A stretch of 64,000 bases of DNA, from NCBI GenBank assembly GCA_963921825.1, contig OY997595.1:18345228-18409227 (forward strand), read 5' to 3'. A model generated the notes under the pieces. It had not been told where the DNA came from. It was given only the letters and a program-made list of their open reading frames with translations, and ran no database searches. Both the position numbers and the translations under genes were made by a program. Positions within the stretch are counted from its first letter, which is position 1; every line of letters begins with the position of its first letter. The DNA comes from Erodium maritimum. Its lineage: Eukaryota; Streptophyta; Magnoliopsida; Geraniales; Geraniaceae. This document shows positions 1 to 64,000 of the stretch, piece after piece.

Positions 1-193
1 GACAACGACGTATCTTGGGGATCGTGTGATATCTCAAATTCAGTCTTGGGAAGGGAAGTTGCTATCACCGGCTTGAAGGGAAGTGATGATTCGGTCCGTC
101 CTTATCTCGTTACTTGTCTATATCATATCTGTTTTTCGGGTGCCATAGAAGATTGTGAATATGATATACATGTCGCACTGGCGAGGTTTTGGT

Positions 194-210
194 GGGGGGG
201 GGGGGGGGGG
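194..210 (+). repeat. poly-G tract, G17
   Basis: Uninterrupted run of 17 G inside the LINE ORF2 remnant. It is one of four long G or C homopolymers in the window. Confidence 0.9.
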
Positions 211-689
211 AAGTCGTCTCGCTCTATTGTTTGAAAGACCTGGTGAGGCTTTGTATGCCTAAAGACAGTGGGGGAAAGGGCTTTAGACACCTCCAAGATG
301 TCAACACGATCTTAGTGGGGAAAAAGGCGTGTGGGCTTTTCCATCGACCTGAATCTCTTGTAGCTCGGGTACTTAAAGCTCGATATTTTCCTACCACATA
401 CTTTCTTCAAGCGCAACTAGGGCATCAATCGAGCTTCACTTGGATAAGCGTCCTGTCTACCCAGGAGCTATTGCGAAGCGGTATACGGATTTCTATTGGG
501 GACGGTTGGGATACTCAGATCCAAGGCCCTCCCTGGCTAGTAGGACCGATTTCTACTATTGGATTGATAGGGGCTAACCTAGTAGGGGAACCAGTTGTAG
601 GCCTTATGATCCTAAACACCCGTTGTTGGGATATCCATCTCATGAATCAATTATTTGATGGGACGGATAGAGGAAACATCCTCAAAGCC

Positions 690-1020
690 CTTTGGTTGAA
701 GACCCTCTATCTAAGCTTTTGGCATCTCTGGCTTTCCCGGAATTCGGCAGTGTTCTCCAACCAACAAGAACCAGTTGAAATAGTCTTGATCAGGGTTCAA
801 CTCTTCACTTTCTCCTTGCTGAAATTAAAGCTCTCAGCCATTACAGAGCTAGACTTGTCCCTCTAGAAAAGCTCTCCAGCTTCTTTGCTTAGATCCTTTG
901 GCTCCTTTAATTCTGTTGCTATTTCTGTAAGGCCTTGAGCCCTCTTGCTATTCTCTTGCCCAATCTCGACTACGACCATCAATAAAATCGTTTTTTTCGG
1001 GGATAAAAATAATAAAAAAA
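690..1020 (+). mobile_element. 5'-truncated LINE 3' end nested in the LINE at 1-2108
   Basis: The host LINE reads coherently up to about 690 and resumes at about 1030. Between them is the last part of another LINE ORF2 (a W.LWLSRN motif typical of the end of zf-RVT regions), a T-rich 3' UTR and an A-rich tail near 1005-1020. The exact target-site duplication is not clear, so the ends are approximate. Confidence 0.5.
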
Positions 1021-1029
1021 CAAATCGAC

Positions 1030-1424
1030 AAAGGAATGAATGGTACTGGACATCAGATAAGGAGGGCCAATATACTATGAAGGCCGACTATGCTATTCTT
1101 GCTAGGGCGCGACATCAGCATCGCCAAAATGTCGGAGTTGCCACTTGGGTCTCAATTTGGGATATCCTAGTATCACCTAGGCTCCAGGTATTCTTGTGGC
1201 GGTGTCTCACTGACACCCTTCAAGTGGTGAGTAATCTAATGAGGAAGTTTGTTCCGATTGCATCTACGTGTGCTCCATGTGGCCGAGAGGAGGAAACGGT
1301 CTCGCATTTGTTCACTTCCTATGGATTTGCGAAAACGTGCTGGAGGGGAGTGGGAGGGATCCCTCCCCCGTGGTGGGTAAAACTTTTGAGGAATTGTGAC
1401 AGATTATCTCTACGGGGTCTCTGA
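1030..1424 (+). pseudogene. LINE ORF2 fragment: zf-RVT domain
   Basis: Open reading segment in a dead LINE. It starts near a WYWTSDKEGQYTMKADYA block, the usual W...GxYSVKSGY entry into the zf-RVT region. It continues with SPRLQVFLWRCL and a Cys/His cluster (CAPCGREEETVSHLF), which matches the zinc-ribbon of plant LINE ORF2 proteins. The frame is lost after about 1424, before the RNase H domain. Confidence 0.75.
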
Positions 1425-1627
1425 AGAGCAAAGAGGCGGAGATAGTTAGCATTTTATGAGAGATATGGAAGGCCAAGAACACATGGGTCTTGAATGGAGA
1501 CACCCCGGAAGTCATCAAGGTCATTGCGGATGCTAGGTCTCACCTTCTATCTTGGACCGAAGCTAATGCGACCCTTGTGACCCTAATGCAACCTCGGCCG
1601 GTCTGGGCGTCCTCGCTAGGTACCTAG

Positions 1628-2053
1628 GTTATCAATGTAGATGGTGCGGTCTTTCAGGATTCGGATCAATCAGCCTGGGGCCTCATTGTTCAAGGTAGGG
1701 ATGGTCGAGTAGGTCTCACGGTGAATGGGGTCATCTCGGGAAGTGGATCACCGATTATGATTGAGGCTTACGCCATTGCGACAACACTCCAGAACATGAC
1801 CTCTCTGGGAATTAGTCCTATTATTATCCATTCGGATGCTCAGGTTCTACTCAATATGATTCAATCAGGGGATCCGCCAGCATCCCCGGTTGGTACTGTT
1901 GTTAGAGACATCCGCCTCATGTTGGCTGAAAACGAGAGAATCTCTCTTCAATTTGTAAAAAGTACCGCGAATAAGGTAGGTTACTGGTTAGCCCGGAAAG
2001 CCCGTTCTATGTCTGTCCTTCAGTGGTCAAGAAGTCTTCCTGATGCACTCTAG
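1628..2053 (+). pseudogene. LINE ORF2 fragment: RNase H-like domain (RVT_3 type)
   Basis: The frame reads INVDGAV then WGLIVQGRDG, followed by IEAYAIATTL, IHSDAQVLLNMI and a final helix. These are the Asp, Glu and Asp blocks of the plant LINE RNase H fold. In elements that have it, the domain helps remove RNA after reverse transcription. It lies directly upstream of the 3' UTR and A tail, as expected for a C-terminal domain. The segment has no stop from about 1628 to 2053 but is out of frame with the zf-RVT block upstream. Confidence 0.75.
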
Positions 2054-2108
2054 TATATCGTTTCAAATGAAATCTAAATAAAGCTCCTCAACTTCTAATA
2101 AAAAAAAA

Positions 2109-4364
2109 TACGACTTTTTTACGGTTAACCTCGGTGTCTTCCAGAGAAGGTGTACCTCTTCTTAACTCAAACCTACACAATAAATAAATCCAACGTAGTT
2201 TTGTGGCTGCCGGAACTTCTCTAATAATGGACTCAGAAGAGATTATCCTTATGGATTCTGAGGGATGAGTGTTCTCAAAGAGCCTGGTTACAACAGTTTT
2301 TGATGGGTTAAGTGTATTAATTGGGGGTATTGTTAACTGGTTTCTCATTAGGTTTTGGTTGGAGAACTATCAGGTAGGGGGGTTATTGCAGAGTTTTGGA
2401 ATCCTCTTTCTCTGTTAGGTATGGAAATTTGCTGTAGAAGTGATTTGGTTTTGATGTATTATCAAAATAGGGGGTGTCTTGGGGGACACAGTTAACCGTT
2501 GGAGAACTTAGGTAGGGTGTCGTGTGGTTCAAGAATCATTGTTTGGGGGGTTTCTTGTAAGTTGTGGCTGTTTGTAGTTGCACTTTGAGGGTACGCCCTT
2601 GGCCGCTTCTTCTTTTTCGAAGAATGGTATATAAAATTTCAAAAAATTGCTGATAAAAAAATGAGTGGGAGATGTGGCACCGGAAAAAGCACATAGAAGC
2701 TTTCGAGTTGTAAGTATACATGCACCTAAGTTTCTTTTTTCTTGGCTAGTGTTTGTGACATGTTACCACTTTAACCTTTCTTTGGGTTCCTTTTTGTATG
2801 TTCTACATATCCTTAGGGTGAAGATGTGAGTATGCATTTTAGGAGTTTAACTGTCGAAGGGCGGGGGAGGCACATGGAAGAGTGAAAAGGTCACCTCCCT
2901 AAAGGATGCACATTACAGCAATAAAGAGAAAAGAGATGAAAAGAAAATGAAGAAAGTAGCCCTAGCTAGAAGAAAACTCATGCTCCGTGTCCTACTAGAT
3001 AAAGGTATAGCTCTAAATATCAATTTTATACTACACGTTTTTTTGGAGCTTCAAATCATGGATGTCATTTTTGTACGAATTAACAATAAAATATTTTTTT
3101 ATTTGCATTGTTATAGTTATTTTTATTTCGACATGAGTTATTTAAAATGCCTCTGCGATTTTACAAAACGTAACAGTCATTAGATGGAAAAAGAACATCC
3201 AAATTTAAGCATGCAAATAAAAAACAATATTGTATTGTCAGTCTGTGCTGAAAGTACCATCCACGATGTGTGTCTACAAAAAAAACCGTAATACAATGTT
3301 TGTAATCAGAGTTATCTCTAACTTAAATGACACTGATTTTTTTATCGTGGTTGGGAAAGTATTTTAAAATGATATCAAATTGTCTATTTTATTTTAATCA
3401 TACTGGTAGATTCGGCTACCAAAAATATCTTTTCGATTCAAATTTATTGGCCAAGTTCTATTTTGTTTCACTTCAATGCCATAACTATCCAAATCATTTG
3501 TTTCCCCACACATACTATTTTGAGATATCTATCAATTTGGGGGGGGGGGGGGGGGGGGGGGGGGGTCAAACAATATTAAATTATATGATTTGTTGAAATG
3601 TAATGAGTCTAGTTTTTTTTTTGAAATAGTAATGAGGTAGTTTAGATTAAATTACATCGAATCAAAAAACATTCTCACAAAAGTATACTCATCTTAACCC
3701 CTTTTCTCATTTGAGTTTTTATATGACATTTCAAGAATGGAGATATGGACATAGAGATAAGTTTTAAGTATAACTTATCTATGAGTCAAGATCATATTGA
3801 AAACTACTAAAATTATATTGGTGAACAAACATTTCAATCAATCAATAGAAACTAGTTCATATGAAAAGACAAGATCAGGAAAGAATCATTCATATATGAT
3901 AGCATCATGAATGATTAATCACAAGATGTTTGTTAGATGAATATATGGGCTGAGGTTGCTTCAACTTGTAGAAAAAGGACAATCACAATAAGCATAAGTA
4001 TAACAAGGACAAGCACTAGAACAAACAAAAACCAAACCAAAACTTCTGCTTGCTTGCTGTTGTGCACAACAATAGATAGTTCATAGTAGAGAGGATTTCA
4101 CTGGCATTCCATCAACAATTGTCTCTACCTAAAACATGTGTGGGTCAAGAGAGCTTGTTGTGCCTCTATGACCACTCTGCAACGCTTTTGCATCATGTGA
4201 ACATTGGATCATGTCATCCATATGTATCTTTCACATCACCACGCTGAATATGCATGGTAATTGTTTGGATCACATATATCAAGTTGGAATCACATCACAG
4301 TTGGTATACGAATTAGACGTATTAAATTAGACTTCTACACATGAAATGAATTCAATTATCTTGT
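2109..4364. other. AT-rich stretch with no recognised gene
   Basis: No coding region, RNA gene or complete transposon is recognised here. The sequence is AT-rich, with many short T and A runs and one G27 tract at 3539-3565. Open frames are short and without motifs. Confidence 0.6.
3539..3565 (+). repeat. poly-G tract, G27
   Basis: 27 consecutive G in otherwise AT-rich sequence. Confidence 0.9.
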
Positions 4365-5660
4365 TTTTTCTCGGTTTTAGACCCGCTAGTTTTTTGTTGT
4401 ATTGTTGTTTTGTGTTCCCTTGTCGGTCTTAAGGGGTTGTTGTTTGTTAGCCTTTGTTGGCTTAGGTTGTACTCATTTTATATCCGGCTTCTAGGCTGTT
4501 TGTGTTGTGTCCCTTGTTGGGTTGTTGCTTACCGCACAAGTTTGGTGCATTAGGTACTCTTAATTGAGTATCCTTTGTTTGTAAGCTTGGAGGGTTTTAC
4601 CCTTTGCCTTATCCATTTTCTTAAAAGCTTGGTATCAGGGCCGGCCCGACTACTTTGGAGGCCTAAAGCAAGATATTGAAACGAGGCCTTTATATCTAAT
4701 AACAATATAATATATTATCATCTAACACAAGATATATTGGTTAAATTTTTTCATTCAAAATATTCATCCAATTAATACAAAATTTTATTTCAAAAAGTGT
4801 TTAAGAGACGGACTACTCATAAGTGTTTTATTTTAAATTATGATTTCAATCTATACTAATTACAAGACGAGTTTTTTAATAAATCCGTCCAAATACGACA
4901 CGTTTGAGTTCAAATGAGATTCAAACTCAAAGGTGGACTTATTTAACAAACAACCCACACTTACATTGGACATTCTTTTTAAACTAAAGCTAGTGTAAAT
5001 AAATTTGAACACGTTTACTCATTTACGGCTTTAACATATCAAATTTTATATTTATCGAAAAATATCCATATTCAAATAAGGTATTTATTTTTAAATTTTA
5101 GCTTAATTTAAAATAAATAAATGTAGGCCTCAATATTTAAAAAAATGTATGATTTTGCAAAAAAAAAAATCAGTTCAAAATCGTAGTATTGTATTAAGTT
5201 TAAGACCTATTTTTTTTTAAAGTAACCATAAGTGCAAAAAAGATAATTACAATATACATTTTTAAAGATCTTTAAAGGACCGCAATGAAGTATTATTCTA
5301 ATTTGCTTGGAGTTTAATAGTAAAACTAAATATATATACATCTTAACAATTTTATTTTTTAGAAGGAACAGGATAAAAAAGATGTTTATATATGGAATTA
5401 AGTTATGATAAAAATAAATATTGACCTAAATTAAGCTTTGCTCAGATAAGGAAGATTTATTAATTTCCAGATAATTTTAAAGAAGAACTTCTAATTTGTA
5501 TTTGTTATATCATGCCTAACTGATTTTTCAGTTAGAATATCTGGATGTAATATTGTTTTTGAGGGCTATTTTGAGTGGGGGCCTTATGCAAGTGCTTAAC
5601 TTGCTTAATGGTTAAGCCGACCTTGCTTGGTATTTATAAAATTGTCGATCATAAAAAAAA
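4365..5660 (+). mobile_element. possible 3' end of a retroposon, split by a hAT relic
   Basis: T- and G-rich sequence like the 3' UTR of plant LINEs runs from about 4365 to 4635 and resumes at 5634-5660, where it ends in A8 (5653-5660). The hAT element at 4636-5625 separates the two parts. Another retroposon begins directly after this A run. No coding part is left, so the family is uncertain. Confidence 0.35.
4636..5625. mobile_element. non-autonomous hAT-type DNA transposon
   Basis: The left end starts CAGGGCCGGCCC; the reverse complement of the right end starts CAAGGTCGGCTT. The 8-bp direct repeat CTTGGTAT flanks the element at 4628-4635 and 5626-5633. CAGGG-type ends with an 8-bp duplication are the mark of the hAT superfamily. 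The 990-bp interior is AT-rich with no transposase frame, so it depended on a partner enzyme. Confidence 0.8.
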
Positions 5661-5674
5661 ATTGTCATGACAAC

Positions 5675-6745
5675 TGGACCGACCCAGCGAAACTATCTCT
5701 CTTTCGACGGAAATCTTTGCAAACCCTAAGCTTTCGTCGCGCCGCCGGCGGCGGCGGCTATCGTGGCTCCGGCCATGATGGCTACTGGCGGTCGCCCCTC
5801 TCTTCCTCGTCCTCCCCCAACTTTCTTCTCCTTCCATTTCCTCCCATTCTCTTGAGTTTGAACAACTCCTCCAACCCTATGTCAAACCCATCCTTCGACC
5901 TCTTTCCGGCCGTGCTCCGCCGTCAACAACGTTTCTTCGACGCCTGCAAACTTCACAAGCCCAACCGCTGCTCCCCGTCGCCTTCTTCTTCTCCTTCGTC
6001 GGTCCCGACCGTGTGAGGCTCGCCCTCGACAGATCCGCCGCCACGGCTGACAGATCAGCCGTTATCAGCTCAGTCCCTCTCCATCCCCTTCTCCTGACGA
6101 AGTCCTTGTCCTTCTCCTCGATTCCCTTACCGGAGTTATGTTCATTGTCACCGGACCGACAGTTGCCACATCGACGATCGCGACTCCTCCGGCCGAGCCT
6201 CTCCACCACGCCCTTCTCTTGTTGAATGGTCAGATCTGCACCCATCTTTTGTCGGAACACCGCAGTCCGAGCCGTTTAGCCGAGCTCCTGCATTTCGTGT
6301 TTACCGGACCAGAGCCTTGCACCAGCCCTAAGTGGATCAGATATGTACCCGTCGACGCCGCCTTCCTCGTCCCAAATATCAGAGGCCGACCACGAGCATT
6401 TTTTGCATGTCGTTGTTTTTACTTTTTAGTTTGTTTATGTTGTATGCTTTTTTTTTTCTCTACCAGAATCTCGGATCTCCTGTAGGTGTGGCTGGCACCT
6501 CAGGTAGCTTCTCTAGTCGAGTCTCTCTTACGACGGATCTCCGGAGAGATCCGATAAGAAAGACCGACTTGGTAGTGTTGGATATTCTAGGTGTTGCGTC
6601 ATCCTGGTGGAGAGCTATTCATCTCGCTAGTCGTCTCTCGAATTCCCGAAAATGACTGGTGGATGCAACGCTTATGTATTTCGTTGTGTGTTGTATGGCT
6701 TGTAAGATTTATTAGTTTTTTAATGAATCTTTCCGTTAAAAAAAA
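5675..6745 (+). mobile_element. 1.07-kb non-autonomous LINE-derived retroposon
   Basis: The flanking repeats ATTGTCATGACAAC (5661-5674) and ATTACCATGACAAC (6746-6759) match at 12 of 14 bases. The element ends in A9. Its first 700 bases are GC-rich and Pro/Ser-rich in every frame, like the 5' end of ORF1-type LINEs in this window, and the last part is a T-rich 3' UTR ending TTTCCGTTAAAA. It looks like a LINE that lost its middle. It inserted directly after the A run of the older retroposon at 5653-5660. Confidence 0.7.
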
Positions 6746-6759
6746 ATTACCATGACAAC

Positions 6760-7519
6760 AATTAAATACCAAAATAATGATAAATCATCTAATATATATA
6801 AGATCGGGTTAATAATTAGAAAATTAATATTAATAATACAGTAGTAACTCAATTCTTTTAATTAAAAATAACCGCTTGGTAATAGGATTCCTAGAACCTA
6901 GCTACTCTATCCTTTGTATCCTAATGGCTTTTCCACCGTCGCCCTCCTCCACTCCTCAGTATCCTACGCCGGCCCCTCCTATGACGACACAATTATTGTG
7001 CCCTCAACCACCACTGGTTCCTCTTTCTTGTCCGTCAACGATATTCGTGAAATTGGAATGTGGAAGGAGGCTCTTCAAAAGGCCCGACCTCCATCTTCCC
7101 CACATCGCCTCCTCCATAAGGCCATTCTTCTTCGTTGCCTCGACCATAGTCCCCAACCTTGGTGCCTCTACCATCTCTTATCCCCCCCCCCCCCCCCCCC
7201 CCCCCCGCACTCCACGCAAGCCCACACCGACGTCCTAGGTCCTCCTGCCTTCCTCGATGCAAGAGGTACCACTCCCGGTGGTGGTGTACCCTAAAACCCC
7301 TGATAGAGGACATGCCCAACCTATCTTCCCAATAGAACGGGGACGTGGGCCTTGGTTTTCAACCCACTCGAGGGTTAAGTCGTAAGGAGGTAGGGTTTTG
7401 GTAGGTCTCCCAAACATCCAACCACACCCTCCAGTCCCTCTAAAACCGACCAGACCTCTAGGTTTCGTTGGTCGAAAACCTGACCTCTCATCTTCCCTAT
7501 TGGAGTGGCGGGGTCGTCT
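6760..7519. other. GC-rich unclassified stretch with poly-C
   Basis: AT-rich to about 6890, then GC-rich, with overlapping Pro-rich open frames on both strands that share no known domain. A C25 run sits at 7182-7206. This could be the 5' part of a further retroposon; I see no ends. Confidence 0.4.
7182..7206 (+). repeat. poly-C tract, C25
   Basis: 25 consecutive C; G-rich on the minus strand. Confidence 0.9.
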
Positions 7520-9600
7520 TCTATAGAGGTCTACTCTGATACGCTATCAGGGATGGACCAACCAGTTGGCCTCGTCCCAAGTCCAAGGCCAACCAAGCAC
7601 GCCATAATAAGAAGGTCAAAACCCTGATTTTCCAAACATTAAGCACAAACGATACTAATATAAACCAAACGAATGCCATAGAAAGAAGAACACCCTGTCT
7701 CATCAGGACCATCAAACAGTCACATAAACTGCAGACAGTCACTAACAAGTTGGTGACCAACACCACAAACGACAGAGACAGTTCGAAGGAAAAAACCCTC
7801 TGGAACCTACTATACTAAGATCAAAATTGAATGAATATTGCTTAATGACACTAATGCCAAACTACTCGACGAGGGCCAGCACCCTAAACCGACGAGTCCT
7901 ACCCACAAAAGTGGGAGGAAGCAGAAGATAACCAACAAAAATAGATAAAGGTACAATGAGGGGAACACTAAACTATAACAGGTGAAATAAATACCAGTAA
8001 GTTTCGTCGATCCACCAGGTCCACGACGATCAACACCTGAGAGGATAAAGAAACGTGTCCCACGACCAGACCTGAAAAGAAACAGCGGGAAACAGAGCGA
8101 ACCAATAAAAGAGTCTAGTCCAAAACCACAAAAATCCACACCAAGGGTGATAAAGAAAGTGTGCCACCATCATCTCTGAAAAAGAAACCTCCGAAGCTAC
8201 GCTCCATCCTCCACCACACCGCTTCAAGGAAAACAGCGGAGTCGGAAAATCCGGCGGCCAATACCAAATCTGGCCTGACATCTTTGAAACTGCAGCCTAC
8301 ACACCACATGACCAAATCACCCGTCTGAGCTCCAGTAGAGGGACGAGGGACCACCTATTCGTGTGCAAAGCTTCAGGTGAAATCGATCAAAGAGCTCCCT
8401 TCTCTGATTGGCTGCAGGATCTGGTTGGGTGTGTGCAAGGTTGAGCTCTATTGGCTTCGTAGATGTTTCGCTTGTTTTTCTCATTTTTTGTGGGATTGTT
8501 TTGTCCGGTTTTTTGGGCTGTTTTGGGCTTGTGTAGTCCTACGTGTCTTTCCTTGCTCATTCTTGTTTTAAGGTTTTCAGGATGATCCTCGTTTTGAGTT
8601 GTATCATCTTGCAGTCTGTTTTTTTTTTTTGTCTTGAAAATTCAGGCTTAGTAATAAAATCATCACTTATCAAAAAAAAGAAGGGCCAAGTACCTCCAAC
8701 AAGCAGCTCCGGCAAGGCGGGAGGAGGAGGATGCCGACCACAAAGACCAAAGTAGGGGAAAGAGCAACAACCCAAGTCCGACATGAAAAGCCCAGCTCCG
8801 ACGAACAACAGAACCTGCAACGATGCCACTTCCGGCGAGAGACCACTTCCAGCGAGAAATGACTGAGCAGCCCGATATCCGACCACACAACACCCGAACC
8901 GGAGCTGAAGTCGCTAGAGCTCTCAGAAGGCAGTAGATATGGAATGAACAGAGGAGCTAGAACCAAAAAAGCCACCCCCGAAACTCCGACTCTGGTTGAC
9001 CACGCTGACTCACCATCCTAGTCTTCACCAACGCCTGAAGAGATAGCCTTCACCTTTACCTCCGAGCTTACACACGTCCAGATCCCCCCAGCGAGCTTCC
9101 CCAAATCACCAACACCAAATCTAAGGGAACTCACTGGAGAGAGGACGAGGATGCAACACAACCCTCCCATGGCCGACGAACGTCGAGAGAATAAGCCTGT
9201 CATCTTGAAGTAACTGAAGCGCGACCCGTCGTTCGACAGCTCTGACCCAAACCAAGGCTCCAACGACCAACAAAAGAAGCCCACTACAACTCCGACAGAA
9301 GCAGCTCTCGAGCCAGAGCTTCGCAACCACCCACCCCTATCCACAACCAAACCCGCCACCGTGGAACCCGAACTAGTCCCACACCACGCACCAGTGCATC
9401 GAAACAGGACCACCGGTGATGAAAGGAGGAAAAAAGAGAAGATTGAGAGCCCAAACCTATGAAACTGGAGGAGGAGACAAGGCCTGAGCAGATCAGAAGA
9501 AACTCCTTCACAGATCCGTGCGACAACACCGCCGGCAACAACACTATCGATGCAGTGTTGTCACCGGCGGAGGTGAAGAGCAGATGAAAATGGGCGGCGT
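7520..9600 (-). mobile_element. unclassified retroposon-like sequence, minus strand
   Basis: Read on the minus strand, this begins GC-rich near 9600 (TCCGCCGGTGACAAC region) and becomes strongly T- and G-rich towards 7520, the composition shared by the LINE-derived retroposons here. Open frames are short and without motifs. A plus-strand LINE 3' end interrupts it at 8375-8679. The ends are approximate. Confidence 0.4.
8375..8679 (+). mobile_element. 5'-truncated LINE 3' end nested in the minus-strand retroposon
   Basis: T-rich 3' UTR-like sequence ends in TAATAAAATCATC and then A8 (8672-8679), the form of a plant LINE tail. The GC-rich minus-strand sequence on both sides reads on beyond it. 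No duplication is seen, so the left end is approximate. Confidence 0.5.
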
Positions 9601-10277
9601 AGAAGTAGTGTTTGTTGAGAGTTTTGTAAGAACTAGTCGTATGATGGATGAGAGATTGATTCCAGTAGAGGTGACGACCTGATTTGGTTGAACGAGGTTA
9701 ATGATTTTTTTTGTCAAACAAATATATAAGTTGCTTGAGGAACACAAAATTGAAGACATGACATGGAGTTTGTTACTCAAGAGCCGAGTGTAGCTCTAAA
9801 AATCGTGATTTTTTCGTGGTTAACGGTACATAAGGCCATTCCTAATAAGGAATTCCTATATTATAAGGGGCTCAGGATTTTGATCTCTGATATCTAGTTC
9901 CCGTTGTCTAAGAAGGTGTTCAAAAATTCCAAACATCCCTTGTTATAGGGCTTCTACACTTCATTTATGTGGATGAATATGGCAAAATAGTGGGGATTTC
10001 TTGTGTTTTCCCATGGGAAACAAAGACATTTCTTATATATTGGTCAGGGTTGGCGTGGGGTAATTAAAAACGATTAGGATGAGAATACGTTTGGTCGGAT
10101 TTTGACATATTTGGATTAGCAAGAATGGTGTTATCTTTAATAGATTTATGCATTATATATTTAGCCTTGCTTAGGCGGATAGATCCATAGAGGGGAGTTG
10201 GTTTCGAAGATTAAAGTATGCATAGTTTCTATTGGAGGATCGGGAAAACGTATTGGTTTTGGTTTGGAAGGTTTATG
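9601..10277. other. no recognised feature
   Basis: Mixed-composition sequence with no open frame of note and no repeat ends recognised. Confidence 0.5.
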
Positions 10278-10510
10278 GCGTAATTGTTGGATTAAATACA
10301 TTATGGTACTATTATGTTCGGTCCACAAATTTTTTGGTACTCTTATGTTTGTTTAATACATTTTGGTACCCTTATGTTTGGTCTACGGACGATTTGAGCA
10401 TATTCCATTAAAAATCTAACAGAGGAAAGTTAAATGACCATTTTAGCTTTTGTTATCTTAGTTGACTTTTGACTTAAGAGTAGAAAGACCATTATACCCT
10501 CGGTTTTAGA
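10278..10510. mobile_element. single MULE-like terminal repeat
   Basis: The block has phrases such as GGATTAAATACATTATGGTA and GGTACCCTTATGTTTGGTC in near-duplicate, followed by TTGACTTTTGACTTAA and a GACCATTATACCCTC phrase. Long inverted ends of plant Mutator-like elements often have this layout. No partner end was found, so it is either a solo end or a misread unrelated repeat. Confidence 0.35.
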
Positions 10511-10519
10511 ATGGCCACA

Positions 10520-11250
10520 CCAAAGGTCACACATCCACCAAGACACGGTGGGGGTGAAGGAGGCAAGGCCTACACCCAACACCGAGAGTCTAGACGACCT
10601 TCAAACGCCTAAAGCCAACACGAACTCTGTCATCTTGTTGGAGCACCAAAGGTTTTGAACTGAAAGGAGCAGCAACATAGAGTTGTAGTTGTCCAAGAAA
10701 GGCGGAGAAACCGGAGTTGAAGGTAATTCCGGTAAGTAGGTTTGCCGTCGACAGACAACCCCAAGTACAAAACTGAGCAGGCGCGGGGAGGAGAACTCGG
10801 ACTCTAAAAGAACTGAGGCAGAGCAAGTAAACCCTATGAAACCCATGAGCGAACCAGTCCAGCACGGCCGAACTCCGATAAATGACGAGTAAGACCACTA
10901 CTGCCGGTCTTTCCAAGTCCAATCTGAACAAAAGTTGGAAGAGAGTTCGGTCTCGAGTAGAGATGAGGTAGAGCAAGTATACCCCGTCCAACTAACGAGC
11001 GAACTAGTCCTAGCAAAGCAAGTCAGAGGCGAGGAAGAAGGATGCCAAAGATCAGGACTTGTTTACCGTGAAACAAGTCCGAGCAGATTTGGATTCAAGC
11101 AGAAGGGGAGGAAAGAAAAGCAGAAACAAGCGGGAGGGGGGAAAGAAGGTCGTCACTGACGACATCCATAGCCGGAGGCCATAACGTCACCGGTAAGAAT
11201 AAGAGCAAGAAGAGAGAAGAACAAAAAAAAGGTGGATAGTTTCGAGAGAG
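10520..11250 (-). mobile_element. GC-rich retroposon-like fragment
   Basis: On the minus strand, pyrimidine-rich leader sequence near 11240 is followed by GC-rich sequence without a stable frame. It resembles the 5' parts of the ORF1-type retroposons. There is no tail or duplication. Confidence 0.3.
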
Positions 11251-11570
11251 AATTCTAAAATACAAAAACATATTGATTGTAAGAACTTGAATGACAGTGA
11301 ATCTGTCGGTGAAATTGATACCATTAAAAAAGAGAATATAGAAAAATAAGAAAAAGAGAAAAAAAGGAAATTAGAGGAATGAAAGAAAAGTTAAGGAAAA
11401 TAAATTAAAAACTAAATAATTTATGATAATTAATTTATTTTTATGAAAATGAATAAAGAAAATAATAATAAAAATTAAAAGAGGTTACAATTTTGAAAAA
11501 TATTAAAACAAATAAACAGTAAGAATCAAAAACAAAAATTTAATGAAATAAAACATATAAAAAAGATTAT
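11251..11570. other. A-rich stretch, no gene
   Basis: Strongly A-rich sequence with no recognisable feature. Its last bases form one copy of the target duplication of the next element. Confidence 0.6.
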
Positions 11571-11590
11571 AAGTTAAATTAAAAAGCCAA

Positions 11591-13736
11591 AATTTTCTCT
11601 CTCGCGCTTACCCTGTTGAGAACCTCTTCTTGAGGAACCCTACCTCTACTATGGAGTTTTCTATTCAAGCAACTAACATGTCTGTTGTTCTCGTCGGACT
11701 TGTCCCGTTGTCGCTTTCCCTGGTGCAGGTCTCGGTACTTGTATAGCCATCTCGCCCTTCCTCGGACGTAGTATCCCTATTAAATCGAGAAGACGAAGGA
11801 GGCCACACCAAATTTCCTCTAGTTTCGTGACCCCTTCTCTCTCAAGCACGATAACCCCATCACCATCAGTCATGACGATCGTGGCTTTCTCACCGGGTTG
11901 CTCTGCCCCCTGAACAAGCCAATGAGAGGTCGTCAACACAAAACCCTATCCCTTGCTTCCTCTACAAATCAACCTAAGGTTTCAGCTCCTCCACCTTCAC
12001 CAAACACTGATGGTGACTCGACTAGGGCTCCGCCTCCTGTGGACGCTTCTGTCTCTCTTCCTCTAGCACTGCCCGCTCCCGATGCGCTCGCCCGCCCGTA
12101 GAAGATCCCGACCCTATTCCTTCGCATCCACGCTATCGAGACCCTCTTCGAGGGAAGGCTCCAGTGATAGAACTAGTGTAGACATAATTGGAGGGCATCC
12201 ATCCAAGGGTGAGAATTCCCATCTTGGACGAAGTTCCTATCATCCTGACATTGCTCAATCTGCCATCAAGCATGTCCGTTGTCGTTGGGTCTTCAAAACC
12301 TAAGAGGTCGGTTCTACATCGGAGAAACAGTCGATACCGACCTCCCTAGAGTTCAACCTCACAAATCTTCAAGACGTATTCTCAGCATGTTCGTTGGAGG
12401 AGGAGGAGGAGGCTGAAGTACTGGTGCCATATGCTTCGATGAGCCCCTCCTTGCTGGCTCGCCAACAAATTTTCATGTTGGGCAAACTATGGGCTTCCAA
12501 ACCCCCTCGGAAGGAGGCCTTCCTCTGGGTTATTACCAAGGCGTGGGGTAAGTCGGCTGAGGGGCTGTTCATCAAGGGTATCAACCATAGAGTCTTCGAG
12601 TTCTACTTTCAGACGAAGGAAGCTGGTGCAGGGGTCCGTGGGAACGAGCCCTAGTGTTTTGACGGGCAATCGCTCCTGCTTGGGGACTTGGACCCGATGA
12701 CTAAAGAGCCCCCTGCCCAAGATCGCCTCCAACTTTGGGTTTATGCCCATGGACTCCCTCCCTTGGTACGGACCAGGATCACGAGCGAGACGATTGGCTC
12801 GGTGTTGGGGTTCTGTATTGATGTCCCCTGTGACAAATGAGGCACTTATCGGGGAGGAACGATGAGGGTCCATTTCTGGCATCTCGTGGATCGTCCCCTG
12901 CGCCGACAACTTCTCCTTCGTTTTTGGGAATTTCACGACCCGGTTCGTGTTAACTTATACAAAGTTGCTTGCTTTTTGTTTTAACTGTGGGTTGATTGGC
13001 CATGACCTTACTAATTGTCATCGGGAGGTGGTGGGTACCCCACAATACGACTCATCCATACTGGAGTATAAGAGGGATCGCCAAGTCAAGCCGTATGCAA
13101 CAAACTGGGACCATCGGGGATCCCAAGAACCAATGTCCTCGCCTATTGCACCTAAGGGACCCTAGCCTAGGGGAAGGGAACCAATTGTATCCTCGACTAC
13201 TACGCCTAACAGTGGATCCAGAATGGAAAAATCTGGTGGCCAACCAGCTCTCTGGTAGCTGGAAGCCTGAAACCCCAGCCCTGTTTGGGCACAGACATAG
13301 AATTGGACTTGGAGCAGGAGCTGGGGGAGTGAAGCGGGGGTCTTCTGGGGAACCCCGAGATGACCAAGAAAGGGAGGGGAAGCATTCCCGCATGGAGGAA
13401 TGAAAGGAATCCAGTGCTATAGGGACTGGCCCTAGGAGGGGTCCCTAGGAAGAGCTCTGCCTCCCTTAGAAGTGTATGATAGCTGGGTTCGATCGCACTC
13501 TACAGAGCATGTAGCGTTTAGGCAATACCTTGAGCAGTCGTAGTCAGTTTCGCCTTAAATTAGTTTTACCTTGCCTATATGACGCCTATTCCAATATCGT
13601 TAAAGACGATTATATTATGAAAAAAGCGAACATTATTGTTCTTTGTTTGTTCTTCGTTGTCAGATAACTGTCTTTGATGCATTCAGTTGTAATTACAAAT
13701 TTAAATTAATAATAATGTACCTTTTAGTAAAAAAAT
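11591..13736 (+). mobile_element. full-length ORF1-only LINE-type retroposon (degraded)
   Basis: The 20-bp repeats at 11571-11590 (AAGTTAAATTAAAAAGCCAA) and 13737-13756 differ at one base, so both insertion borders are visible. The element starts with a pyrimidine-rich leader (TTTTCTCTCTCGCGC), encodes a decayed ORF1 with a DUF4283 domain (about 12394-12850) and a CCHC knuckle (about 12978-13022), and ends CCTTTTAGTAAAAAAATA. There is no endonuclease, RT or room for ORF2 between the ORF1 end (about 13400) and the tail. The element at 46926-48868 shares ORF1 and the terminal phrase. The ORF1 frame is broken several times. Confidence 0.8.
12394..13403 (+). pseudogene. LINE ORF1 remnant: DUF4283 plus CCHC zinc knuckle
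   Basis: The pieces read, in several frames, LGKLWASKPPRKEAFLW, FEFYF, CFDG, LDPMTKEPP and DRLQLWVYAHGLPP. These are the strands of DUF4283, the nucleic-acid-binding domain of plant LINE ORF1 proteins. They are followed by CFNCGLIGHDLTNC, a CX2CX4HX4C knuckle. The order and spacing match the intact ORF1 at 27513-29405. In-frame stops and frame changes show that it no longer makes the full protein. Confidence 0.8.
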
Positions 13737-13865
13737 AAGTTAAATTAAAAAACCAACAGTATATATTTGAAAATTAGACGGTAAGTGAGGACTGTTTTAA
13801 TCTTTTTATATTTTTGAATACAAAGTTTATAGCGTTGATTAAATTTATCTTATTTAAAAGTTAAA

Positions 13866-14045
13866 GGGAAAACTACAAATGTATACCCTTAAGTATGCAC
13901 GATTAACCAATGTTTACCCTTAAGTTTTTTGGAAACCGATACATACCCTGAAGTTACAACTCGTAACCAAAAACCCTTTCCGTCAGTTTTTCCATCCATT
14001 TTCTATTAATTTTTTTAAAATGCCTAAAATGCCCTCAATCACCAT
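13866..14045 (+). repeat. left terminal inverted repeat of the Pack-MULE
   Basis: It pairs with 15255-15434 on the other strand. Shared phrases, in order, include CTACAAATG, ACCCTGAAG, CCTTTCCGTCAG and an AAAATGCC/AAAATACC block. Confidence 0.85.
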
Positions 14046-14431
14046 CTTATTTTTATTTTTATTAAATAAAATTAAGAAAAGAATTATATAAATAATAGTT
14101 TAAAAATAAAACTATTATTTCTAACCTAATATATACTTACCCTTTCTCTCTATCTCTTTGAACAACCGCCACTACCTTTTCTCTCCTCTCAGCAAATCAC
14201 ACCCACCTCCCTTTCCACTCCATTCTTCTTCATCTGGGTCGCAACGGTGTTGAGGAGGATCTCGCGACAGCAACCGCGGTCGAGGCGAGCTTCTCCGAGA
14301 AGAAAAAGAGCTTGGAACCTCTTTGTGAGCTCACCAACGGTGGCGTGAGGACCTGCTCTGGCGGCGCCATAAATAGATCTGGACAGACCTACTCGTCCTG
14401 CACCGTCGCTGCGACTCCGTCACTAGCTCGC

Positions 14432-14560
14432 CCCGGAAACTCCTCCATGGTCTACGAAATCCTCCCGGAGTACGGCCTCCCGAGCGGCCTCTTACCCAAC
14501 ACCTTCACCGATTTCACGATCTCCGACGACGGGATTCAGGGGCAACGCTTCTTCTTGTGG
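14432..14560 (+). pseudogene. captured DUF538-family gene fragment inside the Pack-MULE
   Basis: The frame shows SSMVYEILPEYGLPSGLLPN, then FTDFTISDDG. The Y-(D/E)-(V/I)-L-x-x-Y-G-L-P-x-G-L-L-P motif is the N-terminal signature of plant DUF538 proteins, which are small and often secreted proteins of unclear function. Only this first part is present: the frame soon leaves the family pattern, and the signal peptide and later strands are not seen. The ends of the captured segment cannot be set without the donor gene. Confidence 0.7.
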
Positions 14561-15254
14561 CGACATATAGGGTTCTTCTCCTCCCTGACTTCGCCGGAGC
14601 GTTGCCAATGTCGGCGAAGCTCCTCTCTGTTTTTTTTGTTCAAATGTTTGAACTTATTTACGATTTAGGTTTTTTTTGTTGAATCTGGTCTGAATCTATG
14701 GTATGAAATTGGTGCTGGTTTTGGGAATGGAATTGCTGAAATGGTTTGATGAAATTGCTCAGTTGATTTGAAGGAGATGTAGATTCAAATATGATGTATG
14801 GGTTGAATTTAGTTTTGATTTGGGGTTGATTTTGGGGATGGACGGGAAGAACACAAATTTTGGGGCTGAATTTTATGAATTTTATAAAAATATGAATATA
14901 ACCAAAAAAGAATCAAACCTAAATTTAAAATAAAATTGGAAATTGAATTAAAATCTAAATTAAAAAAATAAACTGAAAAACAATATTGTAAAATGAATTA
15001 AAAATAAAAAATAAACAAAACTGATTTTTTAAAAAATAAAGAAAATATATAAAAATTAAATTGTTTTTTTATAAACAAAATTGTTTTTAAAAAATAAAAT
15101 TTAATTTATTATACATAAAACTGATTTTTTAAAATTAAATTGATTTTTTAAAAAAATTCAAAAGAAAGATAAACAAATAAATAAAAATAAAGAATAAAGA
15201 AAATAAAATAAAATAGTGAAAGAAAAGTAATGGCAGATTGTGTAATATTAATAG

Positions 15255-15434
15255 GCAGTTGGGGGTAGTTTGGGTATTTTGAAAAAAATTGAACAGTAAA
15301 CTGACGGATCTGACTGACGGAAGGGGTTCTGGGTTACAACATGAAACTTTAAGTTATGCATCAGTTAACTTTAAACTTCAGGGTAATCATCGATTAAACG
15401 TGCCAATTTCAGGGTATGCATTTGTAATTTACCC
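15255..15434 (-). repeat. right terminal inverted repeat of the Pack-MULE
   Basis: The reverse complement matches the left end with scattered mismatches over about 180 bp, ending at the 9-bp duplication. Confidence 0.85.
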
Positions 15435-15544
15435 AAAGTTAAAATTCTAGTTCGTGCTTTTTAAAAGTTAACCGTTATTTTTTAAAATTTATGTATAATT
15501 AAGTATAATATTCCAAAAAAAAACATTTGTAGTGTTACAATAAA

Positions 15545-16571
15545 AGTATAGGTGATTTCTCCCTCGCCTCTTGAGAGCTCCCTCCTAACCCTAGCCGCCC
15601 TAGCTACGGTGTTCTCTTTTGCCCCCACCGTCGATTTGTCCTCTGCCTTGGTTCCTCCAGTCATTACTGCCGCTGCCCTAGCTGGTGACGCCCCTCTACT
15701 ATCGTCTTGTCCCTTGCAGACCGTTCCCGGTGCTGGGGATAAGAGTCGTCGACGGAGAAAAGCCAAACCCTCGATTTTGGCGTTGTCTTCCTCTACACCG
15801 GTGTTGTCGGTCCTCCCACTCCCTGGCTCGGGAGCATCGGTGGATGTGGCCTCCTTCTCCATGGGAGCAACTGCTCCATCCCCATTCGCGAAGCCAAGAC
15901 GAGGGCGGCCCTTGCAACGTCCCCCAGTTACGTCCTTCTCACGCAACGTCCTCCTCGATTTTCCCCTTCCAACCCCTATTCCGCCGACCCACCCGTTGGG
16001 CCAAGACCTTGCTCTAGCCCCTCCTCCTCCGTGCAGTGCGGTTTCTAGGGTTTGTCAAGACGTTTCTTTGGCCCCTCCTCCCCCGGACGACGTAGCTGTT
16101 AGGAGTCCGGCTCCCCCCACTCTGATCTGATACTAGGCAGAGGGCGCAAGTCTGGAGATGGAACTAGAGCACTCAAAGGGCTGGCTGGGAACCCTCGGGA
16201 GGATCAGTTCAGGGCGGGGAAACAGCCCCACCAAGAGGAACGAGTGGTACGCCGTGCATCAGGGACTGGCTCTGGGAGGGGTCCCTGTACGATGTGCTGC
16301 CTCCCCCATTCACCATTACCCTCGAGGTCCCTCAGGATCTTCGGTATTCCTTTTCCCCCTCTTCGTATTCTGTTCTTTCCTCTACGGCATCCCAGCTTAG
16401 TGGTAGCTGGCCCATCCAATATACCGTCGGTGACAGTTATAGTATGAAAAAAACTACGGCACCATTGTGTTTTTTGTCCATTCTTGTTTTTTTGTGGTTA
16501 GGGATTTATTCAGGATGCACTCAGACATATTTGAATTTACATTAATGAATCATACATTTCGTTCAAAAAAA
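15545..16571 (+). mobile_element. internally deleted ORF1-type LINE derivative
   Basis: A pyrimidine-rich GC-rich 5' part (from CTCCCTCGCCTCTTG) with Pro/Ala-rich frames is joined at about 16140-16250 to the ORF1-end region shared with 11591-13736: compare CAGGGACTGGCTCTGGGAGG here with GACTGGCCCTAGGAGGGG there. It ends in a T-rich 3' UTR and A7. The DUF4283 and knuckle region is absent. No duplication was found. Confidence 0.6.
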
Positions 16572-17442
16572 CTATAATATTCCTAAAATATATAACAAAG
16601 AGAGGGAAAAAAGAGACGAAGGAATCTGGGAACAGTGGTATTAGAAAGAGGTGAAAATTCAGCGGGGCCATGGAACCAGAACTGCTGAAGCCATATGATT
16701 CAATTATTAGTCGACAGAGTGACCATTATTCGCTCAACATTCATTGCCATCCTCTTCACTTCTATTTTATTCTCATTCATATTTCTATTCACATTCTCCA
16801 GTGGAGATTCCTTAAATTGTCTCTAACTTTGATCACGTTAACTGTTACTTATTCAACTTCACTTAAATGTATCGAAGAACCACGTTACTGGGTAAATAAG
16901 TAGAAGTTTTAAAATATTAATTAAATACTTTCCTGAGGTAGAGCTCCAAATGATATTGAGACATTAAAGTAAAGCCATTGGAACTCATCTCAACATGTTG
17001 CCTACATAAAGTAAGTCCATACCATATAAATATACAACAACTTTATTGAGAGGGAATGGGAGATGCATGATTGATATGATATGGTATGTATGTAAAATAA
17101 AACAAGAAAAATTAATGAGAATGATACAAACAAATAATAATAATAAATAATATAAAAGCAAAACGAAGGCTGCAGGTAGCTCTGGTGGGGGTGTGAGTCT
17201 ATATTTTTATTTTAAAAATCTTAACAAGAGATAAGAATAGAGAGATATGATGGGAGCTGGATTCTCTGAACACATGCATCCTTACAAGAGAATGTCTGTT
17301 AGCAATCATCTTCCCAAGTGTCTTTCATTCTGAAAACAGTGAATTTTGAAAGGAAAATCTAAATAATATAGTGGCCTCTTTCGAGTTTCGAGTCTTACTA
17401 AAACAAACACATTTAGCATTACATATTCAAATTCATAATTGA
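16572..17442. other. AT-rich stretch, no gene
   Basis: No domain-bearing frame; several short A/T simple repeats, including ATAATAATAATAAATAAT near 17133. Confidence 0.55.
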
Positions 17443-19445
17443 AAAAGCTCTCTGCCTACCTCTTAGAGAGGTTTCATTTCTATCCTAGTCAGGGTCTCGA
17501 TGTCGCCGCCACTCATTGCTCTCGCCGCTCTCGCCTGAGTCACCGTCCCTCTATCCGGCGTAGATCAGTACGCTGGTCGCTCCTCCCTACTTCCCGAAGG
17601 TCAGTCCCATCGAGTCCGTCCTTCCGCGATGGTTCCGACGACTCCGTCGTCTTCCCCTCGTCGTCTCGGCCCTCCCTTGTACCGGATCTAGCCGTCTTTT
17701 GTCGGCTTTAATCCGGAAATGGCACTTAGCGATCAGATTCATCCCGTCGACGAGCCTCATCAGCCATAGGCCCCTGCTCTAGTAGGGTTCCTGTCCGATG
17801 TCACATTCACGCTGCCATCCACTGAAGCTCCCCCCCGCCCTCTGCCGGACCACCGACGGCCGGCCGACCCTCTTGCCCTGAAGGACAAACCAGGTACGTA
17901 GCCGAACGCCACTCTGGTTTCTAGGGCTCCGTTGGCCGCCTCGGGTCAGGACAAGAGCCGCTTGGAAATGGGGGAGGGTCAGGCTTCCTCGTCCACAGCC
18001 ACCGGCGGAGGTGTCTTGGTATCGCCCTCCGACAGATCGGCTACCGGACCCGAGTAATCGGGCAGCCAGCGGACCTGGGTTACATGTACGTCAAACTGAG
18101 GTGAGCTCGATCCGGATTTCCCCGGTCCCGGACTGGGAGGATGACGATGACGAGGTGGTGGTCTTGGAGGAAGGGGTCCCGACTTTCACCAAGGGCACAT
18201 ATCAGTTTTCTCTGGCAGCCCGGGTTGCAGGGGACCGGATCCACAATCAGAACGCTGTCTGCGCGATGATGCTGCAGAAGTGGAAGGTGAATGGAATACA
18301 GGTGGAATTCATGTCCCCGGAGGTTACTGGTTATCACTTCCCCTCCGCAGAGACGATGGAGAATATTCGTTATAGGGGTCCCTGGAGTTTCAAGGGTTTC
18401 ACCCTCCTGTTGGAGCCACTCATGCCTTATGTCCCGGCAAATGAGATTGAATTCCATCACATTGAGCTTGGAGTAAGGGCATTGAACGTCCCGATGGGAG
18501 CCAGGAATCCATATATATGCGGTCTTATTGCAGACAACATTGGCACTCAAGTGCTATTGGCCCCAATTCCCTATGTTAGGCGGGATGATCTGTTCTTATG
18601 GTTGCGGGTACGGATGGAGTTGAACCGACCTATACTGAGAAGAGTCCGACTCAGATTCCCAGGCACTACATCCTCCTCTTTGATTGAGCTGCAATATGAG
18701 AGGCTAACGAATTTTTGTCGCAGGTGTGGGCTGATGACCCACAGGATTATGGGATGTACGACTCATTTGCCAGGTACTGGTCGGGAGGAGGCCCGATATG
18801 ACTCGTCTATCCTGACCCCAAGGCAGATGGATGTGGATCGGCTGCTGCAGACGGTCTGGAATACACCCGCCGGTGACACATCCGGCTGTTACTGACCTGC
18901 TGAATGGTCTGTCCCTGAATCTGCTGATTTGATCCAGAGAAGTTGTTATGGGAGAAAGACTCCCCGTTGCAGACATTCTTTCGAAATCTGACAATCTGGC
19001 TAGGGTTACCTCAAGAGGGGTAACCAATGTAATGCAGGATGGAGTGCGTCGAGCCTCTGGAGGGCCCCGGGGCTTTACAAAGCCTGACAACCTGGCTAAC
19101 ATCCGTCCTGCTACTGATCCTATTGGCCTAGCTGAGCCCGGAGACACTGTAGTGACCTGGGAGGGGAAGGAGAAAGATCCCCAAGAAGCCCTAGGGAAAG
19201 GGGGGCCCAGCCGGGGAAAGATCAAGACGTCTACCCTGAAGACTAGGAGCAGGTCGTTGTATGATCGTTCGTTGGGGCCAAAGAAGTCGCTGGATCATTC
19301 GACCCTCCAACCAGACATCGATTGGCCGGTATACAATGAGGGGAATAGGGGGAGCAGGCGGAGGCACAGCAGCCTCCGATGCAGGAATGACCCGACCCGG
19401 CAGGGGTGAATGGAGTCGCTCTCGCATGATCCGAAGACAACTCCT
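17443..19445 (+). mobile_element. ORF1-type LINE derivative without ORF2
   Basis: It starts with a leader CTCTCTGCCTACCTCTTAGA followed by GC-rich sequence, then a long ORF1 segment (18011-18895) and an out-of-frame continuation of the ORF1 tail to about 19409. No ORF2 follows. The next sequence is a minus-strand relative with a matching leader at its far end, so the two lie tail to tail. Confidence 0.6.
18011..18895 (+). pseudogene. LINE ORF1 segment: DUF4283 plus CCHC zinc knuckle
   Basis: A stop-free stretch of 294 codons without an ATG at its start; the frame is broken upstream, so this is part of a longer ORF1. It holds DUF4283 (YQFSLAARVAG through RNPYICGLIADNIG) and a CX2CX4HX4C knuckle (CRRCGLMTHRIMGC), then the usual ARYDSSIL block. 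In autonomous LINEs such a protein binds the element RNA in the ribonucleoprotein. The basic C-terminal tail continues in another frame at 18948-19409. Relatives are at 12394-13403 and 27513-29405. Confidence 0.8.
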
Positions 19446-20235
19446 TACTAACGTCACAAAACAGCGAGACTTGAAATGAAAAGTCCTAATCAACACAAGA
19501 ACTAGAATGTCTAGCCAACAATTTATTCGACCTAAAATAGGTGAAAAAATTTAGCACACGAACGAAATAACAAACTATCAAATTTGTGATGCCAGTTCTT
19601 CTAGGCCCCGAGCCATTGGAGCTTTCTGGTATCGTCAATTCTTCATCGTGATTCGCCCGGATCTTTCAAAGTATTGCGGAAGACGGGCTCATCGATTCGA
19701 CCCGCAATGGTTTGTTTGGGATCGAGGGTCCCGACTTCGGGTGTCGTGGAAGCAGGCCCTAGTCTATCGTCCCTCCTCCCGGATCCCAGATCTATCGAGG
19801 GAGCAGACCCATGCCAGCGAGGGGTGGCCCTGGGGCGGGAGGCCGCTGCATATGCCGGCGAGGATTCATTAGTGGTGTGTCGTCCCGATACGGATGGTAC
19901 GACCAAAAGGGCCTGGGTGCCCGCCCCTGCATCGACCAAACTCCCCGGCGATGCATAGCCGTAGGTCTCGTGGCCAATCTGAGCGGAGGGGCCAGTACCT
20001 GTGGATGAACCATCGTCAGCCACGGTGGACGAGCTCTAGCTCCATTGGGCTGACGACGATGCCCTGAATGAGCCATCACTGGCGACATATGAATGGAGGG
20101 ACACATATTGTGGAGGAGGAGACGCAACTCAGGTTGCAGACGGGCGGCGTGGAGGGCGGCGACTCTAGGGGGAGCGTAAACCCTAGTTAGGGTAAAAGAG
20201 AACCTCTCTAGGAGGTAGACAGAGCACATTTTTAA
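19446..20235 (-). mobile_element. minus-strand LINE derivative, tail to tail with 17443-19445
   Basis: On the minus strand it begins CTCTGTCTACCTCCTAGAGA at about 20230, nearly the leader of the plus-strand element at 17443, runs through GC-rich sequence without a DUF4283 core, and ends in T-rich 3' sequence near 19480. The junction is not precise. Confidence 0.5.
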
Positions 20236-20461
20236 TTTTTTCCACAAAATTAATTTATTATCAATAAAAAATATTATCGGTTAAATGTAACGGTTTATGT
20301 CAGTCATAAAAATTAACAGTCATCTTTAAATGTTTTTCTCAAAAACACTATTTATTGTCCACGATTTTTTTAACAGAATTACGTAAATGAGTGTTTTATC
20401 TTTTTTATTTCAACTAACTTTGATTTATTGGGTGTTACTTTTTTTTCTGGCTGCGCTCTGA

Positions 20462-21457
20462 ATACTCTTTGAGGTGCAAAACTATCCTTTCTAGGGTTCA
20501 TCTTTTTTCAGCCGCTCGCCTCCCTCGATCTCCACCTCCTCCGGTCACCAATACACCCTGCAATCGCTACCATTGCGTGCTCCCTCTGCCTTCTCAGTCG
20601 CCCCCATGTTTTCCGATCTCAACTCTACGATATCCGGCCACCAATCGCCTCCTCGCCGGTACTCCCTTCCTCCCGTGCTCGTGCCAGTAGCCACCGTGGC
20701 TCTCCTACCGCCGGCTACCGGGAAACATGCTCCCTTCTCCGTCCTACCCCCGCAGCTGCCTCCCGCCCCATGGCCATCTTTCGTCGGTCAGATCTGGGCG
20801 CCAACCAACGTCCCGAACACAGTCTGCAACCCCGTCGTGAACGCTAACAACGACACCATGATCATGATCTCGGTAGCCTCTGTCTCTCTGGTGGCTGTAT
20901 TTTCTCTGTTCACCGGCGCAGATCCGAAGTCTATGTCAGAGCTGCCTCGCCGTCGCCCACGAGCTCTTCCGGGTGAACGTGGGAGTTCGATGGAACTTAC
21001 CCGACAATTGAAAGCCGAGAAGGACATCCAGAATCCACAGAAGAAGGCGATTCAATCTCCTTCACAAAAATGAGAAGACCCGGCGGGGGTGGGAGGGTCC
21101 GTCTACAGACTATACCCACAGACCCGGGACTACCGGTGTTGGGGAGTCTCGGGAAATCCGCATTCAAGGCTTTACTTCCAGTCTCTATTAGGTCTGCTTT
21201 GTATTTCTTTCTAGGACGAATAAGTCTTTGGTTAGTTTGGTTTAGGACTTTGGGTGTTATTATTTTTGAAATGTCGGTTAGAGGAACTCCTAAGTTCGGA
21301 TCTGCGATTCAAAGCAGACTATTTTTATGGATCCATGAGCGCCTGATAGACTACGGTCGATCGGGACAAATATCTGGAATACTGGACAGTTATGTCCTAC
21401 CCAGTAAAGTTGTTTTTCTACAATAATATAATACCTCTATACTCGTTTCAAAAAAAA
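20462..21457 (+). mobile_element. 1-kb non-autonomous LINE-derived retroposon
   Basis: GC-rich leader and Pro/Ser-rich 5' part (20470-21070), then a T/G-rich 3' UTR ending TACTCGTTTCA and A8 (21450-21457). Layout as for 5675-6745. No DUF4283, RT or clear duplication. Confidence 0.5.
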
Positions 21458-22339
21458 TCTTTTGTATTTCTAATTAAATACTCTTATGAATTGAAAGACT
21501 ATTTACCCCTCTTTATCATTAATTAATTATTAATTAATTTATTTATTAAATGATTCACATTTATTTTTAAATAATTTAAAATTTTCTTATAAATTTTTAG
21601 AGAAATTATTATTTATTAATTCCTAATTTTTGTTTATTAATTAGAATAACTATTAAAAAAATACTTACGATTTATTAATTTTATTTTAATTATTTGATAT
21701 AATTTTTTTATTTCTAATTACATATTCAACACCTTAACAAAGTTTGAGAACACATATAAGTTTTTGAATTTTAAAATTTTCGACAATTTGAAAAAAATTC
21801 AACAATTTCAGATGAATAACACATATAAAATTTTCAACCATGACAAGTTATTTGTGTTCAATAATTCAACAATCCTAAGTGAAACCCTAAATTACTTCAT
21901 AAAGTAGAGGAAGACATGCATGCCTTCCAAGGAATCACTATGGTTGGCAATTGGAGCTCGGAAAATCTTGACGTTGGGGCGGACTGTGGCCGTAACTAGA
22001 GCTGGGTTGCAAATCCGTCTCTTCTCAAAGATCTGACAGAAGATAAAGCGATAAGGCTTTAATAGGATTAGAGTCAATATATATAGGACTTTAAAATATG
22101 TGACTAAAACAAAAAGGTCCAAAAAAAGGTCGAACCCTAAATTTTATATTAGTTAGTTGATTGAAACAACTGACAATACATTTTTAATAATTAATAATAA
22201 GTTAGAAATCAACATTATTAAGGTTATTTTTTTAATCAGCAAATAGATTGAAGGTTCAATCCTTTTAGAAAAAGGCAAGAACTAGAATTTGAACCCTCTA
22301 TTACATAGATGAGCAATTCGTAGCAATATAGCTTAGAAT
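21458..22339. other. AT-rich stretch, no gene
   Basis: Very A/T-rich to about 21880, with TTAATTAATTATTAATTAAT-type simple sequence near 21520. No gene or repeat end recognised. Confidence 0.55.
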
Positions 22340-22439
22340 TCTCAGAAGAATAATGAAGAAGGGAGTTGACATACCAAAAAATACAAGTAAACTTGACAAA
22401 ACAGAATTAACACAATAATTAGCTTAAAATGTGAGAGTT

Positions 22440-24840
22440 GATCTGCCCTTGAAGAGTCTGCATTTTAAAGGTTCTGTGATCCACTTTTGGAAATTGAAGA
22501 GTGAGTCAGGCTTAGAATTGTTGTAGAAGACCGAGAATGAATAGCTCTTTATTTTTTAGAGAGTCTCCTTAGGAGAGATTATGATACTATTGAAAATAAT
22601 GTTGTTCCTTGAAATCCATATAAATCAAAGAGCTAAGAGGATGATGATCTGCTATATATAGTTTTGTGGATTGCTTGCTGCTGAAGAAAGACCAAGAGTT
22701 GAGAAAGTCATGTAAATTATGAGGCATAACCCAAGTGTAGCCCCACCAACTAAATATTAGAGACCATATTGACCATGATTTGTGGCATTGAAAAAGTAAG
22801 TGTAGCAAATCTTCCAAATCATTAATGTAGAAGGGGCATAAGATCTGTTCCAAGTTGAAATCAATACCCCTGCTCTCAAGGAATCATTGAGTTAGAATTG
22901 CATTATGACAGCAAAGCCAGACAAATGTTGAGATTTTGGGTGGATGATAGGATTCCATAATAGTGTTCTCCATGACAAATTCAAGGTACCTTGACCTACA
23001 AGCAACTAATAAGCCTTTGTAACTGAGAAGGAATTTCATTTTTATTTCAAGGAAAGAAAATCAGGGGAATCAAATAAAGGTATTTTATTAAGCATGAAGC
23101 ATAAGACATTCAATTCTCCAAATTCCAAACCCTTGAGACCCTTTTGAAGCTTAAGAGTCGGTAACCTTCAAACCAGATTTTTCCTATTTTTGAAGGTTTT
23201 GGTTGCTTAGAACAAAAAGATTTTTGAAGGTAAACTTGAGAGCTACATTTCCCAACCAATGATCATGCCAAAAATTGATCCTGTTCCCATTGCCTAGAGA
23301 CTATTTCAACCCCAAATGGCCAAATGATGAACTGAATCTTGCATCAAAAGTAAGTGAGTGGATATGAGAGCTGTAATTTGGGGTAAATTTTAGAGAATTG
23401 AAGTTCCAACCAAATATCTGCCAGCCAAATTTTGAACAAATGATTGTCTTCGAAAGAGATGAATCATAAAAAGCAAATATCCACCACCATTTCCCAAGTG
23501 GGGCTAGATTCATGAATTGAAGATTTCTAATTCCAAGGCTTCTATCTTTCTTAGACTTGCAGACAGTCTCCCACTTAATTTTATGCACTACTCTTCTTGA
23601 AACAGTTCCATTCCAAATAAATATTTTTTTGCCAATTTTCAAGTTCTTTGAATACACCAACATGGACTTTAAATAGAGACATATGATAGAGGGGAAAGGA
23701 GGACATAGTGGATTTAATAAGAGTGATCATCCCCTCAAAAGAATGTTGTCTTGCTTGTCAAAGGCTGAGTTTGCTTTTGAAAGAGTTGATGATAGGCTTC
23801 CATGATGATATTCTTCTAGGATCAGCCACTAGTTGAAATCCTAAATAAGATAGAGGGAGGGAGGTTGCTTCACATCCAAGTATGTTGGAAACTAGATTTT
23901 CTAAGAGATAACAAGGGTAGAGCAACACAAATTGTGAGTTGTGGAAATTGATCTTGAGGCCTGAGGCTAACTGAAATGCATGAAGAGTGAGTTTAAGGTT
24001 GATGATGATTAGAGTGTCATCAACAAAATGAAGATGTGAGATTTTTGGCCCATTTTCTGAACATACCACTCCACTGAATTGATATAAATTGGTGTTGTAC
24101 TCAATTAATTGGCGCAAACCTTCTGCCACAATTGAAAAGAGTAAATGGGAGAGAGGACGCCCTTGTTTAATGCCACTTTGTAATTTGAAATCAAGAGATT
24201 GAGATCCGTTTATCAAGACTGACACCTATGCTTGGAAGCAAAACAATAACTATGATCTCCATTTTTTTTAACCAAAACCCATTGTTCCCAATAAATTAAG
24301 TAAATATTCTGAATTGACATGGTCATATGCCTTCTCAAGGCCCACCTTGAATAAAATGACCTCCTCTTTAGATCTTTTAACATATTTAACAATCTCTGCA
24401 ACAATTAATACCCCATCCAGAATCTATCTTCCTGCAATGAAACTTAATTGAACATCACTCACCAGATGATCCAAGTGAACTTTTAGTCTTGAGGCCAAGA
24501 TTTTTGCCAATATCTTATAAAGGCCTCCTATTAAGCTAATAGGCCTATAATCTAAGAAGGTCTAAGGATTGCTAGTCTTTGGTATTGAGGTAATAAAGGA
24601 TGAATTCAAACATTTTCCTAATTAAGAGGTTTGGTGAAAATGAGATAAGGACTTGCAGATATCATCCTTTAAAAAGTGTCAACATTTCAGATAGAACTTG
24701 AGAATATAACCATCAGGACTAGAGGATTTTTCACCATTTCAATCTCTTAGAGCTTTAAGAATTTCTATTTTAGTAAAAGGAAATTCCAATTCAACAGCTT
24801 GTTGATGATAAATTGATTTGAAGTCCAGCGAAGATAAATC
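22440..24840 (-). pseudogene. LINE ORF2 remnant: RT and zf-RVT
   Basis: Fragments in three frames match the ORF2 at 39368-43034: RT motifs LQSGIKQGRPLSHLLFSIVA and HLHFVDDTLI (Phe-Val-Asp-Asp in place of FADD), the post-RT region (MNLAPLGKWWWIFAF), and a zf-RVT block CPFYINDLEDLLHLLFQC. The C-terminus reads SRNNIIFN and ends near 22440. The CPxY in place of CPxC is shared with the younger copy, so it was inherited rather than acquired by decay. Confidence 0.8.
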
Positions 24841-24842
24841 AA

Positions 24843-25130
24843 GGGTAAACTACAAATACCTACCACAAACTTGTAGCGTTTAACTGATACATACCCTAAA
24901 GTTTTTTTAACTGATACATACTCAGATGTTTAGTTTTTAAACAGATAGCCCAAGCAGACAGGTAAAATGACGAAAATGCCCTCAACTACATTTCAGTAAT
25001 TACTTTAAAAAATATTTAAAAAATCACTTTTGTTAGGTATATATATGTACTTATTAAATCACTTCAATTTTATTTAAAAAATCACTTCAGTTTTATTTTT
25101 AAAAAATCAATTCAGGGCATTGAGGGTGAA
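24843..25130 (+). mobile_element. MULE-like terminal sequence inside a LINE remnant
   Basis: It begins GGGTAAACTACAAATACCTA and continues with GATACATACCCTAAAG and AAAATGCCCTCAACT, the same order of phrases as the left end of the Pack-MULE at 13866. It stands where 2.5 kb of the LINE is missing. No second end or 9-bp repeat was found, so it is a truncated or rearranged member of the same Mutator-like family. Confidence 0.55.
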
Positions 25131-25514
25131 CAAGTACTGGTGTGCCAAACTGAGATAAGCAAGTGAAGAAGATTTATTCACACCATCCTTGTGCAGGAAG
25201 TCCATGGATAGCAAACCAGAGAAATATACCGCCTTTAAGATATAGTTCTTGTTTTTGAGGGATAATGGACATCCATTTACCAACCCAATTTTCTTCCTTG
25301 AGCACCTCAATCCCAAAGTCTAGATCAGGGTAATGTAAGAGTGTTGTTCTGTTACCATGTGAGCTTTGTTGAACTTGAGAGACTCTTTCTGAGGTTATCT
25401 CCCTCATAATTATCTCTACAGACAGATTTTGATGAAGAACCACTAACTGACTTTTAATAATTATTTCCTTGATGGAAGTAACCATTGACCCCTTTGAATA
25501 TTGAGCATAATCCT

Positions 25515-25845
25515 TGTTAAAATATAATTATAATTTGGCCTTCAACTATCAGCTTGAGCTTTTAGTTGAGTTGGTCCTTTAATATGGTATCAGAGCTTGT
25601 TACCTCACGGATCCGGGTTCAAACCCCACTCTCTACAAAAATTTCTAATTTCTTCTCAATTTATCGAATTTGTCCTAAAAATGGGCAAGCCCTTGTATAT
25701 CTTCTCGATGGGCTTATCTCCTCTTTTATATAATTCACCTCCAACCCTGTAAGCGGGCTTGTTTGTGAGGGCGCGTGTTAGAGTATAACTACAATTAGGC
25801 CTTCAACTATCAGCTTGAGCTCTTAGTTTAGTTGGTTCTCTAATA
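25515..25845 (+). mobile_element. TRIM (miniature terminal-repeat retrotransposon)
   Basis: Two 70-bp direct repeats, 25515-25584 and 25776-25845, start TGTTA and share the core GGCCTTCAACTATCAGCTTG. The left one is followed by TGGTATCAGAGC, complementary to the initiator Met tRNA 3' end (primer binding site). The 190-bp interior codes for nothing. The flanks ATCCT and ATCCC suggest a 5-bp duplication. Total length 331 bp. It inserted in the ORF1 remnant of the LINE at 22340-26040. Confidence 0.8.
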
Positions 25846-26049
25846 ATCCCCTATAACAGGATCCTTCAACCGTATCCTATTGAAATTGACCGGAACATTG
25901 TGAATGAAGATCCATAAATCATTATTTGGAGCTTCCCTCAAAGTTTAATGGCTTGTTTGAGGTAGAACATTTTCAAAGTCCGGAGGTGGGCCTCCCATTG
26001 AAGACGGTCTGTTAACGAAGATATCAAAGTCTAGTTTCTTTCATATTAA

Positions 26050-26898
26050 TTAGAGTCGCCGGTGACGGCCACGGCCACAACCATGGTCGTTGCCGACAAC
26101 TTCTTCTTCCCCCCGTCTCCCTTTCCTTCTGAAGCTTGAACCGGCCTCCCCTTGCCTCCCTTTAGCCCCTCCGCCGCCTCCCCCTGCTCGTTGTCGCCGG
26201 AGACGGCCGTAGCCGGTAGCCCATTCTTCAACCCCCTCGTCTCCCCTCTGTTCCTTTCCCCCTTTTACCCCGCTTTTTTTCTTTCCTCTTAAGTCCGACG
26301 CTGGTGTGTCACCGTGTTTCGGTGTCCAGCGTCTATGTCCGTCTCTGGCTGATGTTGTTTTGGTGCCTACGGTCGAGCAAGGTGGTTTGAGCGGCGGTGG
26401 GCAGCTCCGACATGTACGGCTACCTTTAACGAGGATCTGGAGTTTGCGTTTTCTGGATTCCTCGGGTCAAGGTCCCTTATCGGACGGTGGTGACTCTGAA
26501 TCGGCTAAATTTATTTTTTTTCCTTCCTTTTATGTTACTGTTTTTCAATAACTGCACTTGGTGCAGATTGAGTATGCACTAGTTGCGAGTTGTGTGCACT
26601 AGTTGCACGTTTGATGTGCACTTATTGCACGGTTTGGTGTGCCTATTATGTGGCACGGTTTGGTGTGCCGTTATGTGGCACAGTTTGGTGTGCACGTTGT
26701 TTCACGTTTGACGTGCACGTTATTTGCACATTCTAGGGCGCCCTATTTTGCGTTCTCGTTTCGATAGGGAGTCGGTAATATTATAGACTAGTTAGTTTGG
26801 AGTCTGTAATAGTTATCGTTCGTTTGTGCGATTTTATCAGATTGTACATATGTCACTTTGACTGATATATAAAATTGATGCCTCCCGTTTAAAAAAAA
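26050..26898 (+). mobile_element. non-autonomous LINE-derived retroposon with a GTGCAC array
   Basis: GC-rich 5' part from GTCGCCGGTGACGG, T-rich 3' part, and a tail CCTCCCGTTT followed by A8 (26891-26898), resembling the tail of 5675-6745 (TTTCCGTTAAAA). No ORF1 domain. A short tandem array sits in the middle (26589-26730). The duplication is not certain. Confidence 0.5.
26589..26730 (+). repeat. tandem array of about six 22-27-bp GTGC/GCAC units
   Basis: The units read like GTGTGCACTAGTTGCACGTT, GATGTGCACTTATTGCACGG and GGTGTGCCGTTATGTGGCAC. Each is a small inverted repeat (GTGC to GCAC) that could fold into a hairpin in RNA or single-stranded DNA. Confidence 0.7.
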
Positions 26899-27074
26899 TA
26901 AATTAAAGCACATATTCCATTATAAATTTTGGATAGGAAAACTTGTGAAGCCATTTACAAATGAGCCGGATTGCTTTTTTAGAGATATATAACATGTTTT
27001 TTTTTTAATCTGAACTCGACATTTCTTTTGTGATGCAACCACTTGACACTTATTATATCGGGTTTACGTTACTT

Positions 27075-29471
27075 TTTTTTTGAGTAAATATTGCAATATA
27101 TATTAAATCATGATAAACGAGTTTGGTAGGTACTGAAATGTACCCCACCTACATAACAATCCAACTAATAAATTGAAATGAACTGAAAGCAATAAAATCG
27201 GCTCTGGTAATGGGGTTTGCGGACGAAGGGGATATCTGCGGTAGCGTCTGGTGACACCGATACAACATGCTTCTTCCAACATGGGACGAGGCGAGCCAAC
27301 CAAGTTTAGGGGAATACTGGTGGACCTACATCTCCCCCGGTGTGTCAGCGTGCGTCGTCCTCCCTAGAATGATAGTGGTAGGGCTCCTGAACGCGGGATT
27401 GTTGACTCCGGACTGGCAGGGGAGATAAAGCTCAACTGGTGATGGTGTCGTCTCCATCCATCCGCCGGGAAGGGGCCAAAGTTGACCCACCCCTCCCCGG
27501 GCCACCGAGGCCTCATTTCTGCAGGCGGGGGTGCTTGACGCCCCCCACCTCAGCCTGTGAGTCCCCATCTGCCTCTGTCGAGCCGTTCGACTCATCGTGA
27601 TCCTCTTCCCTGTCCAGTCGTTTCTTCCCAAACAACGACGGACTTCCTTCCTTCGCCACCCAACCAGACGGGGTGTCCTCCGAGTCTATTTCATCAGTGT
27701 CCACCCGATCCAATCCAGGGTTCGAGTCCATGGTTGGGGTACGGGAAATGCCCCGAGCCGTACACCTAGCCTCCAGATAGGACCAGTTCGTTCCCGGGAT
27801 CGCCTTCCCGTGTTTGGCCTTCTCAAAAGCCGAACGCGGGTCCGCCGGGGCTCGGAGCGAGTGGCCCCGTATACCTCCCGCAACCGGGCACGACAGAAAT
27901 CGGTGCCCCGCACAACTGCACCCATAGCAGTGGTCTGGTAAATGCTCATACGATACAGAAAGTAGCGTACGTACCTGTGATTCCGACAAGCGGAACCAAA
28001 TCTGACTCTGCAAAGGAAGGCGGATATCGGCCCGACTCCGGACCCTCATGAAGTCCCCCCAGCATCGGCCAGCCGCATCCACATCCACCGCTTGACATAC
28101 TCCCAAAGCGCTCCCGATACGAAACCCTACTGCCCTGTTCCAGGCCCCCACAGGCAAGTTTGAGATCCTAGCCCAGACCGAGAATTGGTGAAAACTCAGC
28201 TCACCCACCTGCATGTGGGCCCTCAGGTCAGTAAACAGGACTAGGGACTCCCAGAACGCCCAGGGTTCCCCCGCGAGCACCCTTTCCCGTTCCCTTGCCG
28301 TGCGGAAGAAGAAGCCTACTAGTCCCCCTTCCAGGGGTCTAGCATCCACCTTCATTCCCCACAAGTCCTCCATCCTCTCTACCAGGGATCTCCAGAAGAA
28401 CTGCTTCGATGTCAGCACTTTCGCTGCCAGCGCAAAACGGAACTGCATCGTGTCCTGGCCAACATCCCCAGTTGGGATTACTACCTCCGTGATCCGCATC
28501 GAGGACAGCTGCTGCCCCAACTCGGGAACCACTCTCCCCGGGTCTCGACGGGGTTCCGTCTGGTCCATGTCCCCCAATGCCCGATCAGCCTCTCCCGTCC
28601 TTCCCGAGCCATACCGAGCCGCCCAGGTAGCTACATCCCCAGGCCCGGCCGGTCCATTTCTGCCGCCACGACCTGCCCGGGGAAGCCAATTACCATCCCC
28701 TCGGCCCCCACGGCGGGCATCTCCCATGAAAGATCCACCGCTTCCCAGTGCTCGCCCACGCTCCACCTCCGGGTCGGTTGCCTCGGGATGGTGCCCTTCC
28801 GTCACCACCGCCTTGCCTTTCGCCCGACGCCGCTCCTGCGCTGCTTGGGACTCCGGGTACCCCTCCTCCGAGTCCGACGGGATGATCACCGGCGCGATGG
28901 CTTCCTCCCCATCGGCATGCAGCAGCCCCGGGGGTCTATAGTGTGCACCCCGACGAGCCCGGGACCACATGCCCCTCACCGGCACTGGATCTCGTCCCGA
29001 TCCCAGCCTAGTCCTCTCGCTTCCGCCCCCGCCGACAACAGCAGGACACCGGACCGACGAGAACTCCATAACCGGAGTCACAACCGCCGGTGATGCCAGG
29101 TCCCGTGCCTGAATCGGCACAGTGGTTTCCTTCCCCGCCTCGCCGTCCAGCGTTGGCCCGATCACTGCCCTCGCCCGATGGCTCCCCACGTGCACGTCCG
29201 ATCTCCGCCCGGCATCGCCAACGTCGACCTCCACAGCCACCGATCGTGGCCTCTCCCCCTCTACCTGATCTGCACCAGCCGGACACCCGGATACCAGTAC
29301 CGTACCCACACCGATCTCTCCCCCGGCCAGCGTCTCCTCTACCGGATCACGCCACAGGGAGGAATCACCCGAGATGCTTGACAGATTCGCCCCCGAGTTC
29401 ACCATCGTTTCTCGCTTTTCCGAACTTAGGGTTCGCAGAGCAAAAACAGAGGCGGCACTCAAAGATTTCTG
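27075..29471 (-). mobile_element. full-length ORF1-only LINE-type retroposon with an open ORF
   Basis: Exact 15-bp direct repeats GGGTTTACGTTACTT at 27060-27074 and 29472-29486 flank the element. On the minus strand it has a 66-nt leader, one 630-codon ORF (27513-29405), a 438-nt 3' UTR and an A-rich tail against the left repeat. There is no ORF2 and no room for one. The same 3' UTR phrases occur in 30184-31405 (CGCTGACA and CAGACGCTACCGCA), so it is a family. Exact duplications and an unbroken frame mean a recent insertion. The layout matches mammalian HAL1 elements, which carry ORF1 without RT and move with help from L1. Confidence 0.85.
27513..29405 (-). CDS. intact LINE-type ORF1 protein (DUF4283, CCHC knuckle), 630 aa
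   Basis: The first ATG of the frame (MVNSGANLSS) is taken as the start; the frame stays open a little further upstream without an ATG. Residues 1 to about 320 are low-complexity Gly/Arg/Pro-rich, probably disordered. About 335-480 is DUF4283 (FALAAKVL, GFFFRTAREREVL-like strand, EPWAFW, VWARISNLPVGAWN, FMRVRSRADIRLPL). A CX2CX4HX4C knuckle follows at about 493-506 (CYGCSCAGHRFLSC), then an acidic and basic tail. ORF1 proteins of this type bind the element RNA. It is the sole gene of the retroposon. The sequence is very GC-rich compared with its flanks. No stop or frameshift is seen, so it may still be translated if transcribed. Confidence 0.85.
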   Translation of the reverse strand: MVNSGANLSSISGDSSLWRDPVEETLAGGEIGVGTVLVSGCPAGADQVEGERPRSVAVEVDVGDAGRRSDVHVGSHRARAVIGPTLDGEAGKETTVPIQARDLASPAVVTPVMEFSSVRCPAVVGGGGSERTRLGSGRDPVPVRGMWSRARRGAHYRPPGLLHADGEEAIAPVIIPSDSEEGYPESQAAQERRRAKGKAVVTEGHHPEATDPEVERGRALGSGGSFMGDARRGGRGDGNWLPRAGRGGRNGPAGPGDVATWAARYGSGRTGEADRALGDMDQTEPRRDPGRVVPELGQQLSSMRITEVVIPTGDVGQDTMQFRFALAAKVLTSKQFFWRSLVERMEDLWGMKVDARPLEGGLVGFFFRTARERERVLAGEPWAFWESLVLFTDLRAHMQVGELSFHQFSVWARISNLPVGAWNRAVGFRIGSALGVCQAVDVDAAGRCWGDFMRVRSRADIRLPLQSQIWFRLSESQVRTLLSVSYEHLPDHCYGCSCAGHRFLSCPVAGGIRGHSLRAPADPRSAFEKAKHGKAIPGTNWSYLEARCTARGISRTPTMDSNPGLDRVDTDEIDSEDTPSGWVAKEGSPSLFGKKRLDREEDHDESNGSTEADGDSQAEVGGVKHPRLQK

Positions 29472-29486
29472 GGGTTTACGTTACTT

Positions 29487-30183
29487 AGTCTCTACATAAC
29501 AGTGTTTATTTTACTGTTATGAGTCGCTCGCTTTTACTTGTTTTGGAATCTTTTTTTCATAGGAAATCATACATAGTACCGTATGTAGATAGGAGAGTGG
29601 TAGTGAAGTTTTGGTAAATGTATGCTTTATTGCAGTGGGTGTGGGTCTCTTTCTCCTTCCGGCAGCCACCAAACAAAGAGGACATGTCTGTATCTATATA
29701 TATATTATATTATTTCTCGTATATATCAAATCTTTGTTTTATAGATGATTCTTTTATCCTCAAAACAAAGTCACATGTAATCGTACAGCTATATTCACCC
29801 CATCTTCTTACCCTTTTTTCGTACCAAGCCGCCAACGGGCGCAATCATGTCACGTAGACAAATAGTTTACAGAACCTACCAGACAACCCTTCTTTCTTGC
29901 CGATCAAATAATAACAACACCACTTCTCATATTAATTTGCTTCTTATTGAATATTATCACACTTAGCTATCTCGATTTTTTTCTTCGAATAGAATCCTAG
30001 TTATAAGACCATTACACTTGAGTACTTGACCTAATATAACCTCAATAGAATTGATGATTATACATACTTTTATATTAAAAAGAATGTTTCAAAACTACCA
30101 GCCATTTCATTTCAGAGAGAGAGATAAATTAGGATACTTTTCATTTCGTGTATAATATTAGTATAGATTACACGACTCTCTTT
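29487..30183. other. AT-rich stretch, no gene
   Basis: No coding motif or repeat end recognised; it includes a short TATATATATATTATATTATT run near 29695. Confidence 0.55.
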
Positions 30184-31405
30184 TCTCTCTGGAAATTAGG
30201 GTTTGAGCGAGTATAACGACAACAAGTTTTTCCAACTCCGACAATCACCACATACCGATCTCCAGCAGCGCTATCACCGAACTCGGGAGGGACGACGTTG
30301 GGGGATCAACATCATATATGTTTGGCCGGTAGAGCGGTGGAGAACTCTCTGGTGGTCTCTAGAGGGAACGGGGGAGGAGAACCCAGGGCCACCTACTGGA
30401 ACAACCGTGTGGACTGGTGCGGTGCATACCGATGGGAGGTTTGAGGTCAAGACTTCGCCGAGTAGAGCAGAGTCTGGGGATCTTAGATTCGACGAGGGTT
30501 GTGTTGCCGAGCCCGTTGTCTTCATTGCGAACTAAGGAACTCGGTGCACCGGGGAGTTTCACATGGGGACGAGCAATGATAGAGTAGTTGGGGTCTACGA
30601 ATCATGACACCGACATCATGGGGATCTATGGGGGACGGCCTTCGACAGCTCCTAGTGTGCCAGTAATGGACGACCATCGAGAGACACCGACCTGGCGGCG
30701 GCGTGAGGGGAAGGAGCTGGCTAGGGCTTCTGCAAAGAGGCTATAGGATGTGGGCCTTCAGAAACTGTCATTGGGTCGGGGTCCATCAGAAGCAGACCTA
30801 ATGGCCCGAGGAGACCAGGGCTAGTATCGAAGGGGGCCATGAAGGAATATGATCAACCTGGGCCAGGCGAGTGGGCCGCTTGGGTTCCCGACAACAATCA
30901 GAACCGGGCCATTACACATAGCGGCGGGGGGCTTTAAGCACCCTCGCCTCATCGAATGAACCCAAGGTGGTCTAGAGGGGGGTCGGTTGGATTCACTGCC
31001 CCCTCTGGACGTAAGGTGGTAAAGGTTCCACCAAGAACTGGCAAGGTACTTCCTACCTGCTCGTAGGTCAGCAATTTCGCGTTTTGGAGCCATACCATAA
31101 TCATTTCAAGGAGGACGACACACGCTGACAGCCTGAGGGAGTACTCAGTCCACCATAGTGTTTCTCTGGAAATGGGTCTGATCTACCCTAGCTTTTAGTA
31201 TGGACTCATTGTATCGATGTCAGACGCTACCGCAATATCCTCTTCCAAACATCTCAGTGAGGCAGTTCGGTACCTTGAGCTCTTTATGTTTCTATTGAGG
31301 TCCTCCATTGTTGGGAACTCTTTCATTGTTCTTATTTCAGTCTTTTATTGCCTTTGATTATAATCACTCTTTATTTATAATATCCCTTCGTCATTCTAAA
31401 AAAAA
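30184..31405 (+). mobile_element. internally deleted relative of the ORF1-only retroposon
   Basis: The 3' UTR shares, in order, GGAGGACGACACACGCTGAC (31111 on) and CAGACGCTACCGCAATATCC (31221 on) with the minus-strand element at 27075-29471. It ends CATTCT and A8 (31398-31405). The 5' part is GC-rich, without DUF4283 or knuckle. No clear duplication. Confidence 0.65.
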
Positions 31406-32089
31406 TAAAAAATAAAAATATATTTTTTCACGCATTTGTTGTACGTACTTGTGGATGGCTACTTGTTTATATTTGAATTATTTATTCAATGTAATATTAT
31501 AAATTTTAATATGTATAAACTATAACCAAAGTTTTAATTGGTTCTTATTAGACCGTGTCACATCACATCAAGAAATAATTCAAGGAGACACATTTTTATG
31601 TGTTATATTAGTGGCTACCAAGGCGACGCGGTAAAAATATTACGTCGCCTTAAGGGGGTTGGAAGACGCAATATTTAACTTGTGTCATGTTAGCTGAGCC
31701 ACTTGAGAGACTTAACTTAATATTGCATCTCTCCAATAGGTCAAAACCTTAAATTCATCTTCAACAACCAAAAACTCGTTTTTTAAAATTTTCAAATATT
31801 TGAGCTCCATTTCTTCCCTTTGCATCGATGTATTGAAATCTACTATTACTACATATTGTTACAACTTTAGATGTATAATTTTCTTCGTTGTGTTAGATGA
31901 ATTTTCCGTTGAAAAGTTGTTAAATTATTTTAGGTTTATTATATATAATGTTTTTATTATAAGCTCGAAAATTTTATTGATAAGACCGAATCATTATTAT
32001 ATATTATATATAATGTTATTAATTAATTTAATAACAATTTTTTATATAAGTGAATTTATTAAGAATTTATTTCTCTAAGGAGGAGAAAA
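31406..32089. other. AT-rich stretch, no gene
   Basis: No feature recognised. A 92-codon hydrophobic frame at 31800-32078 is what AT-rich sequence gives by chance. Confidence 0.5.
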
Positions 32090-35060
32090 AAAGTAAGGAC
32101 CGATAAAAGTTATCCAAAAGACAAACATAAACACCAAAAGATTAGGTAAGGTGAAAAACAAACACCTCACAAAACATGACAACAACAACCGGAATCTCAA
32201 CCTGAAAAGACCACAACGACCAAAAACACAAAATAAGAAAACCAACAAAACAAAAACTCAAAAACCTCTACCGTCCTCGATGGAAGAATCACACCCAACG
32301 AAAAGAAACAAAACCCCATAAAAATAGAGAATCGAATTCCACTACACAACCTCGAACTACGAGTCAGGCTTTTAAACCTTGTCCCATAAGAGTAATTCCT
32401 CATCTATGCATAGCTCGAGGCGACCCTCCAAACCGTCCTTTATGATCGTCTCAGCCCTTCTACTGTTAATGTAGGACTTCAACACATGACTCCCCTGATG
32501 AGTTGATCCCTTTGGCCTCGCGATCTAGCCACCATTATGCACACCAACTAAATAATCCTTCGGTGGTACATGATAAAACACAGCTGGTTGAGGAGGTTTC
32601 TTTTTCCGGCCATCCTTCTAAGAGGACTTAGACTCGAGAAATATTGACTGAAAACTCTAATTGACCCAAACTCCCCCCAAATATGTATGAAAGTATGCAT
32701 CTCGATCAACAGAGGGTACCAAAGCAGGAAACTTTTAGGCATTTGAACTCTGCGATTGGACCTTCAAAATTCTTGGATCCAATTGCAGCTGAACCACCGC
32801 CTTATCCTTCAAAATTTGAATACCTTCCCTAGCTTCGCATAACCCATTTACCACCTAAGAGTCCAAAACTGCAACTGACTGCAACTGTTTGTGACCTCCT
32901 TACTTGTTGACTTCTCCTCTAATGGAAGAGACCCCTCAACCTCTTGGAATGACGAAATGGATTCCAGTATGCAACTAGAACCCGAACAAGGCACCGACTA
33001 AATACCAAAGAGCCATCTACTTCTCTAACTTGGATAACAAACACCTCTGAGCCTAAACACAGAGTCAAATTCGACCTCAACACAACAAATGTCCCATGCA
33101 ACAGAGCATAAGCTCTACCAAAATGATCCCCCAACCTCAAGGTATGAAAAATAGTCTCCGACCTCCCTAACAGGAGCCCAATATTTGAAATACTTCATCC
33201 ATGAAAAGGGAGGTCATCTAAAGGGAACCATCGAAACACACATGGTTTAGTACAAATCGAGCTCGGTATAGAAGAAAATGAGAACCATTGGTGTAAATGT
33301 GCACAACGATCAACCAAGGTAGATCTTCCGAACTCGGGGCCTGAAAATTCAAGAGGAATAATCTATTATTACCCAACCTTCACGATCTAGGGATCGCCTG
33401 ATGTAGGACAATGATCAAGCTTCGTGGGCTATGCCCAACCTTTCCTCCCTAAATAATCTTGTATGTTCCAGCGCATCTCTTTGATACACGCCTTCTCCGC
33501 CCACTAATTATTGCCTCTATGAGATGAACTAGAATATGCATTCAAACCTCTATCTCCATAATCGATACCCAATTTTCGTCGTCAATTAAGCGCTTCCAGT
33601 AACTGGTAACTCTGCACCGCCTCTCTGTTTAGCTCTATCATCAACAACCCAACATCAACCTGACTGTTAACGATTTTTTTCGATCTTAAGAGGCACACAC
33701 ATGTCATGTTTCAAGGGATAGTTCTCATATTAATCGGATTTCAACACCCCATGCGGCGGACATTATAGTCGAGCATGTTAATTGGTTTAAGACTGCTTGT
33801 ACACGAGAGATGATGGTTTTTATTATTAACTTTTGTAAAATGAGAATACAAAAGTTTAGAAAAGGGAAATCCACAACGGATGCGCCAATCTAAAGATACC
33901 TTCAAAAAGAAAAATGAAAAGTCCACTCCAAAAGTCTTGAGCAACTGTAAAGTCCTTTCAGCAATAATCGACTTCTCAACAAATAAAGAAACCTAAACCA
34001 TGAACGACACTAATTCGTGATACATACCATTGGGACCTCCTCCGAACAGGGAAAAAACACAAGAGAGCAAGGAACTCACCTCTGTAGCACTGACCTTCGG
34101 CAAAGGATGAACATTTGACACCCACACTTCAATAACCTGCTGCCCGAAAGAGGTTGGATCAACAAAGGGTCATCTGGTGACACGCTACCAGAGAAGTAAC
34201 ACAACAAATCCAACGCCTAAGAGAGCAGTACCTCGAGACTGTTTCTCTCCACCTTGAGACCTCAAGTGCACGCCCGACAACAGAGGAAGCAGAAACAACT
34301 TACTACCAGATCCGTAATACTAGACGATGGCAAGGGACGATGAAGGCACGTACTGAGTCGCCATTCTCTCCAAAGTAGGATTGCCACTGTCATTTAGCTT
34401 GATACACTAAGCAACCGATGGGAGCTAAACCCAGCCGAGCCGTTCGCCGGTAATCAGCACTAGATACGACAGTCAAAGAGGGAGATACATAGTTCTTCTT
34501 CTACCACCGTAGGGGGAGGTCGGATCTAACAAACGGTGAGATCAGTAGTATATCTGACGAGGGCCCGAAGAGCCAATGGACAAGAACCACACCGACACCT
34601 AACCAAGGGAAAAGCTAGGCGCGCCAACACGGAGCACATGACACCGTACCAACTAGTATTTCATGAGCGTGAAGTAGGGTAAGGATCCATCGAACAACGG
34701 ACGGATTACGGAGAAAGGAGGTGGAGGCGAAGTAGGCACTCGAGCATAAGATCTAGGGTAGAAACCAGTGGCCAACATCAACAAGGCTAGACGCCCTAAA
34801 CCCGAACCAAAGCCCGAATTTCGACTATTCAACGGATCAGCGCATGAGCAAGAAAGAGGCGGAGCACCTCCAAAATTACCGGATAAGAAGTAGGAGGCTA
34901 GAGAGAAGGGACTAGAGGAGAAGGAGAGAGGAAAGGAGGAGGGGCGGTGACCTCCAAAGAGTTGGAGGCCGCCAACGACGGTAAAAGACAAGAGGGGTTG
35001 CTAGGGTTTAGGAGGAAGCAAGAGATCGAATAGGTTAGAGAGCGTTTTAATATGGTTAGA
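32090..35060 (-). mobile_element. decayed ORF1-type LINE derivative
   Basis: On the minus strand: an AACCCTAGCAACC-type leader near 35020, a GC-rich start (34650-34990, Pro/Ser-rich frame), a long decayed middle with ORF1-like fragments (for example 32919-33140, FGRAYALLHGTFVVLRS), and a T/G-rich 3' UTR near 32100-32400. No RT. Stops are frequent in all frames. The ends are approximate, and the family link rests on layout and weak protein similarity. Confidence 0.45.
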
Positions 35061-35204
35061 AAGTTAAAGGGAGATTTTTTCGTTTTGAAATTTTTTATGG
35101 TCATTTGCTTTAGGCACATGACGATTTTCCATCCAAAATAGGACAAAAAAACTAACGTGAACTTTTTCCAAAGTTAGGGTAGAAAGATAGTAAAAACACT
35201 ACTA

Positions 35205-38200
35205 TGATATATATTTTTATAAGTGGTGATGGTTTTATCGATTGATCTCTCGATTACAAGAAAATAAACCAGAGGCATAATGATACAACCCTCAAATAAA
35301 AAAAAGGGATCAAAATGAATACTGAATGAAGCCAAAAAACAACATAAAAAACGAGAATCAAACTCCCACAAAGCAACTAAAAGTATTACATCGCCAACAT
35401 TCCAGATCTGACGAGAGAACCAGATCCCCAGCTTCTTTGCAAACAAACTAAGAATGAGACTGAATTTTGGCAGAAGTCTCTTCCAAGCTATCCCCTTTGC
35501 CTTGAAACAACTTAGCATATAAACGCATCCATAAATGCCACAAAACCAAATAACCACTTTTAACCCAGACCTTCCACTACTTCTTTGAACCCACACCTTG
35601 CCAACAAAGAATTAAGGCCTCCATGTCTCTAAGAAACACAAATACCAAGAACCACCACCTACACACTATACTCCATAACATCCAAGCACTCTCGTAATGA
35701 ATGAATAGATGAGGTCCATCCTCAAAAACCTTCTTGCACTAAACACAACATTCCAGATAAATGAATTCTCAATCCCTGACCCTCCAAAAAATAAAGCGTT
35801 GGAATGGTGTTGTGCACCATAAGCCAAACCAACGTGCTGAAATTTGAAGGCAAGCCTGTCACCCACAAGAAACCAGCCCAAGGATAAACCCTGTCAGCCT
35901 CATTCAATAACAAATCAAAAGCTACAGAAGTCGAAAAACGCTTCGAACTCCTAGTCCAAATCAGCTTATCTCTCTTATTAGAATACACAGAGATCATATC
36001 CAACATCACCATTAGATCCCTAGACAAACCACATTCCCCATAATAACTGGCTCTACAAAAACCAAGGTTGGAAGTGGCCCGAGATCCACTTGCCCTTGGA
36101 AGTAGCCACGACATATAAACGTGGGATACAATACTGAAGGGAAATATCCCCTAACCAAATATCTTCCCAAAAACGAATACGAGACCCATCTTCCAGATTC
36201 CTATGAAGAGCTTTCCCTCCCAAAATATACTGAAATCTAGGTTCCCTGGCCAAAGACTTAATGTGGCCAAAATTAAAAGAACTAATTGGTCTGTCAATTG
36301 AGGATAAATTCCACTCCCTCCAATCCCATCCAAATTTAGCACAAATAATACGCTTCCATAATGAATCGGTCTCATCAGAAAAACGCCAAAATCACTTCGC
36401 CAACAAACTAGTATTAACCATTTCCAGCTATCTAATCCCCAAACCTCCTTCCTTTTTAGATCGACAAACAGTTTTTCAATTTACCTTGCATAATACCCTC
36501 CTGGCCACATTACTATGTCAGAGAAACCTTCTATGCCAAGCTTCAAGAAAAGCAATAACATATTTGGGAGCTCTAAACAGGGTCATATAAAAAACAGGTA
36601 AAAGTGACAAGGTAGATTTGATCAGAACAATACGACCTGCAAAAGTAAGGGTATTCGACTTCCACAAGGCCAACGAGTTCTTAAACTTCTGGACAACTAG
36701 TTCCCAAACGAATGCTTTAGAAGGCTTAGCGCCCAATTAAAAACCAAGATAAGGCAAATGAAGGTCACCCACCAAACATCCCAGGGCCGATCCTACGAAG
36801 TCAGCTGACACATTTGCACCGTTCAACACTACAACCTTTGATTTATCAAAATTCACCTTCAATCCTTAACATGCCTCAAAATCCAACAGCGTTCCTTTCA
36901 AAGAACCCAAATGCTCATAATTACCAGTAATAAACGATAACATATCATCTCTAAATTGCAAATGAGACACTATCGGTCCATCTCTCCCAACATGAACACC
37001 TCCAAACTCCTCCTCCTGCAAACCTCCCTCCAATAGTCGATGAAGACCTTCTAGGACAATCAAAAACAGAAACGTGGCTAAAGTCAACCTTGTCGAAGAC
37101 CATTAGTAATATCAAAATTCTAACTGTGAGAGCCATTAATTAGAATTGCCAATGAATCCTCAACTCCTCCACCTGCCCCAAAAACCCATCATCCTCATCA
37201 CATAAAAAATATAGTCCTAACGGACTTTGTCGTAAGCCTTCTCGAAGTCCAATTTTAGTAGGACTGCTTCCACTTTATGATGTTTAACATACTCAAGAAC
37301 CTCTGCTAAAGTTAAAACCCCATCGACCAATTGCCTAATTTTTCACAAAACCACTCTGCCAATCGCTAATGATATCAAGAGTCACCTTCTTCAACAATTA
37401 GCCAATAACTTCGCCAGAATCTTATACGAGGTCGAAATGAGGCTAATTGGGAGAAAATCCTACATTCTTTCAAGAGATGAGACTTGGTGATTAAAGTAAC
37501 AAAAGTCGGATTAAGGCCCTTTCCAATGATCCTAGAAGCATAAAAATCATGCGCAAAAAGCATCACCTCCGACTTGAAAATTTTCTAACACCTTTTAAAG
37601 AACAACAATGTGAACCCGTCATGACCAGGAGATTTGTAACTCCCACAATCACTAACTGCCTCCCACACTCCGATTCTGAAACACCATGGCTCGTTGTGAC
37701 AAACCTAAACACGAGCCCTCAAGGACATGAAGTAGAACGCAAAAGTGTATGGTTCGGGGTCCTAGACCACCACACCTACGTCCGCACGACCTCATGCACG
37801 CGTGATGATCGACAACAACACCTCCTTACGAGACGGGTTTAGAGAAGCCAGACGGGCCACCATGCCTAATCGGAGACGCTAAAAAACTAGAGGATCCGAC
37901 GGGTTATAGGGAACCACAACCTCCACCGCCTCCTCCTCGGTGAGGAAACAGGCAAAGAAGGTGGTTTGAAGGTCCCCCATCCACGACAGAGGAACGAGAG
38001 GGGTCAGAGCCCTAACATGGGTTACCACCGTCGGAACCACCGGATGAGGGGTCGGAGCCCTAACAGGAAGGATTTCTCCGAGATATCCGTAGGATTCTGG
38101 GGAGCCCCCATGGAAGTCTGCGACAAGGCCTGGCCAAGCACCTTGGTCGTGATCGCGATTGGTGTAGTCTCTCCCGACGAGAAGACCACCAAGGTTTGGT

Positions 38201-38515
38201 CCTTCAACAGTGGAGGTTGCAATAACGTGGGAGGGAAAGCCGGCAACATGATCGAAGGAGGAGGAGACTTCGGGCGTCGTTTCTCCCTTTCCTTTATGAG
38301 TTTGACGAAACCAGAAAGAGGCTTCAGAAATATGATAAGGCACGTGGGAACAGGGTGTTCACCTGAGGATGGATACATGTCGACAGTTGGAAGCGGCGAC
38401 ACAACAAACAAGGGTGACGAATATAGATATGGTATAGCTAAAGCTAGAACAGTTTTTAGGACAATGGTTCAAGTATCGGCGTTAGGGTTTTTTGTCCTTT
38501 TTTGACGCATAAATA
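35205..38515 (-). mobile_element. DUF4283-type LINE with ORF1 joined directly to RT
   Basis: On the minus strand: 5' start near 38510, ORF1 N-terminus and first half of DUF4283 (38343-37690: EEAVEVVVPYNP, PSRKEVLLSIITRAWG, NEPWCF), then an abrupt change near 37670 into the RT domain of ORF2 (SPGHDGFT, 37640 on). RT follows (LQFRDD at about 36960; GRIVLIKSTLSLLPVFYMTL), then zf-RVT to about 35700 and a 3' end near 35205. The rest of ORF1, including the knuckle, and the whole endonuclease are missing, so this copy carries a large internal deletion. Many stops. Confidence 0.7.
35700..37660 (-). pseudogene. LINE ORF2 remnant: RT and zf-RVT
   Basis: RT pieces: SPGHDGFT entry, then GPIVSHLQFRDDMLSFIT, where the catalytic FADD has become FRDD, then FAGRIVLIKSTLSLLP. 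Downstream are RIRFWEDIWLGD and the zf-RVT segment (WAGFLWVTGLPSNFSTLVWLM region, 35722-36114). All are in different frames with stops, so it is not functional. Confidence 0.75.
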
Positions 38516-38611
38516 ATCCCTACAAAATACCACCACTAAAGAAGCGTAATTTTTTTTTTGAGGAATTGGAACGCCATCTGGGCCACCATGACTTTTCACA
38601 GTAGTGTCTGT

Positions 38612-38627
38612 AAGTCAACTAGTCTAT
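38612..38627 (+). repeat. target-site duplication, 3' side of the LINE
   Basis: AAGTCAACTAGTCTAT, matched by AAATCAACTAGTCTAT at 45331-45346. Confidence 0.85.
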
Positions 38628-39367
38628 TTTTTTCTTTTAGATCAGCAATTTTCATTTTATAAGAAGATCAAGTTTTCGAATTGAAAACAAGACCAAGGGC
38701 TAGGCCCTCCAAATACAACACAACCCACAAACAACAAAACAAACACAACACAAAATGAAACTAAATTCAACCCCTAACATTTCCTGCCCAGTTGAAAAGA
38801 GCACCAAAACCCAGCCATTAGCTTTCTTGCGGACGAAGTAACCCAACTAACATTCAAATATTTAAAAAACCGGTCTTAAGAGGCACCTTGTGTGGGAAGT
38901 TACCCCTGAACCAAAATGCAGCAACCAATATTACTCCCCAGGAGCTGCAGAACCATGGAGCATAATTCAGAACCTCTTCAAACCAGTTGAGTATGACACA
39001 AAATCAGCAAATCAACTCCAATTAGCAGCAACCAAGACCAACATATGCACCAGAAAAACCAAATAGACCTTAACAGTCCAAAGTGTACCTAAACCAAACT
39101 CTCAACCTAAAAACTAACCCCCCACACAAATGTAGAAAAGGCCAAAACCAGGCCAGGGTCCCACACTCAGTACAGAAACCAGGATAACCCCAAAGTCACT
39201 CACTAACCTCACCAGCCTAACAACTCACCACCCAAACCCTCCCAACCCAAACCCACCCCAAACCAGATTCTGAGAGATAAAAAACATACAAATTACAGCA
39301 ACAAACTCCTGCTGCTACACCACTCCAAAACCCCACAGGCCTTAAAATGCCTAAAACAACAAAAACC

Positions 39368-42300
39368 TCAGTGCCTCTTTCTAGACTTCTTGAAAGAACA
39401 AGTCCAGGGATTGTTGATCCAGGCCCCAAAAGAAAATGAAATTCTTTTCTGATAATTTGCCCACACCAGCTGGTAAACATCATTTTGGATTTGTTGTAAA
39501 ACCTCATCTGGATTAAGAAGAACCAGATTAAACACCATGTTATTTCTGCACAGCCACACCCTCCAAATGGTGAAGGACACCACAAATTTCCAAGCTGAAT
39601 GAGTTGTGAAAGGCCCCAAAGATCTCCAAGAAATAAACCAACCCTTTATGTCCTCAGGACAAGCTGTCTGAATCCCCCACCATTTCAGAATCAATGACCA
39701 AACAGACCAAGAAAACTGACAGCCTAGAAACAAATGGTCCACTTCTTCTGGTTCCTCATTGTAAAGAGGGCACCAAATATGAACAGGTACTATGCCTCTA
39801 GTTAATAGGAAGCATTTAGTAGGCACAGCTTGTAAACACATTAGCCAAACAAAAGCAACAATTTTTGGGGGTAATTTAGGCTCCCAAAGAAGTGCAGGCC
39901 ACTGTAAATCTTCCTCAGAGTTATCCTCAAGATGTTGATACATTTTGTGCACAGAAAAACCCTTTTGATCAATTTTCCAAGCCACCTTATCAGCCTCAGA
40001 ATTTAAAGGAGGCAGGACATTAATTTTTTCGCAAAGTAGATTAAAAATATCCTTCTCCCAACCCCTCAAATCTCTTCTGAACTGTAATACCTAGTCTCCA
40101 TCCACCCAAAAATGAGAAACCACTGCCCTCTTTTGATGACTGAGGTGGTATAACCTCTGAAAGAGTATTTTGAGAGGGACATCAGTGATCCAAAGATCAT
40201 CCCAAAATAAGATGGAATTCCCAGAATTCAGTGTCCAAGTTAACCCCACTGCCCCAAATGCATCAGCAAATCTAGGACAAACCAGTAAAGACCCTATATG
40301 TCTTAAGAAGCTCTGGTTATTCCCAATGATGAATTTGGAGAGATCCCAGGCTGCTGGATCCCAACCAAATTTGGAACAAATTAATTTTTTCCACAGAGAG
40401 TCTTCTTCTAGTGCAAACCTCCACCACCATTTAGCCAATAAGGCATTGTTCATGATCTCCAACCTCTTGATCCCCAAGCCCCAACACTATTTGGTTTACA
40501 AATGTTATCCCACTTGACTTTATGTAATGCCTTTTTGTTCAATTTCCCACTCCAGAGAAATTTTTTCTGCCATTTTCCATTTCTTTAATCACACCTTTGG
40601 GAGCCTTATACAAAGACATATAATACAATGGTAGATAGCTTAAAGAGGATTTAATGAGAGTTATCCTCCCACCGAAGGATTTATTTTTGGCTTGCCACAA
40701 ACTCAGCTTGTTTTTGAATTTATCAACCACAGGTTCCCAAGTCTTGGCCCTCCTAGGATTAGCTCCCAACTTAAAACCCAAGTAATCAAAGGGTAACTGC
40801 ATAGCCCCACAACCCAAAATACCAGTAACCTCATTGATATCCATAGTATCAGGATTCATTAATAGCACTTGAGACTTGTTGAAATTCATTTTCAAACATG
40901 TTGCTTTCTGCAGACAGTTGAGGGTGTGTTTCAAGTTGATGGCTTGTTGTCTTCCAGCTTGGATAAAAATTAAAGTGTCATCAGCAAACTGCAAATGTGA
41001 GATTTCTGGTCCATCCTCACTACACTTGACCCCAGAGAACATTTTAAGAGTTGACCCTTTCACCATAAGTTGATGCAGACTCTCAGCAACCATAGCAAAT
41101 AATAATGGAGATAGTGAACACCCTTGCCTGAGACCTCTTTGAAGTGGGAAGTCAGCAGATGGGGAACCATTGATTAGAACTGAAGTCCAAGCCTCAATGC
41201 AAATAGATATCCATTTCCTCCACTGAGACCCAAAACCCATAAGAGATAAAATGTTCAACAAAGCTCCCCAATGAATATTATCATAAGCTTTTTCAAAATC
41301 TATCTTAAGAACAATGACCTCTGTCTTCACCCTTTTGATATAATGTACAAGTCCAGTAGCAATCAATACCCCATCCATGATTTGCTTCCCAGCAATGAAA
41401 CCAGCCTAAGTGTCATGAACCAAAGAATTCATCAATGGTTTGAGTCTAGTAGCTAAGACTTTGGAAATGATTTTATAAACACTGTGAACAAGACTAATGG
41501 GCCTGAATTCATCAAAAGTCACAGGAGCACTATTCTTAGGGATTAAAGTGATGAATGATGAGTTTAGACCCTTCCCCAACAGCCCACCTTTATGAAAATG
41601 GTCAAAGAATTCCAAAAAATCACACTTGAGGATCTCCCAACAAGACTGGTAGAAAAGCATTGTATACCCATCTGGACCAGGAGATTTATCCCCATTACAA
41701 GCTTTGATGGCCCCAAAAATCTCTGCTTCAGTGAAAGGAATTTCCAAGTTGGTTACTTGTATCTGAGTCAAAACCTTGAAGGGTAATGTGGATAAGTCCA
41801 AGAACACAGAGAAGGACCCTTGAAACCTTTTGGCAAAGTGCAAAGTTGCCACCTCTTTGATCTGAGCAGGAGTATGGTACACCACTCCCCCTTCAGTAAT
41901 GCTAGCAATTTTCAACCTGGCCTGATTTATTTTGGCCACAATGTGGTAGTACTTTATGCATCTATCCCCATCAGTAGACCATTTTTGCCTTGACTTCTGA
42001 CACCATAATTTGGCCTGAGTTTTCAACTTCTGAATTAGGTAGGCATTCAACAAGGCCCTATGAGAAATCTCCATTGAACTAAGGCCCCTTTCTCCAAGTA
42101 AATTATCCAAAACACCAATCTCTCCCTTTAGATCCTCAATCTGTTTGTCTAACCAACCAAAAATATTAACATTCCAGTTTCTATAGAAAGACTTTAGTGC
42201 CTTTAATTTATACCAAAGCCTAAAGGTAGGAGAGCCTCCAACCTGAACATTTTGCCAACACTCTTTTGTATGCAACAAGAAACTAGGGTGACTAACCCAA

Positions 42301-43034
42301 GCATTTATGAATTTGAAAGGCCTGGGACCCCAATCCACCACAGGATTAGATAAGAGCAGTGGCTTGTGATCAGATAACAGCCTAGGGAGGCAAGCTTGTG
42401 ATAAATTGTTAAAAAGCCCAAGAACAGTGGTTGAAACAAAAAATCTGTCAATCCTTGATGCCATATCCCTAAAGTTAAACCAAGTAAACTTCCCACCATC
42501 CAAATGCAGATCCACTAAGCCCAGATTGTTTACAAAAGTCCTGAAATCCCTCAGACTGGTTGAAGAGTAATTGGAACCAGATTTGTCTCCAGGATCAAGG
42601 ATGGCATTGAAATCCCCAGCCACCACAAGGTTGTTATGGAGAGATGATGCAACCTCCCCAATCTCCACCCACAAAGAAGTCCTAGCAGTGATAGAGCAAG
42701 GGCCATATACATTAATCACTGCCAATAAAAGATTGAGAGGTTTATAGCAACCAGTCCAATAAATCACATTATCATCACAGAAGTTCTGGTGCATCTCAAA
42801 AGTATCTGTATCCCACAGAGTGTATAAACCTCTAGAATTCCCAAAAGAAGGACTATAGATACCTACCCAAGTGGAGCTGAAACCACAAGAAGAAAGAAAA
42901 AACACAGTTAATGTAGCTTGTTTAGTCTCTTGTATTAACACCATATTAACCAGTTGCTTGGAACACACGTTTCGAATGGCCCTTCTCTTTTGTTTTGAAG
43001 TGGCCCCTCGAATGTTCCAAGAGAGAATTCTCAT
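39368..43034 (-). pseudogene. LINE ORF2 (endonuclease, RT, zf-RVT), disabled
   Basis: Starts ATG at 43034 (MRILSWNIRG). The APE-type endonuclease is complete in motif terms: Asn7, Glu36 (QETK), GDFN at 140-143 and SDH at 221-223. RT follows, with KIDFEKAYDN, RQGCSLSPLLF and FADD (40988-40977). Next come the region ending FGGRITLIKSSLSYLP and a zf-RVT block near 39700-39900 with CPLY in place of CPxC. In-frame TAG codons lie at 41408-41406 (expected Gln) and about 40090-40088 (expected Trp). The frame also shifts between about 40550 and 40490. So four or fewer lesions separate it from an open frame, and both stops fit C-to-T type decay. Confidence 0.88.
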
Positions 43035-45112
43035 GGCAGAGAGAGTCTAATATGAGTGATGGATCTCCCCACACCTAATCCATCCTCCTCAACATCCTCC
43101 AAATCACAATATTCATCTTCAGTACTAGTATCAAGTTCCACAGCTTGATTCACCTCCTGATCAAGATTATCAAATTGTTCAGCTACAGCTTCATCTGAGA
43201 GATAAGCCTTTAACCCCAAAGCCTTGCAATACTCCAGTGTCCCTGCCCCTCCTTGATTGAATTTTTGTCTCCCACAGTCTCTCTTCTTGTTGCCGGTGTA
43301 AGGTTTTAGTGTTGAGATAATAGTCTTAGCCTTGGACCTGGTATTGTAAGCCACAATATCCAGCCCCTTGTCTTTCTTTTTGTTCAAATTACCCTTGCAG
43401 CCAAGTGTACTAATTAGAGGCTGATTGGGAGTTAAAATGTGATTTGAACCTTCATTTCCCTCCAAAACTAAATAATTCCCCACTGTAGCATTGGTCCTGG
43501 GCCCCAAACCTGCAGAATTAGAAGAAAGACTTGACATCTCATTAATAACTCCCAAACCCAATGAGCCCTTTTGTCCTTGAACCACCAAAGTTGTCCCTTC
43601 AGGCTCAGTGAGAGGATCTGTAGGATAGGGTTCAAGCCCCAAAATAGGAATAGTACTCCCTTCACCTGTTAGAGTTGCCGGAACAGTAACCAAAATAGCA
43701 GCAGGTTCTTCTTCCAAAGTATCAGGTACAATCAATACCTCAAGGGAGGTGGTTGGAGGCAATGATTCACCTTCAATGTTGTCATTACTACCCAAAGGAG
43801 GATACATATTAATCCTCAATGATTGCTCAGCCTCCACCAACTTCAAAGTTAGCCCTTCTTCCAACAATTCCTCACCAACCAACAAACCAGTGTCAACCCC
43901 AGGATCCACAGTGGCTAATAAACAACCCACATCTTTATAAGCCTTCTTCATAGCCTCACTACCTTGAACAATCTCAGAGTTTGGACCAGGGCATGTGTCT
44001 GACCCAGATGACCCTGAGATATCTTCCTCAGCATGGGAAGAATCAGAACTAGAAGAGATGCAAGGCTCATAGAACACCTTGGGGACCTTTTGTATATCCA
44101 CAGAGCTAGCCATGAAGTTGTATTCCTGACCATCTAACAAAAGTCCAGATTCCTTGTACACTCTCAGATACTCCTGTGAATGCATAAGCACAAAACCCAC
44201 CTCCAAAGTATTTCCAAACAATGATTCAGGATGTATCCATACAACCGACCCTAGATCAGCACAGGCTGCTTCAAAGGTTTCAGAACACCAGCCCATAATG
44301 GGAATGCCATGAAGAGCTACCCATGTAAATTTCCCCCCTTGTCTGCACAAGTGGATCTTATCCACCAACACTGTCATCCAAGCCTTCAACCATTCAACAT
44401 CTTTTTTCAAAGCTTCCTTTCCAACATGATCATCTGGAAAATAAATTAACACCACCCTGTTCCCAAGCGATTTGATACAAATTTGTCCATCTCTCTCCGC
44501 CCTAAAGTCTTCCATAATCATCTCCACAGGGTAGTCTTTGTTTAGTACAACAAGATGACCCTTTTCCAGCCACAACTTATACTCTTCAACCACTGTGCCT
44601 TGAGGGATCTGCAATCCAGCTTCCAACTCTTGCCTTCCCAAATCTTGTTCTTTTAACACAGAAGTTGTTGCTTTCCTTTTCCACCGCTGCTGGTTGAGTG
44701 ATCTCGGATTATCTGATCTGTTGTCCCAGGCTTTGGCAACAAACAATTTATAACCTTTTAGTACAAAACCATTAAAGATATGAATTCCTTTGAGCAAGGC
44801 TTCACTGGTTCTAAAGGTCACAAAACCAAACCACTTGCCCCTACTATTTGGGTTGATAAGCGACACCACCTTCACAATGTCTCCACATTCCAAGAACAAG
44901 TTCTGCAACCATTGATTAGAAGTCTTTGGTGGGAGATTATGCACAAAGATTTTGAAAAACTCCCCTTCCCGCCCAGCCCACTTGTCCTGAAGTATCTCAA
45001 ATCGATTTTGTGTTGTGACAGGAGCCGTATCTAACCTTAAAACCTTCCTAGCTTGATCTGTAACAATTCGCTCGAAACCCGGCGGAGGTCCGGTAGCCGA
45101 CGAAGACGCCAT
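43031..45112 (-). CDS. LINE ORF1 protein with RRM, 693 aa
   Basis: True ATG at 45112-45110 (MASSSATGPPPGFER). Residues about 50-130 form an RNA recognition motif: RNP2 KIFVHNL at 54-60 and RNP1 RGKWFGFVTF at 91-100. A DUF4283-like part follows (LVVLNKDYPVEMIMEDF, then GKFTWVALHGIPIMGWCSE). The rest is Ser/Glu-rich, with a basic segment (KKKDKGLD, RSKAKT) and an acidic end. It is expected to coat the element RNA. The stop TGA overlaps the ORF2 start in the tetranucleotide ATGA (43034-43031), which suggests ORF2 is translated by reinitiation after ORF1 termination. Fully open, no lesion seen. The family of the 22340-26040 copy has the same order. Confidence 0.9.
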   Translation of the reverse strand: MASSSATGPPPGFERIVTDQARKVLRLDTAPVTTQNRFEILQDKWAGREGEFFKIFVHNLPPKTSNQWLQNLFLECGDIVKVVSLINPNSRGKWFGFVTFRTSEALLKGIHIFNGFVLKGYKLFVAKAWDNRSDNPRSLNQQRWKRKATTSVLKEQDLGRQELEAGLQIPQGTVVEEYKLWLEKGHLVVLNKDYPVEMIMEDFRAERDGQICIKSLGNRVVLIYFPDDHVGKEALKKDVEWLKAWMTVLVDKIHLCRQGGKFTWVALHGIPIMGWCSETFEAACADLGSVVWIHPESLFGNTLEVGFVLMHSQEYLRVYKESGLLLDGQEYNFMASSVDIQKVPKVFYEPCISSSSDSSHAEEDISGSSGSDTCPGPNSEIVQGSEAMKKAYKDVGCLLATVDPGVDTGLLVGEELLEEGLTLKLVEAEQSLRINMYPPLGSNDNIEGESLPPTTSLEVLIVPDTLEEEPAAILVTVPATLTGEGSTIPILGLEPYPTDPLTEPEGTTLVVQGQKGSLGLGVINEMSSLSSNSAGLGPRTNATVGNYLVLEGNEGSNHILTPNQPLISTLGCKGNLNKKKDKGLDIVAYNTRSKAKTIISTLKPYTGNKKRDCGRQKFNQGGAGTLEYCKALGLKAYLSDEAVAEQFDNLDQEVNQAVELDTSTEDEYCDLEDVEEDGLGVGRSITHIRLSLP

Positions 45113-45330
45113 GAAAGGTTCAAACCCCAGTCCCCCACAAAACAGAGTAATGCTTTTGAAAACCAGGTGGCCCGATAATCAGAGATTGATCATCATGGGA
45201 TGTGGAGAGTACGTGCTTGTTCTTCTTATTCATGGTCTCACTTACCCTGAACCCTAAACTCTGCCAGTGAAGGCTTGCCAGGTCTACCTGGAGTTTGGTT
45301 TCTTTGTCCTGGGTTTCTGTCCGCGTGGTG

Positions 45331-45346
45331 AAATCAACTAGTCTAT
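45331..45346 (+). repeat. target-site duplication, 5' side of the LINE
   Basis: Partner of 38612-38627; one mismatch in 16. Confidence 0.85.
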
Positions 45347-46086
45347 CAATATTTTGATTTCATATTATCTTGAAATAACCCCATTCGTTTGTCCCATTTC
45401 TTTGATACCAAAGGTGAAAGTAATCCCATCAAGGATTGACACCCCAAATCTCCATTGATCCAAGTACTTCAACTCGCATTTTGATCGGATATTCATATCA
45501 GTAAATGCAATCTTTACTATTTGTACCGTCACAATCTAGAAGTGATCGATTGGGAACCTCTCAAGAAGCTGACCGTTACGATAATTGCCAAGTGGTCCAA
45601 AACGCAGTGCGAAGATTCAGTGACAATATTGGTCGTATTCTACATGGAAAATATGACATATAAGTAGCTAACAATCATAAGCTTAAGAGTAGAGAGTACA
45701 GTCAATAAGTGACAACCAAGGAAGCCACGTAGAAGCATCACAAGTCTAGCCATCTCAACGCTAAACTATTATAGTAATCTGTAATAACTAGCACTAGTGT
45801 ACAATCAGCCCCAATCCCTAAGGCTATGGCGTTGTGTTCTTCCAATTTGTGACTTTACATTCAAGCAATGCACTACAGTACTATTCAATCTATCAACAAT
45901 CAGAAACATCCCCACTTCATTTCGATAACATTAGTAAAGGGAACATCAATTATTTTGTTTTAATTCCACATTCATGGCTAGAGGAGAAGTGTACTTAAAA
46001 AAATTATATTCTTAAAAATTATGAAAAACTCATGTGACCATCTATTTTGTAAATGAAAAGATGAGATGTGAATGAGTTGTTGATTC
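45347..46086. other. intergenic, no recognised feature
   Basis: Mixed sequence without domain-bearing frames or repeat ends. Confidence 0.5.
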
Positions 46087-46880
46087 TTTTTTTTTTTGAA
46101 ACAGATTATAGATAATTTCATTAATAATGCCAAACCATGGAAACATAATTTGTGTCAAATACTCTGAGCTCAAACAATACTCCGAGATCTTCGTAGGTTC
46201 TTCGACGCTTGTGGACCGGTAGAAGATGTTCAATTTGCATCATAGACGAGAACGGTCGAAGCCAACAACCTTATTAACTAATCTGAAACATAAAAACAGA
46301 AATACGAAATGAAAAAAAAAACAAGAAATAACGACACAAACAATACAAAGGAACACCAAAACTAGGGAGTCTGTGATGCTACATTAATGCTAGGTCTCAT
46401 AAAACTCATAGCTTCGGGGTGGAACGTCCTTAAACTGTTGATCTGTCATCTTGATTCGCTGGGGTAACCCGACATGGGGTGTCGTGGACCAATACACCAT
46501 CTTATCGTCCCACCCCCAGATCCTTACTCACTTATTGGGTTGCTTCCAGGCCTTCTTCAATCGGCTCGTACGAGTGTTCGATTTATAGACCTTTAGTTGT
46601 TGCCGATTTTTTTTCCGAACCTAAACCTTGGCAATTTCAAGCCTTAAATTTGGTAATCGAAACCTTCAAAACCAATGGACAAAAATACGAGAAGACGAAG
46701 CGGGGCGACAACAACGCGTACCTGGAGATCAACGGTGGTTGGGTGATGTAGGGGAGCAGATATGTTGGAAAAGGATGTACTAGCGTCACTCTCTAAGAGG
46801 AAAACGAACCCTGTCGGTCGTGGAGAAGATCTAGCCCTAGGGGCTAAAGCCCTAGCCCTGACGACTCTTTGACTTGTTGA
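46087..46880 (-). mobile_element. 0.8-kb non-autonomous LINE-derived retroposon
   Basis: Minus strand: starts near 46880 with AGGGCTAGGGCTTTAGCCCC, GC-rich to about 46480, then T-rich, ending ATAATCTGTTTC and A11 (T11 at 46087-46097). Flanks AGTTGTTGATTCT and ACTTGTTGAGTTT may be a worn duplication. No coding domain is left. Confidence 0.5.
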
Positions 46881-46925
46881 GTTTATATTTTTAAAAACAA
46901 CGCATATTTGGATAAGTGGCAAACT

Positions 46926-48868
46926 TTATTTTTTTACTAAAAGGTGCAATTTCGTTCATTTAGATTTCAATATGATAAAGGAAGTTCATCAGGAAAACCC
47001 CTGATCATAATAGAAGAGCCATTACATGGTATCGAGTCCATAAAGTTTGTCTACTCATATCTCTATGACAAAAAAACCGACACTGTCGGTTTGTTGGGGA
47101 GCCATAAAGGCGATCAAAAAGTAAATAACAATGAAACTGGTGTCTGCTGCTCATGGTCATGCCTAACTACTGCATATTTTGTAAAACGCTACCGAACGTG
47201 CTGAGCTTCCAAGGGAGGAAGATCTCTTCCCAAGGACCCCTCCCAGGGTCAGTCCATAGAGCACTGAATCCCTTTTATTCCTCCACTCGGGCCATCTTCC
47301 CGGCCCGGTCTTGTCCATCCCGGGGTTCCCCAGCAGAACTTTGTTTTACTCCCCCACCTCCCGCTCCACTACTACTAGACTCAGTTCCAGTTCCAAGACC
47401 AGATCTATCTGTGTCCACAGGCAGGCGTAGGGGGGTCGGTTGTATAACCCCTGACTGGTTGGCCGATCACCAAGTTTTTCCAGGCTGGATCACCGACCTG
47501 GGGTTGGGTGGCCTGCTGAGGGCTCACCCCCTAAGGTGCAATAGCCGAGGATACAATTGGCCCCTGCCCCGATACAAGGGACCCTAAGGTGCATAAGTCG
47601 AGGACACTGGTCGACAAAGAGTCTGATCGTTCCAGTACGTCGCATAGGTCTTCGGGTGACAGCCCTTCTGATACTCTAGTATGGAGGAGTCTCATTTTGG
47701 CTTACCCACCAACTCTCGGTCACAGTCATCCATCATAAGAATCGAAGCAGGAACTGGCGGTGAATAGGGCAGTCCACGAGGTGCCAAAACGGACTTTCAC
47801 TGCACCGCCCAAGCTTATACCCCATTGGTCACACATGACCTTGACACATAGCCCTGGTGTCGAGCCGATCGTCTCTCTCGTGGTCTTTGTGCGTACTACC
47901 GGAGGGAGGCCTTGGGCGTGCACCCATAATTGTAGGCGGTCTAGGGCCAGAGGCTCCCTAGACATAGGGTCCAAATCATCCAGTAGGAGGGACAGACCGT
48001 CAAAGCACCATAACTCGTTCCGTGAACCCATGATCGTACTACCGCCGTTTAAAAATAGAACCCGAACACCCCCGGCCCGATGTCCTTTATGAACAACCCC
48101 CCTGGCCGATTCCCCCACGCCCAAGGGATTATCCGGAGGAGGGTCTCCTTACGAGGTGGCTTGGCGGTCCACAATTTTCCCAACATGGCAAACTGTTGGC
48201 GAGCAAGGACCGACGGACTCACCAGAAGGTACGGGACCTCAACCACCTCCTCTTCCAGCGAGTATGTCGAGAGGCCATCCTGAATGTTGAGCAGATTGGA
48301 CTCCAGTGAAACCCGTAGCTCCGATGTCTTTGGGGCGGTCCTGGTGCCCTTGGGTTTGAAAACTCTATGGCGGTGGACCATGCTTGGCCGAGGAGAGAGT
48401 AGCGCCGGAATCACCGGTACCCAATCACCATTGGGGATGATGATCCCATCACATAGGGCTTCCAGCTCATTCCGTTCAGGTTTCTCCCTCTTTGTGTCTA
48501 TCATAGGGGCCTTCCCCCGAGCTGGATCCCTTATCAATGGAGGCGACGAGATGGAGGCGGGAACTTCCAACACCCTAGCGTAACTTGGGATCAAAGCTAG
48601 GGTTGTGGACAAGAGTGGGCGCCTTTCCAACGGACGAGAGGAGCCTCCCTCAATCGTGGGGGAATCAGACGGGACGGCCAACCCCAACAGTCCCGGTTCC
48701 ACCTTGCCGGTCAGAGGAATGCATGCCAGCGTAGGTGGCGGAGGCACCAACAATTGCAGCGTGCCAGGAACTCGAGGTTCCGAAGGTAGTTGAGGAGCTG
48801 ACTCAATCGCCGAAGGCTGGGATTGAGACGAGGCGGCAAGGCTGACAGTTGGAGGGACTCGTCCAAGC
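46926..48868 (-). mobile_element. ORF1-only LINE derivative, relative of 11591-13736
   Basis: On the minus strand it carries an ORF1 in two frames: 48870-48049 (Pro/Ser-rich N-terminus and first half of DUF4283, LARQQFAMLGKLWTAKPPRK) and 48124-47726 (CFDGLSLLLDDLDPMSREPL and RLQLWVHAQGLPPVVRTKTT). These correspond strand by strand to 12394-12850. The knuckle region has decayed. The 3' end CCTTTTAGTAAAAAAATAA matches the end of 11591-13736. No ORF2. The 5' end is probably truncated: it starts within ORF1 next to another fragment. Confidence 0.7.
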
Positions 48869-48870
48869 AC
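47726..48870 (-). pseudogene. LINE ORF1 remnant: N-terminus and DUF4283 in two frames
   Basis: The upstream frame (273 codons) ends within DUF4283, and the domain continues in another frame (48124-47726), so there is one frameshift near 48050-48120. Blocks are as in the parent element entry. The zinc knuckle expected after it is not readable. Confidence 0.75.
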
Positions 48871-49262
48871 TAGGGTTCATTCTGCCAAACCCAACCCTTG
48901 GCTACATACGATCCAAAATAGAATCCAAAGATCCCATGTTTATATCTTTGATGACTAATCTGAGGCCGAGCATCACCATGCTTTCGTGATGACCTTTAGC
49001 ATCAGGTCCTTTCGATACGATCGGGATGTGGTCATCCTTCCCACCATACCATATTGAATGCGAGCAAAGACCATCAGATCAATCGGGGTAAACGAGACAC
49101 CAATGATAACGTCCTCGTTCTCGGTTATAGAGCAGACCGAGAATCCTTCGTGAAGAGCAGCCACGGATGGCCGAACAACAACTGAAACTAGAGACACCAA
49201 TCTAGAGCTCCATTAGGTCTGGCCAGGACTCGGGTCTGGAACAACTTAGGAGGACGAAACGC
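48870..49262 (-). mobile_element. further LINE ORF1 fragment (DUF4283 part)
   Basis: The minus strand reads FTPIDLMVFARIQYGMVGRM, SYRKDLMLKVITKAW, then in another frame KGWVWQNEP followed by a stop and CLDE. This aligns with SPSVLARQQFAMLGKLW, PPRKETLLRIIPWAWG and the NEP..CFDG block of the neighbours. It directly abuts 46926-48868 in the same orientation, so the two are either separate insertions or one rearranged copy. Confidence 0.55.
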
Positions 49263-49465
49263 CGGTAGCCAAACTTTATTGCATGTAATTAAATGTATAT
49301 AAATGCATGCAGAAATCTCAATAGATTTTATTTTCATTTAAATTGAGTGGCAAGAGAAAATGATTTTGTGATTATTTGTTTCTTAATGTAGGGGAAGTTC
49401 TTGCTCATTGTTTTCTTCTGGCCCATTTTGCTTCTTGGTGGGATCAATTAATTCCAATCACTCTC

Positions 49466-49472
49466 TATATAT
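49466..49472 (+). promoter_or_regulatory. likely TATA box of the IDD gene
   Basis: TATATAT within CTCTATATATCAAACTG, followed by a CT-rich leader (TCTCTCTCCACCC). It lies about 400 bp before the start codon, leaving a 5' UTR of about 370 nt. Confidence 0.55.
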
Positions 49473-49546
49473 CAAACTGTTTCATATCCTTCTCTCTCCA
49501 CCCAATCTGATTAGCAGAGAAAGAAGAGAGCTCGGAGAAGGAGGAC

Positions 49547-49636
49547 ATGGAAGGCGCTGAGATTGAGATGAGCTGTGAGCCGAGAAAAGCTCATCTTCCC
49601 CAAAGAAAAACAAAACAAAACAAAAGCCTGAAGTAG
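49547..49636 (+). other. upstream ORF, 29 codons, in the IDD 5' leader
   Basis: ATG at 49547 opens MEGAEIEMSCEPRKAHLPQ and ends TAG at 49634-49636, before the main start at 49865. A second uORF of five codons is at 49737-49754. Their position between the TATA box and the main ATG suggests translational damping; conservation cannot be judged here. Confidence 0.5.
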
Positions 49637-49864
49637 CCTTTAAACTGTTGTTCAAAAGCCAAAAAGAAAGCTCTCTCTCTCTTCCTTGAAAACTAGTAAT
49701 CTCTCTCTCCCCACACATCCACCAATCTCTCCATTTATGGTGCTTTCTCATTAATTGAATATCAATATCATCACTCTCTATCTCAGCCGTTTCAGATTCA
49801 TTTGCATATATCTCGATCGCCAATCACCGAAAACAAAACACACGTTACGATTCATCAACCGGCC

Positions 49865-51724
49865 ATGTTCGGAAGTGCCGCCGCCAATTCATCCTCTCTT
49901 CAGATCCCTCCGCCGGAGACACCCTTTTCAGATAACCCCACCAACAAAAGAAAAAGAAGACCCGCCGGAACTCCAGGTAGGTACTTATAACTTTTCTTGT
50001 ATATATAATCAGTAGAGTGTTGATGTAGTTTGTAATGATTGTAGATCCTGATGCGGAGGTGGTGTCGCTGTCGCCGAAGACGCTGCTGGAATCGGACAGG
50101 TACGTGTGCGAGATCTGCAAGCAGGGGTTCCAGAGGGACCAGAACCTGCAGATGCACCGGCGGCGGCACAAGGTGCCGTGGAAGCTGCTGAAGAGGGAGA
50201 CGGCGGTGGTGAGGAAGCGGGTGTTCGTGTGCCCGGAGCCTAGCTGCCTGCACCACGACCCTTGCCACGCCCTCGGCGACCTCGTCGGCATCAAGAAGCA
50301 CTTCCGCCGCAAGCACAGCAGCCACAAGCAGTGGGTCTGCCACAAGTGCTCCAAGGCCTACGCCGTCCACTCCGACTTCAAGGCCCACCTCAAAACCTGC
50401 GGCACCCGTGGCCATTCCTGCGACTGCGGTCGTGTCTTTTCGAGGTATCTTCAACCTCAATCGGATTTCTCATAACCACTGTTTATAAGCACTCTTCTCG
50501 AGGTTTTTATTTCCCTGCGTCCTTTTAGAGCATCCACAGCGCCTCAGCACACTCCGATGATAGGTGTTAAGAGTATGGTAAGTGCTTTTTTCTTCATTCA
50601 TCGCCGGCCTTGAGAAGGAGCAGTGAGCTCATCGTCGTCCCTCACCGCCAGCGTTCTCCCCGCCTACCTTCAGCTCTCCGACATCTATTGCTCGCCGTTT
50701 AGCTGCTCTTCACCAGCTCCCCGCTCAAGTTGTGGATGCTCTTAGATTGAGGAGATCCATGTACAATTATGGATTGAGGATTTTATTGTTTAGAATATTT
50801 CACTATATGTAGTGTTAGTACTGTTTATTTTATAATGATTTAGAGATTCTTTATACTTGTTAAACATTCCTAACGGGTTAGTAATGATTTGAATTTGTTG
50901 TGGTATCAAGTTATTGAATATAATATATGATTTTTACATCATTTTGTATATGTAGGGTTGAGAGCTTCATAGAACACCAAGATGCGTGCAGCATGAGCCG
51001 TCTCCGGCCGGAATCGCAGACACTACAACAACCTCCATGCTTGTCCCGGACAGCCTCGAGCCCGAGCCCATCCAGCGACACGGCCCTGGCCTGGCCGCCG
51101 ATTCAAAACCCCAATCACGACAATGTTGTGTTGTTGAGTGCAACCGGAGATGATAACAATTCACCCCGCCGCTCGCAACAGTATAATTATAACTTGGAAC
51201 TTCAGCTCCTGACCAAGACAATGTCGTCCGACAACCAAGTCGAAGTGTCCGAGGTTTCTCCGAAGACAGGAGAGACCCATTCGACTCAGCTCCAGCTGTC
51301 GCTAGGATCTCCCGTTGCAAGCGAAAGGAACGAATCCAACGCTAGTTATTTAAACAATGACTCCGTGGTGGCGGCGGCAAGGATTAAGGAGGAGGCTCGA
51401 GAGCAGCTCCGCCTGGCGGTGACGGAGAAGGCGTTGGCGGAGGAGGCGAGGCTGCAAGCGAGGCGCCAGATCGAGCTCGCCGAGCAAGAGTTTGCGAACG
51501 CAAGGAGGATCAGGCAGCAAGCACAGGCGGAGCTGGACAAGGCACAGGCGTTGCAGGAGCATGCCACCAAGCAGATCAACTCCTCCCTCCTCCAGATCAC
51601 GTGCCGTGCTTGTAAGCAGCACTTTCCTGTCAGAACGACGTCGCCGGACAACTTTCTGGCGCCGAGTGGTCGCACCACTCATGAAGGTGAAGTTCTGGAC
51701 GCTAAATGTTCCACCAAGTCTTGA
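49865..51724 (+). CDS. IDD15-like: INDETERMINATE DOMAIN C2H2 zinc-finger transcription factor, IDD14/15/16 (SGR5) type
   Basis: Three exons: 49865-49976, 50045-50444 and 50956-51724, all introns GT-AG, 426 aa. N-terminal basic cluster KRKRR at 28-32. The ID domain (about 57-182) has four fingers: Cys59/Cys62/His75/His79; Cys100/Cys105 with His123/His128; Cys136/Cys139/His152/Cys156; Cys163/Cys165/His178/Cys182. The spacer [11 protein letters not shown] (not LPWKLRQR) and the C-terminus set it in the Arabidopsis IDD14/15/16 group. There is an LQLSLGS motif near 283, a predicted coiled coil at about 308-380 and a CRACKQHF motif near 387. The C-terminal motifs of other IDDs are absent, as in this group. 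Those relatives act in the nucleus in shoot gravitropism, organ angle, auxin and starch metabolism; the same role here is inference. The ATG is in good context after a pyrimidine-rich leader. Confidence 0.93.
50528..50741. mobile_element. Tourist-like MITE (PIF/Harbinger) in intron 2 of the IDD gene
   Basis: Inverted ends GAGCATCCACA (50528-50538) and TGTGGATGCTC (50731-50741), flanked by TTA on both sides (50525-50527 and 50742-50744), the TTA/TAA duplication of PIF/Harbinger elements. 214 bp, no coding capacity. It lies 83 bp from the 5' splice site and 211 bp from the 3' splice site. Confidence 0.8.
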
Positions 51725-53985
51725 TGTCTCCATGGATCGATATATACATGTTTTATGTCATGTTTTTTTTCCTTGACATGAAAGAGAGGGTTTTCAAGAT
51801 GGTTTTTTTTTTGCTGTCAAATCTGATGGTATATATGTCTGAAAAAAATACCTGGAAAAATGGGGTTTGGATTTTGTTATCTGCTGCAACTTTTTTTCAT
51901 AAATTCAGTATAATATATTACTAAAAATCAGTATATATCTACATACATAAATTGCTGTTGTATTTAATCTACATTTTTATTAGGTTTGCTAGCACATGCT
52001 CCCAAGTGGCCTATTAGAATGACAATATCAAACATTTTAATCTGCTCTATTAATAAAATAGTATTTCATAAACAACCAAATCATCTTATTCAGCCATTTA
52101 ATATCAAAATATTAATCAAAACTTGTACTGAAGGTTGAACAAATTAAGATCAAATCTAACAACTATAGGATTGTTGATATACAGTTGCATGTTTTTAAGA
52201 CTGTTTTTGGGATATTAATATAAAATGGATATATGCAGAGAGAGAGAGAGCAGTTGTAAGGGATATTTGATATGATTTAGGGGCAGAGTTGCAGAAGCAG
52301 CATAATATACCAACAATGCAATAATGTCAATAAGATGAAGGATATGAATCATGACATGAATGTGTGTGTTGAGAGTAAACAGTGAACAAATATGGTAGGG
52401 TTGGCTTTAAAAATGTTAATCAAGGAAAAGAGAAAAAACACAGCAGAGAAGGTGACAGCAGTGCATGGTTTTCAGTGCCACAGTTGTGATGTTTAAATGA
52501 CTCTCTCTTGTCCCTCTCAGCCCTCACTCACACACCAAATCACACTCTTTTGGAACAGCATCTTTCCTCTCTCCCCCTCTAATCTGGACAAACAAAACTC
52601 GTCCGACTCTGATCCTCATCTCAGGCGACAGGCGGCCAACATAATTTTAATGGTAATAATGATTCAATTGTACAAATCAACTTAGATTATTACAATGGAG
52701 TCAAACTTTCCTAGGCTCTAAGTGCTATTGGTGACCACCGAAACCTTGCTATACTTTCATATACTTAATAACCGCTACCTCTATTATTGAGTGTATAGCT
52801 TTCAGTTTCAAGGAGTTAATGAAACGAAAACAAGAGAAAAGGCTAAAGTGACCAAAAAGGGTCTCTCTTTTTCTTTGCTTTCTTTTAATCAGAACCATGT
52901 GCACCTTACCATCTCTCCCTAATTACCTTTTAATGCCATGCCACTGCTTCTGCTTCTGCCCCTTCTCTTTTATTCAGGATGCCTCGAAGAGCACCCACTC
53001 ACACCCGAACTCTGAAATCCTCTTCATTGGACTCAAATACACCCGTTCAGAATTTCTATATTACTATGATATCAAATTTATTTGTGAAATGTATAAGATT
53101 TATTTCTTTTAGAATAAAAAATAATTTTTATTAATTATAGGAGAAAGTCATTATAACGACCAATACCATTAAAAAGAATAGTGTTCCAATAACTCTCATA
53201 AATTACACGATCTAAAAAAGGCTTTCATAAGTTAAAATAGAAGCCTTTTTTTGAAGGGCCAGTAGTTGTAGTTGTGGACACACCAACCCTTTCATTCAAC
53301 TCGCTCCGGGTTTCAATTTTTTCTTTTTCACTCGGGCTAAGGTGGACCTCTTCCGTAAAGGCAGGTAGAAAGCTAACCTTGAAGAGTCTGGTCCGGTCTG
53401 AATTCAGGCTCCGTCCATTTAGGAGAGTCAGGAACTTATATTAGCGCCGTAGCACTCGTAATTTATACAGAAAACTAATCCAAAATTAAAACAAAAACTA
53501 GAACAGAAAATAAAACCAAAGGGTTATATCATTCATTTATTTTATAAAAAATGTTTTATAGGAACTTACCTATTGATTATCACTGTCTTTGTTTATCCAC
53601 TTTTTGGGATTTGAGATTGCGTTCGAAATGGTAGTATTGTTGATATTGTTGAACAACTGATATTCCGACATCTATTCTATTTGTCACTGATCATCAGTTT
53701 TGTGTGTATATATATATAGGGACGCAATCAGGTGCGAACCACCTGTAATGTGTGAACCTGCGAACTGCATCAGGTTCGTCTATCTATCATCAGCGCGTGT
53801 CATCTACGGCTCAGAGCTAAGCGCCCGAATTAGAACCAATTTTGTGCCACGCGCCTCTGCTTAGGGGAAAAATGGAATTTAACAGCTAATTAACACGCCT
53901 CTATTTTAAGCAACCATATTCTATGAAACACGATTTTGATAAAAAAAAAACTGAGGACAATTTCATCAGAGATCGCAACATAGAC
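51725..53985. other. 3' flank of the IDD gene and intergenic DNA
   Basis: The first few hundred bases are AT-rich and will include the IDD 3' UTR (no single poly(A) signal stands out; an AATAAAAT is near 52052). A GA microsatellite is at 52238-52250. A T/C-rich stretch lies at 52497-52640. No second gene is recognised. Just before 53985 the sequence ATCAGGTGCGAACCACC may belong to an unrecognised repeat. Confidence 0.5.
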
Positions 53986-54430
53986 TGTCACGCCCCAAAT
54001 CCGGTTTTGGCCGGGCTCGAGACGTGACCAGAATTAATAATAGAAAAGCGATAAATAATAAAAGTAAACCTTTAAATAAATAAGCAAACCTCCTCAAATC
54101 AACAATAAATAGTTTAGAATCTCCAGTGAGTCACAGCTCAACACACAAAGTAATATATAAAATGTTTAGTACGAAAGACCAACATAAATCTATGACAATC
54201 CCCAAGATAAGCTGAAACTCCCAAGCCTCGAACTCTTTAGACATCGAGTACTCCTGTAAAACAGTAAGAGAAACAAAGGGGATGAGCTTACGCTCAGTAG
54301 GAAAAATCTTAATAACTCCACCTTTAGTTCATTACTTAAACTGCTTAAACAAATAACGTAAAGAACATATTAATACGATGAACAATGAAAGACTAACGAA
54401 TAAAATAGATCACAATAATATCGTACTCTC

Positions 54431-54766
54431 TATTACGAGTCATTTATGTCGTAAGGGTATTAGAGCCAGTTATAGGTTATATTGTAATGGGCTACTATAT
54501 ATTTGGGCTTTTTAATATCTTAGTGGGTTTGTTAGTAGTGGCTGGCCCAAGCCCTTATTTATTGTACAATTGTGGTCTTCTCTACAAAAGAGAGATCTGA
54601 CAGGAGGAGAAGCAGGCAATAGAACTCATTCATGAAAATTACTCTCTCTCTCTCCTCTCTTCTTCTTCTTCTTCCTCATCTATTCTCGATCTCTCTTCAT
54701 TTCCTTTTACTTGCATAACCCTAATTCCTATCTCAATTTCCCTTCAATACATTCTAGACTGTATCA
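54431..54766 (+). repeat. left LTR of the nested element
   Basis: Direct repeat of 57686-58016, ends ACTGTATCA. It differs by about seven substitutions and by CT and CTT microsatellite length. Confidence 0.88.
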
Positions 54767-54799
54767 TTGGTATCAAAGCCACTTTCTACGCTCAACCAG

Positions 54800-56122
54800 A
54801 TGGAGAAATTTTTTTCCCTTTCAACTACAAAGATGGAGATTCATAGTATCAACAAATCACTTGTCAAAATTGGGTCTCAACTGGATGACGCTATTGTCTT
54901 GCTCAAGACTTTGGTTTCAAGGATCCCTGACCCACCTGGTAAGCACTCTACGGAACTTCCATCTCCACAGATTGTTATTACTGGTTCGGGTGAAGACCAA
55001 GATGCAACATCAGATTTTATTTCTATCGATTCTGAGAGTGATGATGTAGTAGAAACTTTGGAAGTGGATGAAATCGACCAAATGCCTGACAAGGTTTCAG
55101 ATGAGTGTTGGATGCTCACTTGGGAGGGAGTTTTTTGTGATGCACACAAGGTGTTTGATGAAATGCAAATGTCAAACACCTTGAACTATTTCAAGGTATT
55201 CTCAGATGCTTTTGAATTCCAAATCTCTGCTCCATCTAAAATTTATTTGGAAATGAATTTTTGGCCTACTGGAATAGGCACATTCTTCAATTTTGAACAT
55301 GGAGTTTTCATTTTGGATGCAAGTTATGATATTATAGGCTCAGGATTAATTGTTAGCTTTATAGTTCCATGGAAGCTACTGTATTTTGGTGTCAGAGTTT
55401 TCAAAGGGTTGGAATTTGAGGAGTTTGTCATGATTGAAAAATTGAAGGACGGTTATTTGGTTCAATTATGTGGAGATGCTCAATTTGCTGTTAGGTTTGT
55501 GGACATGAGGTTTGAAAACTTCTTCAAGTATTCAGATCAAGTAAAGGAAAAGAGGTCAGTGAACTTATTTGATATTCAATTTGTGGATCAAATTTTGGGT
55601 TGGGAAAAAGAGTGTAAAATGCTGGTATACTTTAGAGAAGATTTGTTTGGGGTTTTATACAGTGAGAAACCAAATTACGAGTGGAGGGTAATTGGCCATG
55701 TAGGTTCTGGTTTTTTATTTCATAATGATCTCAATTCAACAACTGTTGGGACTGTTATGATGGAAGGATCAAACACTTGGTTCATGAATTATTATGATGC
55801 CACTACAACTTGGAAGAAGAGGCCTATTGGATGTATATGGGAAGCTGATACTGTTCTTGACAATAATTTCTTGTTCAATGTAGTAGATCTCAATTTTAGT
55901 AGGGAGAGGAGTTGCATAAAGATCCACTCTGACTTTCTACAGCTCGTGGAAGATTATGACACACCTTTATGTGGGGAAGAAATACATACATGCATCAGGC
56001 AGCCAAATATTGTTGATGGACCAGTTATGCCTTTGATACTGAATGATCGCGTAGAAGCTGAGAGATTTACAATAGATTGGGAAAGCCTTCAAGTCAGTAA
56101 GATGTCTACTAAGAAGGGATGA
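54800..56122 (+). other. unknown 440-codon coding block inside the LTR element
   Basis: Opens at an ATG just after the primer site (MEKFFSLSTTKMEIHSINKS) and runs to 56122. The first 110 residues include a Ser/Asp/Glu-rich acidic stretch. The rest has an even hydrophobic pattern (for example TWEGVFCDAHKVFDEM, IPWKLLYFGVRVFKG-like, WFMNYYDATTTWKKRPIGC) like a folded protein. I recognise no gag, nucleocapsid, protease or other family. It may be an element-specific protein or captured host sequence. As part of a retroelement it is recorded as a fossil component only. Confidence 0.5.
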
Positions 56123-56660
56123 CTGAATTTCAAACACAATGAACAACCATGGATAGTTACTCAAGTTGATGGTTTAAATTATGAAGAACCAGAATCATTA
56201 GTACAAAGAACCAGTGCTTAAGTGGCAATGCAGGTTGGAAAGCAAATTAGCACAAGAATATTTTCTTTAAGCCGCTGCCAAAGTTCGACATCTGAAAAGA
56301 AATTTGCAATTGTCACAACCTCCAATTTAGATCCACTTCCTGCACCAAAGTTCTCAGCTCGTGGTGATCGTAATTCATCTGGGATGTTAAATCCCATGAA
56401 GAGATTGTTGGGTAAGAATTTAATGATTGCCCATCAAGATAATATTACATCTATCTACAGTGCAAGATCTAAAAACCCCCAAAGTGGTCAATTACCAAGG
56501 CTTCTACATAGTAGTTTTGGAGGAAGATGGTGAGTTAATAACAGTGGAAAATGTGAGGATCTATGGGAAGAATGTCGCTGAGATTTCTCCGGCTGACACA
56601 TGTTTTTAGTATCAGCGACAAGGGAGGCATAAGATTCTAAGGAATGGGCTTGACAAACAG

Positions 56661-57162
56661 TTGAGGGAGGCTTCGGAAATTGAGGTAACCCATTTAAAAG
56701 ATTTTGCTCCAAATAAAATACTTGAGAGTCTCTTGCTAAGCCATTGTTATAAGTCGGATAATACATCATCATTGCAAGACTATCCAGAGATCAAACTTGG
56801 TTGGCTATATTTTAGGGTGAAATGGCCTGGCAATGTCAGCAAGAATCGTCAACAATATGGAGATGCAATGGGTCTAGTTAGGGGATGGTTGGATAATCTA
56901 AAGCTTGGAAGTTGGAAGAATGGACCTCATATTAAGAAGATTAAGTTCAAAATATGTCATCACCTCATCCAAAATGATACCGCGAAAGCGATATATACAG
57001 AGATGGAAATGGATACAAAAGCGGCGAAGGAACAAGCATTAAAGCAAGAATTCATGCAGGTAGAGGAATATGATCATGCAAGTATTAAGGACTGGTTGAT
57101 TGGTCCGGTTATTGGGAACAGCGCAATTATGAAACTCCTAAGTCCTAACAGAGACCATTTAC
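56661..57162 (+). other. second unknown coding-like block inside the LTR element
   Basis: Runs from about 56661. It has charged, helix-like composition (for example HIKKIKFKICHHLIQ and MDTKAAKEQALKQEF). No family recognised. Confidence 0.35.
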
Positions 57163-57445
57163 GTGCATGAACAAAACTACAATCAGGCCTTGAAATACAC
57201 TATTGGTGAAGGAACTATGAGATTACACCTATTGGATGTTCATGAAGCATATCTTACCCTTCAAGATTTCACGGAGAAAAACCCTATAACAAGTTTGATT
57301 CGGAATGAGAAACTTGTTTGTTGCATGCACATAGGAAATTTTGATGAAGTTGACAAACTATTGCTTGCAGCACACAACGAGGATGTTAAGGATCCAAAGC
57401 CTCAAGCCAATTTGGTTGTATACTGCCTTCTAAATTCTCAGGTTC
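57163..57445 (+). pseudogene. captured coatomer epsilon subunit (COPE) fragment in the LTR element
   Basis: The frame shows NYNQALKYTIGEGTMRLHLL, EAYLTLQDFTEKNPITSLI, EKLVCCMHIGNFDEVDKLLL and DPKPQANLVVYCLL. These match, in order, the tetratricopeptide-like repeats of plant epsilon-COP, which typically read EAYLIFQDF, VCCMHMGNF and DPETLANLVVCSL. The host protein works in COPI vesicle coats in Golgi-to-ER traffic. Only part of the gene is here, without introns, so an RNA-level capture is likely. It is downstream of two unknown blocks and upstream of the right LTR. Confidence 0.75.
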
Positions 57446-57685
57446 CTAGCCAATCGCAACTTGTTCCACATGTTATTAAGGTCCAGTTGAATGTCATTGT
57501 CAATGATTTATGTGTGCTGGTTGTTTTGAAACAAGAAGAACAGGAGATGTTTTATGTGGGTGAACTTGAGGAAGAAGGTATTGGAATTGTGGTCTATGTG
57601 GTGTTTGTTTACGAGGAGTTACTCTTTGTCTCGGATAAGCTGAATCTGATTCTTGAGGACAAGAATCATTTGAAGGAGAGGGTAA

Positions 57686-58016
57686 TGTTACGAGTCATTT
57701 ATGCCATAAGGGTATTAGAGCCAGTTATAGGTTATATTGTAATAGGCTACTATATATTTGGGCTTTTTAATATCTTAGTGGGTTTGTTAGTAGTGGCTGG
57801 CCCAAGCCCTTAGTTATTGTACAATTGTGGTCTTCTCTACAAAAGAGAGATCTGACAGGAGGAGAAGCAGGCAATAGACCTCATTCATGAAAATTACTCT
57901 CTCTCTCCTCTCTTCTTCTTCTTCCTCATCTATTCTCGATCTCTCTTCATTTCCTTTTACTTGCATAACCCTATTTCCTATCTCAATTTCCCTTCAATAC
58001 ATTCTAGACTGTATCA
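57686..58016 (+). repeat. right LTR of the nested element
   Basis: Starts TGTTACGAGTC and ends ACTGTATCA, followed by CTCTC. Confidence 0.88.
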
Positions 58017-58396
58017 CTCTCAAAGGTAATAGTAACTTAAAAGATTTCATAAAAAGTACTTTAACGAATCAATAGGAGTAAAAATGGGAGTAATGTATAT
58101 CATGTCAACCACTTGCTTTCTCAAGCCTCCGATCCATGGGTAGATTCTGGAATCACATCGGTTCCCATAATTCCGATCCCCCAGAGTACCCATATCATAT
58201 CAGATTCTCCCTCGGTCCAGAGGAGACACATACATCGGGGCACCGGAAACCATCCCATAGGGACGCTCATCGTCGGGATTCTCGGAAATGCCTCCAAAGG
58301 ACCATAAGTCATAGGGAACCAAAGTAGTGCTCCCATAGGACGCACACCCCTGGGTGAAACCTCAGTAACCATCTCTCATGAAGTAACCCAATCACT

Positions 58397-58570
58397 ATCT
58401 CGTAGGATCTGCCAAGCCCTTAGGCTCCAATAATCAATCAATATCTCGTAGAATCTGCCAAGCTCTCAGGCTCCTATAATCTATCAATATCCCGTAGGAT
58501 CTGCCGAGCTTTCAAGCTCCTATAATCAATCAATATCCCATACGATCTTCCAATACTCAACCAATATCTT
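58397..58570 (+). repeat. tandem repeat, unit about 46-47 bp, 3-4 copies, in the solo LTR
   Basis: The units share TCTCGTAGGATCTGCCAAGC and CTCCTATAATCAATCAATAT-like phrases, with about 10-15% change between copies by eye. Confidence 0.75.
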
Positions 58571-58612
58571 ACTGTATCTATCAAATTCCACCACTACAAC
58601 GGCACCGAATTA

Positions 58613-58639
<27 letters not shown>
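58613..58639 (+). repeat. poly-C tract, C27
   Basis: 27 consecutive C inside the solo LTR. Confidence 0.9.
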
Positions 58640-58643
<4 letters not shown>

Positions 58644-59507
58644 TAGTACCGAACCAAACAAACAAGCATTCAAGAATAAGAATAATGAAAAATGCATTAT
58701 GATCCAACCAACCATGAACACTCCTCAAGGCACACTTTCATCACATCAAAGACATCCAATAACACTCCACACTTACCGTATACTTACCTGTCACGAACCA
58801 GCGGTACATCGATCACCTGATTGTACCCCTTTGGCACAACCAGTCATACTCGATCATCCGTTCAATTATATCAACACAATTACTCAACCAATCAAGTAAG
58901 CATTCAACCAATCAATAATCATGTGGACGATCAATTAAGCATTCAAACATACAAGTCAACTAGTTTCATTAGACTCTTAGTTATCCTAATAACTAGCAAC
59001 CAAGCATGTGAACCTAGCACACAACTAATCCGAGAGCTCTTCAAAGCCTCTCTACCAGTAAATCAATTCCCAAGTATTGAAAGCGAGTTACACTAGTCAT
59101 CTTCATCCTAAGCATGCATACTAGACTCATCCGATTATTAGTAATTGAAATACGATTATTCTAGTTATTCGCATCCTATAGGCAATTCTAGGACCTTTCC
59201 AATTTTATTAACCTAACATGCATACTAAGCGTTAAATAAGAAATTAAGACTTTCCCTACCTTACGGTCTTCCTCTAAACTCTGTTGTCAAGCTCGATAGT
59301 CACAACTCCGTTCTTCACACGGGTCCCGGCGTGGTCTTCGTTCTTCAAGTTTGGACCCAAGGTCTTTAAACACCAAACAAACTCTAATTAGACTCCACTT
59401 AATAGTAAGTAAATTCCCCAAAACCTTCCCAAAAGTTCAGCTCCAAACAAGGATCGAAAACGGTGTAAAACCCTCAAAATACACCAGAACATGTCTGCCA
59501 CGGACAC

Positions 59508-59635
59508 GGTCACGGAGCCGTGGCCCCACCCCTCACGGATGACGTCACGGAGCCGTGACGCGTGCCGTCACGGATTCCCTCATGGAGCCGTGACGTTTCC
59601 CATCACGGAATCCGTCACGGATCCGTGACGCTCCA
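59508..59635. repeat. array of four palindromes at exact 35-bp spacing in the solo LTR
   Basis: Palindromes of 18 bp start at 59508, 59543, 59578 and 59613. The last, CGTCACGGATCCGTGACG, is perfect; the others carry GAGC or small changes in the middle or arms. Each is followed by a 17-bp spacer with another TCACGGA. Confidence 0.85.
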
Positions 59636-60699
59636 GGGCAGATTCGCCCTTCTTCAACCTCCAACTCCTTTTCTCCGAAAATCCACTACCAAACTCCATT
59701 TTTAACCATCTCCAACTCTCAAAACAGTCAAATACCTCCAATACTCCTCTACCCATGGTAGGAATCAACAAATAAACAAGTTTCCAAGGATTGTCCAAAT
59801 CAACATCAAAGCAAAAACTCCATTAAATCCAAGGTCTTGCATCAAAAACCCATCAAAGCTTCTTAGCAACATCATCTAACCTCATTTCAATCAAATCCAA
59901 CAACTTCTAGCAAACCCAAACCAAAACCCAAGAAATGAGATGAAGGGAAAAGAGATGTAGCTAGTTCCATTACCTTTAGGAGAGTGAGATGGAGAAGATG
60001 ATGAAGAAATGGAGAAGGAAGAGGTAGGAAATGGCACCAAGTTGCTCCTTTTTCCTTTGCTTCTTCTTCAAGACTCCATGGAGCTCCTCTCTCTCCCTTT
60101 GCTCTCAAATTTCGGCTACACACAACAAAAGAGGTGTTTTTGGTCTTCCAATTCCATATAAGACCTAGAGTTGGTTAATGACTAAAAGCCCTTTAGATAA
60201 TTTCCCTTGTAGGGGCTTTTAGGAGGGTATAGTGGTCCAAGACCACTCCCTTTTCTCTCTTCTAACCAAATAAGGACAATTGTCCAAGTAGGTCCTCTAG
60301 CTTTCCAAAATAATTTCCAGCACAATAATTAATATTGTTTTAGTCGATAAAAAGTCCAATTTTGACCAAATTTGACTTCCTTCAATATTATTCTCAAATG
60401 AAAGAAAACGGCCCAACTAAGCCAACCGTGATGACGGCTAAGCATTTTGGGCCCCGGAAAAGCCCTGAATGACCTTCTGAGTCATCAGTTGACTTTTCCG
60501 GCAAAAAGTCAAACTTGTCTTAAAAGTCATCGGTTCGACCGGGATCGACCGGGAGCGGTTCTTACATAGACGTGCTCGTCTGAGATATGAACGCAGACCA
60601 GATGGTCGTAGATAGCAAATGGTAACCACAACGCTGGTCATTTGTTAGGTCAAAATATCACAAAAAGTATTTGTTCGAAAAGAGAAACAGATAAGGAGA

Positions 60700-61250
60700 T
60701 ATTCATTCTCATACTAGCTGTTCTATATCTGCAAACAAGAATAAATGTATCCTCAAATATTTCTCTCTGCTTTCCTGGCCTATCATGTTGTTCTCTTTCG
60801 CTTATCCGCAAACGATTTATTCTTTATCTGCAAACGAGTATATATGTATCCTCATCTATATCCAGAACCCAAAAAACCCCAAAACAGAACCCTAACCCCT
60901 ATAATCCCAAACACTGCTTGATGTATCTGCAATATGCTATGATGATATACTCAAAACCCAACCCTAAACCCTAAAAGAACCTTAAATAATCAAATCATAA
61001 CCCCGAACAAAACAACCCTCAACCGCAAAAAAGAAGGTTAAACATGAAAAACACAACCCTTGCACCTCAAAAGCATAAAACCATGGTTTCTCAAATCTTG
61101 CTTGTTCTATCTGCAATCTAAAATGATGATATACACAAACATAAAAATATGCTTGTATAGTGGGTCAATGAGTATATCTTGCTTTATTTGCAAACTGGCA
61201 TTCTTGTATTTGCAAACGAGAATAAATGCATCCTCATCTATACTGTGGGA
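60700..61250 (+). repeat. dispersed repeats around the phrase TCTGCAAACGAGAATAAATG
   Basis: Copies at about 60725-60760, 60823-60861 and 61206-61243 share ATCTGCAAACRAGAATAAATG and ATCCTCA. A second pair (about 60919 and 61103) shares TATCTGCAAT and ATGATGATATAC. Spacing is irregular. It lies upstream of the small gene at 61473. Confidence 0.55.
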
Positions 61251-61389
61251 CTTAAAAGCTGATAAAACAATTTTGTACTGAGGATATGTGATACTGCTGG
61301 ACCATTGAGAGATCGACAACGTGGCACATGTAAAACCCATGACAACATATTTAAGGACCCACCAACCCAACGAACCCCTACATTTTCCC

Positions 61390-61397
61390 TATATATA
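61390..61397 (+). promoter_or_regulatory. likely TATA box of the small gene at 61473
   Basis: CTATATATACAG about 80 bp before the ATG, with ACGTGGC (ABRE-like) at 61319-61325. This is typical plant core-promoter spacing. Confidence 0.45.
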
Positions 61398-61472
61398 CAG
61401 AAATCTATGCAAACAAAAAATAAACTCAACCTCAACTCTTAGTAAACCTCAACTCTCTCCCAATCATAAACC

Positions 61473-61787
61473 ATGGATGCTTGCAAAATCGTGAAGGATA
61501 AGAGCCCCAACATCGATCTACTAACAAAGGAGGAGCTGCTGAAGAAGAGGGAGACCATATTCACATAACACAATATTCTTCTCAATGTTGAGAAGATCTC
61601 AATGAAGCAGAAGAACTTAAAGGTGAAGTTGATGGAGGCAAAACTTGATATCGATCTTCTTGTGGTTGAGACAACCAAACTCGCCGACGACGACATGCTA
61701 TGTGACTTCATAACTATAACCAAAAACCCCATGTCCAGTGTGACAGAAGTTGACAAAGCACTGGATGTTGTCATAGATATGTTGTAG
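61473..61787 (+). pseudogene. small unknown gene, 104 codons with one in-frame stop
   Basis: ATG at 61473 (ACCATGG context) opens MDACKIVKDKSPNIDLLTKE. A TAA at 61566-61568 is codon 32. The same frame then continues open to TAG at 61785-61787 (MKQKNLKVKLMEAKLDIDLL, ending ALDVVIDML). So a single stop divides an otherwise open frame. The product would be about 11-12 kDa, helical and charged. I recognise no family. The TATA box at 61390 and the single-exon form suggest a real gene that was recently lost, or a rare allele. It converges with the acidic gene at 62289-62975. Confidence 0.5.
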
Positions 61788-62288
61788 TAGGGTACCATAG
61801 TGTCAATGAACGACCTAGAAGAAGATGGCTTTCTTCTAGGCCCTTTTGGTACCTTTTATGTATGTTTCTCTTTTGTTCAACCTATGTTAAGAATGAAAAC
61901 ATTTCCTCCTTGTTTGAATCTTTCTATGTTTTGCTTGATATTCTATCAACATTATATATTGTATCCTCAAACTAACATATGTATATCCATAAAACACAAA
62001 GCCAAACATCTGCCTCCCAATAGGATCACTGATACATCTGACGAACAATAATTTTGTTTTGTTGTTGTTGAGAACTGTACGTTCTATATTCTCAAATGAG
62101 TTTGTTAATTCTATAAACTGGTAATTCAGATCTTCCATTCATGATTTTTGAGCAATTTGCAAACAAGCAGTTCTATAAATTAAAACAGGAAACATGATAT
62201 TCTCAAACAAATAATTAAACAAGAAACATGAGTGACTTCATATGATCAAAAGATTTAGTTTCCACAAAAAGATTAAATACTATAGTAA

Positions 62289-62975
62289 TTAAGCATCAGC
62301 ATCGCTGTCTTCGTCGTTATAATCATCATCATCATCCCAGAAATCTTCTTCATCTTCGACAACTCCTTCCACAAGATCCTCCCCAAATGGGTGTATGTTG
62401 TCTTCTTCTTCCTCCGCTTCCTCCTGTCCCTCTTGCTCTTCTTTATCATCCTCCGCATAACCATCTTCTTCATCATCATCCTGCAAATCTTCATCAACAT
62501 GAGAACTATCATCATCATAAGAGAATAAGTCCATATAATTGAATGGCTTTACAGGAACAGGTGCAATTTCAGGTGCTATCTCCTCATCCTTGTCTTCATT
62601 AATCAAAGGATCATCATCACCATTTTCTTGTTCAAACTCTGCATATCCTTCATCATCATCTTCATCTTCTTTCTATCCTCCTTTCTCTTCATCTTCTTCC
62701 TCATCGTCCTCTTCATCATCTTCTTCTTCTTCCTCCGGCGGTGATTCATAATCAAGATCCTCTGGTTGAGGAATGTCATACTCATTGATGAGAGGATCAT
62801 CATAATCATCATCAGAGGAAGAAGTATTCAGCATGCGCCTATTTGAAGAGACGTCATCGTCCTCATCATCACTATTGAAGATTTGTGATGATGGAGACTT
62901 GCATTAGAAAGATTGTCATTTGTCGTCATCACTATTAGAAGACACAATACAAGGAGACTTAAGAGACGATGACAT
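62289..62975 (-). pseudogene. acidic Asp/Glu-rich unknown protein gene with three in-frame stops
   Basis: ATG at 62975 (MSSSLKSPCIVSSNSDDD). The same frame runs 228 codons to TAA at 62291-62289 (YNDEDSDADA). Three stops interrupt it, two near the start (after DDDK and QSF) and one after EDEEKGG, without any frameshift. The longest open piece is 62606-62289 (105 codons). Asp and Glu make up much of it, in runs coded by GAT/GAA/GAG. Short non-acidic islands (KPFNYMDLF, NNIHPFGEDL-like) suggest binding motifs. Such tails occur in histone-binding and nucleolar proteins, but no family is recognised. Confidence 0.5.
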
Positions 62976-63189
62976 GGCTGACTAGTAAGATAGGGATGAT
63001 GAGAAAGTAGTTGCTTTGGTTTTCAATTTAAAGATATCAAAAGGATGTCAGAAAATAGAACGACACCATTAAATGGTAGATCCTTTCCATGCGGCGCGAG
63101 GAGATTTTAGTAATGATGACGAAAAATATTGAAATGAACCGGCGGTTGCTTATAGTCATATCAAAATTTAAAATGATGATTAAGTTACT

Positions 63190-63890
63190 TCTGTTGCATG
63201 CTTGACACGTGCTCCAACATACCTACTTGTATCTGATGAACTAGAGTGAGAATGCAAATACTTATCGTTTGAGGAAATGAGAATTCTGGTTTGAGAATAT
63301 AAGATATGAGAGAAAGTGTAATTCAATCGTAAGTTGCTTGTAAAATTAAAACATAATTTAAATGTTATTAGATTAATTATTTTCCATTATCTACTTTTAT
63401 CACATAACTTGCATGCTTGACACGCATTCCTCTACATGTATCCAATGATATGGAAATGAACTAGTAATATGATTTGAGTATATAGTTTTCTGTTTTGAGG
63501 AAATAAGCATTCTGTATTGCGAAAAAACACATTATGTTTTCCACTATCAACTTTTAACACACTGCATGCATGCTAGACACGTGTTCCACTATAAGATATG
63601 AGAGAAACTGTAATTCAATCGTAAGTTGCTTGTAAAATTAAAACATAATTTAAATATTATTAGATTAATTATGTTCCACTATCTACTTTTATCACATAAC
63701 TTGCATGCTTGACAGGTGTTCCTCTACATGTATCCAATGACATGGAAATGAACTAGTAATATGATTTGAGTATATAGTTTTCTGGTTTGAGGAAATAAGC
63801 ATTCTGTATTGCGAAAAAAACACATTCTGTTTTCCACTATCTACTTTTATCACACTGCATGCATGCTGGACACGTGTTCCACTATATACA
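63190..63890 (+). repeat. tandem repeat, 292-bp units
   Basis: Two full copies, 63301-63592 and 63593-63884, about 95% alike by eye (some 14 changes and one indel), plus a partial copy from about 63190. Within each unit, two related half-units share ATCTACTTTTATCACA and GCATGC...GACACG...GTTCC. It may go on past the window end. Confidence 0.8.
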
Positions 63891-64000
63891 AGTGTGACAG
63901 GAACATAAAATGAAATAATATATCTCCTAATCACAATACTTACTATTAAGGAAACAAATAATTGATTGAACACTAATTATGTGATTAAAAATCAATATGA

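Follow-up and report, generated by a model that had tools for sequence, protein, structure and literature searches.

The window analysed here, a 64,000-nt stretch of Erodium maritimum DNA, holds on its minus strand (positions 27060–29486) a complete retroposed unit with exact 15-bp target duplications, a short A-tail, a 630-codon ORF1 and no ORF2. Such a unit raises the question of whether it is one damaged LINE or a member of a replicating family that encodes ORF1 alone, and, if the latter, which enzyme copies it. We consider it quite likely that the element belongs, in intact form, to a large and diversified ORF1-only family of plant L1-kind non-LTR elements ("half-LINEs") that is mobilised in trans. 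That half-LINEs form an ORF1-only family kept by selection is almost certain, and that they use the ORF2 of a LINE in trans is very probable. The naming of a particular LINE of the same genome, LINE-A, as the main ORF2 donor is tentative.

Layout of the element and its ORF1 protein

The features of the element are collected in Table 1. The initial annotation had described a complete retroposed unit with exact 15-bp duplications and an A-rich tail, and the coordinates bear this out. Of the 66-nt leader that it had proposed, 54 nt stand as the family leader, and the remaining 12 nt are not common to other copies. The ORF1 codons occupy 27516–29405 (630 aa) and the stop 27513–27515. Pfam finds in this frame both domains that had been claimed for it, DUF4283 (E 6.9e-14, above cut-off) and the CCHC knuckle zf-CCHC_4 (E 2.5e-4; at 21.1 bits, below its 27-bit cut-off). 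It finds no other domain up to E 1, in agreement with the earlier statement that the unit carries neither endonuclease nor reverse transcriptase (RT).

Table 1. Coordinates of features in the window
Feature	Positions	Strand	Basis or remark
Target-site duplication, left copy gggtttacgttactt	27060..27074		Exact 15-bp match to 29472–29486
Target-site duplication, right copy gggtttacgttactt	29472..29486		Exact 15-bp match to 27060–27074
A-tail of the element	27075..27081	-	T run on the + strand; family tail ...TTTACTC-A(n)
54-nt 5' leader of the family, beginning with AGTGCCGCCTCTG	29406..29459	-	Start in 36/40 copies, small variants allowed
12 additional nt separating the duplication from the family start	29460..29471	-	Not common to other copies
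ORF1, 630 codons and stop, intact	27513..29405	-	Reading frame; codon-position tests
DUF4283 domain	28038..28373	-	Pfam; AlphaFold2 model like RRM folds
CCHC zinc knuckle (zf-CCHC_4)	27885..28028	-	Pfam score under cut-off
3'UTR, 431 nt	27082..27512	-	Copy alignment
3'UTR core, the best-conserved stretch of the element; structured RNA predicted, covarying pairs	27217..27512	-	Conservation and fold
Predicted hairpin, ~45 nt from the A-tail	27125..27149	-	Folding of copies
Second, diverged half-LINE relative, approximate ends	30170..31420	+	Same 3'UTR core, A-rich tail, no long ORF1 frame

An AlphaFold2 model of ORF1 residues 300–515 (mean pLDDT 79.6) matched 78 PDB chains in Foldseek at E <= 0.001, with RRM-type folds in the lead. 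By title, the best 50 of these 78 include HuR, hnRNP A1, NONO, SFPQ and U2AF65, all of which we take to carry tandem RRMs, along with one unnamed spliceosome chain. The query-normalised TM-scores are low (0.25–0.31), and hence the model points to an RRM-like RNA-binding fold and not to a close homologue; it is in this sense that the ORF1 domain resembles such a fold. A sequence search of the PDB returned a sole match, at E 0.81, which is not credible. DUF4283 is conserved in the ORF1 of plant LINEs (PMC11288735).

A family of copies and the selection on it

We searched the genome (763 Mb in 40 contigs) with the window element and analysed the best 40 of 3,594 first-look candidates, that is, the window copy and 39 others. 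Scoring only the best 40 favours long, similar copies, and counts from this set and from the best-150 sets used below are therefore lower bounds drawn from a biased sample. The 40 places are 83–100% identical to the query, and most span its positions from about 14 to 2400 of 2427. ORF1 runs directly into the same 3'UTR in every one of them, and 36 have the common 5' start, (A)GTGCCGCCTCTG with small variants allowed, the other four being 5'-cut or without the start. Duplications of at least 11 bp flank 29 of the 36 copies with the family start, compared with 3 of 360 mismatched pairs of upstream and downstream flanks; at 9 bp or more the figures are 32/36 and 23/360. Apart from the window copy, 28 of 35 copies with the family start have a clear duplication, and all 28 duplications differ from one another. 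Between duplication and family start lie 0–39 extra nucleotides in 28 copies (one value is -2), and 12 in the window copy. The same 5' start, the same junction and independent duplications, which the initial annotation had proposed to look for, are thus all present.

Genome-wide pattern counts extend this picture. The exact junction between ORF1 end and 3'UTR occurs 503 times and an exact 21-mer of the 3'UTR core 1,227 times, each with no match to the reversed-pattern control. A 3'UTR 21-mer of the main subfamily, at up to two mismatches, is found at 349 places (control, 1). The 5' start pattern has 37 places at up to one mismatch, some of them by chance, and allowing a second mismatch raises the number to 90 (control, 30); that these are fewer than the places of the 3'UTR 21-mer is expected with frequent 5' truncation. 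A search with the ORF1 domain gave 13,714 candidates, and none of the best 150 falls below 81% identity with the window copy. Half-LINE copies are scattered across contigs C1–C9, each with its own flanks. Several half-LINE subfamilies coexist and keep the same ORF1–3'UTR layout, and diverged relatives adjoin two LINE loci (L055 and L069) and lie beside the element in the window itself (Table 1). ORF1 is uninterrupted in 7 of the 40 read copies, and one more has lost only its stop; seven intact frames are, taken alone, no evidence of selection.

No ORF2 lies between ORF1 and the 3'UTR in any of the 40 read copies, and an exact pattern running from ORF1 end to ORF2 start has no match in the genome, which, for an exact pattern, is a weak negative. 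An apparent lack of the 3'UTR behind lower-ranked ORF1 copies had suggested an ORF2-bearing LINE at those places, a suggestion dropped once a more universal core motif was tried. On contig C1, the exact junction or the 21-mer is near 13 of 16 loci ranked 1–70 versus 2 of 17 ranked 71–150. In the first 51 Mb of C1, the core motif stands 1,106–1,184 bp downstream of 9 of 14 ORF1 loci (1,145 bp in the window copy), and among the loci of 82–86% identity there, downstream of 5 of 9. One of the five loci without it (C1:25586623) has the exact junction; the other four, all of the 82–86% group, are unexplained. A two-ORF LINE sharing the family 5' start was likewise considered and rejected: several other pattern matches read GTGCCGCCTCGGCTTTTGCT, and the one that was read out (L091) is unrelated, a chance match. 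A DNA search with the ORF1 C-terminus, whose best 40 places were mostly known copies, settled nothing.

Changes among the 40 copies were counted with the window copy as reference, a change being called shared if present in three or more copies. In ORF1, shared changes fall 145/156/350 on codon positions 1/2/3, and singletons 215/215/227; in the DUF4283 and CCHC region the shared counts are 8/6/79. The corresponding pN/pS of ORF1 is 0.33 for shared and 0.81 for singleton changes; with transversions only, the contrast is weaker (0.47 versus 0.69). Parsimony on the tree of copies points the same way: it assigns 22/2/126 domain changes to internal and 86/89/178 to terminal branches, and in the whole ORF1 the terminal counts (441/457/669) show some third-position excess and are not flat. 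Purifying selection on ORF1 is thus clear in the changes that copies share and not in singletons, and this third-position bias in shared changes implies that the lineages required ORF1 as they spread. The selection on ORF1 that the initial annotation had looked for among copies is therefore present, and so, with one layout in 40 of 40 copies and 503 junctions, is the plant half-LINE family that it had envisaged. The shortest terminal branch measures 0.0135, and the read copies give no sign of current activity.

Outside ORF1, the first ~300 nt of the 3'UTR, its core, have 0.084 shared changes per site, the lowest of six regions (ORF1 domain, 0.190). Changes in the 3'UTR lack codon phase (12/21/17), and it is therefore not coding. 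A fold of the core, predicted on eight sequences of which three are diverged relatives, has 92 pairs with 94.0% of cells paired. Pairs changed on both sides number 17, as against 5.5 +/- 1.9 in shuffles (0/500 as high) and 2–6 in slid controls, over which the fold is favoured because it was predicted from the same alignment. Further pair types (40, versus 37.0 in shuffles, 60/500 as high) are one of five covariation measures and not exceptional, and the RNAalifold covariation term is only -0.37 kcal/mol. The core is probably a conserved, covarying RNA structure. It has no match in an Rfam search with the 3'UTR. The hairpin predicted near the A-tail was checked over 40 segments, two of which (L010 and L032) were cut out of place.

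Two other origins for these copies deserve weighing. Judged by its layout, an isolated copy could come from a single internal deletion in an ordinary LINE, or from an assembly artefact. The remaining copies refute this: none of the 40 has ORF2, the junction recurs exactly 503 times and the duplications are independent, so that the probability left to it is negligible, and the initial annotation was right to see neither a truncated LINE nor a lone deletion. A more serious proposal is that the copies are processed pseudogenes of a host DUF4283 gene, repeatedly retroposed by LINE enzymes and never serving as templates, in which case the selection would be that of the host gene; near-neutral singletons together with selected shared changes are expected under this proposal too. 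It does not sit well with the tree of the 40 copies, which divides deeply into two lineages (22 and 18 copies), contains 11 cherries and is bushy where a single source would give a ladder. Nor does it fit the several subfamilies of identical ORF1–3'UTR layout, the 1,227 exact core motifs, the fixed 5' start, or the ORF1 frames that are uninterrupted (or lack only a stop) among the read copies. DUF4283 is moreover a LINE ORF1 domain in plants (PMC11288735). Hence we regard processed pseudogenes as very improbable.

LINE-A and other candidate donors of ORF2

For a half-LINE, the likeliest mechanism would be trans mobilisation of the HAL1/HeT-A kind. Its mRNA would be translated into ORF1p, which may bind its own RNA with its RRM-like domains and zinc knuckle, probably via the structured 3'UTR, and this RNA would then be copied by the ORF2 enzyme of another LINE. 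The leading candidate for that LINE is LINE-A, which has endonuclease, RT and RNase H, lacks ORF1, and has a 3' terminus resembling that of the half-LINE.

In a zf-RVT search of the genome, the best 150 of 12,902 candidates were scored and 30 loci extracted. These mostly belong to one family, LINE-A, whose prominence reflects its top scores with the zf-RVT model. In the best LINE-A copy, ORF2 is uninterrupted over 1,354 codons and has endonuclease (APE), RT, zf-RVT and RVT_3 (RNase H) domains. LINE-A carries only a GC-rich leader, of roughly 460–580 nt, ahead of ORF2. Of 28 leader matches, 21 have starts no more than 6 nt apart, and 16 of these are followed 465–580 nt downstream by an ORF2 N-terminus, which leaves no room for an ORF1. 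A second leader query gave 10 long matches, 7 of them beginning at the query's own edge, so that the 5' boundary of this second leader is not proven. Five copies were examined for duplications: two have them, of 12 and 17 bp, around the ORF1-less unit, and the remaining three yielded 9 bp, an A run and 7 bp. In a codon test of 28 of the 30 loci (leaving out L057, a different LINE, and L064, which matched only in part), shared ORF2 changes number 202/119/671, and LINE-A ORF2 is under selection. The initial annotation had not foreseen a LINE without ORF1.

It had suggested looking for an autonomous LINE with the same 3'UTR. None with the ~430-nt sequence was found among the few LINEs read; this 3'UTR is absent from LINE-A, and the whole half-LINE has no substantial DNA match to the five full LINEs read. 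The likeness to LINE-A lies in the last ~28 nt. Six of the 40 half-LINE tails and three LINE-A tails, hand-chosen representatives, were compared, and 10 of 18 half-LINE/LINE-A pairs reached p < 0.05 (raw p, 42 comparisons), versus none of 24 in which the partner was one of three other LINEs or the second half-LINE of the window. The window copy's own tail reached p = 0.04 with only one of the three LINE-A tails. The likeness is short, AT-rich and modest, and since LINE-A ends about 18–20 nt past its ORF2 stop, its 28-nt tails include the last ORF2 codons.

Few ORF1 loci stand near ORF2 sequences. Taking the best 150 of each, 3/150 ORF1 loci are within 12 kb of a zf-RVT place, and 1/150 has a LINE-A endonuclease place on its own strand less than 8 kb away (at +5.9 kb); no pair among these ORF1, zf-RVT and endonuclease places is spaced as in a LINE with two ORFs. 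Among the few two-ORF LINEs read, L080 and L081 come closest to both halves (30% and 35% in ORF1, 39–40% in ORF2). Descent of half-LINE and LINE-A from one two-ORF ancestor would be the simplest history.

The part played by LINE-A might be larger or smaller than that of main donor. The dependence could be mutual, with LINE-A RNA needing half-LINE ORF1p just as half-LINE RNA needs LINE-A ORF2p. Consistent with this are the fixed 5' end of LINE-A and its leader without ORF1, the selection on its ORF2, the similar tails, the similar median terminal branches (0.0223 in half-LINE and 0.0225 in LINE-A), and the position of L080/L081 as nearest to both halves among the few two-ORF LINEs read. Some LINEs and SINEs, however, need no ORF1p, and LINE-A may be one such element. 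The ORF1p of other LINEs may also be available to it, and an action of half-LINE ORF1p on LINE-A RNA is conjecture. We think mutual dependence rather unlikely. If true, there would be two separately copying, mutually dependent halves, both recognised via a similar 3' terminus, and an ORF1p-only RNA with a structured packaging 3'UTR beside an ORF2p-only RNA would amount to a multipartite genome of genomic retroelements. We give a similarly low probability to the reverse case, in which the main mobiliser is an ordinary LINE with two ORFs, for instance L080/L081, and LINE-A is irrelevant. These LINEs are present, with long ORF2 frames and ORF1-like frames (interrupted in the read copies), and the tail of the second half-LINE in the window looks like theirs by eye; yet their tails match that of the main half-LINE family no better than shuffles do (p 0.27–0.92).

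Relation to known ORF1-only elements

ORF1-only LINEs are already documented in mammals (HAL1) and at fly telomeres (HeT-A). HAL1 is a non-autonomous L1-kind derivative with ORF1 only that arose several times (PMC5753468); the half-LINE is alike in having ORF1 only, no ORF2 and many copies of one layout. It differs in coming from a plant and in its ORF1, which has DUF4283/CCHC and is not a mammalian ORF1p. Further features on the half-LINE side of the comparison are the strong conservation and predicted structure of its 430-nt 3'UTR, the coexistence of several diverged subfamilies within one genome, and a best-matching donor that itself lacks ORF1. HeT-A of Drosophila telomeres encodes a Gag-like protein only, with no ORF2 (PMC11698117), and to that extent resembles the half-LINE, which also encodes one protein. 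However, HeT-A forms head-to-tail telomeric arrays, whereas half-LINEs are dispersed and have target duplications, and TART and TAHRE have both ORFs, whereas LINE-A has ORF2 only. The half-LINE would seem to work like HAL1 and HeT-A while belonging to neither clade.

Among plants, Celine and other L1-type LINEs share DUF4283 in ORF1 (PMC11288735), but the two ORFs of Celine sit in a single unit. The EKA family of Blumeria comprises numerous copies that trace back to the ORF1 of a LINE (PMC4641428); these are degenerate, truncated copies and a source of recruited effector genes, and not a replicating ORF1-only family. A search of the open-access literature gave, among the matches listed, neither a plant ORF1-only LINE family nor an ORF1-less plant L1. 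Because the half-LINE family is abundant and diversified, selection has acted on ORF1 and 3'UTR independently of any self-encoded enzyme. The family thereby isolates the required role of ORF1p, presumably the binding of its own RNA, and supplies a covarying candidate RNA target. With the selected, ORF2-only LINE-A alongside it, the cis preference of ORF1 and ORF2 and their division of labour become directly testable. As to the clade itself, Pfam gives DUF4283 and zf-CCHC_4 only on the window ORF1, which sets it outside mammalian HAL1; the ORF1-only layout, the marks of retroposition and the selection on ORF1 make it HAL1-like in kind.

Half-LINE pieces beside LINE-A

Among the 30 LINE loci taken from the zf-RVT genome search (best 150 of 12,902 candidates), two carry a piece of half-LINE, the ORF1-only family, positioned tail-to-tail and close behind the A-tail of LINE-A, the ORF1-less family regarded as its leading candidate ORF2 donor (L055, 2665–3140; L069, 163–476); the gap between A-tail and piece in L055 is roughly 100 bp or less. 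Such pairs appear to be commoner than the density of half-LINEs would predict.

Extra nucleotides at 5' ends

Among the half-LINE copies L009–L048, most of those whose duplication is clear have 0–39 nt, unrelated to the family, separating that duplication from the family 5' start, and family-unrelated extras of about 8 and 36 nt occupy this position in two LINE-A copies (L084 and L085). The extras in both families could perhaps reflect 5' transduction originating at upstream transcription start sites.

Related sequences in the window

Further LINE-related features of the window
Feature	Position	Strand	Remarks
Diverged half-LINE relative	30170–31420	+	3'UTR core as in half-LINE; no long ORF1 frame
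Third DUF4283+CCHC ORF1-like frame	17882–18892	+	24% to half-LINE ORF1
LINE, ORF1 with RRM_1 and ORF2 with endonuclease	39371–45178	-	ORF2 split over several frames
LINE ORF2 remnant	249–2071	+	
LINE ORF2 remnant	23641–24729	-	
LINE ORF2 remnant	36332–37459	-	

The half-LINE relative ends in TTATAATATCCCTTCGTCATTCT-A(n), which by eye resembles the tails of LINEs of the L080/L081 type, two-ORF loci that are rival donor candidates; each half-LINE family may perhaps follow a donor of its own. Within the window, tblastn detected no same-strand ORF2 downstream of the ORF1-like frame.
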